Positions 1 to 64,000 of a stretch of 64,000 nucleotides of DNA are shown here, one piece after another. This stretch comes from Clostridiales bacterium. GTDB lineage: Bacteria; Bacillota; DSM-16504; Desulfitibacterales; JAICDB01. The stretch's first letter is position 1. Each line of letters begins with the position of its first letter. The notes beneath the pieces were generated by a model. It was not told where the DNA came from, made no database searches, and saw only the letters and a list, made by a program, of their open reading frames with translations. The translations under genes and the position numbers were made by a program. The stretch is from contig JAICDB010000004.1 of NCBI GenBank assembly GCA_020063565.1, positions 124,001-188,000 of the forward strand. Direction: 5' to 3'.

Positions 1-22
1 GAACTAAGGGAGGTGACCGGAA

Positions 23-862
23 TTGGCACAGGAAATGTTGAAAGCGTCAGCTAATCCGCTTTTACCTGTAGTTTGCAAGGTTACTAAAATTGTAGATGAA
101 ACCCCTGATGTAAAAACATTTCATGTAACATCTGAAAATGGCAAGCCTTTTACTCCCATGCCTGGACAATTGGGAATGGTTTCTCTGGTTGATGTAGGGG
201 AAGCAATGTTTTCTGTTACTTCCCAGGGAGAAGATCACCTTGAATTTGCAATCAAAAGAGTTGGTATGCTTACAGATGCGTTGCATGAAATGGAACCGGG
301 TCAGGAAATTGCCGTAAGGGGACCTTATGGAAATGGTTTTCCTATAGATATGTGTAAAGGTAAAGACCTCTTATTTATCGGGGGTGGAATAGGACTTGCT
401 CCCTTACGTTCCTTAATTAACTATTGTTTTGAAAATAGAAATGACTTTGGACATATTCAGATAATTTACGGTTCAAGGTCACCGGCTGATTTATGTTTCA
501 AAGACGATATATTTAATAACTGGCCAAAGCAAGAAAATACCAGGGTTGATATAACTGTTGATAAGGGTGATGAGAATTGGACCGGTAATGAAGGATTTGT
601 ACCGCAAATTTTAGAAGAGGTTAATCCTTCACCGGAAGGAAAAGTTGCTGTAGTCTGTGGTCCGCCAATAATGATCAAATTTGTTTTACAATCCCTTGCC
701 AAAATGAATTTTACAGATGACCAGATTGTGACAACCTTGGAAATGAGGATGAAATGCGGTATAGGAAAATGTGGAAGGTGTAATATCGGTAGTTGTTACG
801 TTTGTCTTGACGGGCCTGTTTTTACTTTGAAACAGCTAAATAATATGCCAAATGAGTATTAA
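23..862 (+). CDS. FAD/NAD(P)-binding oxidoreductase, hydrogenase/sulfite-reductase gamma-subunit-like
   Basis: Ferredoxin-reductase fold motifs (GGGIGLAPLRSLI, VVCGPPIMIKFV) and C-terminal cysteine cluster CGIGKCGRCNIGSCYVCLDGP typical of the AsrB/HydG-like 2Fe-2S binding end. Confidence 0.85.
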   Translation: MAQEMLKASANPLLPVVCKVTKIVDETPDVKTFHVTSENGKPFTPMPGQLGMVSLVDVGEAMFSVTSQGEDHLEFAIKRVGMLTDALHEMEPGQEIAVRGPYGNGFPIDMCKGKDLLFIGGGIGLAPLRSLINYCFENRNDFGHIQIIYGSRSPADLCFKDDIFNNWPKQENTRVDITVDKGDENWTGNEGFVPQILEEVNPSPEGKVAVVCGPPIMIKFVLQSLAKMNFTDDQIVTTLEMRMKCGIGKCGRCNIGSCYVCLDGPVFTLKQLNNMPNEY

Positions 863-868
863 TTTTTA

Positions 869-893
869 AGCCCCGGAGAATTTTCGGGGCTTA
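869..893 (+). terminator. Rho-independent-like hairpin
   Basis: AAGCCCCG-gagaatttt-CGGGGCTT just after the preceding stop codon. Confidence 0.6.
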
Positions 894-984
894 ATTAAAT
901 ACATAGCATCGGATATAAAAATGAAAATTTCATAAAATATTAAAGCTATCACAATATCTATTGTTAAAAAGCGGGTGAAATATA

Positions 985-1992
985 ATGTTTGAGTTAATCA
1001 TATTGATTGTTAGTTTAGGCATAATACTTTTAGGTGCAGAAATTTTTACGAATGGGGTTGAGTGGCTGGGTAAAAAATTACGTCTTTCCGAGGGTGCAGT
1101 AGGAAGCATCCTTGCAGCGGTGGGAACGGCCCTGCCTGAAACGATGATACCTGTTATTGCTATTCTTTTTGGAGAAGGTGAGGCAGGACATGACATAGGA
1201 ATAGGCGCTATTCTAGGTGCTCCCTTTATGCTGAGTACACTGGCATTTTTCATTACAGGTGTTGCGGTTATTATTTTTAAGAAGCAACATCATAACTATC
1301 CTAACCTCAATGTTGATCCGCAGGTTATAAAAAGAGATCTTGGCTTTTTCATTTTAGTATATACAATTGCTATACTGGCAGCATTTTTCAGTGTCCATAC
1401 ATATAAAATAATGATAGCGCTTGGACTTGTAATTGCATATGGCATATACGTATTCTTTACTTTAGTCAATGGTCAAACTTTAGGAGAAGAGCATCATATT
1501 AACCCCCTGTTTTTCGATAGAAAAAATATCCATAACCCCAGACTAAACAGGGTAATATTACAAACATTATTTGCACTTGCCGTTATAATTGCTGGCGCTA
1601 AGATTTTTGTGAATGATATAGAGCAATTATCAGTATTACTGGGGATACCGAGTTTTGTTTTAGCCTTAATAATTGCACCTATCGCAACTGAACTTCCGGA
1701 AAAATTTAACAGCATAATTTGGGTTTCTAAGGGAAAAGATACATTAGCATTGGGAAACATTACAGGCGCTATGGTTTTTCAAAGTTCATTAATACCGGCT
1801 TTAGGAATAGCGCTTACCCCCTGGATGCTTGACTTTAAAGCAATAATAAGCGCAGTGCTTGCACTTCTATCTGCAACAATAATCTATTTACAACTCCTCC
1901 TGCGCAATAGGATGACTCCTTTTGCCCTGCTCTTTGGAGGGGCTATTTATGGTATCTTTGTATTGCTGGTTATAATAGGAGTAATCCGCTAA
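985..1992 (+). CDS. Sodium/calcium exchanger family membrane protein
   Basis: Two internally repeated halves with GTALPETMIPV and PIATELPEKFNSI (alpha-repeat motifs of the CaCA family). Confidence 0.8.
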   Translation: MFELIILIVSLGIILLGAEIFTNGVEWLGKKLRLSEGAVGSILAAVGTALPETMIPVIAILFGEGEAGHDIGIGAILGAPFMLSTLAFFITGVAVIIFKKQHHNYPNLNVDPQVIKRDLGFFILVYTIAILAAFFSVHTYKIMIALGLVIAYGIYVFFTLVNGQTLGEEHHINPLFFDRKNIHNPRLNRVILQTLFALAVIIAGAKIFVNDIEQLSVLLGIPSFVLALIIAPIATELPEKFNSIIWVSKGKDTLALGNITGAMVFQSSLIPALGIALTPWMLDFKAIISAVLALLSATIIYLQLLLRNRMTPFALLFGGAIYGIFVLLVIIGVIR

Positions 1993-2025
1993 AAATTTAA
2001 AAATATAGAAAGGTGGAATGTAACT

Positions 2026-2487
2026 TTGAGTTATGAACAAAAAATTAAAGAGTTGGGGTTACAGATTCCGGAACCACCGGAACCTGTTGCTGCATATGTT
2101 CCTGCTGTTAAAGTTGGAGACTTTATCTATACTTCAGGGCAAATTCCTTTTGTAAATGGAAAACTAAAATTTAAAGGTAAGGTAGGAGAAGACCTTACGG
2201 AACAAGAGGGATATGAAGCCGCAAAGGTTTGTGCGCTTAATTGTCTCAGTGTTATTAAGGGACAAGTAGGTACTTTGGATAATATAGAGAGGATAGTTAA
2301 GGTTACAGGCTATGTAAATAGTGGACAGGGTTTTCAAATGCAACCTCAGGTAATTAACGGGGCTTCTGAGTTACTGGGAGAAATATTTGGAGAAAATGGG
2401 CAGCATGCAAGGGCTGCTGTTGGAGTAAGTGAGCTTCCTATCGATGCTCCTGTTGAGATAGAGATGATAGTAAAAATTAAATCATAG
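2026..2487 (+). CDS. RidA/YjgF family protein (long form)
   Basis: SGQIPFVNGKLKFKGKVGEDLTEQEGYEAAK...CALNCLSVIKG, RAAVGVSELPIDAPVEIE. Confidence 0.85.
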   Translation: MSYEQKIKELGLQIPEPPEPVAAYVPAVKVGDFIYTSGQIPFVNGKLKFKGKVGEDLTEQEGYEAAKVCALNCLSVIKGQVGTLDNIERIVKVTGYVNSGQGFQMQPQVINGASELLGEIFGENGQHARAAVGVSELPIDAPVEIEMIVKIKS

Positions 2488-2510
2488 GAGAATTTATAAA
2501 TATCCCTGCA

Positions 2511-2559
2511 TTGACAATAGTGCTGCCATATAGTATACTGAAAGTAGTAATAATTACTA
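2511..2559 (+). promoter_or_regulatory. SigA-type promoter with Per-box-like operator upstream of the Fur-family gene
   Basis: TTGACA (2511-2516), 17-nt spacer, TATACT (2534-2539); downstream perfect 7-1-7 inverted repeat TAGTAAT-A-ATTACTA (2545-2559). Confidence 0.7.
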
Positions 2560-2573
2560 ATAGGTGAATTTTT

Positions 2574-2969
2574 ATGACTAAAAAGAACACCCGGATGACT
2601 AAACAAAAAAGGATAATACTTCAAATATTAAAAAATACAGATTCTCATCCTACAGCTGACTATATTTATCAGGAAGCTAGAAAGGTTTTACCTGATATTA
2701 GCCTGGGTACTGTCTACAGAAATTTGCGTGTTTTACGGGAGCAGGGAGAAATACTGGAACTAAGTTATGGTAGTACTTTTAGTCGCTATGATGGTAATCC
2801 TTCAAATCATTACCATTTTGTTTGTACAAAATGTGGGAAAGTACAGGATGTTGATATTGTCTTAAAAACCAAACTTGAAGAGGAAGTACGGGAAAAGATG
2901 GGTGTTGATGTTGAGGGGCACCGTCTCGAATTTTACGGAGTGTGTAATGATTGTAAAGTCAAAAATTAA
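2574..2969 (+). CDS. Fur family transcriptional regulator, PerR-like
   Basis: HPTADYIYQEARKVLPDISLGTVYRNLRVL winged helix, H-rich site NHYHFVCTKCGKVQDV and C-terminal CxxC (CNDC). Confidence 0.85.
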   Translation: MTKKNTRMTKQKRIILQILKNTDSHPTADYIYQEARKVLPDISLGTVYRNLRVLREQGEILELSYGSTFSRYDGNPSNHYHFVCTKCGKVQDVDIVLKTKLEEEVREKMGVDVEGHRLEFYGVCNDCKVKN

Positions 2970-3117
2970 GTTGTAACTTAGACTGCTATTGGAACTATTT
3001 AATTACCCGTAAAGTAAAGGAAATACTTAATTTAAGTTGGATAAAATCTCTTACTGCTGGAAATTCTAATAGAGAGCGTTTTCTCAATAAATAAGAATGC
3101 AGTAAGGGTGGTTCGGG

Positions 3118-3270
3118 ATGGAAAATGTTATTGAAATTTCAACTTGCCAAAGATGTGGCAAGCCATATCGTAAAAAAAAATTGCATAAAGTACAGGAATT
3201 TTGGTCAACAAGATCACTATGTAAAGATTGTTATATAAAATTTCAAAGATCCCAATGGGGATACTGGTAA
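3118..3270 (+). CDS. 50-aa small protein with two CxxC motifs (zinc-ribbon-like)
   Basis: ATG..TAA reading MENVIEISTCQRCGKPYRKKKLHKVQEFWSTRSLCKDCYIKFQRSQWGYW; below the ORF-track size cutoff; followed directly by a terminator hairpin. Confidence 0.6.
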   Translation: MENVIEISTCQRCGKPYRKKKLHKVQEFWSTRSLCKDCYIKFQRSQWGYW

Positions 3271-3297
3271 AGCTTCCTTGTCTACTAAGGAAGCTTT
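3269..3297. terminator. Bidirectional terminator between the small ORF and hydA
   Basis: AAAGCTTCCTT-gtctact-AAGGAAGCTTT, perfect 11-bp stem between convergent genes. Confidence 0.75.
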
Positions 3298-3305
3298 ATT
3301 TTTAT

Positions 3306-5141
3306 CTAATTTATTTCATTATACCCCTTGTACAGCGGCTCTTGTTCTAAATATGGATGTTGTCCCCTTGGGATATAAGAAGTATGCAAATATTTTTTAG
3401 ATATGGCCGAAAGAGGTTCTCCCAAAAACTCCTCATAGATTTGTTTTATTCTAGGGTTTTCATGGGAACGCCTTATTTTTTTACCCCTTTCAATATTGAA
3501 TAAGGCATCTGCACGATTATGTCGGTAATCTAATGAAATATACTTATGGTCTCTGCTGCCTAAAATAGGTTGACCACCCCCGCCTACACAACCACCGGGG
3601 CAGGCCATCACTTCCATATAATCAATTTTTTGCTCACCATTTTTAAATCTTTCTAAAGCTTTTTTAGCGTTTCCTGTACCATGGGCAATTGCTATCCTAA
3701 GTGTTTTATCCGCTAATGTTACTTTACCAAATTTCAAACCACTTTCCACATGATTATCTTCATAACCTGGAACAGGCATTTCTTCTCCTGTCAGTAATTT
3801 ATGGGCAGTACGGAGTACAGCTTCAAAAAGCCCGCCAGTAGCGCCGAAGATCATTCCTGCTCCACTATATTGATCAAAAGGTTCATCGTATTCTTCGTCC
3901 GGTAAATTGGGAAAATCAAGTCCTACCTCTCTAATCATACGGGATAATTCCCTTGTCGTTAAGATATAATCAACATTCCTATAACCATCTGATTCCATTT
4001 CAGGGCGGGCTGCTTCATATTTTTTAGCTGTACAGGGCATAATTCCCACATTTACGATTTTTCCCGGGTCGATTCCGTATTTTTTGGCATACCATGTTTT
4101 GGATAAAGCACCGCACATTTCGTGTGGTGATTTTGTGGTTGATAAATGAGGCAAAAATTCAGGGTAAAAATGTTCGGCAAATTTTACCCAGCCCGGGCAG
4201 CAGGATGAAAGTAATGGTAATTTTTCAGGAAAATGTAATAACCTTTCAATTAATTCACTTGTTTCTTCCATAATAGTTAAATCAGCAGTTACATCGGTAG
4301 CAAATACTCTATCAAAACCTATTCTTTTGAGGGCTGCGACAAGCTTACCGGCTACAAAAGAACCTATGGGCATGCCGAATGGTTCCCCCATTGTTACTTG
4401 TATGGAAGGAGCTGTTTGTACAACTACATGCTTATCCGGGTCGGAGATTGCATTCCATACCTCCTGGATATGCTCTTTTTCTGTTAATGAGGCGGTGGGA
4501 CAGGCTATTACACATTGTCCGCACGTAATACAGGTAACCTCGTTTAAATCCTTTTTAAAGGCTGGTGAAATAAGAGTATTTAAACCTCGGTTAAGAGGTG
4601 AATATACATAGCACTCTTGAATTTTATTACAAATCGCCATACAGCGCCTGCAATTAATGCACTTGTTATAATCCCTTTCAATAGCCGGATTATTGTCATA
4701 AAACATGTCATCCTTTCTTTCTCCCGTAAAAGGAATATTTCTGATCCCTAAATTATCAGCTACATTTTGCAGTTCGCAATTTAAGTTCCTTTTACAAGTA
4801 GTACATTCCCTGTGATGTTCGGACAATAGTAATTTTACAGCTGTTTTTCTTGCCCTGCGAACCCTTGCCGTATTGGTTCTGATATTTAATCCTTCTCTCA
4901 CCGGATAGACACAAGCTGCTTGAAGGGTACGAGAACCTTCTATTTCAACGACACAAACTCTACAAGTACCAACCTCATTGATATCCTTTAAATAACAAAG
5001 ATTGGGTATTTCAATATTTACCATTTGTGCAGCTTCTAAGACACATATACCTTTGGGAACCTTATAATCCCTTCCATCTATAGTTATAGTAATCTTTTCT
5101 TCAACAATTTTATGTTCTTCCTGCTCTCTAATGTTTTCCAA
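3306..5141 (-). CDS. hydA: [FeFe] hydrogenase catalytic subunit (HydA, NADH-linked type)
   Basis: N-terminal 2Fe-2S and 4Fe-4S ferredoxin domains; H-cluster motifs SSCCPGW, MPCTAKKYEA, MACPGGCVGGGGQP. Confidence 0.93.
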   Translation of the reverse strand: MENIREQEEHKIVEEKITITIDGRDYKVPKGICVLEAAQMVNIEIPNLCYLKDINEVGTCRVCVVEIEGSRTLQAACVYPVREGLNIRTNTARVRRARKTAVKLLLSEHHRECTTCKRNLNCELQNVADNLGIRNIPFTGERKDDMFYDNNPAIERDYNKCINCRRCMAICNKIQECYVYSPLNRGLNTLISPAFKKDLNEVTCITCGQCVIACPTASLTEKEHIQEVWNAISDPDKHVVVQTAPSIQVTMGEPFGMPIGSFVAGKLVAALKRIGFDRVFATDVTADLTIMEETSELIERLLHFPEKLPLLSSCCPGWVKFAEHFYPEFLPHLSTTKSPHEMCGALSKTWYAKKYGIDPGKIVNVGIMPCTAKKYEAARPEMESDGYRNVDYILTTRELSRMIREVGLDFPNLPDEEYDEPFDQYSGAGMIFGATGGLFEAVLRTAHKLLTGEEMPVPGYEDNHVESGLKFGKVTLADKTLRIAIAHGTGNAKKALERFKNGEQKIDYMEVMACPGGCVGGGGQPILGSRDHKYISLDYRHNRADALFNIERGKKIRRSHENPRIKQIYEEFLGEPLSAISKKYLHTSYIPRGQHPYLEQEPLYKGYNEIN

Positions 5142-5156
5142 GATTTTTCACCACCT

Positions 5157-7055
5157 TTATCTCTTATAAATTGCATCTACCGGGCATTTGGGAATGCAAG
5201 CGCCACATTTAATGCAAACGTCTTGATGAATATGGAAAGGAGGTTTTTTATTTTCACCTGTAATTGCATTTACGGGACACACGCGTGCACAGATTCCACA
5301 TGCAACGCATTTTTCATCAGAAATAACTACTTGCAGTAATCCGTTACAAACACCGGCGGGGCACCTTTTTTCCTTAATATGGGCAATGTATTCGTCGCGA
5401 AAATATTTCAATGTACTTAAAATCGGGTTAGGTGCGGTTTGACCCAAGCCGCATAATGATGCATCCTTGATATCGTGACATAGTTTTTCCAAAGTTTCTA
5501 AATCTTCCATTTCGCCATTACCGTTGCTAATGTTTTTTAAGATTTCCAAGAGACGTTTTGTACCTACTCTGCAAGGAGTACATTTACCGCATGATTCATC
5601 CTGGGCAAAATCCAAATAAAAACGACAGATATCTATCATGCAGTCTGACTGGTCCATTACAATCATGCCACCTGACCCCATCATTGAACCAATATCTGTT
5701 AGAGATTTAAAATCTATTTCTGTATCTATTAGATCAGCTGGAATACATCCTCCCGATGGCCCTCCAGTTTGAATTGCTTTTAATTCATTTCCATCACTAA
5801 TACCCCCGCCGATTTCGTAGATGATCGTTCTTAATGTAGTGCCCATCGGTACTTCAATCAATCCCGTATTAGTAATTTGTCCGGCCAGAGCAAATACTTT
5901 GGTACCTTTGCTGTCGTCGGTACCTATACTGGAATACCATTCCGGTCCTTTGCGCAATATAATGGGGATATTGGCAAAGGTTTCAACATTATTATTAAGA
6001 GTAGGTTGTTCCCAAAGTCCTGCTTCTGCCGGGTACGGCGGTCGCGGGTTTGGTTCACCTCTAAATCCCATAACAGATTTAATAAGCGCCGTCTCTTCCC
6101 CGCAGACAAAGGCACCTGCACCAAGTCTTATATCAAGATCAAAGTTGAATGCTGAATCTAAAATATTATTGCCTAATAGTCCTGCTTTTTTAGCTTGATC
6201 TATTGCAATTTCCAAACGTTCAACAGCAATAGGATATTCGGCTCTGACGTATATATAGCCTTGATGAGCGTTTATACAGTAACCTGCTATAATCATTGCC
6301 TCTATAACACTGTGAGGATCGCCTTCTAAAATGGACCGATCCATAAATGCTCCGGGGTCGCCCTCATCAGCGTTACAAAGCACGAATTTTTTGTCGCCTT
6401 CATAAGAAGCAGCTATTTCCCATTTTTTACCTGTTGGGAAGCCGCCGCCACCACGTCCCCGTAATCCAGATTTTTTGATTGTTTCAATTATATCTTTGGG
6501 CGCTATTTTTTTAGTTAAAATTTCAGCTAAGGCCTGATAGCCGTCCATGGCTATGTATTCGTTAATATCTTCAGGGTTGATGACCCCACAATTTCGAAGG
6601 GCTATACGGTTTTGACCGTGGAAAAAATCCACATCATTCATAGTTTTTTGAAGTTCATTTGTTTTTAAGGACTTATAGAGCAGTTTTTCAACTACCTGGC
6701 CTTTTTCAATATGCTGGTCAATAATTTCATCTACATTTTCAAGCTTTACTTTAGTATAAAAGGTCTTATCAGGATGAACTACTATGATAGGACCTAGTTT
6801 ACAAAAGCCAAAACATCCTGTTTTAAAAAATTTGACCTTGTCTGTTAGCTTTCTTTTTCGTGTTTCTTCTTCAAATTTTTTACGTACTTTATGGCTCTGT
6901 GAGGAAGTACAACCGGTACCGGCGCATATTAAAATGTGATATTTATTTATTTCCTTTTCAACGTTTGTATCCTTTATGCGTAAGCTAATTGTTTCATATG
7001 TTTTATCGCGTAATTGTTGTAAATCTTCCTTTGTTCTTAAAGGTTGCAAATTCAA
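5157..7055 (-). CDS. hydB: NuoF-like hydrogenase beta subunit (HydB)
   Basis: N-terminal thioredoxin-like 2Fe-2S domain, NuoF core GLRGRGGGGFPTGKKW, SCGKCTPCRVGT, C-terminal 2x[4Fe-4S]. Confidence 0.93.
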   Translation of the reverse strand: MNLQPLRTKEDLQQLRDKTYETISLRIKDTNVEKEINKYHILICAGTGCTSSQSHKVRKKFEEETRKRKLTDKVKFFKTGCFGFCKLGPIIVVHPDKTFYTKVKLENVDEIIDQHIEKGQVVEKLLYKSLKTNELQKTMNDVDFFHGQNRIALRNCGVINPEDINEYIAMDGYQALAEILTKKIAPKDIIETIKKSGLRGRGGGGFPTGKKWEIAASYEGDKKFVLCNADEGDPGAFMDRSILEGDPHSVIEAMIIAGYCINAHQGYIYVRAEYPIAVERLEIAIDQAKKAGLLGNNILDSAFNFDLDIRLGAGAFVCGEETALIKSVMGFRGEPNPRPPYPAEAGLWEQPTLNNNVETFANIPIILRKGPEWYSSIGTDDSKGTKVFALAGQITNTGLIEVPMGTTLRTIIYEIGGGISDGNELKAIQTGGPSGGCIPADLIDTEIDFKSLTDIGSMMGSGGMIVMDQSDCMIDICRFYLDFAQDESCGKCTPCRVGTKRLLEILKNISNGNGEMEDLETLEKLCHDIKDASLCGLGQTAPNPILSTLKYFRDEYIAHIKEKRCPAGVCNGLLQVVISDEKCVACGICARVCPVNAITGENKKPPFHIHQDVCIKCGACIPKCPVDAIYKR

Positions 7056-7066
7056 GATTTCACCTC

Positions 7067-7588
7067 CTATTCATTTTCATTTGTTACCTGAGCTTTTTTA
7101 TGGGTTTTAATATATTGATAAAGAATTGGAGGAATATCTGCAGGCGTAAGCCTTCCATAAACTTCATCATTAATGGTCATCACGGGCGCTAAGCCGCATG
7201 CACCGATACATCTGGTTGATTTAAGAGTAAATAATCTATCCATAGTAGTTTCCTCTTCTTCAATTTGCAGTTCATCCTTGACCGCATCAAGAATTTCCGG
7301 TGCGCCTTTTACATAGCAGGCAGTTCCCATACAGACGCCTATGACGTATTTTCCCTGTGGCTCTTCATTAAAAAGAGAGTAAAAAGTAACTACTCCATTA
7401 ACTGTAGAGATCGGAATATTGAGCTGCTCGGAAATGTAAGCCTGGACTTTTACTGGTAAGTAGCCGAATACTTCCTGAGATTTTTGAAGGATGCGGATAA
7501 GCATCCCTTCCTGGTTTTTATATCTTTCAATAATTTCATCTAATTTTCTAAAGTTTTCTTGTTCATTCTTTTCAATTCGAATTCCCAT
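7067..7588 (-). CDS. hydC: NuoE-like hydrogenase gamma subunit (HydC)
   Basis: GVCMGTACYVKGAPEIL...STRCIGACGLAPVMTINDEVYGRLTP 2Fe-2S thioredoxin-fold motif. Confidence 0.92.
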   Translation of the reverse strand: MGIRIEKNEQENFRKLDEIIERYKNQEGMLIRILQKSQEVFGYLPVKVQAYISEQLNIPISTVNGVVTFYSLFNEEPQGKYVIGVCMGTACYVKGAPEILDAVKDELQIEEEETTMDRLFTLKSTRCIGACGLAPVMTINDEVYGRLTPADIPPILYQYIKTHKKAQVTNENE

Positions 7589-7749
7589 ATTTTCATCTCA
7601 CTTTTTAACTTAAAATAAATTATTATTATTATTTTTTTAAAGCTGATGTATTATTCGTTTCATTGAACCAGAATTTTAATATTGACAAGCTTTTTAATGT
7701 GTAATAAGCTTTATACGTGGGTTTTGCTACATTGATAGGAGGCGATTAG

Positions 7750-8730
7750 ATGGTACTCAGATCTATTAGAAAACGCAAAAGGGCACAAAAGGTACCTATG
7801 ATAATACTTGTGGTAACACTGGCAGTTGGTCTTGTTGGTTCCTTTGCTCTCTGGTCTGTTCCACAAATAACAAAGGGAGCAAATAGTAGCAATCTTAGTC
7901 CGGAAGAGCTTTTAAAGTCGCTTAACAAGGAAATAGCTAAATATGAAAAGGAATTGGAAAAAAATCCTCAAGACATAGAAACAATTCTGGCGCTAAGCAA
8001 AGCAAAAGCTCAACTTGCATCCATCTATACTTCACAGGGCAAAACAGATGAAGCAAAAGCAGAATATGAAAAGGTTGTCCAACTTTACCAACAGGTTTTG
8101 GATAAAGAGCCTGAAAATCTTGAGGCATTGCATGGTTTGGCAAATGCTGCAACCTTTACTGAAAAGCCTGAAATAGCTAAAGAGGCTACACAAAAAGCAT
8201 TAGAGATTCAAGCGGCAAGTAAGCTAAAAATAATTGAAAATATTGAGACACAGTTAGAAAAAGATCCCAGTAATGTTGAAAATATTACAAAACTGGCTGA
8301 TGCAAGGTTCCAGCTTGCATACCTCTATTTACAGTATAATGAAACTGAAAAGGCTAACTCTGAGTTTGAAAAATCCACTGAGCTTTACCAGCAAGTAGTG
8401 GAAAAAACACCGGATGATGCAGATGCCGTTTATAGACTGGCGTTGGCTGCCTTTCAAGCAGGTAAGATGGATTTAGCGCAAGAAAACTTTGAAAAGGCTG
8501 TAGAAACTGACCCTGAAAATCCGGGCAAAATTACAAATTACGGTGTATTTTTGATGAGTTCGTCCGGGGATTTTGAGGGTGCCATTGAACAGTTTAAAAA
8601 AGCATTAGAGCTAAATCCTAATGAGAATCTAAAAACTACAATTCAAACCTATATTGCATTGGCAGAAGCTCAATTAAACTCCAATAACGATTCTCAAAAA
8701 AACGAAGCTGAAAATGAGAAAGAAGAATAG
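7750..8730 (+). CDS. Membrane-anchored tetratricopeptide repeat protein
   Basis: N-terminal TM segment then repeated TPR units (NPQDIETILALSKAKAQLASIYTSQGKTDEAKAEYEKVVQLYQQVLDKEPENLEAL). Confidence 0.8.
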   Translation: MVLRSIRKRKRAQKVPMIILVVTLAVGLVGSFALWSVPQITKGANSSNLSPEELLKSLNKEIAKYEKELEKNPQDIETILALSKAKAQLASIYTSQGKTDEAKAEYEKVVQLYQQVLDKEPENLEALHGLANAATFTEKPEIAKEATQKALEIQAASKLKIIENIETQLEKDPSNVENITKLADARFQLAYLYLQYNETEKANSEFEKSTELYQQVVEKTPDDADAVYRLALAAFQAGKMDLAQENFEKAVETDPENPGKITNYGVFLMSSSGDFEGAIEQFKKALELNPNENLKTTIQTYIALAEAQLNSNNDSQKNEAENEKEE

Positions 8731-8740
8731 CTATATTTTA

Positions 8741-8769
8741 AAACCGCATCCCTAAAGATGCGGTTTTTT
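8741..8769 (+). terminator. Rho-independent terminator
   Basis: AAACCGCATC-cctaaa-GATGCGGTTTTTT. Confidence 0.85.
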
Positions 8770-8819
8770 GGTACACTATTAATATAAAGCAATGAGAATA
8801 GTATTTAGGAGGCGGAAAA

Positions 8820-9572
8820 ATGGCTAACAATATTTCATCTTTGGAAAGATATCGCAGGCAGGTTATTATACCTGAAGTTGGTAAAGCCGGGCAGCAAAAG
8901 CTTTTAGATGCGAAAGTTTTGGTCGTAGGAGCGGGGGGACTGGGTTCACCTGTCCTCTATTACCTGGCGGCAGCTGGAATAGGCACATTGGGGATAGTTG
9001 ACAGTGATAGCGTAGATATAACAAACTTGCAAAGGCAGATCTTACATAGAACAGATGATTTAGGAAGGGAAAAAGTAGTTTCAGCAAAAGAAAAACTGAA
9101 TTCTTTAAATCCTGATGTTAAAATTATAACGTATAATTTACGGTTGGATAGATATAATGCAAAAGAAATAATTGGAGAATATGATATTATAGTTACTGCA
9201 GTGGATAATTTCCAAACCAGGTACATTCTTAATGATGCTTGTATAGAATTAAATAAACCACTGGTTGAAGGTGGAATTCGTGGGTTTGATGGTACACTTA
9301 TTACTATAATACCTGGAAAGGGACCGTGCTACCGCTGCATTTTCCCTCATAACGTTGATCTTGAGAAGGGGGAACTGGGCGTGATGGGCGCAGCTCCCGG
9401 AATTATCGGTTCCCTGCAGGCACTTGAAGTTATCAAGTTAGTATTGGGAATTGGAAAACCCCTCAGTGGCAGAATGCTATTTTTTGATGGTTTGGAAGGA
9501 AATTTTTCCGAGATAGAAATCAGCAGAAATGAAGAGTGTCCCGTTTGCGGTAAAAAAGATAAGGGAGAGTAA
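8820..9572 (+). CDS. ThiF/MoeB/HesA family E1-like adenylyltransferase
   Basis: RYRRQVIIPEVGKAGQQKLLDAKVLVVGAGGLGSPVLYYLAAAGIGTLGIVDSD, CYRCIFP, C-terminal CPVCG. Confidence 0.88.
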   Translation: MANNISSLERYRRQVIIPEVGKAGQQKLLDAKVLVVGAGGLGSPVLYYLAAAGIGTLGIVDSDSVDITNLQRQILHRTDDLGREKVVSAKEKLNSLNPDVKIITYNLRLDRYNAKEIIGEYDIIVTAVDNFQTRYILNDACIELNKPLVEGGIRGFDGTLITIIPGKGPCYRCIFPHNVDLEKGELGVMGAAPGIIGSLQALEVIKLVLGIGKPLSGRMLFFDGLEGNFSEIEISRNEECPVCGKKDKGE

Positions 9573-9577
9573 TTGCT

Positions 9578-10159
9578 TTGGCAAAGGAAATAATTTTGGA
9601 GTTAGCTAAAAGCATTCCCACAGAATGGGGTATTATATTACTGGGAGCAGTTCCGGTAACTGAACTTAGAGCAGCTATTCCGGTAGCCATAGCTTTAGGA
9701 GTAGAACCATGGAAAGCATTTTACCTTTCCTGGTTAGGAAATTTTCTGCCGGTACTTCCTTTACTTTATCTATTAGGGCCTGTAATTACTGTTTTAAAAA
9801 GAATACCTTTTTTTAAAAGGATTATTGAAGCCATACTTAAAAGGACATGTAAAAAAAGTACAAAAATTGAAAGGTATGGCGCTGTTGGATTGGCTCTTTT
9901 TGTTGGTATTCCTGCACCTGGTACCGGTGTCTGGACAGGAAGCTTGCTGGCTTATTTGTTTGGCATCAGACCGCTTTATGCAGTTCCTGCCATGATGGTG
10001 GGGATTTCAATTGCAGGATTGCTGATAACCCTTGCAACACTGGGGGTTTTGGAGCTTGCAAATTTTTTCTCTACCAAAGTTGCAGGAATTATACTTTTGG
10101 CTCTGATTATAGTGATAATTTTAAAGAAAAAAACGCATACTAGGAGTAAAAGATCTTGA
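9578..10159 (+). CDS. COG2426-type small multidrug export family membrane protein
   Basis: PVTELRAAIPVAIALGVEPWKAFYLSWLGNFLPVLPLLYLLGP...FVGIPAPGTGVWTGSLLAYLFGI. Confidence 0.75.
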   Translation: MAKEIILELAKSIPTEWGIILLGAVPVTELRAAIPVAIALGVEPWKAFYLSWLGNFLPVLPLLYLLGPVITVLKRIPFFKRIIEAILKRTCKKSTKIERYGAVGLALFVGIPAPGTGVWTGSLLAYLFGIRPLYAVPAMMVGISIAGLLITLATLGVLELANFFSTKVAGIILLALIIVIILKKKTHTRSKRS

Positions 10160-10174
10160 CAGGGAGCGCCAGAA

Positions 10175-10363
10175 ATGATAAGAAAAAGTTCCGGAGGATT
10201 TAATAGAAGAAAAAATAATATTTCTCCAGTAACAGGTTTTAATCGTTATAAAACGGAATATGCTAGCAAACTGACTACTGACCTAAAAAAAATTAATTAT
10301 CCGGAATTTCACCTTCAAACACCAGTGGAAGATACAGGCACAAGAGAAAATGATTTAATATAA
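10175..10363 (+). CDS. Small hypothetical protein
   Basis: 62-aa ORF with an upstream purine-rich AGGGAG, co-directional with flanking genes; no recognised motif. Confidence 0.4.
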   Translation: MIRKSSGGFNRRKNNISPVTGFNRYKTEYASKLTTDLKKINYPEFHLQTPVEDTGTRENDLI

Positions 10364-10428
10364 AGTATGCTACCAATTAATCCTATGGTAGCAAGACAAA
10401 GGTCCCATATGGAATATTTTTATAGGAA

Positions 10429-10457
10429 AACAGTCCTGTTTTTGGGCTGTTTTTTTA
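10429..10457 (+). terminator. Putative terminator upstream of mraZ
   Basis: ACAGTCC-tgttttt-GGGCTGT (one G-T pair) followed by a T run. Confidence 0.55.
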
Positions 10458-10515
10458 TTTTTTTCAAAAAGCTACCACTTTTTAGCAGGAATTTAAAATT
10501 TCAATATAGAAATAG

Positions 10516-10540
10516 TGGAGTCAAGTGGGTGAAAGTGGTG
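10516..10540 (+). promoter_or_regulatory. MraZ-box-like operator (three TGGNN repeats, 5-nt spacers)
   Basis: TGGAG-tcaag-TGGGT-gaaag-TGGTG immediately upstream of mraZ. Confidence 0.65.
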
Positions 10541-10564
10541 GAATTTACCCACATTGTGGGGTGA

Positions 10565-11008
10565 ATGTTTATGTTCATGGGGGAATATTCTCATACAATT
10601 GATAGCAAAGGCCGCTTAATAATGCCTGCTAAATTTAGAGAAGGTCTTGGAGAGAAATTTGTAATGACCAAGGGACTGGATAATTGTCTCTTTGTTTACC
10701 CCATGGAAGAATGGAAAATACTCGAAGAAAAGCTAAAAAGACTACCCATTACAAAGGCTGATGCAAGAGCATTTGTAAGATTTTTCTTTTCCGGTGCAAC
10801 GGAATGTGAATTTGATAAACAGGGAAGAATATTAATTCCACAAAACTTAAGGGAACATGCTGGTTTGGAAAAGGAAACAGTAATAACAGGAGTTGCATCT
10901 AGAATTGAAATTTGGAGCAGCGAAAATTGGAGAAAATATAGTCAAAAAGCAGAAATTGATTACGAAAATATTGCAGAAAAACTTGAAGATCTGGATATAA
11001 GTTTATAA
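10565..11008 (+). CDS. mraZ: Transcriptional regulator MraZ
   Basis: [25 protein letters not shown]...[30 protein letters not shown], first gene of dcw cluster. Confidence 0.95.
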
Positions 11009-11010
11009 AA

Positions 11011-11167
11011 TTGAGTGTTCAAAAAGGAGCACGAGAGACACGAGAAGTTCAAGGCGGCGAAGGCTTCGAGCAGCGGAGCGTAGTAAGAACCTACGTGAGC
11101 AGCGCAGAAGACGAGGCAACGCAGAAATTCGAAGTGGATTTCGCGCGGACTTTTTGAACATCCTCTT
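11011..11167 (+). repeat. Full-length copy of dispersed MITE/REP-like element (copy A)
   Basis: gagtgttcAaaaaggagcacgagagacacgagaagttcaaggcgg...gcgcggactttttgaacatcctc; near-identical to the reverse complement of 24871-25030. Confidence 0.85.
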
Positions 11168-11183
11168 AAAGGAGTGTTTGGAG

Positions 11184-12119
11184 TTGGATTTTCATCATAT
11201 CCCTGTTTTGCCGGAAGAGGTTATAGAAAATCTTAATTTAAAACCTGGACAAGTAGTAGTGGATTGTACAGTGGGAGGTGCAGGGCACAGCCTGGAAATT
11301 ATCCGGAGAATAACTCCCGGAGGTACCCTGGTGGCAATAGACAGGGATGAAGAGGCGCTAGCAGCTGCTAAGGTTAAGTTAGCAGAATATCTGGAAAATA
11401 TTATTTTTATAAATGATAATTTTAAAAATATCTCAAAAATATTGGAAAACACTGGAATAAAATCTATTGAAGGAGTTTTAATAGATTTAGGGGTTTCTTC
11501 CCACCAACTGGACAAACCTTACCGTGGTTTCAGTTATATGCATGATGCCCCTTTGGATATGAGAATGGATAGAAAGCAAAGATTTACTGCGGAACAGTTA
11601 GTAAATGAGTTTTCGGAAGATGAACTAGCCAGGTTAATTTGGGAATATGGCGAAGAAAGGTGGGCAAAGAGAATAGCTCAAAAAATAGTAAGTGCCAGGA
11701 AAAAGGAAACCATCAAGACTACGGCACAATTAGTAGAAATTATAAAATCTGCCATACCCTCCGGAGCGCGTAAAAATGGACCCCATCCTGCAAAAAGGAC
11801 ATTTCAAGCACTGAGAATAGCGGTAAATGAAGAATTAACTGATCTGGATAAAGCTATTAAAGATGCTGTTCACTGTCTTGCACAGGGCGGCAGGATAGCC
11901 ATAATTTCCTTTCACTCCCTGGAAGACAGGATAATAAAAAATACTTTTAAATTACTGGCTGCAAAATGTGTTTGCCCGCCAGAATTACCGGTCTGCCAGT
12001 GTAACCATAAAAAAGAGTTAAAAATTATAACTAGAAAACCTATTACCGCTTCAAATGAAGAGTTACAAAAAAATCCAAGGGCTAGAAGTGCAAAGTTACG
12101 GATTGCTGAAAAAGTATAG
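11184..12119 (+). CDS. rsmH: 16S rRNA (cytosine1402-N4)-methyltransferase
   Basis: [37 protein letters not shown] at 11184 with AAAGGAG 10 nt upstream is preferred over the ORF-track start 11154, which lies in repeat copy A. Confidence 0.93.
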
Positions 12120-12163
12120 ATTATTTAAAACCTAGCCATACCTTGTTCTAAATAAGGAAGGGG

Positions 12164-12691
12164 TTGAATAATTTGTTAGTGGCACAAAAAAAACGAACTC
12201 CTTATAATTATCTTAATGACAGAGAAGTGATTACTTCTACTACAGCTAAGAAAAGTAATAAAGTCAGGGTAAGAAAGCTTAAGATTATCTGCTCTGTTTT
12301 GGTGCTTTTTGTTATGGGCCTCTGTTTTACAGCAGGGACTGCGGTTCAGGCAATAAAAATCAATAAGATTAATGAATTGAAAAAGGAAATAGAGGAATTA
12401 AAATTGGCCAATGAAAGACTACTTTTGGAAAAGGCACAGCTGCAATCGCTGGATAGAATTGAAAAAATAGCCACTACTCAATTAGGTATGCAGAAACCAA
12501 AGGTGGAAAATCTTAAAATGCTTTCGGGGGATCAGGCTGAAAAAATACAAGAAATACTTTTTACAGATAAAGAGATGGTAAATGAAAAAGAAGTTAAGAA
12601 AAATGAGTCTCAAAAAGATAAGTTCTCCGAATTACAACCTTATGTAGCCGCTATTTCAAGCCTGATATCCAGCTGGTTGATTACAGAGTAA
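12164..12691 (+). CDS. ftsL: FtsL-like septum protein
   Basis: Short protein with one TM helix then leucine-zipper coiled coil, between rsmH and a PBP gene. Confidence 0.7.
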   Translation: MNNLLVAQKKRTPYNYLNDREVITSTTAKKSNKVRVRKLKIICSVLVLFVMGLCFTAGTAVQAIKINKINELKKEIEELKLANERLLLEKAQLQSLDRIEKIATTQLGMQKPKVENLKMLSGDQAEKIQEILFTDKEMVNEKEVKKNESQKDKFSELQPYVAAISSLISSWLITE

Positions 12692-12726
12692 GTTGTATGT
12701 TCTTTTTTTGAACGGGGTGAAAAATA

Positions 12727-14868
12727 GTGGTAAATTCCAATGTTTTTTTGAGGAAACGCATTACTAAGGTTTTCTTGCTGTTTGCTGCAATTTTTTTCTT
12801 TTTTATAATGCGGATTGGCTGGATCCAACTTGTAAAGGGCGATGAACTACAAGAAAAAGCTTATGAAAACAGGCACAGGAGGGTGAAAGTAGAAGCAAAA
12901 AGAGGTACAATTTATGATAGAAATATGACGGAATTGGCAATCAGCATTAGCGCTGATTATGTATATGCTATTCCGCCTGAAATAAGAAGATCGGGTAAAG
13001 CCAGGGAAATAGCAGAGAAAGTGGCAGATGTTTTAGAATTACCTGTTGATAAGGTTTATTCTAAAATAACAAAAAAAGGCAGCTGGTTTGAATACATAAA
13101 AAGAAAGGTTGATTTTGAAAAATCGGCAAAAATTAAAGAATTGGATTTACCGGGGATTTCTGTGGCAGAAGAAAGCCAGAGGTTTTACCCTCATGATACG
13201 CTTGCTGCCCATGTCTTGGGATTCGCAGGTATAGATAATCAGGGACTTGAAGGGCTGGAAGTGATGTATGATGAAACCCTGAAAGGTCGAGACGGCGCTA
13301 TCATGTTGGAATTTGACGGACAGGGTAAGCCCCTTCCAAATGCAGTACATGAGTATGTGCCGCCGGAGGATGGTAAGAGTATTGTACTGACAATAGATGA
13401 AACTATTCAATACATTGCCGAAAGAGAACTTGATGCTTTGATGAACAGTCCTACCAATCCGGAAAGTGCTACAATTATTATCATGGAGCCCCAAACCGGA
13501 AGAATTAGAGCGCTTGCCAGTCGCCCAACTTACAATCCCAATCATTTTGCAGATTACTCTCCAAAGGTGTGGCGGAATATAGCCGTATCCAATGTTTATG
13601 AACCGGGCTCAACCTTTAAAGTAGTAACTGCTTCTTCTGCACTTGAAGAAAATGTTATTGGTGAAAATGAAAAGTTTTATGATCCTGGCTATATAAAAGT
13701 AGGTCCTGAGAGGATTAAATGCTGGCGTTCTTACCGACCTCACGGAAGTCAGACTTTTGCTGAAGCAGTTCAAAATTCGTGTAACCCTGTATTTGTTACA
13801 CTTGGGCTTAGAATTGAGGAGAAAAAAAAGGGACTTTTCTATGATTATATTAAAAGTTTTGGATTTGGGAAAAAGACAGGGATAGACCTTCCGGGGGAAG
13901 CTAAAGGAATTCTGATACCTCGAGAGCAATTAAAGGATATAAACGTAGCAACTATTTCAATAGGCCAGGGGATTGCAGTTACTCCTATCCAGCTTATCAC
14001 TGCCATGGCCGCGGTGGCTAATGGAGGTACCTTAATGAAACCCCAGCTTGTTGAAAAAATAATAGATAAAGAAGGTAATTTGGTAAAAGAAATAAAACCC
14101 GAACCTATCAAACAGGTTATATCGGAAGAAACTTCTAAAGAATTAAGGGCAATTTTAGAAAGGGTTGTAAGTAAAGGTACGGGAAGAAATGCATATATTG
14201 AGGGCTACAGGGTAGGAGGAAAAACAGGAACTGCTCAAAAGCCCGGAAAAGGTGGCTATCAAAAGGGAAAATATGTAGCCTCCTTTCTTGGGCTTGCACC
14301 GGTGGATAATCCCAGGCTTGTGGGACTAGTAATTGTGGATGAACCTAAAGGATATCCGTACTATGGTGGTACAGTAGCTGCACCTGTTTTTAAAAAGGTT
14401 ATGGAGGATGCGTTACAATACCTTGGTGTACCACCTCAATATAATGAAGAAGAGAAGAAGGAAAGAGATGCTGAAAGAGTGGAGGTTCCTGATTTGCGCG
14501 GCCTTACAAGGGAAAAAGCGGAAAATGCTCTTAGAAGTCTCAGTTTAAAAGCTCAACTAATGGGTAATGGCGATTATGTTATTGAACAGACTCCGAAAGC
14601 TTCAGCAGACGTCAAAAAAGGATCAGGAGTTATCCTCTATTTAGGTAGCGGTAATAACAAAAATGAAACAGTGAAGGTCCCCGATGTCACTGGAAAAAGA
14701 ATTACAGCTGCAGCAAAACTATTAGAAGCTATGGGGCTTAAACTGGTTCCCCAGGGCAGCGGTCGCGCCGTTAGACAAAGCCCTATTCCTTATGAAAAAG
14801 TTCCTGTTGGCTCAGAGGTTAAGGTAATATTTACTGAAGAAGAAATTATCGAGACACTGGGTCCGTAA
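12727..14868 (+). CDS. SpoVD/FtsI-type penicillin-binding protein with C-terminal PASTA domains
   Basis: PBP dimerisation and transpeptidase motifs (EPGSTFKV, SCN, KTGTAQ) and two PASTA segments (VEVPDLRGLTREKAEN, VKVPDVTGKRITAAAK). Confidence 0.9.
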   Translation: MVNSNVFLRKRITKVFLLFAAIFFFFIMRIGWIQLVKGDELQEKAYENRHRRVKVEAKRGTIYDRNMTELAISISADYVYAIPPEIRRSGKAREIAEKVADVLELPVDKVYSKITKKGSWFEYIKRKVDFEKSAKIKELDLPGISVAEESQRFYPHDTLAAHVLGFAGIDNQGLEGLEVMYDETLKGRDGAIMLEFDGQGKPLPNAVHEYVPPEDGKSIVLTIDETIQYIAERELDALMNSPTNPESATIIIMEPQTGRIRALASRPTYNPNHFADYSPKVWRNIAVSNVYEPGSTFKVVTASSALEENVIGENEKFYDPGYIKVGPERIKCWRSYRPHGSQTFAEAVQNSCNPVFVTLGLRIEEKKKGLFYDYIKSFGFGKKTGIDLPGEAKGILIPREQLKDINVATISIGQGIAVTPIQLITAMAAVANGGTLMKPQLVEKIIDKEGNLVKEIKPEPIKQVISEETSKELRAILERVVSKGTGRNAYIEGYRVGGKTGTAQKPGKGGYQKGKYVASFLGLAPVDNPRLVGLVIVDEPKGYPYYGGTVAAPVFKKVMEDALQYLGVPPQYNEEEKKERDAERVEVPDLRGLTREKAENALRSLSLKAQLMGNGDYVIEQTPKASADVKKGSGVILYLGSGNNKNETVKVPDVTGKRITAAAKLLEAMGLKLVPQGSGRAVRQSPIPYEKVPVGSEVKVIFTEEEIIETLGP

Positions 14869-14943
14869 ATGGATAATATATTAAAATAGGGTCAATAATA
14901 TCAGAAAGGAATAATTTAACATTACCGGGAAAGAGGAGATTAG

Positions 14944-16404
14944 ATGTTTTTGGAAGAATTAATAAAGGATGCAAACCCTATAGAGATTTGTGGTGATACG
15001 AAAAAGGATATAAAGGGAATAAAATATGACAGTAGAAATGTTACAGCAGGAGATCTCTTTGTATGTGTTACCGGTTTTAAAACCGACGGGCATCTCTATG
15101 TTCATTCTGCTGTAAAAAATGGGGCTATAGCTATTTTAGCGGAAAAAGACCTTGAGGTGCCCCAAAATGTGACATTAATAAAAGTGGCAGATACACGGGT
15201 GGCCATGGCCGATTTGGCTGCCCGTTTTTATGGTAATCCATCGAGTAAACTTAAGCTTATCGGTGTAACAGGCACGAATGGTAAAACCACTACTACCCAT
15301 TTAATAAAAAAAATACTGGAGGAAGCCGGTTATACTGTTGGCCTTTTAGGAACTATTTCTAATATGATAGGAAACGAGGTGCTACCTGCAGAAAGAACTA
15401 CTCCTGAAGCACCTGATTTACAGTTTTTGTTGCACAAGATGGTAAATAAAGGCGCCCACTATGCTGTAATGGAGGTTAGCTCCCATGCCTTACAACTTTA
15501 CAGGGTTAGGGGATGTAAATTCAGGTCTGCAGTATTTACAAATATTTCGCAGGATCATTTAGACTTCCATGAAAGTATGGAAGAATACGTCGATGAAAAA
15601 AAGAAATTATTTGCAATGCTTTCCTCTTCTTCAGAAAACTATGGGTTAGTAAATAACGATGATTTGTACCACCAGCATTTTGAGGAGGCAAGCAAGGTGC
15701 CGGTTTTTAAATATGCAGTGGATGGTAGCGGCGATTTTAAAGCACAAGAAGTGGATGTTAAACCACAAGGTGTATCATATACAGCTTTTTACCCGGGAGG
15801 AAAAATTTCTCTAAATCTTAAATTAACCGGGCTTTTCAGTGTTTATAATTCTCTAGCTGCTTTTGCCGTTGGTTTCAAGGAAGGAATTGCACCGGAAATT
15901 ATTAAAAAAGCACTGGAGAATATTACAGGGGTTCCCGGGCGTTTTGAAAAGGTAGAATGCAATCAAGATTTTACTGTAATTGTAGATTATGCACATACAC
16001 CTGATAGCTTGAAGAATGTATTAGAAACAGCTAAAGATTTTGCTAAAAGGAGAATCATTACAGTATTTGGTTGCGGTGGCGATAGGGACAGGACAAAACG
16101 CCCCCTAATGGGTGAGGCAGCTGCTCTAAATAGCGATATTTGTGTCGTTACATCTGATAATCCTCGGAGTGAAGATCCTGAGGCAATTATAGAAGACATT
16201 ATTCCAGGTGTTAAAAAACACACTAACAGCTTTAAAATTGAAGTGGATAGAAAAAAAGCAATAAAATTAGCTTTAGAGATGGCACAAAAAAATGATATAG
16301 TAATTATTGCTGGTAAAGGACATGAAACTTATCAAGAAATTAATGGAAAAAAATTGCCTTTTGATGATAAGGAAGTTGTGAAAAGTATTCTTTCCGAGCG
16401 GTGA
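14944..16404 (+). CDS. murE: UDP-MurNAc-tripeptide synthetase
   Basis: GVTGTNGKTTTTHLIKKIL, CGGDRDRTKRPLMG, TSDNPRSEDP. Confidence 0.95.
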   Translation: MFLEELIKDANPIEICGDTKKDIKGIKYDSRNVTAGDLFVCVTGFKTDGHLYVHSAVKNGAIAILAEKDLEVPQNVTLIKVADTRVAMADLAARFYGNPSSKLKLIGVTGTNGKTTTTHLIKKILEEAGYTVGLLGTISNMIGNEVLPAERTTPEAPDLQFLLHKMVNKGAHYAVMEVSSHALQLYRVRGCKFRSAVFTNISQDHLDFHESMEEYVDEKKKLFAMLSSSSENYGLVNNDDLYHQHFEEASKVPVFKYAVDGSGDFKAQEVDVKPQGVSYTAFYPGGKISLNLKLTGLFSVYNSLAAFAVGFKEGIAPEIIKKALENITGVPGRFEKVECNQDFTVIVDYAHTPDSLKNVLETAKDFAKRRIITVFGCGGDRDRTKRPLMGEAAALNSDICVVTSDNPRSEDPEAIIEDIIPGVKKHTNSFKIEVDRKKAIKLALEMAQKNDIVIIAGKGHETYQEINGKKLPFDDKEVVKSILSER

Positions 16405-16408
16405 GATT

Positions 16409-17782
16409 ATGAAAAAAAAGATTTCTGATATTGTAAAAATCACAAATGGAGAACTGGTTTCAGGTAATAAGGATAAACTTGTTACAGGTATTACTACAGA
16501 TAGTAGAAAGGTTGAAAGTGGAGACCTCTTTGTGGCGCTTACAGGAGAAAAATTTGACGGGCATAATTTTGTAAACACTGCTTTAGAAAAAGGCGCCGGT
16601 GCAGCAGTAATTGAGAAAGAACACAAGGAAAAATTTAAAATGTTAAATTACCCTGTCATTGCAGTAGAAAACACATTACAAGCTTTAGGCGCCATTGCTC
16701 ATAGTCACAGAAAACAGTTCCGCATACCTGTGGTTGCTATAACCGGAAGTAACGGTAAGACAACCACTAAAGACATGGTATCCTCTGTACTTCAGCAAAA
16801 GTTTAATATTATAAAGACTGAAGGTAATTACAATAATGAGATTGGCTTACCTCTAACTCTATTAAAAATAGCTGAAGATACTCAAGCTGCCGTTGTAGAA
16901 ATGGCCATGAGGGGATTGGGGCAAATAAAATATCTCTGCGAAATAGCTTCTCCTGATGTAGGTATTATTACAAACATAGGGCCTGTTCACTATGAATTAC
17001 TGGGTTCAATGGAAAACATAGCTAAAGCAAAAGGAGAGCTAATTGAGGGTTTACCAGATAATGGTCTGGCCATAGTTAATGGAGAGGATACCTGGTGCAG
17101 GCGGATAGCTTCTAGTTTTTCAGGAAGAATAATTACTTATGGCTTTAGCAAGGAAAGCGCCATCCGGGCAGAAAAAATTAAACTAGAAAATTTCAGTACA
17201 AGCTTTGAGTTACATTTTAAAGAAGAAAAAGTAAACATACACCTACCTCTGCCTGGAGAGCATAATGTTTTAAATTCATTGGCAGCTGCAGCAGTAGGTA
17301 TTTATTTTGGGCTCAGCTTACAGGAGATAGCTCAAGGGTTAAATTCAGTAAAAATTTCTTCCATGAGATTGGAAGTTACTGAAGGGCCTAGAAAGAGTAT
17401 TATCATTAACGATTCATATAATGCCAATCCTGTTTCTGTAAAAGCATCTCTTAATGTCTTAAGTAATATGAGTAACGGTCGAAAAATTGCTGTTTTTGGA
17501 GATATGTTGGAACTAGGTCAACTAGCTGTAGAGGGACATCGAGAAGTAGGAAAGACAGTATCACAATACAAACTTGATTATCTGATAACTGTAGGTAATT
17601 TGGCTCAAGAAATTGCCAGGGAAGCTATTCGTACCGGCATGCCGCAGGAAAGGGTATATCAATTTGACGAAACAGAGGCTGCTGCAAAAATACTATCAAA
17701 AATACTAATAAAAGATGATATAGTTTTGATCAAGGGATCGCGCTCCATGAAAATGGAAGAAATACTCCTGAGATTGAGCTAA
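16409..17782 (+). CDS. murF: UDP-MurNAc-tripeptide-D-Ala-D-Ala ligase
   Basis: AITGSNGKTTTKDMVSSVL, NDSYNANPVSVKASL. Confidence 0.95.
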   Translation: MKKKISDIVKITNGELVSGNKDKLVTGITTDSRKVESGDLFVALTGEKFDGHNFVNTALEKGAGAAVIEKEHKEKFKMLNYPVIAVENTLQALGAIAHSHRKQFRIPVVAITGSNGKTTTKDMVSSVLQQKFNIIKTEGNYNNEIGLPLTLLKIAEDTQAAVVEMAMRGLGQIKYLCEIASPDVGIITNIGPVHYELLGSMENIAKAKGELIEGLPDNGLAIVNGEDTWCRRIASSFSGRIITYGFSKESAIRAEKIKLENFSTSFELHFKEEKVNIHLPLPGEHNVLNSLAAAAVGIYFGLSLQEIAQGLNSVKISSMRLEVTEGPRKSIIINDSYNANPVSVKASLNVLSNMSNGRKIAVFGDMLELGQLAVEGHREVGKTVSQYKLDYLITVGNLAQEIAREAIRTGMPQERVYQFDETEAAAKILSKILIKDDIVLIKGSRSMKMEEILLRLS

Positions 17783-17800
17783 GAAAAGGGTGAGGAAACT

Positions 17801-18757
17801 GTGAACTTATTTTTTTCTTTTATTGTTTCCTGTGTAGTAACATTGCTATTAGGGCCAATTTTAATTCCTTTTTTGCGGCGGCTGAAATTTGGGCAAACCG
17901 TCAGAAATGATGGGCCTAGAACACATTTTTCGAAAACCGGTACGCCTACCATGGGTGGGCTGATGTTTATATTTTCTACAGTTTTAACTACTTTGTTTTT
18001 CGCCCCGCATTCTCTTAATATACTTACTGTACTTGCTATGATGATATCCTTTGGAGCAATAGGTTTTGCAGATGATTACATCAAGATAGTTCTCAAACGT
18101 TCCTTGGGATTGAGGGCGCGCTCTAAATTGAGCCTGCAGATTCTAATGAGCGTTATACTAGCTGTAGTTGCGGTAGTATTTTTGGACCGGGGTACTGCAA
18201 TAATAATTCCTTTATTGGGAACTAAAGTATATTTGCACTGGCTTTATATTCCCTTTAGTATAGTGGTAGTTGTAGGGACTACAAATGCCGTAAATTTAAC
18301 AGATGGGTTAGATGGACTTGCTGCAGGAATAACCTTCTTTCTTGCTTTAGTATATATCTTTATTACAAATTTAAGCAATATGCCCGCCCTGGGGATTTTC
18401 TCATGTGCGTTAGCAGGCGGATTGGCAGGATTTCTTTTTTATAATTACCACCCTGCAAGTATTTTTATGGGAGATACCGGCTCACTTGCATTGGGAGCTG
18501 CTCTGGCTACACTTGCAATACTTACCCGAACAGAGCTGCTGTTAGTAATAATTGGAGGAGTATATGTAATTGAAACTCTCTCAGTAATTATGCAGGTAAT
18601 TTCCTTTAAATTAACGGGTAAGAGAATATTTCGAATGAGTCCTATTCACCATCATTTTGAATTAAAAGGTTGGAAGGAAAAAGAGGTTGTACTGGTCTTC
18701 TGGATAATTGCTTTTATTTTTGCTATCTCCGGACTTGGGATCTTTCTGATTTCTTAA
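17801..18757 (+). CDS. mraY: Phospho-MurNAc-pentapeptide transferase
   Basis: GTPTMGGLMF, NLTDGLDGLAAG, MSPIHHHFELKGWKE. Confidence 0.96.
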   Translation: MNLFFSFIVSCVVTLLLGPILIPFLRRLKFGQTVRNDGPRTHFSKTGTPTMGGLMFIFSTVLTTLFFAPHSLNILTVLAMMISFGAIGFADDYIKIVLKRSLGLRARSKLSLQILMSVILAVVAVVFLDRGTAIIIPLLGTKVYLHWLYIPFSIVVVVGTTNAVNLTDGLDGLAAGITFFLALVYIFITNLSNMPALGIFSCALAGGLAGFLFYNYHPASIFMGDTGSLALGAALATLAILTRTELLLVIIGGVYVIETLSVIMQVISFKLTGKRIFRMSPIHHHFELKGWKEKEVVLVFWIIAFIFAISGLGIFLIS

Positions 18758-18807
18758 GCTTCTTTTTATTTTATTAATATTCTTCAGGTCTTATTAATAT
18801 TATAAAG

Positions 18808-20184
18808 GTGGTTCGACTTATGAACTGGAGAGATAAAAAGGTTTTAGTAATAGGAATGGCGCGCAGTGGTGTCGCAGTAGCTGAAGTACTTGCAGCTAAA
18901 GGGAGTCAAGTTACTATCTGCGATAAAAAAGATGAAAGAGAACTGAAGGACTTAATTACAAAAATGTCAGGAAAAGGTATAAATGTAATTGCAGGAAAAT
19001 ATCCTGAAGTAACAGGCGAAAAATTTAATCTTGTTATTCCAAGTCCCGGAGTACCACTGGATATTCCTCCCATTCAACAAGCCTATGGGGATAAAAGTAT
19101 TTACGTTTGGAGTGAAATCGAACTAGCTTATCGGATGTCACAAGGCGAAATAGTGGCAGTTACAGGAACAAACGGCAAAACTACCACTACCTCGCTAATA
19201 GGTCAAATGTTTTCTGATGCCGGAATGCCTACAATAGTTGCCGGTAACATAGGTAAACCTTTGGTGCGGGAAATTCAAAATTCTACCCCCGAACATCGAA
19301 TAATTGTTGAAGTCAGTAGCTTTCAACTGGAAACAATACATAATTTCAGGCCCAAGGTTGCTGTGTTCTTAAACTTAACACCCGATCATCTTGACCGGCA
19401 TAAGACCTTTAACAAGTACAAAAGGTGTAAAATGAATATTTTTAAAAACCAAGAGAAAGATGATTGGGCCGTCCTTAACTATGATGACCTACAAGTAAGG
19501 GAAATGAAAAAAGAGATTAATTCCAAAGCAATGTATTTTAGTCAGAAGGAAGAACCTTCTCCAGGTGTTTACATTAAAGATGATCAAGTTATTGTGGACT
19601 GGGGAACTAAAAAAGACATAATTTGCCCTGTTGAACATATTAAATTAAGGGGAAGCCATAACCTGGAAAATTGTTTGGCTGCCATAGCTGCCGGGGTAGT
19701 CTTAAATCTTCCCAAAGAGTCAGTAGCCCATACATTGCATACCTTTGCAGGTGTTGAGCATCGTTTAGAGTATGTAAGAGAAATCAATGGTGTAACCTTT
19801 GTAAATGATTCTAAAGGTACAAATCCGGAAGCGTCCTTAAAAGCGCTAGAAGCTTATAGTGATAAACCCATAATACTTTTGGCAGGCGGAATGGATAAAG
19901 GGAGTGACTTTTCACTTTTTGCAGAGGCAATACAAAAAGGTGTTAAAAATCTGATTTTGTTGGGTGAGACTGCTCCTAAAATAGCTGTTGCTGTAGAGAA
20001 GATAGGTTTTAAAGACTATTATTATGTAAAAACTTTAAAAGAAGCAGTACATAAAGCATGGGAGTTGGCTTGCCCAGGAGATGTTATATTGCTTTCACCG
20101 GCTTGCGCCAGCTGGGATATGTTTAAAAGCTATGAGGAAAGGGGCGAGTTGTTTAAAGCAGTTGTGAACTCTTTAGGGGGGTAG
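18808..20184 (+). CDS. murD: UDP-MurNAc-L-Ala:D-Glu ligase
   Basis: VTGTNGKTTTTSLIG, LSPACASWDMFKSYEERGELF; true start possibly ATG 18820. Confidence 0.94.
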   Translation: MVRLMNWRDKKVLVIGMARSGVAVAEVLAAKGSQVTICDKKDERELKDLITKMSGKGINVIAGKYPEVTGEKFNLVIPSPGVPLDIPPIQQAYGDKSIYVWSEIELAYRMSQGEIVAVTGTNGKTTTTSLIGQMFSDAGMPTIVAGNIGKPLVREIQNSTPEHRIIVEVSSFQLETIHNFRPKVAVFLNLTPDHLDRHKTFNKYKRCKMNIFKNQEKDDWAVLNYDDLQVREMKKEINSKAMYFSQKEEPSPGVYIKDDQVIVDWGTKKDIICPVEHIKLRGSHNLENCLAAIAAGVVLNLPKESVAHTLHTFAGVEHRLEYVREINGVTFVNDSKGTNPEASLKALEAYSDKPIILLAGGMDKGSDFSLFAEAIQKGVKNLILLGETAPKIAVAVEKIGFKDYYYVKTLKEAVHKAWELACPGDVILLSPACASWDMFKSYEERGELFKAVVNSLGG

Positions 20185-20187
20185 TTC

Positions 20188-21279
20188 ATGGCAAGCAAGA
20201 AATCTTCTACTGATTTTATTTTCTTTTTTTTAGTTATTGTACTTTTAAGTATAGGAGTTATTATGGTTTTTAGTTCCAGCGCCTATACTGCTGCCAGGGA
20301 TTTGGGAGATCCCTACTATTACGTCAGAAGGCAGCTTATTTGGGCTACACTGGGGCTAATTGGAATGTTTATAGCTTCAAAGGTTGACTTACAATGGCTG
20401 AAAAGCATGTCAAATATCATACTGCTAGGTTCGTTAATTTTACTGGTACTTGTTTTAATAATTGGTTCTACCAGAGGAGGTGCCAGTCGCTGGATCGGAA
20501 TAGGCTCCCTTTCTTTCCAGCCTTCTGAAGTTATTAAATTAGCAATGGTAATATATATGGCAAAAAGTTTGAGTGTAAACAGTTATAAGTTAAAAAGTTT
20601 TACAAAGGGATTGTTTCCGTATTTAGCTTTAATTGGTTTGGTATGTTTACTCATTTTAGCTCAACCTGATCTGGGAACGGCTGTTGCTGTAGCCGGCACA
20701 TCATATCTCTTATTGGCAGTTGCAGGTGCCAGGGGAAGCCACCTTTTTGTATTGGCTTTAAGCGGTGTGGGTGCAGTGATTGCTGCAATTCTTTTGGAAC
20801 CTTATCGGTTAAGAAGATTTACAGCCTTTTTAGATCCCTATGCAGACCCAATCGGAGCAGGCTTTCAAACTATCCAATCGCTGTTGGCATTGGGCTCGGG
20901 AGGACTTTTCGGGGTTGGTTTAGCAAGGGGAGTGCAAAAATGTTATTATATCCCCGAAAGACATACTGATTTTATCTACGCTGTGTTAGGTGAAGAATTG
21001 GGGTTTATAGGTGCAGCATTTGTATTACTGGTATTTTTGTTTTTTGTGTGGAGAGGCTTTAAAATAGCTGTTTCAACCCACGATTCTTTTATGTCCCTAC
21101 TGGCAGCCGGAATTACCATAATGATAACTTTACAGGCTGTAATTAATATAGGAGTTGTAACAGGTTCAATGCCCGTTACCGGGATTACGCTGCCATTTAT
21201 AAGCTATGGTGGTTCTTCCCTTGTATTTACATTGGTTGGAGTGGGGCTAGTTCTTAATGTTTCACGCTATAGTTCCTAA
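20188..21279 (+). CDS. FtsW/SpoVE family lipid II polymerase
   Basis: SEDS protein; FQPSEVIKLAMVIYMAKSL, GITLPFISYGGSSL. Confidence 0.92.
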   Translation: MASKKSSTDFIFFFLVIVLLSIGVIMVFSSSAYTAARDLGDPYYYVRRQLIWATLGLIGMFIASKVDLQWLKSMSNIILLGSLILLVLVLIIGSTRGGASRWIGIGSLSFQPSEVIKLAMVIYMAKSLSVNSYKLKSFTKGLFPYLALIGLVCLLILAQPDLGTAVAVAGTSYLLLAVAGARGSHLFVLALSGVGAVIAAILLEPYRLRRFTAFLDPYADPIGAGFQTIQSLLALGSGGLFGVGLARGVQKCYYIPERHTDFIYAVLGEELGFIGAAFVLLVFLFFVWRGFKIAVSTHDSFMSLLAAGITIMITLQAVINIGVVTGSMPVTGITLPFISYGGSSLVFTLVGVGLVLNVSRYSS

Positions 21280-21290
21280 ACCGGAAGTAG

Positions 21291-22406
21291 GTGTTAGTTA
21301 TGAAAGTTATTTTAAGTGGTGGAGGTACCGGTGGCCATATTTATCCAGCTTTAGCCATCGGTACTTTACTTAAAGAGAGATATCCGGAAACGAAAATTTT
21401 ATATGTTGGCACTGCAAATGGTCTTGAAGCAAGTATAGTACCGAAAGAAGGTATAGATTTTGCAACGGTGACTGTTGAGGGGTTGCCAAGAAGACTATCA
21501 CCTAAGGGAGTAAAAGTTTTGTTAAAGCTCCTCAAGGGATCCTGGCAGTCAAGACAAATCTTAAGGAAATTTTGTCCGGATATTATAGTGGCTACAGGCG
21601 GCTATGTCTGTGGGCCGATTTCCTATTTGGCAGCAAGACAGGGTGTCAAACTGGTCTTGCATGAACAAAATGCCCTGCCGGGCCTTACAAATCGCTTGCT
21701 TTCTAAAAAAGCTGATCTTATCTGTACGACATTTAAGGAGTCAATACAATATTTTCCGCAGGCAAAAAATGTAGTTCTGACGGGTCTTCCCATCCGTCAG
21801 CAGATAATTGAAACCTCAAGGGATGCAGGGGCAAGAGCACTGGGTATAGATCCAGAAAAATTTATTATCCTGGTTACCGGGGGTAGCAGGGGAGCAAAAA
21901 GATTAAATGATGCAATGTTGGAAGTAATAAAATATTTTACAAACAAAACACATTTCCACATTATACATATAACCGGTAATGCAGGTTATGAGGATTTTAT
22001 CCGGGAACTGAAAAATCACGGGATAGATCATGAAGCTATAGGAAATATTACCATAAAACCCTATTTGCATGGAATGCATTATGCACTGGCGTGTGCCAAC
22101 GTTGTTGTTGGAAGGGCAGGGGCTACATTTATTTCTGAAATTACTGCAAAGGGGATACCTGCTATTTTAATCCCATATCCTTATGCTGCAGAAAATCACC
22201 AGCATGCAAATGCAATGTCACTTGTTAGGAACGGTGCGGCACTTATTATTAAGGATGACCAACTTACCGGACAAAAATTGCTCAGCACTTTAAAGGAACT
22301 TTTAAAAAATAATGATAAACTACAGGAAATGAAAACTAAGTCAAAAATGCTAGGTAAGCCTGATGCAGGGGAGAAGATAGTAAATTTAATAGAAAGCTTA
22401 CTTTAA
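21291..22406 (+). CDS. murG: UDP-GlcNAc:lipid I GlcNAc transferase
   Basis: ILSGGGTGGHIYPALAIG, VVGRAGATFISEITAKGIPAILIPYPYAAENHQ. Confidence 0.95.
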   Translation: MLVMKVILSGGGTGGHIYPALAIGTLLKERYPETKILYVGTANGLEASIVPKEGIDFATVTVEGLPRRLSPKGVKVLLKLLKGSWQSRQILRKFCPDIIVATGGYVCGPISYLAARQGVKLVLHEQNALPGLTNRLLSKKADLICTTFKESIQYFPQAKNVVLTGLPIRQQIIETSRDAGARALGIDPEKFIILVTGGSRGAKRLNDAMLEVIKYFTNKTHFHIIHITGNAGYEDFIRELKNHGIDHEAIGNITIKPYLHGMHYALACANVVVGRAGATFISEITAKGIPAILIPYPYAAENHQHANAMSLVRNGAALIIKDDQLTGQKLLSTLKELLKNNDKLQEMKTKSKMLGKPDAGEKIVNLIESLL

Positions 22407-22432
22407 GAGGATGTTCGAACATCCTCTTTAAG
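22402..22432. repeat. Collapsed copy of the dispersed element (copy B, palindrome)
   Basis: 24-nt perfect palindrome AAGAGGATGTTCGAACATCCTCTT (22405-22428) made of two right-type ends; overlaps the murG stop codon. Confidence 0.8.
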
Positions 22433-22573
22433 AAAAAATCAGAAATGATGAATTTCTTTTCTGCTTATTAAGGACAAGCTTTGTAACAACAAGACTACTA
22501 TGAGCATACTATGGGATTGTAATTGAGTGAAAACTAATAGTGGATGAAGTATAACCAGAGAGGAGTGTAACAG

Positions 22574-23947
22574 TTGGGAATACCAAATTGGGCTCATTTT
22601 GTTGGAATAGGTGGTGCAGGAATGAGCGCCATAGCCCAAATTTTACTGGAATCAGGATATAAAGTATCAGGATCAGATTTAAAAACTTCGGATGTTACTA
22701 AGAGACTTCAAAGGTATGGAGCTACAATTTATAAAGGCCATAGCAAAGATAATGTTAGAGAAGGAGTAGAAGGGGTAGTAATTTCTACCGCTATTCCCCT
22801 GGATAACGTGGAGGTGAAAGAAGCTTACCAAAGGGGAATTCCTGTCATCAAAAGAGCAGAAATGCTGGGACGGTTGATGAAACTTCAAAAGGGAATAGCA
22901 GTAGCAGGTGCCCATGGTAAAACGACTACAACTTCAATGATTTCTTTACTACTGGAAAAAGGTGGCTTTGACCCTACAGTTGTTGTAGGTGGAGAGGTTA
23001 ACGATATAGGTAGTAACGCAAAAAAGGGAGAAGGCGAATACTTGGTTGCAGAAGCTGATGAAAGCGATGGCTCCTTTTTACTCCTCGAACCTTTTATTGT
23101 TGTTGTAACTAATGTAGAAGACGATCATTTGGAAAATTATGGAACAATACGGGAAATTCAAAATGCCTTTAAAAAATTCATCAGGAAAGTTCCACAAGAG
23201 GGTAAAATTGTACTCTGTGTTGATGATTCTTTCCTAAAGACTTTAGTTAATGATTTTAAAAATAATGTAGTGACTTACGGGCTGGAGCACCCGGCAGATT
23301 TCATGGCAAAAGACGTTACTGTCAATAATGGGGGGACATCTGCAAAGGTTTTTTATAAAGAGCAATATCTTGGTGAGTTAAAGCTTTCTGTGCCTGGAAA
23401 GCATAATATATCCAATGCTTTGGCAGCAATTGCTGTTGGGCACGGTCTGGGATTAAGCTTTCAAGAAATGGCTGAAATACTGAAATCTTTCCGTGGTGTA
23501 AAGAGAAGATTTCAATTAATAGGTGAAAAATCAGGTATCAAAATAATAGATGATTATGCTCATCATCCTACGGAAATAAAGGCAACATTAAAAGCTGCCA
23601 GCGAAACTCATAACGGAAGGATTATAGCGGTCTTTCAGCCCCATCGTTACAGCAGAACCAAGCAGCTTTACAGAGAATTTGGAGAAGCATTTGAGGATGC
23701 CGATCAGGTTATTATAACATCTATCTACTCTGCAGGTGAAAAAGAAATACCAGGGGTTTCTGCAGAGAAAATTGCCCAAATAGCCCGTGAAAAAAAACCC
23801 GGCAAAAAGGTATTATATCTGCCTGACACTAACTCAATACTGAATTATTTACACGAAAATGTTCAAAGTCAAGATATGATTATAACTTTGGGGGCAGGAG
23901 ACATATGGAAAGTAGGAGTTCTATTTGCACAGAAACTGGGAGCTTAA
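22574..23947 (+). CDS. murC: UDP-MurNAc-L-alanine ligase
   Basis: HFVGIGGAGMSAIAQIL, AGAHGKTTTTSMIS, DDYAHHPTEI. Confidence 0.95.
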   Translation: MGIPNWAHFVGIGGAGMSAIAQILLESGYKVSGSDLKTSDVTKRLQRYGATIYKGHSKDNVREGVEGVVISTAIPLDNVEVKEAYQRGIPVIKRAEMLGRLMKLQKGIAVAGAHGKTTTTSMISLLLEKGGFDPTVVVGGEVNDIGSNAKKGEGEYLVAEADESDGSFLLLEPFIVVVTNVEDDHLENYGTIREIQNAFKKFIRKVPQEGKIVLCVDDSFLKTLVNDFKNNVVTYGLEHPADFMAKDVTVNNGGTSAKVFYKEQYLGELKLSVPGKHNISNALAAIAVGHGLGLSFQEMAEILKSFRGVKRRFQLIGEKSGIKIIDDYAHHPTEIKATLKAASETHNGRIIAVFQPHRYSRTKQLYREFGEAFEDADQVIITSIYSAGEKEIPGVSAEKIAQIAREKKPGKKVLYLPDTNSILNYLHENVQSQDMIITLGAGDIWKVGVLFAQKLGA

Positions 23948-24870
23948 AATTAAATGAAAATCTATTAAGTAATTTAGCGTTACAACTTGAAAAAAGAGGT
24001 TTTCAGGGTCAAATAAAGATTAAAGAACCTCTTAAATCCTATACAACCTGGAAAATTGGTGGTCCGGGTGATATTGTAGTATTTCCTGAAAAAGTGGAAG
24101 ATTTGACTGCTGCCATATGTTTTGCCAAGGATAAAAAACTTCCTGTAACTGTTCTGGGAAACGGTTCAAATGTTTTAATTAAAGATGGCGGTATTAGAGG
24201 CATTATCATAATAACAACAAGATTGCAGGAAGTCACTATTAATTCCACTACTTTAATTGCCGGAAGCGGTGTTAAATTGCCTAAATTGGCTCGGGTTGCA
24301 GCCAATAATTCATTGGCAGGATTGGAATTTACCGCCGGTATACCCGGTACCCTTGGGGGAGCAGTAGTAATGAATGCCGGAGCTCACGGCGGCAGTATCG
24401 GAAATTTGGTAACGAAAGTAGTTGCCATTGACACCGATTGCAATAAAAAGACATATCATAATCAGGAAATGATGTTTGGCTACAGATCCAGCATTTTAAA
24501 AAAGAGTTCGGAAGTTGTTGCAGAGGTAGAACTACAGCTCCGGCCCGGAAATAAGGATGAACTTCTTAATATTATGAAAGAGCATCTTAGAGCCAGAAAA
24601 GGTAAGCAACCATTGGAATATCCTAATGCAGGCAGTGTATTTAAAAATCCTTCTGAATTTGCTGCAGGCTATTTGATAGAAAAATCAGGTGGAAAGGAAA
24701 TGAGGTGCGGAGCAGCCCGGGTTTCTTCCAAACATGCAAATTTCATAGTCAACCTGGGAGGAGCAAAAGCAAGGGAAGTTTTAGAACTTATCGAGGAGGT
24801 GAGAAATAGGGTTTATAAAAAATTTGGCATCACTTTAGAGCTGGAAGTAGAGATACTGGGGGAAGACTGA
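23905..24870 (+). CDS. murB: UDP-MurNAc dehydrogenase
   Basis: YTTWKIGGPGDIVVFP, GSNVLIKDGGIRG, AGYLIEKSGGKEMRCGAARVSSKHANFI; overlaps murC by 43 nt. Confidence 0.94.
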   Translation: MESRSSICTETGSLKLNENLLSNLALQLEKRGFQGQIKIKEPLKSYTTWKIGGPGDIVVFPEKVEDLTAAICFAKDKKLPVTVLGNGSNVLIKDGGIRGIIIITTRLQEVTINSTTLIAGSGVKLPKLARVAANNSLAGLEFTAGIPGTLGGAVVMNAGAHGGSIGNLVTKVVAIDTDCNKKTYHNQEMMFGYRSSILKKSSEVVAEVELQLRPGNKDELLNIMKEHLRARKGKQPLEYPNAGSVFKNPSEFAAGYLIEKSGGKEMRCGAARVSSKHANFIVNLGGAKAREVLELIEEVRNRVYKKFGITLELEVEILGED

Positions 24871-25030
24871 CTCAAAGAGGATGTTCGAAAAGTCCGCGCG
24901 AAATCCACTTCGAATTTCTGCGTTGGCTTGGCTTCTGTGCTGCTCACGTAGTTTTTTGCTACGCTCCGCTGCTCGAAGCCTTCACCGCCTTGAACTTCTC
25001 GTGTCTCTCGTGCTCCTTTTCGAACACTCA
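24871..25030 (-). repeat. Full-length copy of dispersed element (copy C, inverted relative to copy A)
   Basis: Reverse complement reads gagtgttcgaaaaggagcacgagagacacgagaagttcaaggcgg...gcgcggacttttcgaacatcctc, roughly ten differences from copy A by eye. Confidence 0.87.
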
Positions 25031-25045
25031 GTTAAAAAGAGGTGA

Positions 25046-26326
25046 ATGCCTTTGGATAAATTGATTGTAATGGGGGGAACTAGATTAAAAGGTTCTATTT
25101 CTGTTAGCGGTGCAAAAAACGCGGTCCTTCCCATTATGGCAGCCGGTATACTAAATGATGGTGAAAGTATTATTCATAACGTACCCAATTTAGAGGATGT
25201 CAAAGTGATGATTAAAGTACTGGAAGCAGTTGGGGCTAAGGTTAAAAAGGAAGGTACTACATTAATTATTGACTCTTCTACTGTTAACTCTTATGAACTG
25301 TCGGATTCTCTGGTTAGGAAAATGAGAGCTTCAAACCTAGTTATGGGAGCGCTTGCTGCGAAATTTGGTACCTTTAAAACATTGTATCCCGGTGGTTGCA
25401 ATATAGGTTCAAGGCCAATTGATTTGCATCTTAAAGGTTTGGAAAGGCTAGGATTAAAAACCAGTGAAGGCCATGGCTATATAGAAGGCAAAAGTTCAGG
25501 ACTTGTGGGAAATTCTATTCACTTGGATTTTCCAAGTGTTGGAGCAACTGAAAATATTATGATGGCAGCCTGTATGGCAAAGGGTAAAACCATAATACGA
25601 AATGCTGCTAGAGAACCGGAAATTGTAGATTTACAAAACTTTTTGAACTCCATGGGCGCAAATGTTAAAGGAGCCGGTCTCGATGTTATAAAAATTGAGG
25701 GTGTAAAAAAATTGAAATCTTCACCTGTTGAACATACCGTAATACCTGATAGGATTGAAGCGGGAACCCATATGGTAGCTGCCGCAATCACAGGTGGAGA
25801 TGTTGAAATTAAAAATATCATTGTAGAGCATGTGGAACCGGTCATATCTAAGCTTCGTGAGTGCGGAGCCAGTATCTCGAATTATAATAACTGTGTACGG
25901 GTAACTGTTCCAGGGAGAATACGTGCAAATGATTTTAGAACCTTGCCTTATCCCGGTTTTCCCACTGATATGCAACCTCAAATCATGGCTTTGATGTCAC
26001 TGGCACAGGGAACTAGTGTCATATCTGAAAGCATATTTGATAATCGCTTTAAGCATGTAGATGAACTTCGGAGGATGGGAGCCGATATAAAAGTTGAAGG
26101 AAGGGTAGCCATAGTAACGGGTACTGAGAGACTTACAGGAGCATTTGTGGAGGCTACAGATTTACGAGCCGGTGCAGCACTTGTATTAGCCGGTTTAGCT
26201 GCGGAAGATGCCACCGTAATAGAAAATATCTACCATATAGACCGTGGTTATGATAATTTGGAGAAAAAATATAGTCAGTTAGGTGCGAAAATTATACGTG
26301 TGAGTAATTTAAATGGCAGCAATTAG
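25046..26326 (+). CDS. murA: UDP-GlcNAc 1-carboxyvinyltransferase
   Basis: GGTRLKGSISVSGAKNAVLPIMAAGIL, TLYPGGCNIGSRPIDLHLKGLE, FPTDMQPQ. Confidence 0.95.
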   Translation: MPLDKLIVMGGTRLKGSISVSGAKNAVLPIMAAGILNDGESIIHNVPNLEDVKVMIKVLEAVGAKVKKEGTTLIIDSSTVNSYELSDSLVRKMRASNLVMGALAAKFGTFKTLYPGGCNIGSRPIDLHLKGLERLGLKTSEGHGYIEGKSSGLVGNSIHLDFPSVGATENIMMAACMAKGKTIIRNAAREPEIVDLQNFLNSMGANVKGAGLDVIKIEGVKKLKSSPVEHTVIPDRIEAGTHMVAAAITGGDVEIKNIIVEHVEPVISKLRECGASISNYNNCVRVTVPGRIRANDFRTLPYPGFPTDMQPQIMALMSLAQGTSVISESIFDNRFKHVDELRRMGADIKVEGRVAIVTGTERLTGAFVEATDLRAGAALVLAGLAAEDATVIENIYHIDRGYDNLEKKYSQLGAKIIRVSNLNGSN

Positions 26327-26340
26327 AGGCTGCTTTTTTT
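26315..26340 (+). terminator. Putative terminator overlapping the murA stop codon
   Basis: GCAGC-aattagag-GCTGC followed by TTTTTTT. Confidence 0.55.
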
Positions 26341-26349
26341 AGTATTATA

Positions 26350-26378
26350 TTGGACGGGCTTTTTCTAAGTGTTATAAT
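26350..26378 (+). promoter_or_regulatory. SigA-type promoter upstream of ftsQ
   Basis: TTGGAC, 17-nt spacer, TATAAT. Confidence 0.6.
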
Positions 26379-26392
26379 ATACACATATTCAC

Positions 26393-27163
26393 ATGTTTGG
26401 GAGAGGTCTTAAGGTGGCATATAAACTGAAACAAACACGAAAATCCCTTACAATACAAACTACTATTTTTATTTTTGTTGTTATTTTAGCAATTTATCTT
26501 TTTCTACAATCTGATTTTTTTCTGCTACAAAAGGTTGAAGTTATTGGAAATCAAAATTTGAGTAAAGAAAAAATTGTTGAGCTGGCAGATCTGCCCCTGA
26601 AAAGTGATATGTTTTATCTGGATTTACAAAGAGCAGCCAGAAACCTTAAAATTCATCCCATGATTAAAGATGTACAAATTTATCGCAAATTACCTGACTC
26701 TGTTGTTATAAAAATTATGGAAAGAACCCCCCTAGCTCTTATACCTGACGCGGAAGGTTTCGTATTAATTGATGAGGAATTTATAGTTTTAAAAAAAGTT
26801 AAAGAAATATCCAAATTTAACTTACCTTTAATTACTGGAGTTATTGTGCCTAATGGAATTACTAATGGTCAAAGTGTAGATAATGAAAAGCTCCTGCTTG
26901 CTAAGCAGGTTATTGAAGCTACCTGGGATAAGGCACAAAATTATTTTTGTGAAATTAATTTAGCGCAGGAAGATAATATTAAAATGTATACATATGAAGG
27001 AATTGAAGTTCATTTTGGGGATTTATCTAACTTTGAACATAAATATCAGCTTTTTAAAAGTTTGTATAACGGTAAATCCGTTGAACAAAAATTAGCTGAT
27101 ATAGACTACATAGACGTAAGTTTTGAAGGATTACCGGTAATAAAATACAAAAATGGAAATTAG
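26393..27163 (+). CDS. ftsQ: FtsQ/DivIB cell division protein
   Basis: Single TM helix then POTRA-like VEVIGNQNLSKEKIVELADL...VVIKIMERTPLALI; position before ftsA. Confidence 0.88.
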   Translation: MFGRGLKVAYKLKQTRKSLTIQTTIFIFVVILAIYLFLQSDFFLLQKVEVIGNQNLSKEKIVELADLPLKSDMFYLDLQRAARNLKIHPMIKDVQIYRKLPDSVVIKIMERTPLALIPDAEGFVLIDEEFIVLKKVKEISKFNLPLITGVIVPNGITNGQSVDNEKLLLAKQVIEATWDKAQNYFCEINLAQEDNIKMYTYEGIEVHFGDLSNFEHKYQLFKSLYNGKSVEQKLADIDYIDVSFEGLPVIKYKNGN

Positions 27164-27283
27164 CATTTTTTGAAAAATATAGAAAAAACTATTTCTTAAA
27201 AGGAGGTTTTTTCTAGTTGTTGTTGAATTTTCAAATAGCGGGGCTATTTAATAGCAAAGCGTATTTAAGTCGGCCGGGGGTGC

Positions 27284-28525
27284 TTGACATTGCCAAAATC
27301 CGATGTAATAGTTGGTTTAGATATAGGTACCAGTAAAGTTGCAGCTATTGTAGGTGAAATTCATAATGAAGGAGATGGAATAAGGATTATAGGTGTTGGA
27401 GAAGCTCCTTCTTCCGGACTACGAAAAGGTGTAGTAGTGGATATGGATGGGACTGCAAAGGCAATCTCTGAAGCTGTAGCTACTGCAGAGCAAATGAGTG
27501 GAGTTAAAATAGAATCATGTCTGGTTGGTATTACCGGTACTCATATTTCTTCTATAATTAATAGGGGGGTTGTGGCGGTAGCTGATCAGGACGGAGAAAT
27601 AACTGTTGAAGATGCCAAAAGGGTTTTGGGAGCTGCCAAGGTAATAGCGCTTCCTCCAGATCGCAGGATAATTCATGTTTTACCTCGAGAATATATTGTG
27701 GATGGTTATGATGGGATAGTTGACCCTGTAGGCATGACAGGTTCCAGACTTGAAGTTGAAACTAATATTGTCACCGGAGCGGCTGCAGCAATACAAAATA
27801 CTTTAAAGGCGCTTGAGAGAGCCAATCTGCATGTTCAGGAACTTGTTTTAAATCCCTTGGCTTCTGCAGAGGCAGTACTGTTTCCGGCTGAAAGAGAACT
27901 AGCATCAATTGTTGTTGATATTGGAGGAGGGACTACTGGAATAGCTTTATTTGATAGCAATGGCTTATTTTATACTTCTGTGATACCGATAGGTGGAGAT
28001 CATGTCACAAGCGATCTGGCAGTAGGCTTAAGAACACCTTTAAGTCAGGCTGAAAAAATAAAAAAAGAGTACGGATGTGTTCTGGCTGATTTAATGCCGG
28101 ATGATGATTACATAAATATAACAAGTGTTGGCGGGCAAAATTCTAGGAGTGTTTCTCAAAAAACAATTGCCAGTATTATTCAGCCCAGAATGGAAGAAAT
28201 ATTGTCGCTGGTCAAGGAAGAAATTAAAAAATCTAGTTTTAAAGGACTAATTCCGGGCGGAGTAATATTAACAGGGGGCTGTTCATTGTTTCAAGGACTT
28301 GAACAGCTTGCCGCAGAAGAGCTGGGTATGCCTGTTAGGATAGGTTACCCCTATGATGTAGGGGGATTAAGTGATATTGTAAACTCAACTGCTTATGCAA
28401 CATGTATTGGACTCATCAAGTATGGTAAAAAACATGCAGTAGCGAAAGAAGCCGTCGCGACCAGTAATATTTCAGTTAAAGAGTGGTTGGAAAAAATAAA
28501 AATTTGGTTTAAAGACCTGTTTTAA
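27284..28525 (+). CDS. ftsA: Cell division protein FtsA
   Basis: VGLDIGTSKVAAIVGEI, VVDIGGGTTGIALF, GGVILTGGCSLFQGL. Confidence 0.95.
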   Translation: MTLPKSDVIVGLDIGTSKVAAIVGEIHNEGDGIRIIGVGEAPSSGLRKGVVVDMDGTAKAISEAVATAEQMSGVKIESCLVGITGTHISSIINRGVVAVADQDGEITVEDAKRVLGAAKVIALPPDRRIIHVLPREYIVDGYDGIVDPVGMTGSRLEVETNIVTGAAAAIQNTLKALERANLHVQELVLNPLASAEAVLFPAERELASIVVDIGGGTTGIALFDSNGLFYTSVIPIGGDHVTSDLAVGLRTPLSQAEKIKKEYGCVLADLMPDDDYINITSVGGQNSRSVSQKTIASIIQPRMEEILSLVKEEIKKSSFKGLIPGGVILTGGCSLFQGLEQLAAEELGMPVRIGYPYDVGGLSDIVNSTAYATCIGLIKYGKKHAVAKEAVATSNISVKEWLEKIKIWFKDLF

Positions 28526-28551
28526 AGTGAGTGTTCGAACATCCTTTTTAA
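28521..28551. repeat. Collapsed copy of the dispersed element (copy D)
   Basis: TTTAAAGTGAGTGTTCGAACATCCTTTTTAAAA: left-type end fused to right-type end through one TTCGAA, right after the ftsA stop. Confidence 0.75.
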
Positions 28552-28576
28552 AAGGTCATATTGAGGAGGGTTAATT

Positions 28577-29629
28577 ATGCTGGAATTAGAAGAAACAAGT
28601 TTAAACAATTTTGCAGCTATTAAAGTAGTTGGAGTTGGCGGTGGTGGAAATAATGCCGTTAATCGTATGATAGCAGCTAATCTCCAGGGAGTGGAGTTTA
28701 TTAGTTTAAATACCGATGCTCAAGCATTAAACTTGTCTCAAGCAGAGATAAAGATACAAATTGGAGAAAAATTGACAAGGGGCTTAGGGGCAGGTGCTAA
28801 CCCGGAAATTGGGAAAAAGGCTGCTGAAGAAAGCAGGGAAATGCTGGAGCAAAGCTTAAATGGTGCAGATATGGTATTTGTCACTGCGGGAATGGGGGGT
28901 GGCACCGGCACAGGTGCGGCGCCAGTGGTGGCTGAAGTTGCCAAAGAATTGGGAGCCCTTACCGTTGGTGTAGTCACAAGGCCCTTTACATTTGAAGGTA
29001 AGAAGCGGGCAAATCAAGCTGAAAGTGGTATTACAGAATTAAAAAATAAGGTGGATACTTTAATAGTTATCCCCAATGACAGGCTTTTACAGGTTGCTGA
29101 TAAGCAAACATCTATTACAGATGCCTTTAAAATTGCAGATGATGTATTGAGACAAGGTGTGCAGGGTATATCCGACCTAATTGCTGTACCTGGACTAATA
29201 AACCTTGATTTTGCTGATGTTAAAACAATAATGGTAGATGCTGGATCGGCTTTGATGGGTATTGGAAGTGCAACTGGAGAAAAGAGGGCTGCTGAAGCGG
29301 CTAAAATGGCAATATCCAGTCCTCTCTTAGAAACATCAATTGATGGCGCTAAAGGTGTTTTGTTAAATATTACAGGCGGATCAAATCTTGGTCTCTTTGA
29401 AGTGAATGAGGCAGCAGAAATTATTTCGGCCGCAGCTGATCCGGACGCTAATATTATATTTGGAGCTGTTATTGATGAAAAATTAGAAGAAGAACTGCGA
29501 GTGACAGTTATTGCAACGGGATTTGACGAAAAGCGGAATATAAAAAAGGAACCTGAAAGCAAAGACTTTGATATTAAGCCTTTAAATAACGATGATTTGG
29601 ACATCCCCGCATTTTTAAGGAGAAAGTAA
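28577..29629 (+). CDS. ftsZ: Cell division protein FtsZ
   Basis: [36 protein letters not shown]-terminal [11 protein letters not shown]. Confidence 0.97.
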
Positions 29630-29655
29630 AAAGGAAAATATAGTTATAATTATTT

Positions 29656-29684
29656 ATGCCACGGTAGCAATTCTACTGTGGCAT
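29656..29684 (+). terminator. Terminator after ftsZ
   Basis: ATGCCACGGTAG-caatt-CTACTGTGGCAT (one G-T pair). Confidence 0.65.
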
Positions 29685-29745
29685 ATTTATTTTGGAAATT
29701 TAAATAAAAAATTGTACAAGCCAAATTATATTTTTTCCCCATTTC

Positions 29746-29778
29746 TTGACAAACTTTTGTTAATACAAGTTGTATAAT
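29746..29778 (+). promoter_or_regulatory. spoIIG-type promoter with overlapping 0A-box-like sequence
   Basis: TTGACA (29746-29751), 21-nt spacer, TATAAT (29773-29778); CTTGACAAA is the reverse complement of TTTGTCAAG (0A-box-like). Confidence 0.65.
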
Positions 29779-29817
29779 AAATAGCAGATGAAATTAGATA
29801 GTGGGGTTTAAATTTGT

Positions 29818-30747
29818 GTGGGTGAATTTACGATTTATTTGGATGTAGTATTTATCATTAATTTTGTAATGGACTATCTTATTTTGTGGGCAACAGCTAA
29901 ATTTACCGGTTTTACCAGTAATATGAAACAACTTTTACTCGCGTCACTAATAGGTGCATTATATTCACTTGCAATATTTTTACCTCTACTTCATTATGCA
30001 TTTACTTTTCTTATGAAACTATTAGTTTCAATGGTTATGGTTTATGTTGCATTTTATCCGTTAAGATGGAAGAAATATCTGCAAATTTTAGGATATTTTT
30101 ATTTAGTTGCTTGTACAGCCGGCGGAGCTATGCTGGGATCCATCTATTTTATAAATAATAATAAAAGCGTAATAACCGCTTTGAACGGGGTAATTATTGG
30201 AACCATTAACATTAAATATACATTCTTAATAGCTGCCATGGGAGCTACAGTGCTGGTTGGTTTGTTTGGAGCCAAAGTTTTACGGAAAAACTTTTTAAAT
30301 AGCATTATGCAAATTCCCATTATAATTCGAATTGGCGCCAAGCGGTTTACAGTCAAGGCACTGGTTGATACCGGAAACAGCCTTAAAGACCCAATTTCAG
30401 GAACACCGGTTATAGTAACCGAACTCAATGTACTGGGAGAAGTTTTTCCTCCTGATGTTAGGCAAAGATGGGAAGAGGATACTGAGCTTGATATCAATAT
30501 TTTAACAGAAAAGCTTGCCGATACACCTTTAGCAAATAGAATTAGAGTTATACCTTTTTCCTCTGTAGGAAATAAAAAAGGTATGCTAATGGGGATAAGG
30601 CCGGATGAAATAATTCTTGTATATCACAAAACTCCCATAAAAATTTCGAAAGTAATCGTGGGGGTTTACAACAACACCTTATCATCGGAGGGACAATATA
30701 AGGCATTATTACATCCTGAATTACTTCAAAATGCATTATTTGCTTAA
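29818..30747 (+). CDS. spoIIGA: Sigma-E processing peptidase SpoIIGA
   Basis: N-terminal multi-TM domain and aspartyl protease motif VKALVDTGNSLKDPISGTPVIV; upstream of sigE. Confidence 0.93.
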   Translation: MGEFTIYLDVVFIINFVMDYLILWATAKFTGFTSNMKQLLLASLIGALYSLAIFLPLLHYAFTFLMKLLVSMVMVYVAFYPLRWKKYLQILGYFYLVACTAGGAMLGSIYFINNNKSVITALNGVIIGTINIKYTFLIAAMGATVLVGLFGAKVLRKNFLNSIMQIPIIIRIGAKRFTVKALVDTGNSLKDPISGTPVIVTELNVLGEVFPPDVRQRWEEDTELDINILTEKLADTPLANRIRVIPFSSVGNKKGMLMGIRPDEIILVYHKTPIKISKVIVGVYNNTLSSEGQYKALLHPELLQNALFA

Positions 30748-30766
30748 TTAAAAGGGGGGTGCTTTC

Positions 30767-31492
30767 ATGAAAAAATTACAGCGTTTTCGCTGGTGGCTAC
30801 ACTTAAAAATAATAACGCTTCTAGTGGACCTCAAACAATATCCCGAAATACATTATATTGGAAGTAGTGAGGCTTTGCCGCCCCCACTTACTAATGATGA
30901 AGAAAAATTTCTGATTTCTAAACTGGGCAAAGGGGATAAGGCTGTTAAAAGTGTTTTGATTGAAAGAAATCTACGGTTAGTAGTCTATATAGCACGTAAA
31001 TTTGAGAATACAGGTGTTGGAATTGAGGACTTGGTTTCTATAGGTACAATTGGTTTAATTAAAGCAGTAAATACCTTTGACCCTGAAAAAAATATTAAAC
31101 TTGCAACATATGCATCACGTTGTATAGAAAATGAAATTCTTATGCATTTGAGGCGTAATAATAAAACTAAAGTAGAAGTATCTTTAGATGAGCCGTTAAA
31201 TATTGATTGGGATGGAAATGAGTTATTGCTATCCGATGTATTAGGTACTGAAAATGATATCATATATAAAGCAATAGAAGAGGATGTTGACAAAAAATTA
31301 TTGCGTATAGCAATGAAAAAACTATCTAACCGTGAAAAAAGGATTGTAGAATTCAGGTTTGGACTTGTTGATGGTGTAGAAAAAACTCAAAAGGAAGTGG
31401 CTGACTTACTGGGAATTTCACAATCGTATATATCACGCTTGGAAAAAAGAATACTAAAAAGATTAAAAAAGGAAATAAACAGGTTAGAGTAA
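30767..31492 (+). CDS. sigE: RNA polymerase sporulation sigma factor SigE
   Basis: Pro-sequence with [13 protein letters not shown] processing region, sigma-70 regions 2-4. Confidence 0.95.
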
Positions 31493-31511
31493 AGTAATAA
31501 ATTAATTTATT

Positions 31512-31538
31512 AAGAGGGCGTCAAGCCTTCTTTTTTTT
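31512..31538 (+). terminator. Terminator after sigE
   Basis: AAGAGGGC-gtca-AGCCTTC followed by a T run. Confidence 0.55.
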
Positions 31539-31634
31539 GGGGTAAAAATTTTACTATTTGCTTTATCAGTATAAAAGCATTTGGCGATGGCAATAATTTT
31601 AACGTAGTGCCATAACAGTTATGAGGAGGTTTTC

Positions 31635-32408
31635 TTGTTGGTCAATAAAGTTGAAATTTGTGGAGTAAACACATCAAAACTTCCGGTACTGAAAAACAAG
31701 GAGATGCGCTTGTTATTTAAAGATATTCAAAATGGCAATTTAGAAGCTAGAGAAAAATTGATTCAGGGAAACCTTCGATTGGTCCTAAGTGTGATTCAAA
31801 GATTTACAAATCGTGGTGAGTACGTTGATGATTTATTTCAGGTTGGTTGTATCGGTTTAATGAAAGCAATAGATAATTTTGACCTGGGGCAAAATGTTAA
31901 GTTTTCTACATACGCAGTACCCATGATAATAGGTGAGATAAGAAGATATTTGCGGGACAATAACCCTATTCGGGTAAGTAGATCCTTGAGGGATATTGCA
32001 TACAAAGCGCTGCAGGTTCGAGATAATCTGGTAAGCAAAAATTCAAAGGAGCCAACTATTTCTGAGATATCTGAAGAATTAAATGTTCCAAGGGAAGAAA
32101 TAATTTTTGCCCTGGATGCAATTCAGGAACCTATTTCACTTTTTGAACCCATCTATCACGATGGCGGGGATCCAATATTTGTAATGGATCAAATTGGCGA
32201 TGAAAAAAACCAGGATAGTGATTGGCTTGAAAATATATCTGTTAAAGAAGCTTTAAATAAGCTTAATGAAAGAGAAAAGCTTATTTTAGCTTTACGTTTT
32301 TTTGAAGGTAAAACACAGATGGAAGTAGCAGATGAAATTGGCATATCACAGGCACAGGTTTCCAGGTTAGAGAAAGCCGCTCTCAAACATATGAAAAAAT
32401 ACATGTAG
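31635..32408 (+). CDS. sigG: RNA polymerase sporulation sigma factor SigG
   Basis: NKVEICGVNTSKLPVLKNKEM N-terminus, sigma-70 regions; directly after sigE. Confidence 0.95.
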   Translation: MLVNKVEICGVNTSKLPVLKNKEMRLLFKDIQNGNLEAREKLIQGNLRLVLSVIQRFTNRGEYVDDLFQVGCIGLMKAIDNFDLGQNVKFSTYAVPMIIGEIRRYLRDNNPIRVSRSLRDIAYKALQVRDNLVSKNSKEPTISEISEELNVPREEIIFALDAIQEPISLFEPIYHDGGDPIFVMDQIGDEKNQDSDWLENISVKEALNKLNEREKLILALRFFEGKTQMEVADEIGISQAQVSRLEKAALKHMKKYM

Positions 32409-32432
32409 AGGTAAGAAAGAGGAGTATTAAAA

Positions 32433-33095
32433 ATGAAATTCACTTGGCAAAAAAGATTATTTGTTATTCTTTTGATATTGATAGTGTCTTTTTTAGTTCA
32501 AGGAAAAATGGAAAACAAAACTTCCCTTGGTAATGCAAATTTAATTAGACTTCATGTCATAGCTAATAGTGACAGTATGGAAGACCAAAATTTAAAGAGA
32601 AAAGTAAGGGATAGGATAATTGCTGAATTGGGACCTGAATTTAATTCAGTAAATGATTTAGATGAAGCAAGAAAGTATATTACAGGTAATCTTACAAGAA
32701 TTGAAGAAATTGCAAGTGAGGAAATACACTTGGTAGGAAAAAACCATGCAGTTGAGACTCAGTTGGGAGTATACCCTTTTCCTACCAAGTGGTACGGAAA
32801 TTTTGTTTTACCAGCCGGTAAATATGAAGCGCTTAAAGTGGTTATAGGAGAAGGGAAAGGTGCTAACTGGTGGTGTGTTCTTTTTCCACCATTATGCTTT
32901 GTAGATATAAGTAACAGTATAGCTGAAGAACCTCAAAAAATAGGAGAAGAAAAAATACAAGAGGTTATCTCGCAGATGGAAGATGGTGGAGTTAAAAATA
33001 ACCCCGAAATAAAAGTTAAATTTAAATTAGTAGAAGTATTAAAATCAGCAAAGGAAAAATTAAAAAATATCATAGCATCAACAGAGGAGCCCTAG
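32433..33095 (+). CDS. spoIIR: Stage II sporulation protein R
   Basis: LIRLHVIANSDSMEDQNLKRKVRDRII...LGVYPFPTKWYGNFVLPAGKYEALKVVIGEGKGANWWCVLFPPLCFVD. Confidence 0.92.
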   Translation: MKFTWQKRLFVILLILIVSFLVQGKMENKTSLGNANLIRLHVIANSDSMEDQNLKRKVRDRIIAELGPEFNSVNDLDEARKYITGNLTRIEEIASEEIHLVGKNHAVETQLGVYPFPTKWYGNFVLPAGKYEALKVVIGEGKGANWWCVLFPPLCFVDISNSIAEEPQKIGEEKIQEVISQMEDGGVKNNPEIKVKFKLVEVLKSAKEKLKNIIASTEEP

Positions 33096-33112
33096 AAAAG
33101 GGGCTTTTTTGT
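33088..33112 (+). terminator. Terminator after spoIIR
   Basis: GAGCCC-tagaaaag-GGGCTTTTTT. Confidence 0.65.
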
Positions 33113-33261
33113 TCTTTGTCTTAGCACATGGCGGTACTTTTGGGTATCAGTTCCGCTTCTGCTTATATAAAAATTTATCCCTTTAATTTTAGCATTTATG
33201 CACATGTAAATAACTTCCAGCATATATATGATTATAAGACTCTTTTGGGGGTGACAAGAGT

Positions 33262-33546
33262 ATGCTTAAAATTTCTGAATTAAGGATGCGGGAAGTTATA
33301 AATGTAATAGATGGCAAAAGGATGGGTGAAATAAAAGATATAGAGATAGACCTTGAAAGGGGTAGAGTAAGGTCAATTATTCTACCAGGCACTGGGGGAA
33401 AGGTTTTTAGGCTTTTAGGAAGAGGAGAAGATATTGTTATTCCATGGGAAAATATAGTAAAATTAGGAGTAGATGTTATACTGGTAGAAATGCAGAACTT
33501 TACCGACCCGAAGCATGATAAAAAAGAGTATAATGACCAAATTTGA
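33262..33546 (+). CDS. YlmC/YmxH family PRC-barrel protein
   Basis: LRMREVINVIDGKRMGEIKDIEIDLERGRVRSIILPG. Confidence 0.85.
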   Translation: MLKISELRMREVINVIDGKRMGEIKDIEIDLERGRVRSIILPGTGGKVFRLLGRGEDIVIPWENIVKLGVDVILVEMQNFTDPKHDKKEYNDQI

Positions 33547-33585
33547 CAGCAAATTATTGGTGGTAATATAATTTTAAAATGAATA

Positions 33586-34464
33586 GTGTTAAAAAAAGGA
33601 GAGTACACACAATTGAAGAATATAAATATATATCATGAGAAAAAAGGAGTTAAATATATTTCCTTTGCACCTTTAGACGAAAAGGGAGTTATCAATGCTT
33701 TTTCAACCCGCATTGGAGGAAAGAGCCGGGAACCCTATAATACTCTTAATATGGGACTTCATACTGGTGATGATTGTCAAAACGTTATTGAAAATAGAAA
33801 ATTGTTTTTAGATAGACAAGGTTTGAATTTAAGTAATGCTGTGGCAGCTAAACAGGTTCACAGTACAAATTTACAAGTAGTTGATGATAGTTTGCGAGGA
33901 AAAGGCGCTTGGAAATGGGAAGATGCACTGGACGATACAGATGGTTTGATTACTAACTCTAAGAATACCATCTTAATAACATTTTATGCCGATTGTGTTC
34001 CTATTTACATTTATGATTCGGAAAAAGAAATAGTTGCACTGGCCCATGCAGGTTGGAAAGGTACTGTGGGTAAAATAGCATGGTTAACATTACAAAAAAT
34101 GAAGTCTCATTATGGAACGAAAACTTCTCAATGTCTGGTTGTAATTGGCCCTTCCATTGGCCCTTGCTGTTATGAAGTGGATGAAAATCTTGTAGTAAGA
34201 TTTAAAAATGCGGGTTTTAATATAAATAAATTGGCAAAAAATAATCGCCCTGAGCATTATCTCTTGAATCTCTGGGAAGCCAATAAAGAGGTTGTTCTTC
34301 AATCAGGAGTACCGGAAGATAATGTTTTTGTTAGCGGTCTTTGCACTAGCTGCAATAATGATATTTTCTTTTCTTACAGGGCAGAGAATGGCATTACCGG
34401 TCGCATGGCTGCAATAATTGCGTTGAATAAGGGTGAAATGACAGATGATGGAGACAAAAGCTGA
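33586..34464 (+). CDS. pgeF: Multicopper polyphenol oxidase/purine nucleosidase family (PgeF/YlmD)
   Basis: ADCVPIYIYDSEKEIVALAHAGWKGTVGKIAWLTL, GPSIGPCCYEVDENL, CTSCNNDIFFSYRAENGITGRMAAII. Confidence 0.9.
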   Translation: MLKKGEYTQLKNINIYHEKKGVKYISFAPLDEKGVINAFSTRIGGKSREPYNTLNMGLHTGDDCQNVIENRKLFLDRQGLNLSNAVAAKQVHSTNLQVVDDSLRGKGAWKWEDALDDTDGLITNSKNTILITFYADCVPIYIYDSEKEIVALAHAGWKGTVGKIAWLTLQKMKSHYGTKTSQCLVVIGPSIGPCCYEVDENLVVRFKNAGFNINKLAKNNRPEHYLLNLWEANKEVVLQSGVPEDNVFVSGLCTSCNNDIFFSYRAENGITGRMAAIIALNKGEMTDDGDKS

Positions 34465-35419
34465 TAAGGTAGTGCCTATCAAAGAATTCAAGCGAAAAAA
34501 ACGTAAAAAGAAATTTAAGCCGTTCTTTATTAAATTAGTAATTATTTCTGCAATTTTAATATTCGCAGCATTAAAAATTTATAATATAGCTATTTTTCAC
34601 CTGGTGAAAACAAAAGTAGTAAATGGGGGTACTTTAGAAAATACAGTTTTTGTTGAAGGTATGGTTTTGAGAGAAGAAAAAATTATTAGAGCGCCTGCAA
34701 GGGGAAAATTTTTTCAAAAAGTAGCTACAGGCTCTCGTGTTCGGGAAGGACAAGTTATTGGCATTGTTAAATCCGGAGAAGGAATGAATGGCAAAACATA
34801 TCAAGTCAAAGCCACTGAAGCAGGTTTAATAAGCTTTAGTATGGATAATTTGGAAAACATATTAAATCCTCAAAAATTTCAAATTCTCCCAAGGAGAAAG
34901 CTAAATGAGCTTTCAGGAGATGCAACCATTATTGAAAATGGTAGCGAAGTTTACAGGGGAAGTCCTGTAGCAAAAATAGCTAATAATTTACATCCTCTAC
35001 TTATACTTATTCAACCCCAAAATGAGATTTTTAAGAAAATAATTCACTATAAAAATGAGAACCTACAAATAAAAATTTTTGATAAAGAAGTATTTAAGGC
35101 AGAAATAACCGAAATAGATAATGAAAACAATATCATTATGCTGAAAGTCCTGCAATGGGACAAGCAGTTCTTAAATGAAAGACGGTATAAATTTGATTTA
35201 GTGCTTGATACTTGTTCAGGTATTGTAGTACCCTCTACTGCAATTTTGAAAAAGGACGGGAAAAAAGGCCTCTATATTTATAACGGTGAAGATTATGTCT
35301 GGAAACCGGTGGAAGTTACTTTCCAAGTTGGAGAAAATGTAACCGTAAGAGGTATAGATGAAGGTTCACTAGTGGTAATTAATCCAGGTATTATAGAAAA
35401 AAAATCCGTATCTGATTAG
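34445..35419 (+). CDS. HlyD/membrane-fusion-like protein
   Basis: Basic N-terminus, one TM helix, RAPARGKFFQKVATGSRVREGQVIGIV lipoyl-like barrel; sits in ylm cluster. Confidence 0.65.
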   Translation: MMETKADKVVPIKEFKRKKRKKKFKPFFIKLVIISAILIFAALKIYNIAIFHLVKTKVVNGGTLENTVFVEGMVLREEKIIRAPARGKFFQKVATGSRVREGQVIGIVKSGEGMNGKTYQVKATEAGLISFSMDNLENILNPQKFQILPRRKLNELSGDATIIENGSEVYRGSPVAKIANNLHPLLILIQPQNEIFKKIIHYKNENLQIKIFDKEVFKAEITEIDNENNIIMLKVLQWDKQFLNERRYKFDLVLDTCSGIVVPSTAILKKDGKKGLYIYNGEDYVWKPVEVTFQVGENVTVRGIDEGSLVVINPGIIEKKSVSD

Positions 35420-35421
35420 AA

Positions 35422-36144
35422 ATGTCTTACGCTACAAGGAGGAGACATGCTATGACAGAAATAGAATATAACATTCAAAAGGTCCGGGAAAATATTGCGC
35501 TTGCAGCGCAGAGGTACGGCAGGGATCCGCAGGAAATAACGCTGGTTGCAGTGAGTAAAACTGTAGGTCCCCCTAGTATTATGGCTGCTTATGAGGCAGG
35601 TATAAACAATTTCGGTGAAAATAGAGCTCAGGATTTAAGAGAAAAATATGATCAAATTTCTAGTCCCATTAACTGGCATTTTATTGGTCATTTGCAGAGT
35701 AATAAAGTAAAATATATTATTGATAAAGTGACCTTAATTCATTCATTAGATGGATTTTCCCTTGCCAAGGAAATAAATAAGCAGGCAGAAAAATTCAAGA
35801 AAACAATGGATGTATTGGTACAAGTAAATGTGGCGGAAGAAAAAAGTAAATTTGGTTTAGCAGTTGAAGAAACTGAATCCTTTATACATGAAGTGTCTAA
35901 AAATTATCCAAATATAAACATCAAAGGTTTAATGACTATAGCTCCATATGTGGAGGATCCTGAAGAGGTGCGACCTGTTTTTGCAAAACTTAGAGATTTA
36001 AAAGAAAAACTGCAACAAAAGGAAATACCCAGGGTAGAAATGAAATACTTATCTATGGGAATGACTAATGATTATATGTGTGCCATTGAGGAAGGCGCCA
36101 ACATTGTTAGAATTGGGACAGCAATATTTGGTCCACGTAAATGA
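35422..36144 (+). CDS. YggS/YlmE family PLP homeostasis protein
   Basis: ITLVAVSKTVGPPSIMAAYEAGINNFGENRAQ, WHFIGHLQSNKVKYI, LSMGMTNDYMCAIEEGANIVRIGTAIFG. Confidence 0.93.
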   Translation: MSYATRRRHAMTEIEYNIQKVRENIALAAQRYGRDPQEITLVAVSKTVGPPSIMAAYEAGINNFGENRAQDLREKYDQISSPINWHFIGHLQSNKVKYIIDKVTLIHSLDGFSLAKEINKQAEKFKKTMDVLVQVNVAEEKSKFGLAVEETESFIHEVSKNYPNINIKGLMTIAPYVEDPEEVRPVFAKLRDLKEKLQQKEIPRVEMKYLSMGMTNDYMCAIEEGANIVRIGTAIFGPRK

Positions 36145-36158
36145 TTGGGGGGTTGATT

Positions 36159-36629
36159 ATGGGGGAATGGTGGAAGGGAATTGCTAAAATTTTGGGATAT
36201 GAGGTAGAAGAAGTAGCCGATGACAAACTAAATCAAAGACTTGAAAATGAGGATGCTTTTTTCCAGAACTCAAAATCAAAAAGAAATAATGTAGTTAGTT
36301 TGCATACTGCTAAAAATAGCAAGCTTGTTCTTTTAAAACCTAATAATTTTGATAAGGTGCAGGAAATTGCCGATTACTTGAAAAATAATACTGCGGTTGT
36401 TGTGAACCTTGATGAAGTAGATAAGGATCTAGCCATTAGAATTTTAGACTTTTTGAGTGGTACCATTTATGCCATAAAAGGGAAAATGCAAAAAGTAAGT
36501 TCAAATATTTTTCTATTAACCCCTAGTAATTATCAAGTATTGGATCCAGGGCATAAAGATAAACTAAAATTTCCTGAAAAAATCTGGGACAAAAATTCAA
36601 GTAGTTTAAAGGGGGAAAACAATGTATAA
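36159..36629 (+). CDS. sepF: Cell division protein SepF
   Basis: LLKPNNFDKVQEIADYLKNNTAVVVNLDEVDKDLAIRILDFLSGTIYAIKGKMQKVSSNIFLLTP. Confidence 0.92.
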   Translation: MGEWWKGIAKILGYEVEEVADDKLNQRLENEDAFFQNSKSKRNNVVSLHTAKNSKLVLLKPNNFDKVQEIADYLKNNTAVVVNLDEVDKDLAIRILDFLSGTIYAIKGKMQKVSSNIFLLTPSNYQVLDPGHKDKLKFPEKIWDKNSSSLKGENNV

Positions 36630-36876
36630 CTTGATAGCCATTGTACAAGTCGCATTTCGAGTTTTGGATTTTTTAATAATCGCAAGGGTAATTTTATCCT
36701 GGGTAAGGGTTGATGGTGATAACCCTGTAATTAGGTTTATTTATGAGTCCACAGAACCAATATTAGCTCCCATCCGCAGGTTAATGCCAGGTCATATGAT
36801 GATAGATTTTTCGCCACTTATCGCCATTTTGATTTTAGAAATGGTTGAGAAGTTGGTGATTGGCCTTCTACTCTAA
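36622..36876 (+). CDS. YggT family membrane protein
   Basis: IARVILSWVRVDGDNPVIRFIYESTEPILAPIRRLMP. Confidence 0.9.
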   Translation: MYNLIAIVQVAFRVLDFLIIARVILSWVRVDGDNPVIRFIYESTEPILAPIRRLMPGHMMIDFSPLIAILILEMVEKLVIGLLL

Positions 36877-37660
36877 AGAAAAACTTTTATCTCACATTAC
36901 AGATAGGGAACTAAAGGCTGTTTTAGATAAGATAGTGGATAAAGCGCTCAGGGTTTTAAAAAGTCATACAAAAGACGTTGTTTTTTTCTTAGATCCTTAC
37001 CAACAACAGGAAATAGAAGGAATACTGAGGGGTATTCCAGAAATAAATTTTAGCTTTTCAGGTGGTTATCCCGAAGCTGAAAGAAAAAAGCTTGTTATTT
37101 GCCCCCATTACAATGAAATAACAGAACAAGATTTTAATATAAAATATTTGCAATTTGAAGGCAAACTTAAATTTGATACAATAACTCATCGTGACATACT
37201 TGGAGCCCTTATGTCCTTGGGGATTAAAAGGGACTTATTGGGAGATATAATTATTAATGAAGAAGAAGAAATAATGCAGTGTGTAGTTGATGAGTCCATT
37301 GTAGAGTTTATTAAATTTAATTTAAGACAGGTAAAAAAAGTCGGTGTTGATGTTCATGATATTGAGAAATGCATGGTAAAAGTACCTCAAAAAAAGATCA
37401 AAAAAATCAGGTCCACTGTAGCTTCTCTGCGCTTGGATGCAATATTAAGTTCTGCATATGGCATATCAAGAAGCAAAGCAAGCAGTTTAATTAAGAAAGA
37501 AGCTGTAAAACTTAACTGGCAAGTTGTAACTAATCCTGCCAGTGGAGTAAAAAATGGAGATATTATATCAGTCATGAGAAAAGGTAGGGTAGAAGTTCTT
37601 GATATCGAGGGGGAAACAAAAAAGGGAAGAATAGCTCTTATCTTAGGGAGATACACGTAG
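36860..37660 (+). CDS. YlmH family S4-domain RNA-binding protein
   Basis: S4 domain VASLRLDAILSSAYGISRSKASSLIKKEAVKLNWQVV, ylm cluster position. Confidence 0.88.
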   Translation: MAFYSKEKLLSHITDRELKAVLDKIVDKALRVLKSHTKDVVFFLDPYQQQEIEGILRGIPEINFSFSGGYPEAERKKLVICPHYNEITEQDFNIKYLQFEGKLKFDTITHRDILGALMSLGIKRDLLGDIIINEEEEIMQCVVDESIVEFIKFNLRQVKKVGVDVHDIEKCMVKVPQKKIKKIRSTVASLRLDAILSSAYGISRSKASSLIKKEAVKLNWQVVTNPASGVKNGDIISVMRKGRVEVLDIEGETKKGRIALILGRYT

Positions 37661-37671
37661 GGGGTTAAGAC

Positions 37672-38148
37672 ATGCCTGTAACACCGCTTGATATTGAAAA
37701 TAAAGAGTTTACAAAATCAATTAGAGGATATAATGTAGATGAAGTGGATTCATATTTGCAAAAAATTCTCCAGGAATATGAAAAAATCTACCAGGAAAAT
37801 CAAAAGTTAAAGAACCAGACATCCATGCTGGAAGAAAAGCTGGAAGCATATAAAAAATTAGAAGACAATATTAAAGAAACGCTCATAATAGCTCAAAAAA
37901 CTGCTGAAGAAGTAAAGCACAATTCCCAAAAAGAAGCTGAATTAATAAAAAAAGAGGCAGAAACAAAAGCCAGGGAAATTTTACAGGCTGCAGAGGAGGA
38001 AGTTAGAAAAAAACAAGAGGAGATAATTAAGCTACAGCAGGATTTTAAAAAATACAAGTCTGAAATTAAACATCTACTGCAATCACAGTTGGAATTGATT
38101 GAAATCCAGAGTGGAGGAGAAAATAAGGCTGCCAGTAAGCCTGCATGA
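37672..38148 (+). CDS. divIVA: DivIVA family protein
   Basis: MPVTPLDIENKEFTKSIRGYNVDEVDSYLQKILQEYEKIYQENQKL then coiled coil. Confidence 0.92.
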   Translation: MPVTPLDIENKEFTKSIRGYNVDEVDSYLQKILQEYEKIYQENQKLKNQTSMLEEKLEAYKKLEDNIKETLIIAQKTAEEVKHNSQKEAELIKKEAETKAREILQAAEEEVRKKQEEIIKLQQDFKKYKSEIKHLLQSQLELIEIQSGGENKAASKPA

Positions 38149-38229
38149 TTTTTAGAAAAAGTCCTCATAGCTTTTGACACCTATGGATATTATGCTATAA
38201 TACCCTTAAATGTAAAAATTAATATTTAA

Positions 38230-38478
38230 AAAGTGATGAGTGGGAAGAGTAGACAGTGTAAAAGGTTACAGCGAATCCGGAAGTGGTGGAAGCCGGATAC
38301 CTGCAAACTGTTGAAAATCACCCACGAGCTATCATTCGAACGCTTTTATAGTTAGTAGAATGATACGGTCTCAGATGGCCGTTATCTTAACGAGTGGCTT
38401 TCAACTTTTCCATTGTTGAAAGCTAATAAAGGTGGTACAGCGGGAACTCTCGCCCTTTTTTAAGGGGCGAGTTTTTTT
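38230..38478 (+). promoter_or_regulatory. T-box leader (tRNA-Ile responsive) upstream of ileS
   Basis: T-box AAAGGTGGTACAGCG (38428-38442), candidate ATC specifier (38317-38319) before CCCAC that can pair with GTGGG (38240-38244), terminator ACTCTCGCCC...GGGGCGAGTTTTTTT. Confidence 0.88.
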
Positions 38479-38514
38479 ATTTGGCAACTAATATCTAATT
38501 AGTATAAGAGGTGA

Positions 38515-41301
38515 TTGAAAATGGAGTATAACGAAACACTTAATTTACCTAAAACTGACTTTCCCATGCGGGCGAAACTAGCCCAAAGAGAGCCCGAAAT
38601 TCTTGAGTTCTGGGAAAAGGAAAACATTTATCAAAAAGTACAAGAAAAAAACTCAGGTAAACCCAAATTCGTCCTGCATGATGGACCTCCATATGCTAAC
38701 GGCCATATTCACCTGGGAACAACACTTAATAAAATTCTTAAGGATATAATTATAAAATACAAGTCCATGTCAGGATATGATGCACCTTATGTTCCTGGCT
38801 GGGACACTCATGGTTTGCCAATTGAGCAACAAGCGATTAAAAATTTAGGTCTGGATAGGAAAAAAAACAGTACTGTAGAATTTAGAAATGAATGTAAGAA
38901 TTATGCATTAAAGTTTGTAAACATTCAAAGAGATGAATTTAAAAGACTTGGAGTTAGAGGAGATTGGGAAAATCCTTATCTTACTTTAAGCCCTGAATAT
39001 GAAGCTGCTCAAATCGGCGTATTTGGTGAGATGGCTAAAAAAGGTTATATTTACAAGGGGTTAAAGCCTGTCTACTGGTGTTCAGATTGTGCAACTGCCC
39101 TTGCGGAAGCAGAAGTAGAGTATATGGAAAAAAAATCACCGTCCATATACGTGAGGTTTAAAGTAAAGGATGCTCAAGGTAAGTTTTCTGAAGATGATGC
39201 TTACTTTGTTGTTTGGACAACCACTCCCTGGACTTTGCCTGCAAATGTTGCAATAGCATTGCATTCTGAATTTAAATATGTTTTAGTGCAAACTGAAAAA
39301 GGTAAGCTAGTGGTTGCCAAAGAGCTAGTGGAAGATTTTATAGAAAAAACTGAGCTGAAGGAATATGAAGTTTTAGAGGAGTTTGCAGGTGAAGAACTTG
39401 AAGGAATAGTATGTGAAAATCCTCTTTTAGAAAGAAATTCTTTAGTAATTTTAGGTGAGCATGTTACTCTTGAGCAAGGTACCGGTTGTGTACACACTGC
39501 TCCCGGTCATGGTATCGAAGACTATGAAGTGGGAAGAAAATATAAATTACCGGTTATTTCACCACTTGATGATGAAGGAAGATTTACTGAAGAGGCACAG
39601 CAGTTTGCAGGTTTAAGTACCGACGAAGGAAATAAGGCTATTACAAAAGAATTAGATGAAAAGGGAGATCTCTTAAAGCTTGAATTTATCAAGCACCAGT
39701 ATCCTCACTGCTGGCGCTGCAAGCATCCAATTCTATTTAGAGCAACTGAACAATGGTTTGCTTCCATCGATGGCTTTCGAAAGGAAGCCCTGGAAGAGAT
39801 TAAAAAAGTTGAGTGGATTCCTTCCTGGGGTGAAGAAAGAATTTATAACATGGTCGCAGACCGCGGTGACTGGTGTATATCACGACAGCGCACATGGGGA
39901 GTACCTATACCTATTTTTTATTGTGAAGATTGCGGTAAGGAAATTATAACTGATGAAACAATAAAGCATGTCCAGGAATTATTTGCGGAGCATGGATCTA
40001 ACATCTGGTTTGAAAAGGAAGCACAAGAACTACTACCTGAAGAGTTCAGGTGCCCTCATTGTGAGAAAGGAAATAAGTTTAAAAAAGAGATGGATATTAT
40101 GGATGTTTGGTTTGATTCAGGCTCCAGTCATGAAGCGGTTTGTGCTTCACATCCTGACTTAAAGTGGCCTGCTGACATGTATTTGGAAGGAAGCGACCAG
40201 CATCGTGGTTGGTTTAACTCTTCCCTGTCCACAGCAGTGGCAGTAAAAGGCAGAGCTCCCTATAAAACGGTATTAACCCATGGTTATGTTGTGGATGAAG
40301 ATGGCAGAAAAATGTCAAAGTCCCTGGGTAATGTAGTTAGCCCCTTGGAAGTTATAGAACAAATGGGTGCTGATATTTTGAGGTTATGGGTTTCTTCAGC
40401 TGATTACAGGAGAGATGTGGCTGCTTCTTCAAAAATTTTAAAGCAAATGACAGAAGCTTATCGTAAAATCAGAAATACCAGTCGCTATCTATTGGCAAAC
40501 CTTAATGATTTTGATCCTGAAAATGATAAAGTGGATTACAATAACCTCAAAGAAATTGACAAGTGGGCTCTTTTAAGATTGCATAATTTAATAAGGAGGG
40601 TAACAAAGGCATATGAAGAGTATGAATTCCACCTGGTATACCATTCTATTCATAACTTCTGCGTTTTAGATATGAGTTCTTTCTATCTTGATGTCTGCAA
40701 AGACAGGTTATATACTTTAAAACCTGACGCTCAGGAAAGAAGGGCTGCTCAAACTGTAATTTATGAAATTCTCCAGGCTATGATAAGATTGCTTACACCT
40801 GTTTTAGCATTTACCTCTGAAGAGATTTGGAAATACATGCCGAAAGAAAAAGATGCTCCTATTAGCGTACAGTTAACTGAATGGCCTGAGGTAAATGAAG
40901 ACTATATTGATCTGGAACTTGAAGAAAAATGGAATGTAATCCTGGATATTAGGGAAGAAGTAGCAAAGGCTTTGGAGGAAGTACGCCGAAAGGGAGAAAT
41001 TGGACACTCCCTCGATGCCAGAGTTGATATTTATCCAAGTGAAAAAGCTCAAGAAGTCCTTACGTCGGTTCAAGAAAATTTAAAAACAATATTTATCGTC
41101 TCTGAAGTTGTTCTTCATGATGCTACAGATGAAATTCCCGAGGACAGTTTTAAACAGGAAGACGGTCTGGTTGCTGTAAAAGTTACACATGCTGCAGGCG
41201 AGAAATGTGAGAGGTGCTGGACATATAGTACTACAGTTGGTCAAAATGTTGAACACCCGACCATTTGTGCAAGATGTGCGGAAGTTATCAAAGAACTTTA
41301 A
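38515..41301 (+). CDS. ileS: Isoleucyl-tRNA synthetase
   Basis: HDGPPYANGHIHLGTTLNKILKD, KMSKSLGNVV, C-terminal zinc site CERCW...CARC; start possibly ATG 38521. Confidence 0.97.
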   Translation: MKMEYNETLNLPKTDFPMRAKLAQREPEILEFWEKENIYQKVQEKNSGKPKFVLHDGPPYANGHIHLGTTLNKILKDIIIKYKSMSGYDAPYVPGWDTHGLPIEQQAIKNLGLDRKKNSTVEFRNECKNYALKFVNIQRDEFKRLGVRGDWENPYLTLSPEYEAAQIGVFGEMAKKGYIYKGLKPVYWCSDCATALAEAEVEYMEKKSPSIYVRFKVKDAQGKFSEDDAYFVVWTTTPWTLPANVAIALHSEFKYVLVQTEKGKLVVAKELVEDFIEKTELKEYEVLEEFAGEELEGIVCENPLLERNSLVILGEHVTLEQGTGCVHTAPGHGIEDYEVGRKYKLPVISPLDDEGRFTEEAQQFAGLSTDEGNKAITKELDEKGDLLKLEFIKHQYPHCWRCKHPILFRATEQWFASIDGFRKEALEEIKKVEWIPSWGEERIYNMVADRGDWCISRQRTWGVPIPIFYCEDCGKEIITDETIKHVQELFAEHGSNIWFEKEAQELLPEEFRCPHCEKGNKFKKEMDIMDVWFDSGSSHEAVCASHPDLKWPADMYLEGSDQHRGWFNSSLSTAVAVKGRAPYKTVLTHGYVVDEDGRKMSKSLGNVVSPLEVIEQMGADILRLWVSSADYRRDVAASSKILKQMTEAYRKIRNTSRYLLANLNDFDPENDKVDYNNLKEIDKWALLRLHNLIRRVTKAYEEYEFHLVYHSIHNFCVLDMSSFYLDVCKDRLYTLKPDAQERRAAQTVIYEILQAMIRLLTPVLAFTSEEIWKYMPKEKDAPISVQLTEWPEVNEDYIDLELEEKWNVILDIREEVAKALEEVRRKGEIGHSLDARVDIYPSEKAQEVLTSVQENLKTIFIVSEVVLHDATDEIPEDSFKQEDGLVAVKVTHAAGEKCERCWTYSTTVGQNVEHPTICARCAEVIKEL

Positions 41302-41322
41302 GAGAGTGTTCGAAAAGGAGCA
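41302..41322 (+). repeat. Left-end-only remnant of the dispersed element (copy E)
   Basis: TTTAAGAGAGTGTTCGAAAAGGAGCAC directly at the ileS stop codon, then homology ends. Confidence 0.7.
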
Positions 41323-41347
41323 CATAATTTGCTTTAGGGGTGATCTT

Positions 41348-41725
41348 ATGAATCCTGATGATTTAAAATACACTGAAGAACACGAATGGATAAAAATTGA
41401 AGGTAATGAAGGAATAGTTGGAGTAACAGATTATGCGCAGGAGTCTTTAGGGGATATTGTATTTGTTGAATTACCACTGCCCGGAGATGAATTTGATGCA
41501 GAGGAAGGTTTTGGTGTAATAGAATCTGTAAAAGCTGTATCTGATTTATATATGCCGGTTTCCGGGAAGGTGATTGAGGTTAACGATAATGTACTGGAAT
41601 CACCGGAACTTGTTAATGAAGATCCATATGGCAAAGGCTGGTTAATAAAAATTGAAATAACTGGAAACAAAGACAAACTTTTAAATGCACAGGATTATGA
41701 AAAATTTTTGGCAAGAGAGTCCTAA
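41348..41725 (+). CDS. gcvH: Glycine cleavage system H protein
   Basis: YTEEHEWIKIEGNEGIVGVTDYAQESLGDIVFVELP, lipoylation site ESVKAVSDLY; ATG 41348 preferred over track start 41189, which reads through the ileS end and repeat copy E. Confidence 0.92.
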   Translation: MNPDDLKYTEEHEWIKIEGNEGIVGVTDYAQESLGDIVFVELPLPGDEFDAEEGFGVIESVKAVSDLYMPVSGKVIEVNDNVLESPELVNEDPYGKGWLIKIEITGNKDKLLNAQDYEKFLARES

Positions 41726-41795
41726 TAAAGAAATAATAGGGCAAATAAACATTATTTCAATAACATGTATTCCTCCTTTTTGATAAATATTATAA

Positions 41796-42080
41796 GGCAC
41801 ACCCGGAATAGCAGTAGTAGGATCAAAAGGGGCTATTACTTTAGAAGAAGGAGTTATCTTGGCAGCAAGGTATATCCACATGCACACTGATGATGCAGAA
41901 TCAGTTGGGCTACATGATGGGGACCATGTTAGAATTCAATGTCCTGGTCCAAGGGGTATTATTATGGATAATGTGTTAGTTAGAGTTAAACCTACCTATA
42001 ATTTGGAAATGCATGTAGACACTGATGAAGCAAATGCAGCACTTTTAAAAAATGGTGATAAATGTAGGATCCTGCATTAG
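41796..42080 (+). pseudogene. 5'-truncated phosphate propanoyltransferase (PduL) remnant
   Basis: Reading frame GTPGIAVVGSKGAITLEEGVILAARYIHMHTDDAESVGLHDGDHVRIQCPGPRGIIMDNVLVRVKPTYNLEMHVDTDEANAALLKNGDKCRILH matches the PduL C-terminal half; in-frame TAA at 41793 and no N-terminal half upstream. Confidence 0.75.
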
Positions 42081-42174
42081 CAGGATTTTTTCTTTTTTCT
42101 TTTTAAACTATATTTAAAATTTCGATAAGATTTGCTATACTATTATAATTATAAAATATTATTGAGGTGAGAAA

Positions 42175-42453
42175 ATGAAAAATTCAAGGGTTGTTGTTAC
42201 AGTAGTAGGAAAAGATAAGGTTGGCATTATTGCTGCAGTTACGGGGGTGTTGGCAGAAGCAGGAGCTAATATTCTTGATATCAGTCAGACAATAATGCAG
42301 GATTTTTTTACTATGATAATGATAGTAGATATCGCAAATATTAATACGGACTATTCTACTGTAGTTGAAAAACTGGGCAAGGTAGGAAAGGAACTGGGAG
42401 TACAAATTGCAGCTCAAAATGAGGAAGTATTTAACTATATGCATCGTATCTAG
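42175..42453 (+). CDS. ACT domain protein (UPF0237 type)
   Basis: [48 protein letters not shown]. Confidence 0.92.
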
Positions 42454-42466
42454 GAGGTATTATAAT

Positions 42467-43834
42467 ATGCCAATTCATTATGATAAAAATGAAATTTTAG
42501 AAACAATTAGAATGGTAGCAACAGAAAATTTAGATATTCGAACTGTAACAATGGGTATCAGTTTAAGGGATTGCACTGACACAAATGCTGATAAATTTTG
42601 TGAAAAAATTTATGACAAAATAACTAAATCTGCTGAGAATTTAGTGCCTATAGGTGAAAAAATAGAAAATGATTATGGTATACCCATAATTAATAAACGG
42701 ATCTCAGTTACCCCTATTTCTTTAGTTATGAATTCCATGAATGAAGAGGATTATATAAAAGCTGCAATAGCAATGGACAATGCGGCAAAAGAAGTGGGAG
42801 TAAATTTTATTGGCGGATTTTCTGCTCTGGTACATAAAGGTTGTACTGAAAGTGAAAAAGTATTTTTAGATTCTATTCCAAAAAGTTTAGCAAAAACAGA
42901 AAGAGTCTGTTCATCAGTTAATGTTTCTACCACAAAAGCCGGGATAAACATGGATGCTGTTAAAATAATGGGTCAAGTAGTAAAAGAAACAGCAAATTTA
43001 ACTGCAGCAGGCGATGGTATAGGTTGTGCTAAACTTGTTGTCTTTTGTAATGTTCCTGAAGATAATCCATTTATGGCCGGTGCTTTTCATGGTGTAGGAG
43101 AACCTGAAAGGGTAATAAACGTTGGAGTAAGTGGTCCGGGAGTAGTCTTAAATGCAATAAAAAAACATCCCCATGAGGATTTAGGTACTCTAGCTGAAAT
43201 AATTAAGAAGACAGCATTTAAAATAACAAGAATGGGTGAACTTGTTGGAAGGACGGCATCGAAGCTACTTCAAGTTCCTTTTGGGATCGTTGATCTTTCA
43301 CTGGCTCCTACGCCTGCTATCGGCGATAGCGTCGCAGATATCTTGGAAGCATTGGGACTTGAAAAATGCGGCTGTCCCGGTACTACTGCAGCACTTGCCT
43401 TATTAAATGATGCAGTTAAAAAGGGAGGCGCTATGGCTTCATCTTATGTAGGCGGATTAAGTGGTGCATTTATTCCAGTTAGTGAAGATGCCGGAATGAT
43501 ATCTGCTGTAGAAGCAGGTTCTTTAAATATTGAAAAGCTGGAAGCTATGACCAGTGTATGTTCTGTAGGACTTGACATGATAGCTGTGCCCGGAGAAACT
43601 CCCGCAGAAACTGTTTCTGCTATTATAGCTGATGAAGCAGCTATAGGTATGATCAATAATAAAACTACCGCAGTTAGAATTATACCTGTTCCTGGAAAAG
43701 AAGTTGGAGATTATGTGGAATTCGGTGGGCTTCTAGGAAGAGCGCCTATCATGGCTGTAAATGGTTATAGCAGCTCTAATTTTATAAAAAGGGGAGGAAG
43801 AATACCTGCACCTTTGCAGGCACTGACCAATTAA
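42467..43834 (+). CDS. PFL family protein (DUF711/UPF0210)
   Basis: [27 protein letters not shown]..., [15 protein letters not shown] 42467 preferred over track start 42407, which overlaps the ACT gene. Confidence 0.9.
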
Positions 43835-43852
43835 TTATATGGAGGTCAAAAA

Positions 43853-44134
43853 ATGAACGACCGGGAAACCTTGCATGAAAAAATTGAAAAGCTGTCGGTA
43901 ACCATTGAAAAAATGAAACTGGCAGAATATGTAAAGTTACTTGAAAGCCCCTGGCGTCTTTTATATGTTAATTTTCTTGCAGGTATAGCCAGAGGATTTG
44001 GAATGGCCGTAGGTTTTACAATTTTAAGTGGTATTGTTATCTATATCCTCCAAAAACTTGTTATACTAAATTTACCGCTTATTAGCGATTTTATTGCTGA
44101 TATTGTGCGTCTGGTCAGGGAACAATCATATTAA
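43853..44134 (+). CDS. DUF5665-like small membrane protein
   Basis: AEYVKLLESPWRLLYVNFLAGIARGFGMAVGFTILSGIVIYILQKLV. Confidence 0.65.
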   Translation: MNDRETLHEKIEKLSVTIEKMKLAEYVKLLESPWRLLYVNFLAGIARGFGMAVGFTILSGIVIYILQKLVILNLPLISDFIADIVRLVREQSY

Positions 44135-44151
44135 CGGGAGGTAAAAAACTA

Positions 44152-44679
44152 ATGACTAAAGATGTGATTACTGCCATCGAGGAAAGAACAAGCATTCGTA
44201 AATATAAAAAAGATTCTGTTCCTGAGACTATCATAACCAAAATACTTGATGCTGCACGAAAGGCACCGTCTGCAGGTAACAGGCAGCCATGGAAATTTAT
44301 TGTTGTCTATAATGAAGATGTAAAGAGTAAATTAAGTGACGCCGCACTAAAACAGAAATTTGTAAGTTCCGCACCTGTTGTTATAGTAGTATGTGCAGAA
44401 CCAGAAACTTCCAGGAAAAGGTTTGGTGAGCGGGGAGAAAATTTATATTGTATTCAAGATACTGCTGCAGCTACCCAAAATATACTTTTGGCAGCAACAG
44501 GTTACGGCTTGGGAACTTGCTGGGTTGGTGCTTTTAGTGAAAGCAAAGTTAAAGAATGCCTTGAACTTCCAGTTAGCTTGCGTCCCGTTGCAATGGTTAC
44601 AGTTGGTTATCCAGAATCTGAGGAAATAAAAAGATCAGGAAGACGAAGCTTAGCAGACATAGTTCACATTATCAAATAA
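44152..44679 (+). CDS. Nitroreductase family protein
   Basis: ERTSIRKYKKDSVPETIITKILDAARKAPSAGNRQPWKFIVV, GYGLGTCWVGAF. Confidence 0.92.
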   Translation: MTKDVITAIEERTSIRKYKKDSVPETIITKILDAARKAPSAGNRQPWKFIVVYNEDVKSKLSDAALKQKFVSSAPVVIVVCAEPETSRKRFGERGENLYCIQDTAAATQNILLAATGYGLGTCWVGAFSESKVKECLELPVSLRPVAMVTVGYPESEEIKRSGRRSLADIVHIIK

Positions 44680-44688
44680 TTTTCGGAG

Positions 44689-45393
44689 GTGTCAATTTTG
44701 GACCAGCGTACATTACAGTATTATAAGAATAGGCTACATTCCATGAAAAATAGGCTTCAGGAATTAAATCAAGGTATTCGGCAAGGTGGTTTAAGGGAGC
44801 CTTTATCCGGTTCTATATCAGAACTATCACTTTATGATAATCATCCCGGTGATATAGCAAGCGAAGTATTTGAAAGAGGAAAGGATCTGGCTTTAGAAGA
44901 TAATGCAAGGTTACAAATACAAAAAATAGATGATGCTTTGAGAGCTATAGAAGAAGGAACATATGGTATTTGTGATGTTTGCGGTCAGCCGATAAACCCT
45001 GAAAGATTGCAGGTTATGCCGGAATCTACTCAATGTGTTAGATGTAGAGAAGAGGAAGAATCGGTACTTGATAGGCATTTAAGGCCTATAGAGGAAGATG
45101 TCATTAGACCGTTATATGGTGATAACAATCCGGAAGATATTCAATTCGACGGAGAAGATACATGGCAAAAGGTTGCTAACTGGAGTGAACATGCTGAAGA
45201 ATCTAATGCGGGGGCATATTATGGTGGAGATACTGATCTTGATGAAATCAATTCTACGGATCAAATGGACAATATTCCATATTTTCAAGGAGCAGATGGT
45301 ATCCACTATGAAGATGTTTATGGTCTGGATGATGAAGGTCCACCAAAGGAAAAACTGGTTGGAAAAAAAGGAGCTGACAGGTTGTTGCATTAA
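44689..45393 (+). CDS. TraR/DksA C4-type zinc finger (YteA-like) protein
   Basis: YGICDVCGQPINPERLQVMPESTQCVRC; start possibly TTG 44698. Confidence 0.88.
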   Translation: MSILDQRTLQYYKNRLHSMKNRLQELNQGIRQGGLREPLSGSISELSLYDNHPGDIASEVFERGKDLALEDNARLQIQKIDDALRAIEEGTYGICDVCGQPINPERLQVMPESTQCVRCREEEESVLDRHLRPIEEDVIRPLYGDNNPEDIQFDGEDTWQKVANWSEHAEESNAGAYYGGDTDLDEINSTDQMDNIPYFQGADGIHYEDVYGLDDEGPPKEKLVGKKGADRLLH

Positions 45394-45407
45394 ATAGATA
45401 TTGGGTT

Positions 45408-45431
45408 AGGCTGCTTGAAAAGCGGCCTTTA
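45408..45431 (+). terminator. Terminator upstream of lspA
   Basis: AGGCTGCTT-gaaa-AGCGGCCTTT. Confidence 0.6.
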
Positions 45432-45526
45432 TTAGTTTAGGGCACCCCAAAATAGTGCCATACACTTATCCCTTCGAATGTTTGTTTTCAACAAGTAGTT
45501 ACAAAGTTGCTTTTAGTAAGTAATTT

Positions 45527-46021
45527 GTGCTAAAATTTTTAAGAAACTATCCGGGGGAGGACTTGATATTGTATTTTTTTGTTATAGCTTTGGCTGTGTT
45601 AGTATGTGACCAGTGGATTAAATATGTAATAGTAAGCAATATGGAACATTATCAGTCTATTCCTGTCATAAAAAATATTTTCCACATTACATATGTTCAG
45701 AATAAAGGTGCTGCTTTTGGATTGCTACCTAATCAAACTCTATTTTTTGTAATTGTTACTATAATAGTTGTGGCAGTGATAATTACTGTCTTCTGGAAAA
45801 CACGCCATAGGAACAATTTTGGTCTGTTGCACCTTAGCCTTGCCCTCCAGCTTGGAGGAGCTCTGGGTAACTTAATTGATAGAATTCGTTTAGGTTATGT
45901 AATCGATTTTTTAGATTTTAGAATTTGGCCTGTATTTAATTTCGCCGATAGCGCCATAGTGGTTGGTGTTATCCTTCTTTCCTGGGTTCTTCTAAGAACA
46001 CCAGATGATAAAACTGCTTAA
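45527..46021 (+). CDS. lspA: Signal peptidase II
   Basis: DQWIKYVIVSNME, YVQNKGAAFGLLPNQ, GGALGNLIDRIRLGYVIDFLDFR, FNFADSAIVVG; start codon uncertain. Confidence 0.93.
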   Translation: MLKFLRNYPGEDLILYFFVIALAVLVCDQWIKYVIVSNMEHYQSIPVIKNIFHITYVQNKGAAFGLLPNQTLFFVIVTIIVVAVIITVFWKTRHRNNFGLLHLSLALQLGGALGNLIDRIRLGYVIDFLDFRIWPVFNFADSAIVVGVILLSWVLLRTPDDKTA

Positions 46022-46051
46022 GAGTATGTTATCCCCTTAGAGGTGATTTAA

Positions 46052-46975
46052 ATGGAAACAAAAGAATTGCTGGTAGATGAGGAGTCCGGTGGAAAGCGTT
46101 TGGATGTTTTTTTATCTGAAAATCTTAAAGATTTATCCCGTTCTAGAATTCAAATGTTATTGAAGGACGGCCGAATAACTGTAGATGGCAAAATGAAAAA
46201 GCCTAACTATAAAATAAAAGCTGGTGAGGTAGTAACTGTTTTCATACCCAAACCTAATCCAATCCAAGTGGAAGCTGAAAATATCCCCCTGGACATTTTA
46301 TACGAAGATGATCAAATCATAGTTGTAAATAAGCCCCAGGGAATGGTTGTGCATCCTGCGCCGGGAAACTATAGCGGTACCCTGGTTAATGCTTTACTGT
46401 ATCACTGTAAGGATTTGTCAGGAATAAACGGACTTTTAAGGCCGGGAATAGTTCACCGGATAGATAAGGATACTTCAGGAGTGCTTGTTGTTACAAAGAC
46501 CGATAATGCTCATCTAAAAATTGCAGAGCAAATAAAGGAACATAGTATAAATAGAATTTATTTAACTTTGGTTCATGGGATTGTTCAAGAGCCGGGGGGA
46601 ATGATAGATGCACCTATAGGAAGGCATCAAGTGGATAGAAAGAAAATGGCAGTTCAATCTAAAGGAGGAAAAAGAGCAATTACTCATTATAAAGTTAAGG
46701 AAAGGTTTACTAAGGATAACTATACATATTTGGAAGTAAAGTTGGAGACGGGCAGAACACATCAAATCAGGGTACATATGGCCTATATGGGACACCCGGT
46801 GGTGGGAGACCCTAAATATGGCCCTAAAAAACCTCACTTCAATCTAGAAGGTCAGCTTTTGCATGCTGCAACGTTAGGGTTTAAACACCCGGTTTCTAAT
46901 GAGTACATGGAGTTTTTAGCTCCACTGCCGCAACACTTTCAGAACATTATCGATAACCTATCTAGAACTAATTAA
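46052..46975 (+). CDS. RluD-type 23S rRNA pseudouridine synthase
   Basis: S4 domain then GLLRPGIVHRIDKDTSGVLVVTKT, ETGRTHQIRVHMAYMGHPVVGDPKYG. Confidence 0.94.
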   Translation: METKELLVDEESGGKRLDVFLSENLKDLSRSRIQMLLKDGRITVDGKMKKPNYKIKAGEVVTVFIPKPNPIQVEAENIPLDILYEDDQIIVVNKPQGMVVHPAPGNYSGTLVNALLYHCKDLSGINGLLRPGIVHRIDKDTSGVLVVTKTDNAHLKIAEQIKEHSINRIYLTLVHGIVQEPGGMIDAPIGRHQVDRKKMAVQSKGGKRAITHYKVKERFTKDNYTYLEVKLETGRTHQIRVHMAYMGHPVVGDPKYGPKKPHFNLEGQLLHAATLGFKHPVSNEYMEFLAPLPQHFQNIIDNLSRTN

Positions 46976-46986
46976 GTTACCTGTTA

Positions 46987-47358
46987 TCAGCGACTTGAAG
47001 TTCTTTTAGAAATTCCCAAGCGGGCTCCGGCAAATGTAAATAAGGTTACAATTGCAAAATCAAGTATAATTTCACTTGTTGCAGGTAGTGATTGGTTTGA
47101 ATAATACCATAGAATATAAGTAACTCCATTAAAACTTAAAGTTGCAGACAGCACATTCATATAGACAGGACTTTCTTTATCAACAAGAAAAACAATTATA
47201 AAACTTGCAGTAAAAAATGTAATAAAGTTCATAATGAGATTGCTGATAAAATCAGTACCTATGGCTAGTGTGCTTGCAAAAAAGAGTGATAAAAATAATA
47301 AAATTTGGCTTAATAAAAAACGTCTGAAGCTCATAGAAATACCCCCTATGATAAACAA
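46987..47358 (-). CDS. Small hypothetical membrane protein
   Basis: 123-aa ORF with several hydrophobic segments, not antisense to a known gene. Confidence 0.5.
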   Translation of the reverse strand: MFIIGGISMSFRRFLLSQILLFLSLFFASTLAIGTDFISNLIMNFITFFTASFIIVFLVDKESPVYMNVLSATLSFNGVTYILWYYSNQSLPATSEIILDFAIVTLFTFAGARLGISKRTSSR

Positions 47359-47417
47359 ACTAGTTACATTTTACTTAAAAATTAGCAAATTGCCAAGTAG
47401 AAAGAAGGTCTTATATA

Positions 47418-48290
47418 ATGAAAGATACAATAGTACGCGCAATTGCAGCCGATGGATGTATTAGAATGTTTGCGGCTTCCACTACTAACCTGGTGGAAGA
47501 GGCTCGTAAAATACATAACTGTGCTCCGACTGCGGCAGCTGCACTGGGTAGAACTTTAACTGCTGCCTTAATGATGGGTGTATCTTTAAAAGGAGAAGAA
47601 AATGTTACTTTAAAAATAGTAGGGGATGGGCCGATAGGAAATATCACAGCTGTTGCAGATTCTCAAGGAAATGTAAAAGGCTATATTTCCAATCCGGAGG
47701 TTTACTTACCAGCAGAAGATGGAAAAATGCCTGTTGGAAAGGCAGTTGGGAAGGGGACTCTCTACGTTATAAAGGATTTAAAAATGAGAGAACCCTATAC
47801 CGGAAGTATTCAACTGGTTTCAGGAGAAATCGCAGAAGATCTAACAAAATACTTCCTTGAATCAGAACAAATACCATCTGCTGTTTCCTTAGGAATACTG
47901 GCAAAACCGGAAGGTGTTGTTTCATCCGGTGGATATATCATACAAATGCTACCTGGTTCAACAGATGAAATGGCTGAAAAAATCAGTAATACACTTTATA
48001 AATTAGGATCTGTTTCCAGGGCAATAGAAGATGGAAAGGATGCAACTGAAATAGTAAAGTATATTTTGAAGGACTATGAGCCTGAAATATTAGCTGAGAT
48101 TTCTGCAAGATACAATTGTGAATGCAGCCGTGGAAAACTTAGCCAGGTTTTGTTAGGGCTGGGAGAGAATGAATTGTTAGATATTTTACAAAAGGAAGGA
48201 AAGGTTGAGGCAAGGTGCCATTTTTGCAATAGCACCTATACCTTCGACAGGGAGGAAATTATGAAAATGTTGGAGGATGCCCGTTCTTAA
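47418..48290 (+). CDS. hslO: Redox-regulated chaperone Hsp33
   Basis: C-terminal zinc site YNCECSRG...CHFCNSTYTFDREEI. Confidence 0.95.
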   Translation: MKDTIVRAIAADGCIRMFAASTTNLVEEARKIHNCAPTAAAALGRTLTAALMMGVSLKGEENVTLKIVGDGPIGNITAVADSQGNVKGYISNPEVYLPAEDGKMPVGKAVGKGTLYVIKDLKMREPYTGSIQLVSGEIAEDLTKYFLESEQIPSAVSLGILAKPEGVVSSGGYIIQMLPGSTDEMAEKISNTLYKLGSVSRAIEDGKDATEIVKYILKDYEPEILAEISARYNCECSRGKLSQVLLGLGENELLDILQKEGKVEARCHFCNSTYTFDREEIMKMLEDARS

Positions 48291-48295
48291 CCGTG

Positions 48296-49396
48296 CTAGC
48301 TAAAGATCTTTTTAAGTTTAGCTAGAAAACTTTTATTGCTCATGTTATCAGTTTGCTTATTTAAAGGGTTTATCTTGTCCGCAAGTCCGGTAATACATTT
48401 TGCTGCCAGGCTGTGCGGACTATATTTTATAAAGGGTGTATAATTTTTAACTGCTTTTCTGATATTGGGATCTTCAAAAATATACCCGAGACCGGTAACT
48501 TTAATATTTAAAAACCTCTCAACTACTGACTCCATTCGTTTGATTATTTTCACTGCTTCATTTTTGGAATCCACCCTGTTTACTATAAGTTTTGTATTTA
48601 AGGTACTATCTTTATCATCCAGTACTTTTATTATTGCGTAAGCATCCGTTATGGCATGGGGTTCAGTAGTTGTAATGACTATTACTTCGTCTGCTGCCAG
48701 GACGAATTTAATGACATTTCTTGAAAGACCTGCACCTGTATCTATTATTATTACATCGGCATATTCTTGTAACGGTTCAAACTTTTTTATAACATTTGAT
48801 AGTTCATTTTCCGAAAGATCGGCTAGTGACTGGAATCCGGAACTACCGGGGACTATTTGAATTCCTTCCGGTCCTTCAACTATAATATCTAGAATATTAT
48901 CCTTTGTGCCTTCAACTAAGTCCTGCAAGGTATATTTAGGATGGATATTTAACAAAACATCAACATTAGCTGTTCCCAGGTCTGCATCAATAATGAATGT
49001 TCTAAGTCCCTTTTTAGCAAGTGCAATGGCAACATTTATAACAAAATTTGTTTTTCCGACTCCGCCTTTTCCACTGGTAACTGCAATAATTTTGGGGCCG
49101 GTATTGTTTTGGTGCTGACTTTCTCTAACACACTCCGGTATAGCTATTGTAAGGGTACTGTTTTCGGAATGTTCTTTGTCAACAATTTTACTTTGAAAGA
49201 CAGTATTTGCCCCTTTAATTTCAACTTCAGTTCCTACAGCTAAAAGGACTATTCTACCGTTATCATAAGGCATGGTTACTCGCAGTGAATTTCTTGTAAT
49301 TTCATGCACTGTAACTTCATATGTACCTTTATAAAGTTGTGAATGAGGTTTTAACAATATTTTTTGACCTGGAAAAAAGAGATGTTTTTTTGCCAT
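48296..49396 (-). CDS. MinD/FlhG-type P-loop ATPase with N-terminal YcgR/PilZN-like domain
   Basis: Residues ~1-85 FPGQKILLKPHSQLYKGTYEVTVHEITRNSLRVTMPYDNGRIVLLAVGTEVEIKGANTVFQSKIV; then VTSGKGGVGKTNFVINVAIALAKKGLRTFIIDADLGTANVDVLLN. Confidence 0.75.
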   Translation of the reverse strand: MAKKHLFFPGQKILLKPHSQLYKGTYEVTVHEITRNSLRVTMPYDNGRIVLLAVGTEVEIKGANTVFQSKIVDKEHSENSTLTIAIPECVRESQHQNNTGPKIIAVTSGKGGVGKTNFVINVAIALAKKGLRTFIIDADLGTANVDVLLNIHPKYTLQDLVEGTKDNILDIIVEGPEGIQIVPGSSGFQSLADLSENELSNVIKKFEPLQEYADVIIIDTGAGLSRNVIKFVLAADEVIVITTTEPHAITDAYAIIKVLDDKDSTLNTKLIVNRVDSKNEAVKIIKRMESVVERFLNIKVTGLGYIFEDPNIRKAVKNYTPFIKYSPHSLAAKCITGLADKINPLNKQTDNMSNKSFLAKLKKIFS

Positions 49397-49523
49397 TTAT
49401 TTCCCATCCTCCTGCCGTTATGACATTATTCAACAAAATATCGAATTTTCCTGCTATTAGTAATGGGTAAAAAGAATTTCGCACATTTTATCGGGCATAA
49501 TAAATGGAGGAGGTGAATTATTT

Positions 49524-49733
49524 TTGAATAGAGAAGATAAAAGAAAAATAGACCGCTGGAATGAAGAAGCTGCCAGAATGGCTGAAAAGACGCAGATAAA
49601 AAGAAAACAATTCTGGCGTGGTGTAAATAGACCTCACCAAGGGATAGCAGCTGATAAAGAAAAATTTCTTCATGAAAATTTAACAGGCGCCCATAAAGTA
49701 CTTCATCCTGATTCTAAAGGTGTTGATGAATAA
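49524..49733 (+). CDS. Small charged hypothetical protein
   Basis: 69-aa ORF with GGAGGAGG RBS and downstream terminator. Confidence 0.55.
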   Translation: MNREDKRKIDRWNEEAARMAEKTQIKRKQFWRGVNRPHQGIAADKEKFLHENLTGAHKVLHPDSKGVDE

Positions 49734-49744
49734 AAATATTTCTT

Positions 49745-49768
49745 AAAACGCTATACGGCGTTTTTTTT
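49745..49768 (+). terminator. Terminator
   Basis: AAAACGC-tatacg-GCGTTTTTTTT. Confidence 0.7.
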
Positions 49769-49822
49769 ATGGTTAACATTTTACCTTAATTTATCTTCTG
49801 TTATAATTGGAAATGGAAGGGA

Positions 49823-50689
49823 ATGATTTTTATGTACATCGGTTGTCACATGTCGATAGGAAAGGGTTTTGCTAAAGCCTGTGAAGGGGCATTTAAAATT
49901 GGTGGGGAGACAATGCAGTTTTTTACACGCAACCCCCGTGGCTCCAAAGCGAAGGAAATAAAGGAAATTGATGTAAAACAATATAAAGAAGCAATAGCAA
50001 GAAATACTTTTGGCCCTGTTGTGGCTCATGCACCCTATATCTTAAACCTGGCTAGTCCCAAGGATGAGATGTGGGAACTGGCCCAAAGGATCATGATAGA
50101 AGATTTGGAAAGGATGGGCAGGCTGGGGGTGCAGTACATAGCGTTACACCCGGGTAGCCATGTGGGAAAGGGAGTTGAGTATGGGATTAAAAGAATAGCT
50201 TCCGGCCTTTCAAAAGTATTACAAGAATCATCTTCAGATACTATAATTTTGTTGGAAACAATGGCAGGTAGCGGTACCGAAGTGGGTAGTACCTTTGAGG
50301 AAATAAAAGAAATTATCGATTTGGTAGAAAGTGATAAAGAACTTGGAGTGTGTTTTGATACCTGTCATACTTTTGCTTCCGGATACGATGTTGATTCTGA
50401 TCTGGACAGGGTTTTGAAGGAATTTGATGAAATTATTGGGCTCCAAAAGCTAAAGGCGCTTCATGTTAATGACAGTAAAAATGAGAAAGGAAGCAAAAAG
50501 GATCGGCATGCAAATCTCGGGGAAGGAGTCATGGGAGTAGAGACTTTTAAAAAATTTGTCAACCACCCGAAATTGCAAAACCTTCCACTGGTGCTGGAAA
50601 CTCCCGGAGGAATTGACAATTATCAAAGAGAAATTGCACTTCTTCGAGAAATGCGTGAGAAGAAAACTCTAAAAACTAAACGAGAATAA
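49823..50689 (+). CDS. nfo: Endonuclease IV
   Basis: YIGCHMSIGKGFAKACEGAFKIGGETMQFFTRNPRGS, GVCFDTCHTFASGYDV, LHVNDSKNEKGSKKDRHANLGEG; start probably ATG 49832. Confidence 0.94.
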   Translation: MIFMYIGCHMSIGKGFAKACEGAFKIGGETMQFFTRNPRGSKAKEIKEIDVKQYKEAIARNTFGPVVAHAPYILNLASPKDEMWELAQRIMIEDLERMGRLGVQYIALHPGSHVGKGVEYGIKRIASGLSKVLQESSSDTIILLETMAGSGTEVGSTFEEIKEIIDLVESDKELGVCFDTCHTFASGYDVDSDLDRVLKEFDEIIGLQKLKALHVNDSKNEKGSKKDRHANLGEGVMGVETFKKFVNHPKLQNLPLVLETPGGIDNYQREIALLREMREKKTLKTKRE

Positions 50690-50693
50690 CTCT

Positions 50694-51005
50694 GTGCTGA
50701 AAGATGAGGATGCGATAATGGATAAAATATGGGTATATACTTTCGGTAGTTTTATCTTGTTATTGAATATTACTACTTTTTTGCTGTTTGGAATTGATAA
50801 ACGAAAATCCTTAAGACAGCAGTGGAGAATAAAAGAATCAAAACTGCTTTTCTTTGCTTTTTTGGCACCGGTTGGAGCTCTATGCGGGATGAAGTTTTTT
50901 CATCACAAAACCCAAAAGCTAAAATTTTCTTTTTTTGTTCCTTTCTTTTTGCTACTGCATATAGCATTTTTAATTTTTTTACTATGGTTCCGTAGTATGG
51001 CATAG
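50694..51005 (+). CDS. DUF1294 family membrane protein
   Basis: FGIDKRKSLRQQWRIKESKLLFFAFLAPVGALCGMKFFHHKTQKLKF. Confidence 0.8.
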   Translation: MLKDEDAIMDKIWVYTFGSFILLLNITTFLLFGIDKRKSLRQQWRIKESKLLFFAFLAPVGALCGMKFFHHKTQKLKFSFFVPFFLLLHIAFLIFLLWFRSMA

Positions 51006-51010
51006 TTATT

Positions 51011-52189
51011 ATGAAAGGAGGCTTGGCTCTGTCTGACGCAGTTGTTATTGAAAAATGCGATAATTACGACATTGAAAATGTCAGAGAAAGAATAAAAGAG
51101 GGACTACAGCTTCTTGGTGGTATTGAAAAATGGGTAAAACCCGGCATGACGGTGGTTCTAAAACCTAATCTCTTAACTCGAAAATCACCAGAACAAGCTG
51201 TTACCACACATCCTCATATAGTACAAGCAGTAGCTGAGCTTATTCAAAAAGCGGGTGCAAAGGCAGTTATAGTGGATAGCCCGGGTGGACCTGATTCTAA
51301 AGCTTACCTCAGATCGGTTTATAAAACAACTGGTATGGAGGAAGTCGCCGGAAAAACAGGAGCAATTGTTAGTTATAACCCCCAGAAAGTGGAGCTAAAA
51401 TTTGAGGGTGGAAGCCAATTTCGGAAATTTACTCTTTTAAAAACCATAGTAGAAGCAGATTTAGTTATCAATCTACCCAAATTAAAAACTCATGGGCTAA
51501 CTTTAATAAGTTGCGCTGTAAAAAATCTTTACGGTACAATTCCGGGGCTTATTAAAGGGGAATATCATCTCAATCTAGCTGAAATACAACATTTTTCTTC
51601 TTTTCTAATTGATCTGGCCTTGTGTGTTAACCCGGCTCTAACAATTGTAGATGCGGTTGTGGGTATGGAAGGTGAAGGGCCTTCTGCAGGAAAACCTAAA
51701 AAAACGGGAATGATATTTATTTCTGAAAACCCCTTTACACTTGACTACCTGGCAGCAGCTACTATAGGTTTGGAACCTGAAAAAATAGCTACTGTTGTCG
51801 AGAGTCAGAAAAGGGGATTGTGCGTTAAAAGCATGGCAGAAATAGATTTTGTGGGTACAAAAGATAATCATGGCACAGTACCATATCAACTTCCAAAATC
51901 AATAAAACAGATTGATTTTACAGACGGTTTAGGTAGAAGGATTCCCAAATGGTTGCTTCCAACGATATATGAATGGTTAAAACCAAGTCTCAAGTTTAAT
52001 AGTTCAGTTTGTACAAAGTGTGGAATTTGCAAGGAAAGCTGCCCGCCGGCAGCTATAACTTTAGATGAAATTAAGCCTGTTGTAGATTCAGAAAAATGTA
52101 TAAGATGTTATTGCTGTCAGGAGCTTTGTCCAAAACATGCTGTGGAAATATCCTATCCCTGGCTGGGGAGAATCTTGTTTCGGAGGTAA
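51011..52189 (+). CDS. DUF362 domain protein with C-terminal 2x[4Fe-4S] ferredoxin
   Basis: VVLKPNLLTRKSPEQAVTTHPHIVQAVAELI, INLPKLKTHGLTLISCAVKNLYGTIPG; CTKCGICKESCPPAAI and CIRCYCCQELCPKHAV. Confidence 0.88.
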   Translation: MKGGLALSDAVVIEKCDNYDIENVRERIKEGLQLLGGIEKWVKPGMTVVLKPNLLTRKSPEQAVTTHPHIVQAVAELIQKAGAKAVIVDSPGGPDSKAYLRSVYKTTGMEEVAGKTGAIVSYNPQKVELKFEGGSQFRKFTLLKTIVEADLVINLPKLKTHGLTLISCAVKNLYGTIPGLIKGEYHLNLAEIQHFSSFLIDLALCVNPALTIVDAVVGMEGEGPSAGKPKKTGMIFISENPFTLDYLAAATIGLEPEKIATVVESQKRGLCVKSMAEIDFVGTKDNHGTVPYQLPKSIKQIDFTDGLGRRIPKWLLPTIYEWLKPSLKFNSSVCTKCGICKESCPPAAITLDEIKPVVDSEKCIRCYCCQELCPKHAVEISYPWLGRILFRR

Positions 52190-52194
52190 AAACA

Positions 52195-53256
52195 ATGCAA
52201 AGAGAAAGAATTTTAGCTATTGATATTGGAGGCGGAACTCAGGATATTTTACTTTATGAAGAAGGAAAACCTGTGGAGAATTGTATTCAGTTAATACTAC
52301 CTTCTCCTACAGTTATGGTACATAACCAAATTTCAGAACTCACTTCTCAAAAAAAAGATATTTTTTTAAGTGGCTATTTGATGGGAGGGGGAGCATCAAG
52401 TAAGGCAATAAAAAAACACCTCAAGGAAGGTTTAAAGGTGTATGCTACGCCACAATCAGCTAAAACCATCAGAGATAACTTAGATGATGTCAGAGAATTG
52501 GGAGTGGAAATAGTTTCTGAAAATCCGGGCGTTTCTGAAGTTAAAACAGGGGATATCTGTTATCATGAATTGAAAACTGCACTTGAAGCATTTGGAGTTG
52601 AAATGCCAACAAGGTTTGCCGTTGCAGTGCAAGACCATGGGGAAAGCCCTGAAGGCGTAGGTAACCGTAAATTCAGATTTCAGCACTGGGAAAACTTTCT
52701 AAAAAAAGGCGGACATATTTCTGATCTTTTATACATGGATCCTCCTTCATACTTTACGAGAATGTGGTCGATAAAGGAGCAGTTAGAAAATGTGGTTTTC
52801 ATGGATACCGGTTCTGCTGCCATAAGAGGTGCGCTATGTGATAAAAAAGTTTTTGAGTGGTCAAAGGAAGGGGTAACCTTAGTTAATGTGGGGAACCAAC
52901 ATACCGTAGGTATACTTTGTAAAGGGGATAAGGTTTTGGGAGTATTTGAGCATCATACAAGGCTCTTAAACAAAGAAAAATTGCAGTATTTTATAAATAA
53001 ATTTATAAATGGTTCTCTAAACAATGAAGAAGTGTTTAATGATCAAGGTCACGGCTGTGCAATAACAGCAGAGTATAATGATCTGAAGAAATTTGACAAA
53101 GTAGTAATTACCGGTCCGCAAAGACATTTGACAAGTGAAAAGGACTATTACTGGGCCAGTCCCATGGGCAATATGATGTTGACAGGAGCTTACGGTCTGG
53201 TGGCCGCGTTGCTTCAAAAAGAAAGTGGGGAAAATTCCTTGACAAATATGATTTAA
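52195..53256 (+). CDS. DUF1786 family protein (ASKHA-like N-terminus)
   Basis: RILAIDIGGGTQDILLYEEGKPVENCIQLILPSPTVMV; ATG 52195 preferred over track start 52096, which overlaps the DUF362 gene. Confidence 0.75.
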   Translation: MQRERILAIDIGGGTQDILLYEEGKPVENCIQLILPSPTVMVHNQISELTSQKKDIFLSGYLMGGGASSKAIKKHLKEGLKVYATPQSAKTIRDNLDDVRELGVEIVSENPGVSEVKTGDICYHELKTALEAFGVEMPTRFAVAVQDHGESPEGVGNRKFRFQHWENFLKKGGHISDLLYMDPPSYFTRMWSIKEQLENVVFMDTGSAAIRGALCDKKVFEWSKEGVTLVNVGNQHTVGILCKGDKVLGVFEHHTRLLNKEKLQYFINKFINGSLNNEEVFNDQGHGCAITAEYNDLKKFDKVVITGPQRHLTSEKDYYWASPMGNMMLTGAYGLVAALLQKESGENSLTNMI

Positions 53257-53290
53257 GGGTTTAAACTAGGAATGATTAACAAACCTTTAA

Positions 53291-53388
53291 ATCAGTTCAG
53301 AGAAACTGGTAAGGGGAATATATCCTGGGTTTTTAGTAATTTAATTTAGGATATAAGCTGCTTACCAGTTGGTAAAGCAGCTTTTTTA
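53291..53388 (+). promoter_or_regulatory. PyrR-type transcription attenuator upstream of pyrR
   Basis: Binding loop CAGTTCAGAGAAACTGGTAAGGGG; terminator AAGCTGCTTACC-agtt-GGTAAAGCAGCTTTTTT (53355-53388); AACTGGTAAG (53304-53313) is exactly complementary to CTTACCAGTT (53361-53370). Confidence 0.85.
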
Positions 53389-53389
53389 A

Positions 53390-53962
<573 letters not shown>

Positions 53963-53975
53963 TAGTTTGTAGTAC

Positions 53976-54024
53976 CTTTAAGTGCGTGTTCGAAAAGGAG
54001 CAACTTTTCGAACATCCTCTTTAA
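53976..54024 (+). repeat. Internally deleted copy of the dispersed element (copy F)
   Basis: CTTTAAGTGCGTGTTCGAAAAGGAGCAACTTTTCGAACATCCTCTTTAAG: both terminal inverted repeats, almost no interior. Confidence 0.8.
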
Positions 54025-54114
54025 GTGCGTGTTCGAAAAGGAGCACGAGAGACACGAGAAGTTCAAGGCGGCGAAGGCTCTGAGCAGCGGAGCGTACATT
54101 GAAGTACGTGAGCA
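54020..54114 (+). repeat. Right-truncated copy of the dispersed element (copy G), tandem with copy F
   Basis: TTTAAGTGCGTGTTCGAAAAGGAGCACGAGAGACACGAGAAGTTCAAGGCGGCGAAGGCTCTGAGCAGCGGAGCGTAC...GTACGTGAGCAG, then homology to copy A stops. Confidence 0.83.
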
Positions 54115-54208
54115 GTCCTGTGAGGCTAGCAAGGGGTTAGTGGGAATAGTGGAACTGTTTCCTCCCCTTGTAGCCTTCTTGTTAGTCGGACTAACGGGAA
54201 GGTTTTTT
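54111..54208 (+). promoter_or_regulatory. PyrR-type transcription attenuator upstream of uraA
   Basis: Binding loop CAGTCCTGTGAGGCTAGCAAGGGG; antiterminator GGCTAGCAAGGGG (54124-54136) with CCCCTTGTAGCC (54164-54175); terminator CCTTCTTGTTAGT-cgg-ACTAACGGGAAGG-TTTTTTT. Confidence 0.85.
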
Positions 54209-54224
54209 TATATCTAAAAATTTT

Positions 54225-55484
54225 TTGAGGGGGAGTATTGAAATGAAAAATGTAGTGCTTTCTTTTCAACATGTGCTTGCGATGTTTGGAGCAACTGTTT
54301 TGGTACCTTTAATTACAGGCATTGACCCTGCTACGGCACTATTATGTGCAGGCCTCGGTACACTGGCATTTCATTTGATAACAAAACAAAAGGTGCCTGC
54401 ATACCTGGGTTCTTCCTTTGCATTTATACCTGGAATTTTAGCTGTTAAAGAACTTTTTGGTTTACCTTATGCCACAGGGGCCATGATAGCAGTTGGTGGG
54501 GTATATGTAGTAATGGCGTTAATTGTATCGGTTATTGGTATTGATAGGGTAAAAAAATTATTCCCTCCAATAGTTACAGGCCCTATTATTATTGTAATCG
54601 GTCTTATTCTAGCTCCTGTTGCTATTCAAATGGCATCTGAGCACTGGACTGTAGCAATTATCACAATGCTTGCAGTTGCCTTTACAGGTATTTATGCCAG
54701 AGGCTTTCTAAAATTTCTTCCAATACTTTTTGGAATCATTATAGGATATATTTCGGCAGTATTTTTCGGACTCGTAGATTTTACTCCGGTTAAAGAAGCA
54801 GCATGGTTTGGCTTACCTACGCTTATGATGCCGCAGTTCAACTTTGATGCACTCAGTATAATTGTACCAATTGCACTTGTAACAATGATAGAGCATATAG
54901 GTGATATCGCTTCATTGAGTGGAGTAACAAACAAAAACTACTTTAACGAGCCCGGTCTTAATCGTACTTTACTAGGTGACGGTATTGCCACAGCGCTGGC
55001 AGGCGCCTTAGGTGGTCCTGCTAATACAACTTATGGAGAAAATATAGGAGTTCTGGCAATCACTAAGAATTTTAACCCACGTATCATACAGGGAGCTGCT
55101 CTTATCGCCATAGCAATGAGCTTAATTGGTAAATTTGGTGCACTATTGAGTACCATTCCTACTGCAGTTCTAGGAGGAGTAAGCTTTATCCTCTTTGGAA
55201 TGATTGCCAGCGTGGGGATCAAGACTTTAGTTGATAGCAAGCCTGATTTAACAAATATGCGCAACTCAGTGGTTGTATTTGTAATATTAATTATAGGAAT
55301 AGCAAGTATAGCGGGTGAAAAGAATAATCCTGCAGTAATTCAATTAACTGAATATGCGTCCCTTTCAGGGTTAAGCCTGGCAGCGCTTGTAGGAATTATT
55401 TTAAACGCAGCATTGGAAATCTTCCAACCGCAATGGGCCTCAAGAGCCGTAGCAAAGCTTTCAATGAAAAAGCAGTTGAAGTAG
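54225..55484 (+). CDS. uraA: Uracil/xanthine permease family transporter (UraA)
   Basis: NCS2 family: LSFQHVLAMFGATVLVPLITGIDPATALLCAGLGTL, GPANTTYGENIGVLAITKNFNPRI. Confidence 0.93.
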   Translation: MRGSIEMKNVVLSFQHVLAMFGATVLVPLITGIDPATALLCAGLGTLAFHLITKQKVPAYLGSSFAFIPGILAVKELFGLPYATGAMIAVGGVYVVMALIVSVIGIDRVKKLFPPIVTGPIIIVIGLILAPVAIQMASEHWTVAIITMLAVAFTGIYARGFLKFLPILFGIIIGYISAVFFGLVDFTPVKEAAWFGLPTLMMPQFNFDALSIIVPIALVTMIEHIGDIASLSGVTNKNYFNEPGLNRTLLGDGIATALAGALGGPANTTYGENIGVLAITKNFNPRIIQGAALIAIAMSLIGKFGALLSTIPTAVLGGVSFILFGMIASVGIKTLVDSKPDLTNMRNSVVVFVILIIGIASIAGEKNNPAVIQLTEYASLSGLSLAALVGIILNAALEIFQPQWASRAVAKLSMKKQLK

Positions 55485-55497
55485 ACAAAAGACAACT

Positions 55498-55532
55498 AAG
55501 CCCGAGGATTCAGGTGAATCTTCGGGCCTTTT
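55498..55532. terminator. Bidirectional terminator between convergent uraA and molybdopterin gene
   Basis: GCCCGAgGATTC-aggt-GAATCtTCGGGC flanked by A/T runs. Confidence 0.75.
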
Positions 55533-55540
55533 ATTGTAAG

Positions 55541-57628
55541 TTAAATTTTTTCGATATCAACAAAAACATTATAAAATGCAATTCCTTTTGAACCGGTTAC
55601 AATTTCCCCCATATCAGTAGATAATCCGGGAGTGAGTTTGTTTAAATTGAAGTTAATGTTTGGGAACCACCCTTGATAGCACAGTATTATATCAGAGGGG
55701 ATATCACGAGAAATCTTTGCTTTAGCAATTACTTCCCCATAATTATTAAATATTTTTATTGTTGCATTTTCCGTAATATTTTTTTTATGAGCAGTTTTGG
55801 GATTGATCAAAATAACAGGTTCAGGGTTAACTTTCAGTATACAGCGTAAATTTTGAAATTGTGAATTAAGCCCATGTTGAGAATGTGGTGTCAGCAAACG
55901 GTAGGGATATTTCAAGTCACAATTTGTTCCCTTTTTTAAGACTGGAAGAGCAGGTAACTGATTAGTTTTTGCATTATGGGAATAAAATTCATACTTACCT
56001 GAATCTGTTTTAAATTTGCGATCTTTCCAGGCTGTAAAAGGAATATCAGCTCTTTGTGGACTTTCCCTTAATTCTGACCAGTGTTTAATGTCAAGCATTC
56101 TATATATTTTTTCATTGAATAAACCATCTAAAATATTTTCCGCTTTAATTTTATAAGGGAAATTACAGCTGCCAGGTGAGAGTTCATTTAGTTTTTTTGA
56201 AATAAGCTGTGCTATTTCCAGATCACTTTTACTCTCAAAATATGGCTTGATGGCTTGTTCATTAATTCCGATCCAGTGGTGCCAGTAACTTGGAACTACA
56301 TCTAATTCTTCAAAATGAGTTGTTGCAGGAAGAACAATATCAGAATATTGAGCGGTGGGGGTTAAATAATGTTCTACTGTAACTATTAATTCCAAGTCTT
56401 TTAAAGCATCTAGCAATTTACTGCTATCTGCATCCTGTGTAATCGGGTTGCGACAGGATATCCACAGCATTTTTACAGGTGGATCTTCTATATTCTTTAA
56501 TTGAGATGCGAAATTATTAATATTCACATAACGGGTAGATTTTCCTTTTTCATTTTTATCTTGCCCAACATTTAAAAAATTTAAATTAAAATCCCATGTG
56601 TCCTGATGGGCAAAATGAACTCCTCCTCCGGGAAGACCGATATTGCCGGTAATTGCCCCTAATGCATTGATTGCTCTAAGATTTTGACCTCCATTGACAT
56701 ATCTTTGTAAACCAAATCCCGTCCAAATAAAAGCCGGTTTAGTGCTTCCCAGCATCTCAGCTAAATCCTTAATAAGGCCCGGTTTTTGTCCACACAATGA
56801 GGCGGCTTCTTCAACATCATATCCTTCAAGATACCTCTTAAATTTTTCCCATCCATAAGTATACTTGTCTATAAAATTTTTATCATAAAGTCCCTTTTCT
56901 AATAGTATCTTAGCAATTGCTAAAGCTAAGGCACCATCACTTCCTGGATTAACTTGAATGTATATATCTGATTTTTTAGCAGTCGTTGTGAATACAGGGT
57001 CAATTACAATTATTTTGGCTCCACATTTTTTTGCCTCGTTTATAAAGGGCATTGAATGGACAGCTGTCCAGGCAGGGTTAATTCCCCAGAGAATGATTAA
57101 CTGTGCATTTTTTATATTTTCCGGGTCGGATGTTTTATGAGCACCAAAATCATAAAAGTGGGCATCCAGCCCGGCTGACCAGCAGGGAGAACCCACAGCT
57201 AGTGTAGTGGGGCCTAGACTGTTAAAGAAGCCTTCTACGGCATAGTGAAGAATGCCAAAGTTTCCTGAATATTTATTTAGCGCCATGGAAAGATGGGAAC
57301 CGTAGCGAGATTTCAGTTCCAGTATTTTATTGGCAATAATGTCTAGTGCTTCATCCCATGTTATCCTTTTCCATTGTCCTGAACCGCGTTTTTTTTGCAG
57401 TATGGGATATTTTAGCCTGTTGGGGTCATAAACACGTTGTACGTAACTATAACCTTTAGCACATAATTTTCCCCTTGTATAACCGTGTTTAGGATCTCCG
57501 TCTATTTTTTTTAATATGCCATTGCGAGTAAATGCAAGCATGCCACAGGCATCATAACAATTGCGAGGACAGACATGCCTTGTGACAGTATATCCTTCTT
57601 TTTTGAAAGACAAATTAAACACCACCAT
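55541..57628 (-). CDS. Molybdopterin-dependent oxidoreductase catalytic subunit, no Tat signal visible
   Basis: CPRNCYDACGMLAF...GKLCAKGYSYVQRVYDPNRLKYP 4Fe-4S/MGD motifs; paralogous to 59160-61364. Confidence 0.9.
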   Translation of the reverse strand: MVVFNLSFKKEGYTVTRHVCPRNCYDACGMLAFTRNGILKKIDGDPKHGYTRGKLCAKGYSYVQRVYDPNRLKYPILQKKRGSGQWKRITWDEALDIIANKILELKSRYGSHLSMALNKYSGNFGILHYAVEGFFNSLGPTTLAVGSPCWSAGLDAHFYDFGAHKTSDPENIKNAQLIILWGINPAWTAVHSMPFINEAKKCGAKIIVIDPVFTTTAKKSDIYIQVNPGSDGALALAIAKILLEKGLYDKNFIDKYTYGWEKFKRYLEGYDVEEAASLCGQKPGLIKDLAEMLGSTKPAFIWTGFGLQRYVNGGQNLRAINALGAITGNIGLPGGGVHFAHQDTWDFNLNFLNVGQDKNEKGKSTRYVNINNFASQLKNIEDPPVKMLWISCRNPITQDADSSKLLDALKDLELIVTVEHYLTPTAQYSDIVLPATTHFEELDVVPSYWHHWIGINEQAIKPYFESKSDLEIAQLISKKLNELSPGSCNFPYKIKAENILDGLFNEKIYRMLDIKHWSELRESPQRADIPFTAWKDRKFKTDSGKYEFYSHNAKTNQLPALPVLKKGTNCDLKYPYRLLTPHSQHGLNSQFQNLRCILKVNPEPVILINPKTAHKKNITENATIKIFNNYGEVIAKAKISRDIPSDIILCYQGWFPNINFNLNKLTPGLSTDMGEIVTGSKGIAFYNVFVDIEKI

Positions 57629-57740
57629 CTACTCCCGCTTACAGATGCAAGGGTTTTTAATTATCACTAAAAAATTATTTTTATAACATATTTCTATATC
57701 GTTTAATTGTTTCCTTTTTGAAAAAATAGTAGAGAAAAAA

Positions 57741-57763
57741 ATAACCCGCATTAGCGGGTTATT
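57741..57763 (-). terminator. Terminator of the dmsABC-like operon
   Basis: Minus strand reads ATAACCCGC-taat-GCGGGTTAT-TTTTTTC; overlaps the stop codon. Confidence 0.75.
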
Positions 57764-58583
57764 AAAAAGCGGCAATTTGTAATGCGACTATTGAACTGTA
57801 AAAAAGTGTTCTTCCTAATATTTCGCCTATAAAGGCTAACAAAAATATTGTTGTTATTAGTTTAGAGTTGTGTACTTTGTTTAAACTTTTGAATACCAGT
57901 AAAGAGAAGGGAGCTAGCAAGCCAACTATGATTCTTCCCCAAAAAGTGCTGCTAGTAATAATATTGATACCTGTCTGGTATTCTGTTCCGGTACCTGAAA
58001 TGAGTACTGAAACATAGATTATAAAGCTTATAGTGTATATACCGATTATTGAAACCAATATAACTGGTAAGTTGGCAACACTCTTTTTCTTTATTGTAAA
58101 TAACATTTCAATATACAGTGGACCTAAAAGTGCAGCTGTCAAAATGAAAAACACCACAGTACCAACATTATTCCACGCCGGGCGTGCAGGTAGAACATAT
58201 ATCATTCCTGATGATATAACTGCCAGAACTGCTACCAAGGCAGTAATTCCGCCAAGTACTTTGCGATTTTTTTCTTTTCCTTCCTGCCACTGAAAGTAAT
58301 AAGTTGCCAGCATAACTATTAATGAAGTAAAAAGAATTACCTCTCTGCTTAACCAGGAGTTGCCCAGATTGGTTAATGCCCTGTATGCTTCTAAGGGGTG
58401 TCCCAGGTGAAAAAGAGAAATTAGAATGCTAAAGCCTGTAATTAATAAGAGTGTAATTGTAACTAATTTTCCCGTTTCAGTAGTAATTTTTTTTCCGTTT
58501 ACCTCCAGTAACCATAATGTTACGATACTGCCTGCCGCAAGCTGAGATAAAACAGTAAAAAAAACAAGAGTCATTTCACCCAT
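57762..58583 (-). CDS. DmsC-like membrane anchor subunit
   Basis: Eight or so hydrophobic helices; LVFFTVLSQLAAGSIVTLWLLE, SLFHLGHPLEAYRALTNLGNSWLSREVILF. Confidence 0.88.
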   Translation of the reverse strand: MGEMTLVFFTVLSQLAAGSIVTLWLLEVNGKKITTETGKLVTITLLLITGFSILISLFHLGHPLEAYRALTNLGNSWLSREVILFTSLIVMLATYYFQWQEGKEKNRKVLGGITALVAVLAVISSGMIYVLPARPAWNNVGTVVFFILTAALLGPLYIEMLFTIKKKSVANLPVILVSIIGIYTISFIIYVSVLISGTGTEYQTGINIITSSTFWGRIIVGLLAPFSLLVFKSLNKVHNSKLITTIFLLAFIGEILGRTLFYSSIVALQIAAF

Positions 58584-59146
58584 TACCTGTCCCTCCTTAC
58601 TTGGAAGCCAATTTGCGGCTTAACAAACCGAACTGATGGCTGTGTTATTCTAGGGTCAGGAAAACCTGCGAAAGCTTCAACTGTCCCCAATTCATCAAAT
58701 GAATTTAAATCTATTACAGTAATTGCTTCCATGGGACAACCATCCACACAAGCAGGGTTTTCTCCCTTATCTATTCTTTGGAAACACATATTGCATTTTT
58801 CAACTTTCTTATACTTTTTATTGAATTGAGGTACCTGGTAAGGACAAGCCATGGTACACAAGCGGCAACCTATACAGCGATTATGGTCATGAATTACTAT
58901 TCCGTCTTTACGTTTCGTGTATGCACCAACCGGACAAACCCTCAAACATTCCGGTTGAGCACAGTGATTGCATGCAAGTGACATGAAGTTTCTTTCCGGA
59001 AGAGTAAATGTTTCTTCATGGAGTGGATAAACTTTTCGCCAGCGAATGTTGGGGTCTAATTGGTAATAATTTTTGCAGGCCATCTCACAAGAGTGACAAC
59101 CGATACATTTTTCGGTATTTACTAAAAAACTCAATCTTTTAGCCAA
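58583..59146 (-). CDS. DmsB-like 4Fe-4S electron transfer subunit
   Basis: CIGCHSCEMACKNYY, CNHCAQPECLRVCPVGAY, CIGCRLCTMACPYQVP, CNMCFQRIDKGENPACVDGCPMEAI. Confidence 0.93.
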   Translation of the reverse strand: MAKRLSFLVNTEKCIGCHSCEMACKNYYQLDPNIRWRKVYPLHEETFTLPERNFMSLACNHCAQPECLRVCPVGAYTKRKDGIVIHDHNRCIGCRLCTMACPYQVPQFNKKYKKVEKCNMCFQRIDKGENPACVDGCPMEAITVIDLNSFDELGTVEAFAGFPDPRITQPSVRFVKPQIGFQVRRDR

Positions 59147-59159
59147 TTTTTAGCCCTCC

Positions 59160-61364
59160 TTAAACCCTTGTGATATTTACAAAATTGTCATGGAAAGAAA
59201 TTCCGGGCATTCCGGTTGCTTTTTCTCCCATGTCTGCAGGGATTGCTTTAACTGTATAATTAACATTATAGTTTCTATTTTTATACCAGGCTTCATATAC
59301 TACAACAATGTCTTCAGAAACTGTTTCTGTAATTTTGGCCGGTAATATGATGTAGCCCAGATCATTATACATTTTGACATTATCATTATTTTTGATTCCG
59401 TATCTGGCGGCAGTTCTTGGATGTATTTCAATACTAGGTGCGTCGTTAATAGCTTCCATCCAGTCCAGATTTTGAAATTGACTATGAATATTTAGCTTCC
59501 AATGCGGAGAAATACAGCGAAGAGGGTAATTATCAGTTGCTTTCATTTCTTCAACATAGACCGGTAAAGGGTGATGTCCGAATTTGAATGCTTCTTCCGA
59601 CCAAAATTCATATTTACCGGAAGGTGTAAGAAACTTGCCATCTTTCCAAGCAACACGGCTGTTTTTAGCTTTTACCGGACCTTTCTTTAAGTCTTTCCAA
59701 TGCTGAATTCCAAATTGCTTATAAATATTATCATTAAATTCTTTACCTACCCATTCTTCTAAATCTCCGGAAGTGGGGAAAGTGCAGGAACCCGGTTCCA
59801 GCTCATTGAGTTTGGCTGATAATTTCATAGCTATTTCCACGTCATTTTTAGCTTCATACATAGGTTTAATTGCTTGTTCATTGAGGTTCATCCACCAGTG
59901 CCAGTAACTCACATTTATTCCGGGAGATTCAAAGAATGTAGTTACAGGTAATACTATATCCGACATTTCAACTGTAGGAGTCATGAATTGTTCGGCAGTA
60001 ACCACCATGTCCATAGCTTCGAAAGCTTTTTTAATAACAGACGTTTCGGGGTCCTGGGTCATGGGGTTTCGACAGGCGATCCAGAGCATTTTTATTGGCG
60101 GATTTTTGGCGCCGAGAACTTCTGCTCCAAAATTGTTCATATTAATAGCACGATCTTTTCCTCCCTTACTACCTTCAGGAGGACTTTGTAGCATGGCATG
60201 GTAATTGAAGCCCCAGGTTTGTAAATGAGCATATTGGGCTCCACCACCGGATTTTCCGATATTACCCGTGATAGCTGCCAATGCATCTATGGCTCTGACA
60301 TTTGCTCCCCCATTGGTGTGGCGCTGCATACCGTACCCGATCCAAATGTTGGCAGGTTTAGTTGCTGCGTATTCCCGGGCTAGGTTTTCAATTACGATTT
60401 CAGGTATACCGGTTTTCTCAGAGGCCCATTCCAGTGTAATATTATTTTTGACATAACCAAAAAATTGTTCATAGCCTATTGAATTTTGAGTTAACCAATC
60501 TGCGTCATAAAGTTCATTATCCAGAATATAACGTACCATACCCAGGGCAAGCGCACCATCGGTGCTGGGTTTAATTTGCAAATATAAGTCCGCTTTTGAT
60601 GCTGTCTGTGTTAAGATTGGATCTATAGCAACAACTTTACAACCTCGTCTTTTTGCTTCCTCAACAAAATACATGGAGTGCACCGAGCACCAGGCAGGAT
60701 TGACCCCCCATAATATTATATATTTTGAATTTACCATGTCTTCAGGGTCATTGCAGATTATGGTTCCCATATCAAATGTCTGAGCATCAATACCTGCCGG
60801 CCAACATGGTGTCCCTGTGGCACGAGATGTATAGCCTATACTGGAAAACATGCCTTCTATACCGTAATGCATGATATCAAAGTTTCCGGAATACTTATTG
60901 AGACAAATTGGCAAAGTACTGCCATATTCTTTTTTTATTTGAAGTATCTTTTCTGCAATTTCAGTTAATGCTTCATCCCAGCTTATTCTTTCCCAGTTTC
61001 CAGAACCACGTCCTTTTTGTCGCATAGGGTATTTTATTCTGTCGGGGCTGTAAACCCTGCGTGTATAGCTGAACCCTTTAGCGCAAAGCCTCCCCCTAGT
61101 GTAAGTGTTCTTGGGATTACCAGTTACTTTTTTTAATACACCGTCTTCAACGGTGGAAAGTATGGCACAGGTGTCATAACAGTTTCTAGGACAAGCATTT
61201 TGAAATACTTTGGCAGAGGTACCTGTAGCAGCTTCTGCCTTCTTGAAGCTACCCGGTTTAAAATCAAATATTGAACCTCCTACAGCTGCAGTGGCACCTG
61301 TGGCTGCAATTCCTTTCAAAAAAGAACGTCTGGAGCAACTAAATTTTTTATTTTTATCCAACAT
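59160..61364 (-). CDS. Tat-exported molybdopterin oxidoreductase catalytic subunit (DmsA-like)
   Basis: SRRSFLKGIAATGATAAVGG twin-arginine signal; NACPRNCYDTC...GRLCAKGFSYTRRVYSPDRIKYP. Confidence 0.92.
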   Translation of the reverse strand: MLDKNKKFSCSRRSFLKGIAATGATAAVGGSIFDFKPGSFKKAEAATGTSAKVFQNACPRNCYDTCAILSTVEDGVLKKVTGNPKNTYTRGRLCAKGFSYTRRVYSPDRIKYPMRQKGRGSGNWERISWDEALTEIAEKILQIKKEYGSTLPICLNKYSGNFDIMHYGIEGMFSSIGYTSRATGTPCWPAGIDAQTFDMGTIICNDPEDMVNSKYIILWGVNPAWCSVHSMYFVEEAKRRGCKVVAIDPILTQTASKADLYLQIKPSTDGALALGMVRYILDNELYDADWLTQNSIGYEQFFGYVKNNITLEWASEKTGIPEIVIENLAREYAATKPANIWIGYGMQRHTNGGANVRAIDALAAITGNIGKSGGGAQYAHLQTWGFNYHAMLQSPPEGSKGGKDRAINMNNFGAEVLGAKNPPIKMLWIACRNPMTQDPETSVIKKAFEAMDMVVTAEQFMTPTVEMSDIVLPVTTFFESPGINVSYWHWWMNLNEQAIKPMYEAKNDVEIAMKLSAKLNELEPGSCTFPTSGDLEEWVGKEFNDNIYKQFGIQHWKDLKKGPVKAKNSRVAWKDGKFLTPSGKYEFWSEEAFKFGHHPLPVYVEEMKATDNYPLRCISPHWKLNIHSQFQNLDWMEAINDAPSIEIHPRTAARYGIKNNDNVKMYNDLGYIILPAKITETVSEDIVVVYEAWYKNRNYNVNYTVKAIPADMGEKATGMPGISFHDNFVNITRV

Positions 61365-62022
61365 TACTCCCCCCCTGACAAGAATCTAAATAACTTTGTT
61401 CCAATTTCATAAAGCCTTTTAAAATTAGAGACATTGCATAGCAGACAGTAGTAGTGCTATTTTTTAAAATACTATCACAATGCTTAAATATCCATTTTTG
61501 CAGGTGCTTGGTTAAAAAATCACGATAAAGTTCATGGTAGTTTTGTAATGATGCTTTTTTATTTTCTGCCATGGACCAAGCACACCTAGATAGTAAGTAA
61601 CAAATGAAATCCAGTTGCAGTCCAAGGTGATCATCAGGCTCAATTCCTTTTTTTAAAAATTGCAATCCTGCTTTATTATAAAATTTGCGTACTTTTAAGG
61701 TTTCTTCTTGCATTACAAGTCCTTCAGAATTGAGATAAGCTGATTCATACGGAGGTGCCAGTAACTTTCCGGGTCCTACAAAAAGACAATTGTAATCATA
61801 AACAGCTTGATTAATATCTTTAGGTGAAATATTTGCAAGTAAGTTTAAGCCTTTTTTAAAATCCGGTTGTTTAATACCAGGGTCATATTCATTTAGTATA
61901 TAAATTACATCAGGCCATTTTGCATAATCCCACAATTTGCTGTTATAATAATTACAGAAAACTTGATATACATTGAAACGCTTTTCTAGGGAAGCAAGTG
62001 AATCAAATTTTAGGTTTTGCAT
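61354..62022 (-). CDS. TorD/DmsD-family chaperone-like protein
   Basis: All-helical ~222 aa protein with LLAPPYESAYLNSEGLVMQEETLKVRKFYNKAGLQ...EPDDHLGLQLDFICYLL, overlaps the DmsA-like start. Confidence 0.85.
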   Translation of the reverse strand: MQNLKFDSLASLEKRFNVYQVFCNYYNSKLWDYAKWPDVIYILNEYDPGIKQPDFKKGLNLLANISPKDINQAVYDYNCLFVGPGKLLAPPYESAYLNSEGLVMQEETLKVRKFYNKAGLQFLKKGIEPDDHLGLQLDFICYLLSRCAWSMAENKKASLQNYHELYRDFLTKHLQKWIFKHCDSILKNSTTTVCYAMSLILKGFMKLEQSYLDSCQGGSNVG

Positions 62023-62362
62023 TTGATTCCCCCCCTGTTTTTATGTAGTCTTTTGAGATATTGTTTTTTTCTGTTTCATTTTGCTTTTTACCGGGGGCTT
62101 CAATTTCTACTCCGCATTTTATGGTGATTTTTTCTATTCCTTCTTCCTGTTCTCTTTTGGAAAGCTTTAATTCTTTTGGTGGTTCCGGATTCATCTCTCC
62201 CCGGTAATCTTTATCAATTACCCCGCTTTCAAACCTTGGTTGTGTAATAGTGGAAGTGGTCCCGCAACCCACAAGAAAGATTGTGATAAAAATAACTAAT
62301 GCAGCAAAATAAAGCCATCTTTTCTTGAACAAATTTACTCCCTCCTTTCTTTTATGTTTCAA
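62003..62362 (-). CDS. Small predicted lipoprotein
   Basis: N-terminal TM with lipobox-like LVGC, then a charged 90-aa tail; overlaps the chaperone gene start. Confidence 0.6.
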   Translation of the reverse strand: MKHKRKEGVNLFKKRWLYFAALVIFITIFLVGCGTTSTITQPRFESGVIDKDYRGEMNPEPPKELKLSKREQEEGIEKITIKCGVEIEAPGKKQNETEKNNISKDYIKTGGESNAKPKI

Positions 62363-62452
62363 AATACTAGGTTTGGCCTTTTTAACCTTTGTTTATATTT
62401 CTAATGATTTTTTATAAGCATTGTATACTATTACAATAAGCAAAAGAAATAA

Positions 62453-62488
62453 AGATAAAGCTTACCGAATTAGCGGTAAGCTTTATCT
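62453..62488 (-). terminator. Terminator of the PucR-type regulator gene
   Basis: Perfect 15-bp stem AGATAAAGCTTACCG/CGGTAAGCTTTATCT overlapping the stop codon. Confidence 0.8.
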
Positions 62489-63998
62489 AAAATCCCCCGA
62501 AACCTTGTTTGCGCATCTTAAATATTTTTAATGCTATCAGGAGATTGAGAATATTTTCATATTTTTCCAGATCTAATTTTAAAATTTCCTCTATTTTTTT
62601 TATACGATAACGAAGTGTATTAGGATGTATGAACAATTTTTTTGCAGTGGTATTAAAATCACCATTTTCTTTTAAATATATATAAAGTGTTTCCAGAAGA
62701 GAGATATCATTCTTTTCATCAAAGGAAATTAATTCACCTAAATAATCTTCACAAAAATCATCTAGTTGTTCGTGGCTGATACTTGCTAAAAGTTGAATTA
62801 TTCCTAGATCTTCAAAATGAGTAATATTGTTTGTTTCCTCAATGAATTTTCCGAGTTCGAGTGCAGTTTTTGCTTCCTGGTAACTGCGGCAAAGGTTTGT
62901 TATTGAGGTGTAAAATCTACCTATCCCAAAGGAAACTGTGATTTCGGGTATATGGGAATATATTCTTTTTTTTATGTTATGTAGCAGTTTTCTTATATCT
63001 TCTTTTTTTTGCTTATGAGTTTTTTGGGCAGAAATAGGTATAATTATTATTATTTGCTCGTTTTGTTCCGAAATAATGGGATTTTTAAAGTTTGTAGATA
63101 TTGTTCCGGAGATGATGGAATAAAGATCATCAAATAATTTTTGAAATTCGGTTGTATTCTTATAGTTATCAACTTCCATAATGGCTAATTCATGTGGTTT
63201 AGATAAATCCCATCCTAAAATTTTTCCTTGTTTTATTAATGTTTGTTGTGACTCAAAATTATTGTGTAAAAGGTCATAGATAAAATTATCTTTGTATTTT
63301 TTTTCTGTTTCCTCTATTTCAGCCTGCTTTATTAACTCTGAAATTATGATGGTTGATGCTTGCTTAATTTGTACAATATCCAATTTATTCACTTTATTGT
63401 TTAATTCAGGTATTATTAAAAAACCGTAGGTTGCATTATCATTATTTAATTCCATAACATAACAGTTGGTTTCTTGGAGATCATCAAGGATAACATTTAC
63501 TTTGGCGGTTGCCAAGTTGCCAGTGTTGTTAGACGCAATTTTTCTGTTTTTATAGTAAGTATTCTTTATAGTTTTTAGTATTTTGGTATTTTTAAATAAT
63601 ATTTTTTCACCATATTTAGACAATATTATTTCTTTAAAAATAGAATTAGTAATTAATAAGGGATTACCCAAAATGGCTTCCAAGTGTCTAATAAGGGATG
63701 ATATGCCTTTAAGATTGACTAATCTTAGCAAATGAGAGCTGACAGATGTACTATATTCATAAAAACAATTTGCTTTTTTTAAATGATTAATTAACTGAGA
63801 ACTGTCCATTATATCCTGGACCTGCTGTGTTTGCGGTAGATATATAATTGGTATTTTGCTATTAGACGCTTTTTTAATTATGTCTTTGGTAATTCGAGGT
63901 TCTGGCGTTCCTATTAAGAAAATTCCTTTAACAGGTATATTCAAAGCTCTCGAAATTTCAGAATTAATTTGTTCAGAGTCCGAAATATGGCAGTTCAT
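62487..63998 (-). CDS. PucR/CdaR family transcriptional regulator (5' end beyond window)
   Basis: C-terminal HTH LLETLYIYLKENGDFNTTAKKLFIHPNTLRYRIKKIEEILKLDL; N-terminus looks internal to the PucR N-domain. Confidence 0.85.
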   Translation of the reverse strand: MNCHISDSEQINSEISRALNIPVKGIFLIGTPEPRITKDIIKKASNSKIPIIYLPQTQQVQDIMDSSQLINHLKKANCFYEYSTSVSSHLLRLVNLKGISSLIRHLEAILGNPLLITNSIFKEIILSKYGEKILFKNTKILKTIKNTYYKNRKIASNNTGNLATAKVNVILDDLQETNCYVMELNNDNATYGFLIIPELNNKVNKLDIVQIKQASTIIISELIKQAEIEETEKKYKDNFIYDLLHNNFESQQTLIKQGKILGWDLSKPHELAIMEVDNYKNTTEFQKLFDDLYSIISGTISTNFKNPIISEQNEQIIIIIPISAQKTHKQKKEDIRKLLHNIKKRIYSHIPEITVSFGIGRFYTSITNLCRSYQEAKTALELGKFIEETNNITHFEDLGIIQLLASISHEQLDDFCEDYLGELISFDEKNDISLLETLYIYLKENGDFNTTAKKLFIHPNTLRYRIKKIEEILKLDLEKYENILNLLIALKIFKMRKQGFGGF

Positions 63999-64000
63999 AA

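Follow-up and report, generated by a model that had tools for sequence, protein, structure and literature searches.

What kind of sequence is the 155-bp repeat that lies between mraZ and rsmH in this Clostridiales genome, and how did it come to occupy this and many other sites? The preliminary description of the window, that is, the entire analysed stretch of 64,000 nucleotides, had proposed a dispersed repeat family with imperfect inverted-repeat ends and no plausible gene inside, and had offered two interpretations, a non-autonomous mobile element or an extragenic palindromic repeat.

Copies in the window and distribution of the family

The window contains seven copies or remnants of the element in total, all at the places where they had originally been reported. 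The first full-length copy (11011-11165, plus strand), located between mraZ, which ends at 11008, and rsmH, has the ends TTGAG-TGTTCAAAAAGG and CTTTTTGAACA-TCCTC and shows a compensatory G to A and C to T change across its two arms; it is flanked by the target-site duplication TAAAA (11006-11010) and TTAAA (11166-11170), which agree in four of five positions. The second full-length copy (24877-25031, minus strand) is 93% identical to the first by BLAST, is oriented opposite to the flanking genes, is predicted to fold as RNA with -64.6 kcal/mol (z -5.0), and is bounded by TCAAA (24872-24876) and TTAAA (25032-25036), again a 4/5 match. Both copies are real, whereas the limits first given for them, 11011-11167 and 24871-25030, take in part of the target duplications; the register of the 5-bp duplications in the window was set from the duplication analysis of all copies. 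Two collapsed copies are present, namely the perfect palindrome GAGGATGTTCGAACATCCTC at 22407-22426, which consists of two right ends and has TTTAA on either side (22402-22406 and 22427-22431), and GTGAGTGTTCGAACATCCTT at 28527-28546 (plus strand), upstream of ftsZ, in which the left and right ends are fused at TTCGAA between the flanks TTAAA (28522-28526) and TTTAA (28547-28551). A remnant of the left end only, GAGAGTGTTCGAAAAGGAGCAC (41302-41324, plus strand), is found immediately 3' of a stop codon. Finally, a mini copy on the plus strand (53982-54019), composed of both terminal repeats and a 6-bp interior and flanked by TTTAA at 53977-53981 and 54020-54024, shares the latter TTTAA with the left 91 bp of a second, tandem copy (54025-54115, plus strand), the right part of which is gone. 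The terminal repeats agree with the letters originally given for them, and the interior of the element holds only short incidental open reading frames and no transposase gene. The repeat has not turned out to be a coding or ribosomal fragment. The element has no match in Rfam; the only Rfam match in the window is a T-box leader elsewhere, at 38227-38460 (RF00230, 135.5 bits).

The source genome, a 2.36 Mb draft in 29 contigs that is 80.8% complete, yields 54 BLAST matches to the element, 12 of which cover almost the full query length with 82-100% identity, and the repeat therefore is not a chance occurrence. The terminal motif TGTTCGAAAAG has at least 100 exact sites in this genome and the collapsed form GTTCGAACATCC has 10, compared to 0 for a reversed control. 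When isolated end motifs in the source genome were followed out, only truncated copies were found, with the exception of contig C5 (see below). Among the Desulfotomaculales, 22 of 113 genomes carry the MITE; it is present in Desulfoscipio geothermicus (48 exact occurrences of the end motif against 1 for the control), Desulforadius tongensis, MES5, PH28_bin88 and BRH_c8a, and the genome designated G440 contains more than 30 diverged, mostly full-length copies that are 72-84% identical to the query from D. geothermicus. In a sample of 40 relatives, 39 lacked the MITE and the remaining one gave a weak match, and plasmids, phages and viral contigs yielded no copy at the search sensitivity applied. 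The patchy distribution, together with the high identity between families, would be compatible with horizontal movement. The family is without description in the open literature searched; its kind, the hairpin MITE, is well known.

Ends, target duplications and a candidate insertion-sequence partner

Copies terminate in GTGAG-TGTTCGAAAAGG on the left and CTTTTCGAACA-TCCTC on the right; in a longer reading, the left end is GTGAG-TGTTCGAAAAGGAGCAC and the right end GCGGACTTTTCGAACA-TCCTC. The terminal inverted repeat common to both ends in the 78 non-redundant two-ended copies is GWGNNTGTTCGAAAAG. Directly outside the ends are 5-bp, TTWAA-like target duplications, which are exact in 38 of these 78 copies, whereas permutation gave 9.3 on average and 19 at most. 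Exactly five columns show more agreement between the flanks than expected; one base further out, on both sides, agreement is at the chance level. Even unusual targets, such as TAACA, TTCTA, TTAGA, AAGAA and TACAA, are found on both sides of a copy. The same applies to the diverged copies of G440, where 13 of 23 have exact 5-bp duplications (mean 1.9), including the unusual pairs CTAAT/CTAAT and TTACT/TTACT, and also TAATA/TAATA. One empty site was found: the element-free sequence GACC-TTTAA-GGTGG of D. geothermicus (locus L113) corresponds to GACC-TTTAA-[element]-ATAAGGTGG in Peptococcaceae BRH_c8a (L094), where a copy with a long internal insert is located at the 3' end of a gene whose orthologue is in L113. 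The product of this gene, judging by its translation, is presumably an FHA-domain-like protein; the insertion removed its last codons, and the new stop codon, TGA, comes from the left end of the element (TTTAA-ATGAG).

The same ends were detected in insertion sequences (IS). D. geothermicus harbors a multi-copy IS that carries the MITE end motif and breaks contigs; its left end, GAGTC-TGTTCGAAAAG, and right end, GAGCC-TGTTCGAAAAG, were seen at contig ends, the two never on one intact copy. The transposase pieces match PF01609 (DDE_Tnp_1) and PF05598 (DUF772), and the best NCBIfam model is NF033551 (IS1182). An intact relative, 47% identical, resides on an Alicyclobacillus plasmid and reads GAGCG-TGTCCGAAAAG ... 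CTTTTCGGACA-ACCTC with TATTA on both sides, that is, GAGCG/GAGGT-TGTCCGAAAAG when both ends are written from the outside in; given these ends and the TATTA repeats, its end architecture and duplication length are the same as those of the MITE. In the source genome, the end of contig C5 contains TTTAAA-GAGCG-TGTTCGAAAAG followed by the subterminal sequence AAATAGGAAATGCACC, as in the D. geothermicus IS, with only 96 bp of the IS present before the contig ends. No complete IS was recovered from the source genome, where a tblastn search yielded just one distant transposase, and the IS copy in another genome, G502, has no recognisable ends. The transposases score 70-110 bits overall against the IS1182 model, below its curated cut-off of 270; because the two near-complete ones reach only 110 and 104 bits (E 1.3e-31 and 1.1e-29), we use the label "IS1182-like". 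Close relatives of these transposases are encoded in 2 of the 113 Desulfotomaculales genomes, both MITE carriers, a weak association (2 of 22 carriers and 0 of 91 other genomes). The interior of the MITE bears no visible relation to the IS sequences beyond the ends, so that the MITE is not just an internally deleted form of the IS seen here.

Taken together, the 16-17 bp terminal inverted repeats, the 5-bp duplications, the empty site and the IS1182-like elements with the same ends support the first of the two original interpretations, a non-autonomous element. The second, in its REP/BIME form, would have an extragenic palindrome moved by a RAYT (an HUH enzyme of the IS200/IS605 type) via single-stranded hairpins; the element is indeed palindromic, extragenic, of high copy number and capable of forming a strong hairpin. 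However, its copies show clear 5-bp target duplications, which RAYT/IS200 elements are not known to make, and it shares DDE-type terminal repeats with the IS1182-like IS, so that the REP/RAYT type, characterized by insertion without target duplication, does not fit and we consider this origin extremely improbable. Integron attC sites were rejected as well, the GTT/AAC core orientation being the wrong way round.

The element is thus very probably a MITE mobilised in trans by an IS1182-like DDE transposase, with copies decaying by deletion, and such a transposase is the most likely agent of mobilisation judging from the shared ends. The enzyme, supplied in trans, would recognise the terminal inverted repeats GWGNNTGTTCGAAAAG and insert the element at AT-rich sites of 5 bp (TTWAA), with gap repair producing the 5-bp duplication; later deletions inside the hairpin, in many cases running precisely from one TTCGAA motif to the other, would then leave remnants of 30-50 bp, the collapsed copies probably being generated by hairpin-assisted replication slippage.

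Decay, nesting and conservation of the hairpin

Copies are found reduced to 50 or 30 bp. The source genome has ten exact GTTCGAACATCC sites, full copies equal the collapsed form plus one interior between two TTCGAA motifs, and some IS1182 relatives such as IS1272 target palindromes (PMC5678879); all of this could be taken to mean that the interior inserts at TTCGAA into 30-bp sequences that were there first as targets, or that are mini-elements in their own right. This reading appears very unlikely, in view of the intermediate deletions of 24 to 148 bp, which form a continuous series, and of the 5-bp duplication, which lies outside the collapsed sequence and implies that the outer ends belong to the unit that inserts. 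Decay of a MITE by internal deletion agrees with this series, which runs from 148 bp down to a collapsed 20-bp core with both TTCGAA motifs merged.

Nested palindromes inside MITE copies are common. In the source genome, an element of about 104 bp, CCCGGCACTTA...TAAGTGCCGGG, takes the place of the apical stem-loop of the MITE (L195, L203, L205, L212), and MITE copies of D. geothermicus contain a nested palindrome beginning with GGTGCCAGGTGTTGAAAG. Four G440 copies (L235, L241, L243, L244) with various targets share the same nested GGTGACACACCTGTTTCACAGGAATGTCCCC insert, so the loaded MITE must itself have transposed. Another near-perfect palindrome, GGTGCCAGGTGTTGAAAGTTGAAAATC...CACCTGGCACC, is nested in many MITE copies of D. 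geothermicus (L112-L118, L169-L175).

The whole element forms one long imperfect hairpin (z -5.0), which is preserved through compensatory changes. In an alignment of 26 full copies from six genomes, standard pairs make up 99.1% of the pair cells (95.5% after shuffling), 12 pairs are changed on both sides (4.4 by shuffling), and the covariation score is 0.145 (0.078 after shuffling); when the structure is slid along the alignment, paired cells drop to 28-43%, a control that is flattering as the structure was drawn from the same alignment. On the element strand, G-U wobbles outnumber A-C in each of three groups (21:7, 13:4 and 55:13), and this strand folds better as RNA. Of the 26 copies classified in the source genome by crude ORF calls, 24 have co-directional genes on either side, in many cases with the upstream stop codon no more than 20 bp away, and 22 of these 24 read with the genes (22:2, p = 3.6e-5).

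The pairing, the G-U excess and the orientation bias of the source genome would all be expected from a domesticated structured RNA, a former MITE serving as a processing site or 3' hairpin, with its stem now under selection at the transcript level. We regard such domestication as unlikely: by equally crude ORF calls, the orientation bias is opposite in G440 (3:14 with versus against the genes) and absent in the other genomes (9:10); hairpin-templated correction of imperfect palindromes also yields compensatory change without selection; a structure derived from the same alignment favours G-U pairs; and many copies are broken, their position being ordinary. Searches for terminator or promoter activity produced scattered consensus matches only, with no consistent signal. 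Given the opposite bias in G440, RNA stability of the transcribed strand does not account for the preferred orientation in the source genome. One idea is that, at gene ends in the source genome, the left end RTGAG, which adds TGA after TTTAA, might make this orientation the safer one; by the same idea, the left ends in G440 (GTGCG, GTACG) would give no such TGA.

Insertions in structured RNAs and relation to known elements

Two T-box leaders, from different organisms, carry a MITE copy in the same loop: L006 scores 88.8 bits with its 167-nt insert, and L070 scores 103 bits with one of 168 nt. In a further T-box leader, L005 (1236-1780), a second palindromic element and the MITE are present apparently in tandem, upstream of the antiterminator GGGTGGTACCGCG, which is still there.

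This second palindromic family, with a length of about 96-109 bp and the ends CCCGGCACTTA/TAAGTGCCGGG (L187-L214; G000:C18:1616-1717, C3:39952-40055), is represented by 28 exact end motifs against 0 for the control. It often exactly replaces the MITE apical stem-loop, much as IS1272 has been described to insert by replacing stem-loops. In the RNase P RNA of the source genome (RF00010, 318.8 bits), a copy of the second element makes up the extended P12 stem (L207:1501-1609); a cobalamin riboswitch (97.7 bits) has another copy at the tip of one of its peripheral stems (L191:1501-1602), and a diverged copy is located between two tRNAs in a tRNA cluster with the large SRP RNA (L188:247-1866).

A tentative and rather doubtful reading of both families would be that the MITE and the second element are hairpin-grafting elements, which enter loops or replace apical stem-loops of T-box leaders, the cobalamin riboswitch, P12 of RNase P and each other, leaving the host fold unbroken, with the stems kept by RNA-level selection.

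Several systems resemble the MITE in part. The enterobacterial ERIC/CIR and neisserial NEMIS are intergenic hairpin MITEs of about 100-160 bp with internal deletions, often co-transcribed in operons; by description, size, hairpin and internal deletions are alike, whereas ends, targets and hosts differ. The transcripts of the QMITE elements of Coxiella likewise fold into stable hairpins, but their duplications are 7-9 bp and their ends are different (PMC10969869). In Methanosarcina acetivorans, the MITEs that partner ISMac2, an IS of the IS1182 family, are also short (160-169 bp, 7-14 copies) and gene-less, with inverted repeats of 25-26 bp; they are set apart, by description, in being archaeal and having direct repeats of 4 or 0 bp (PMC3852290). 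IS1272 of Staphylococcus, a member of the IS1182 family, has a related transposase and terminal inverted repeats but replaces target stem-loops without target duplication (PMC5678879), unlike the present element with its 5-bp duplications in TTWAA.

The MITE family described here spans a group of anaerobic Bacillota and is now tied to a putative IS partner, and its end sequences and target rule make annotation of the family straightforward. It is raised slightly above a routine MITE by its conserved hairpin, its orientation bias and its insertions in riboswitches. The many diverged copies of the G440 lineage, with their clean duplications, provide a test case for whether selection on the RNA or mutational correction keeps the stems, and the family is also a useful case for the way in which peripheral stems of riboswitches and ribozymes are enlarged by palindromes.
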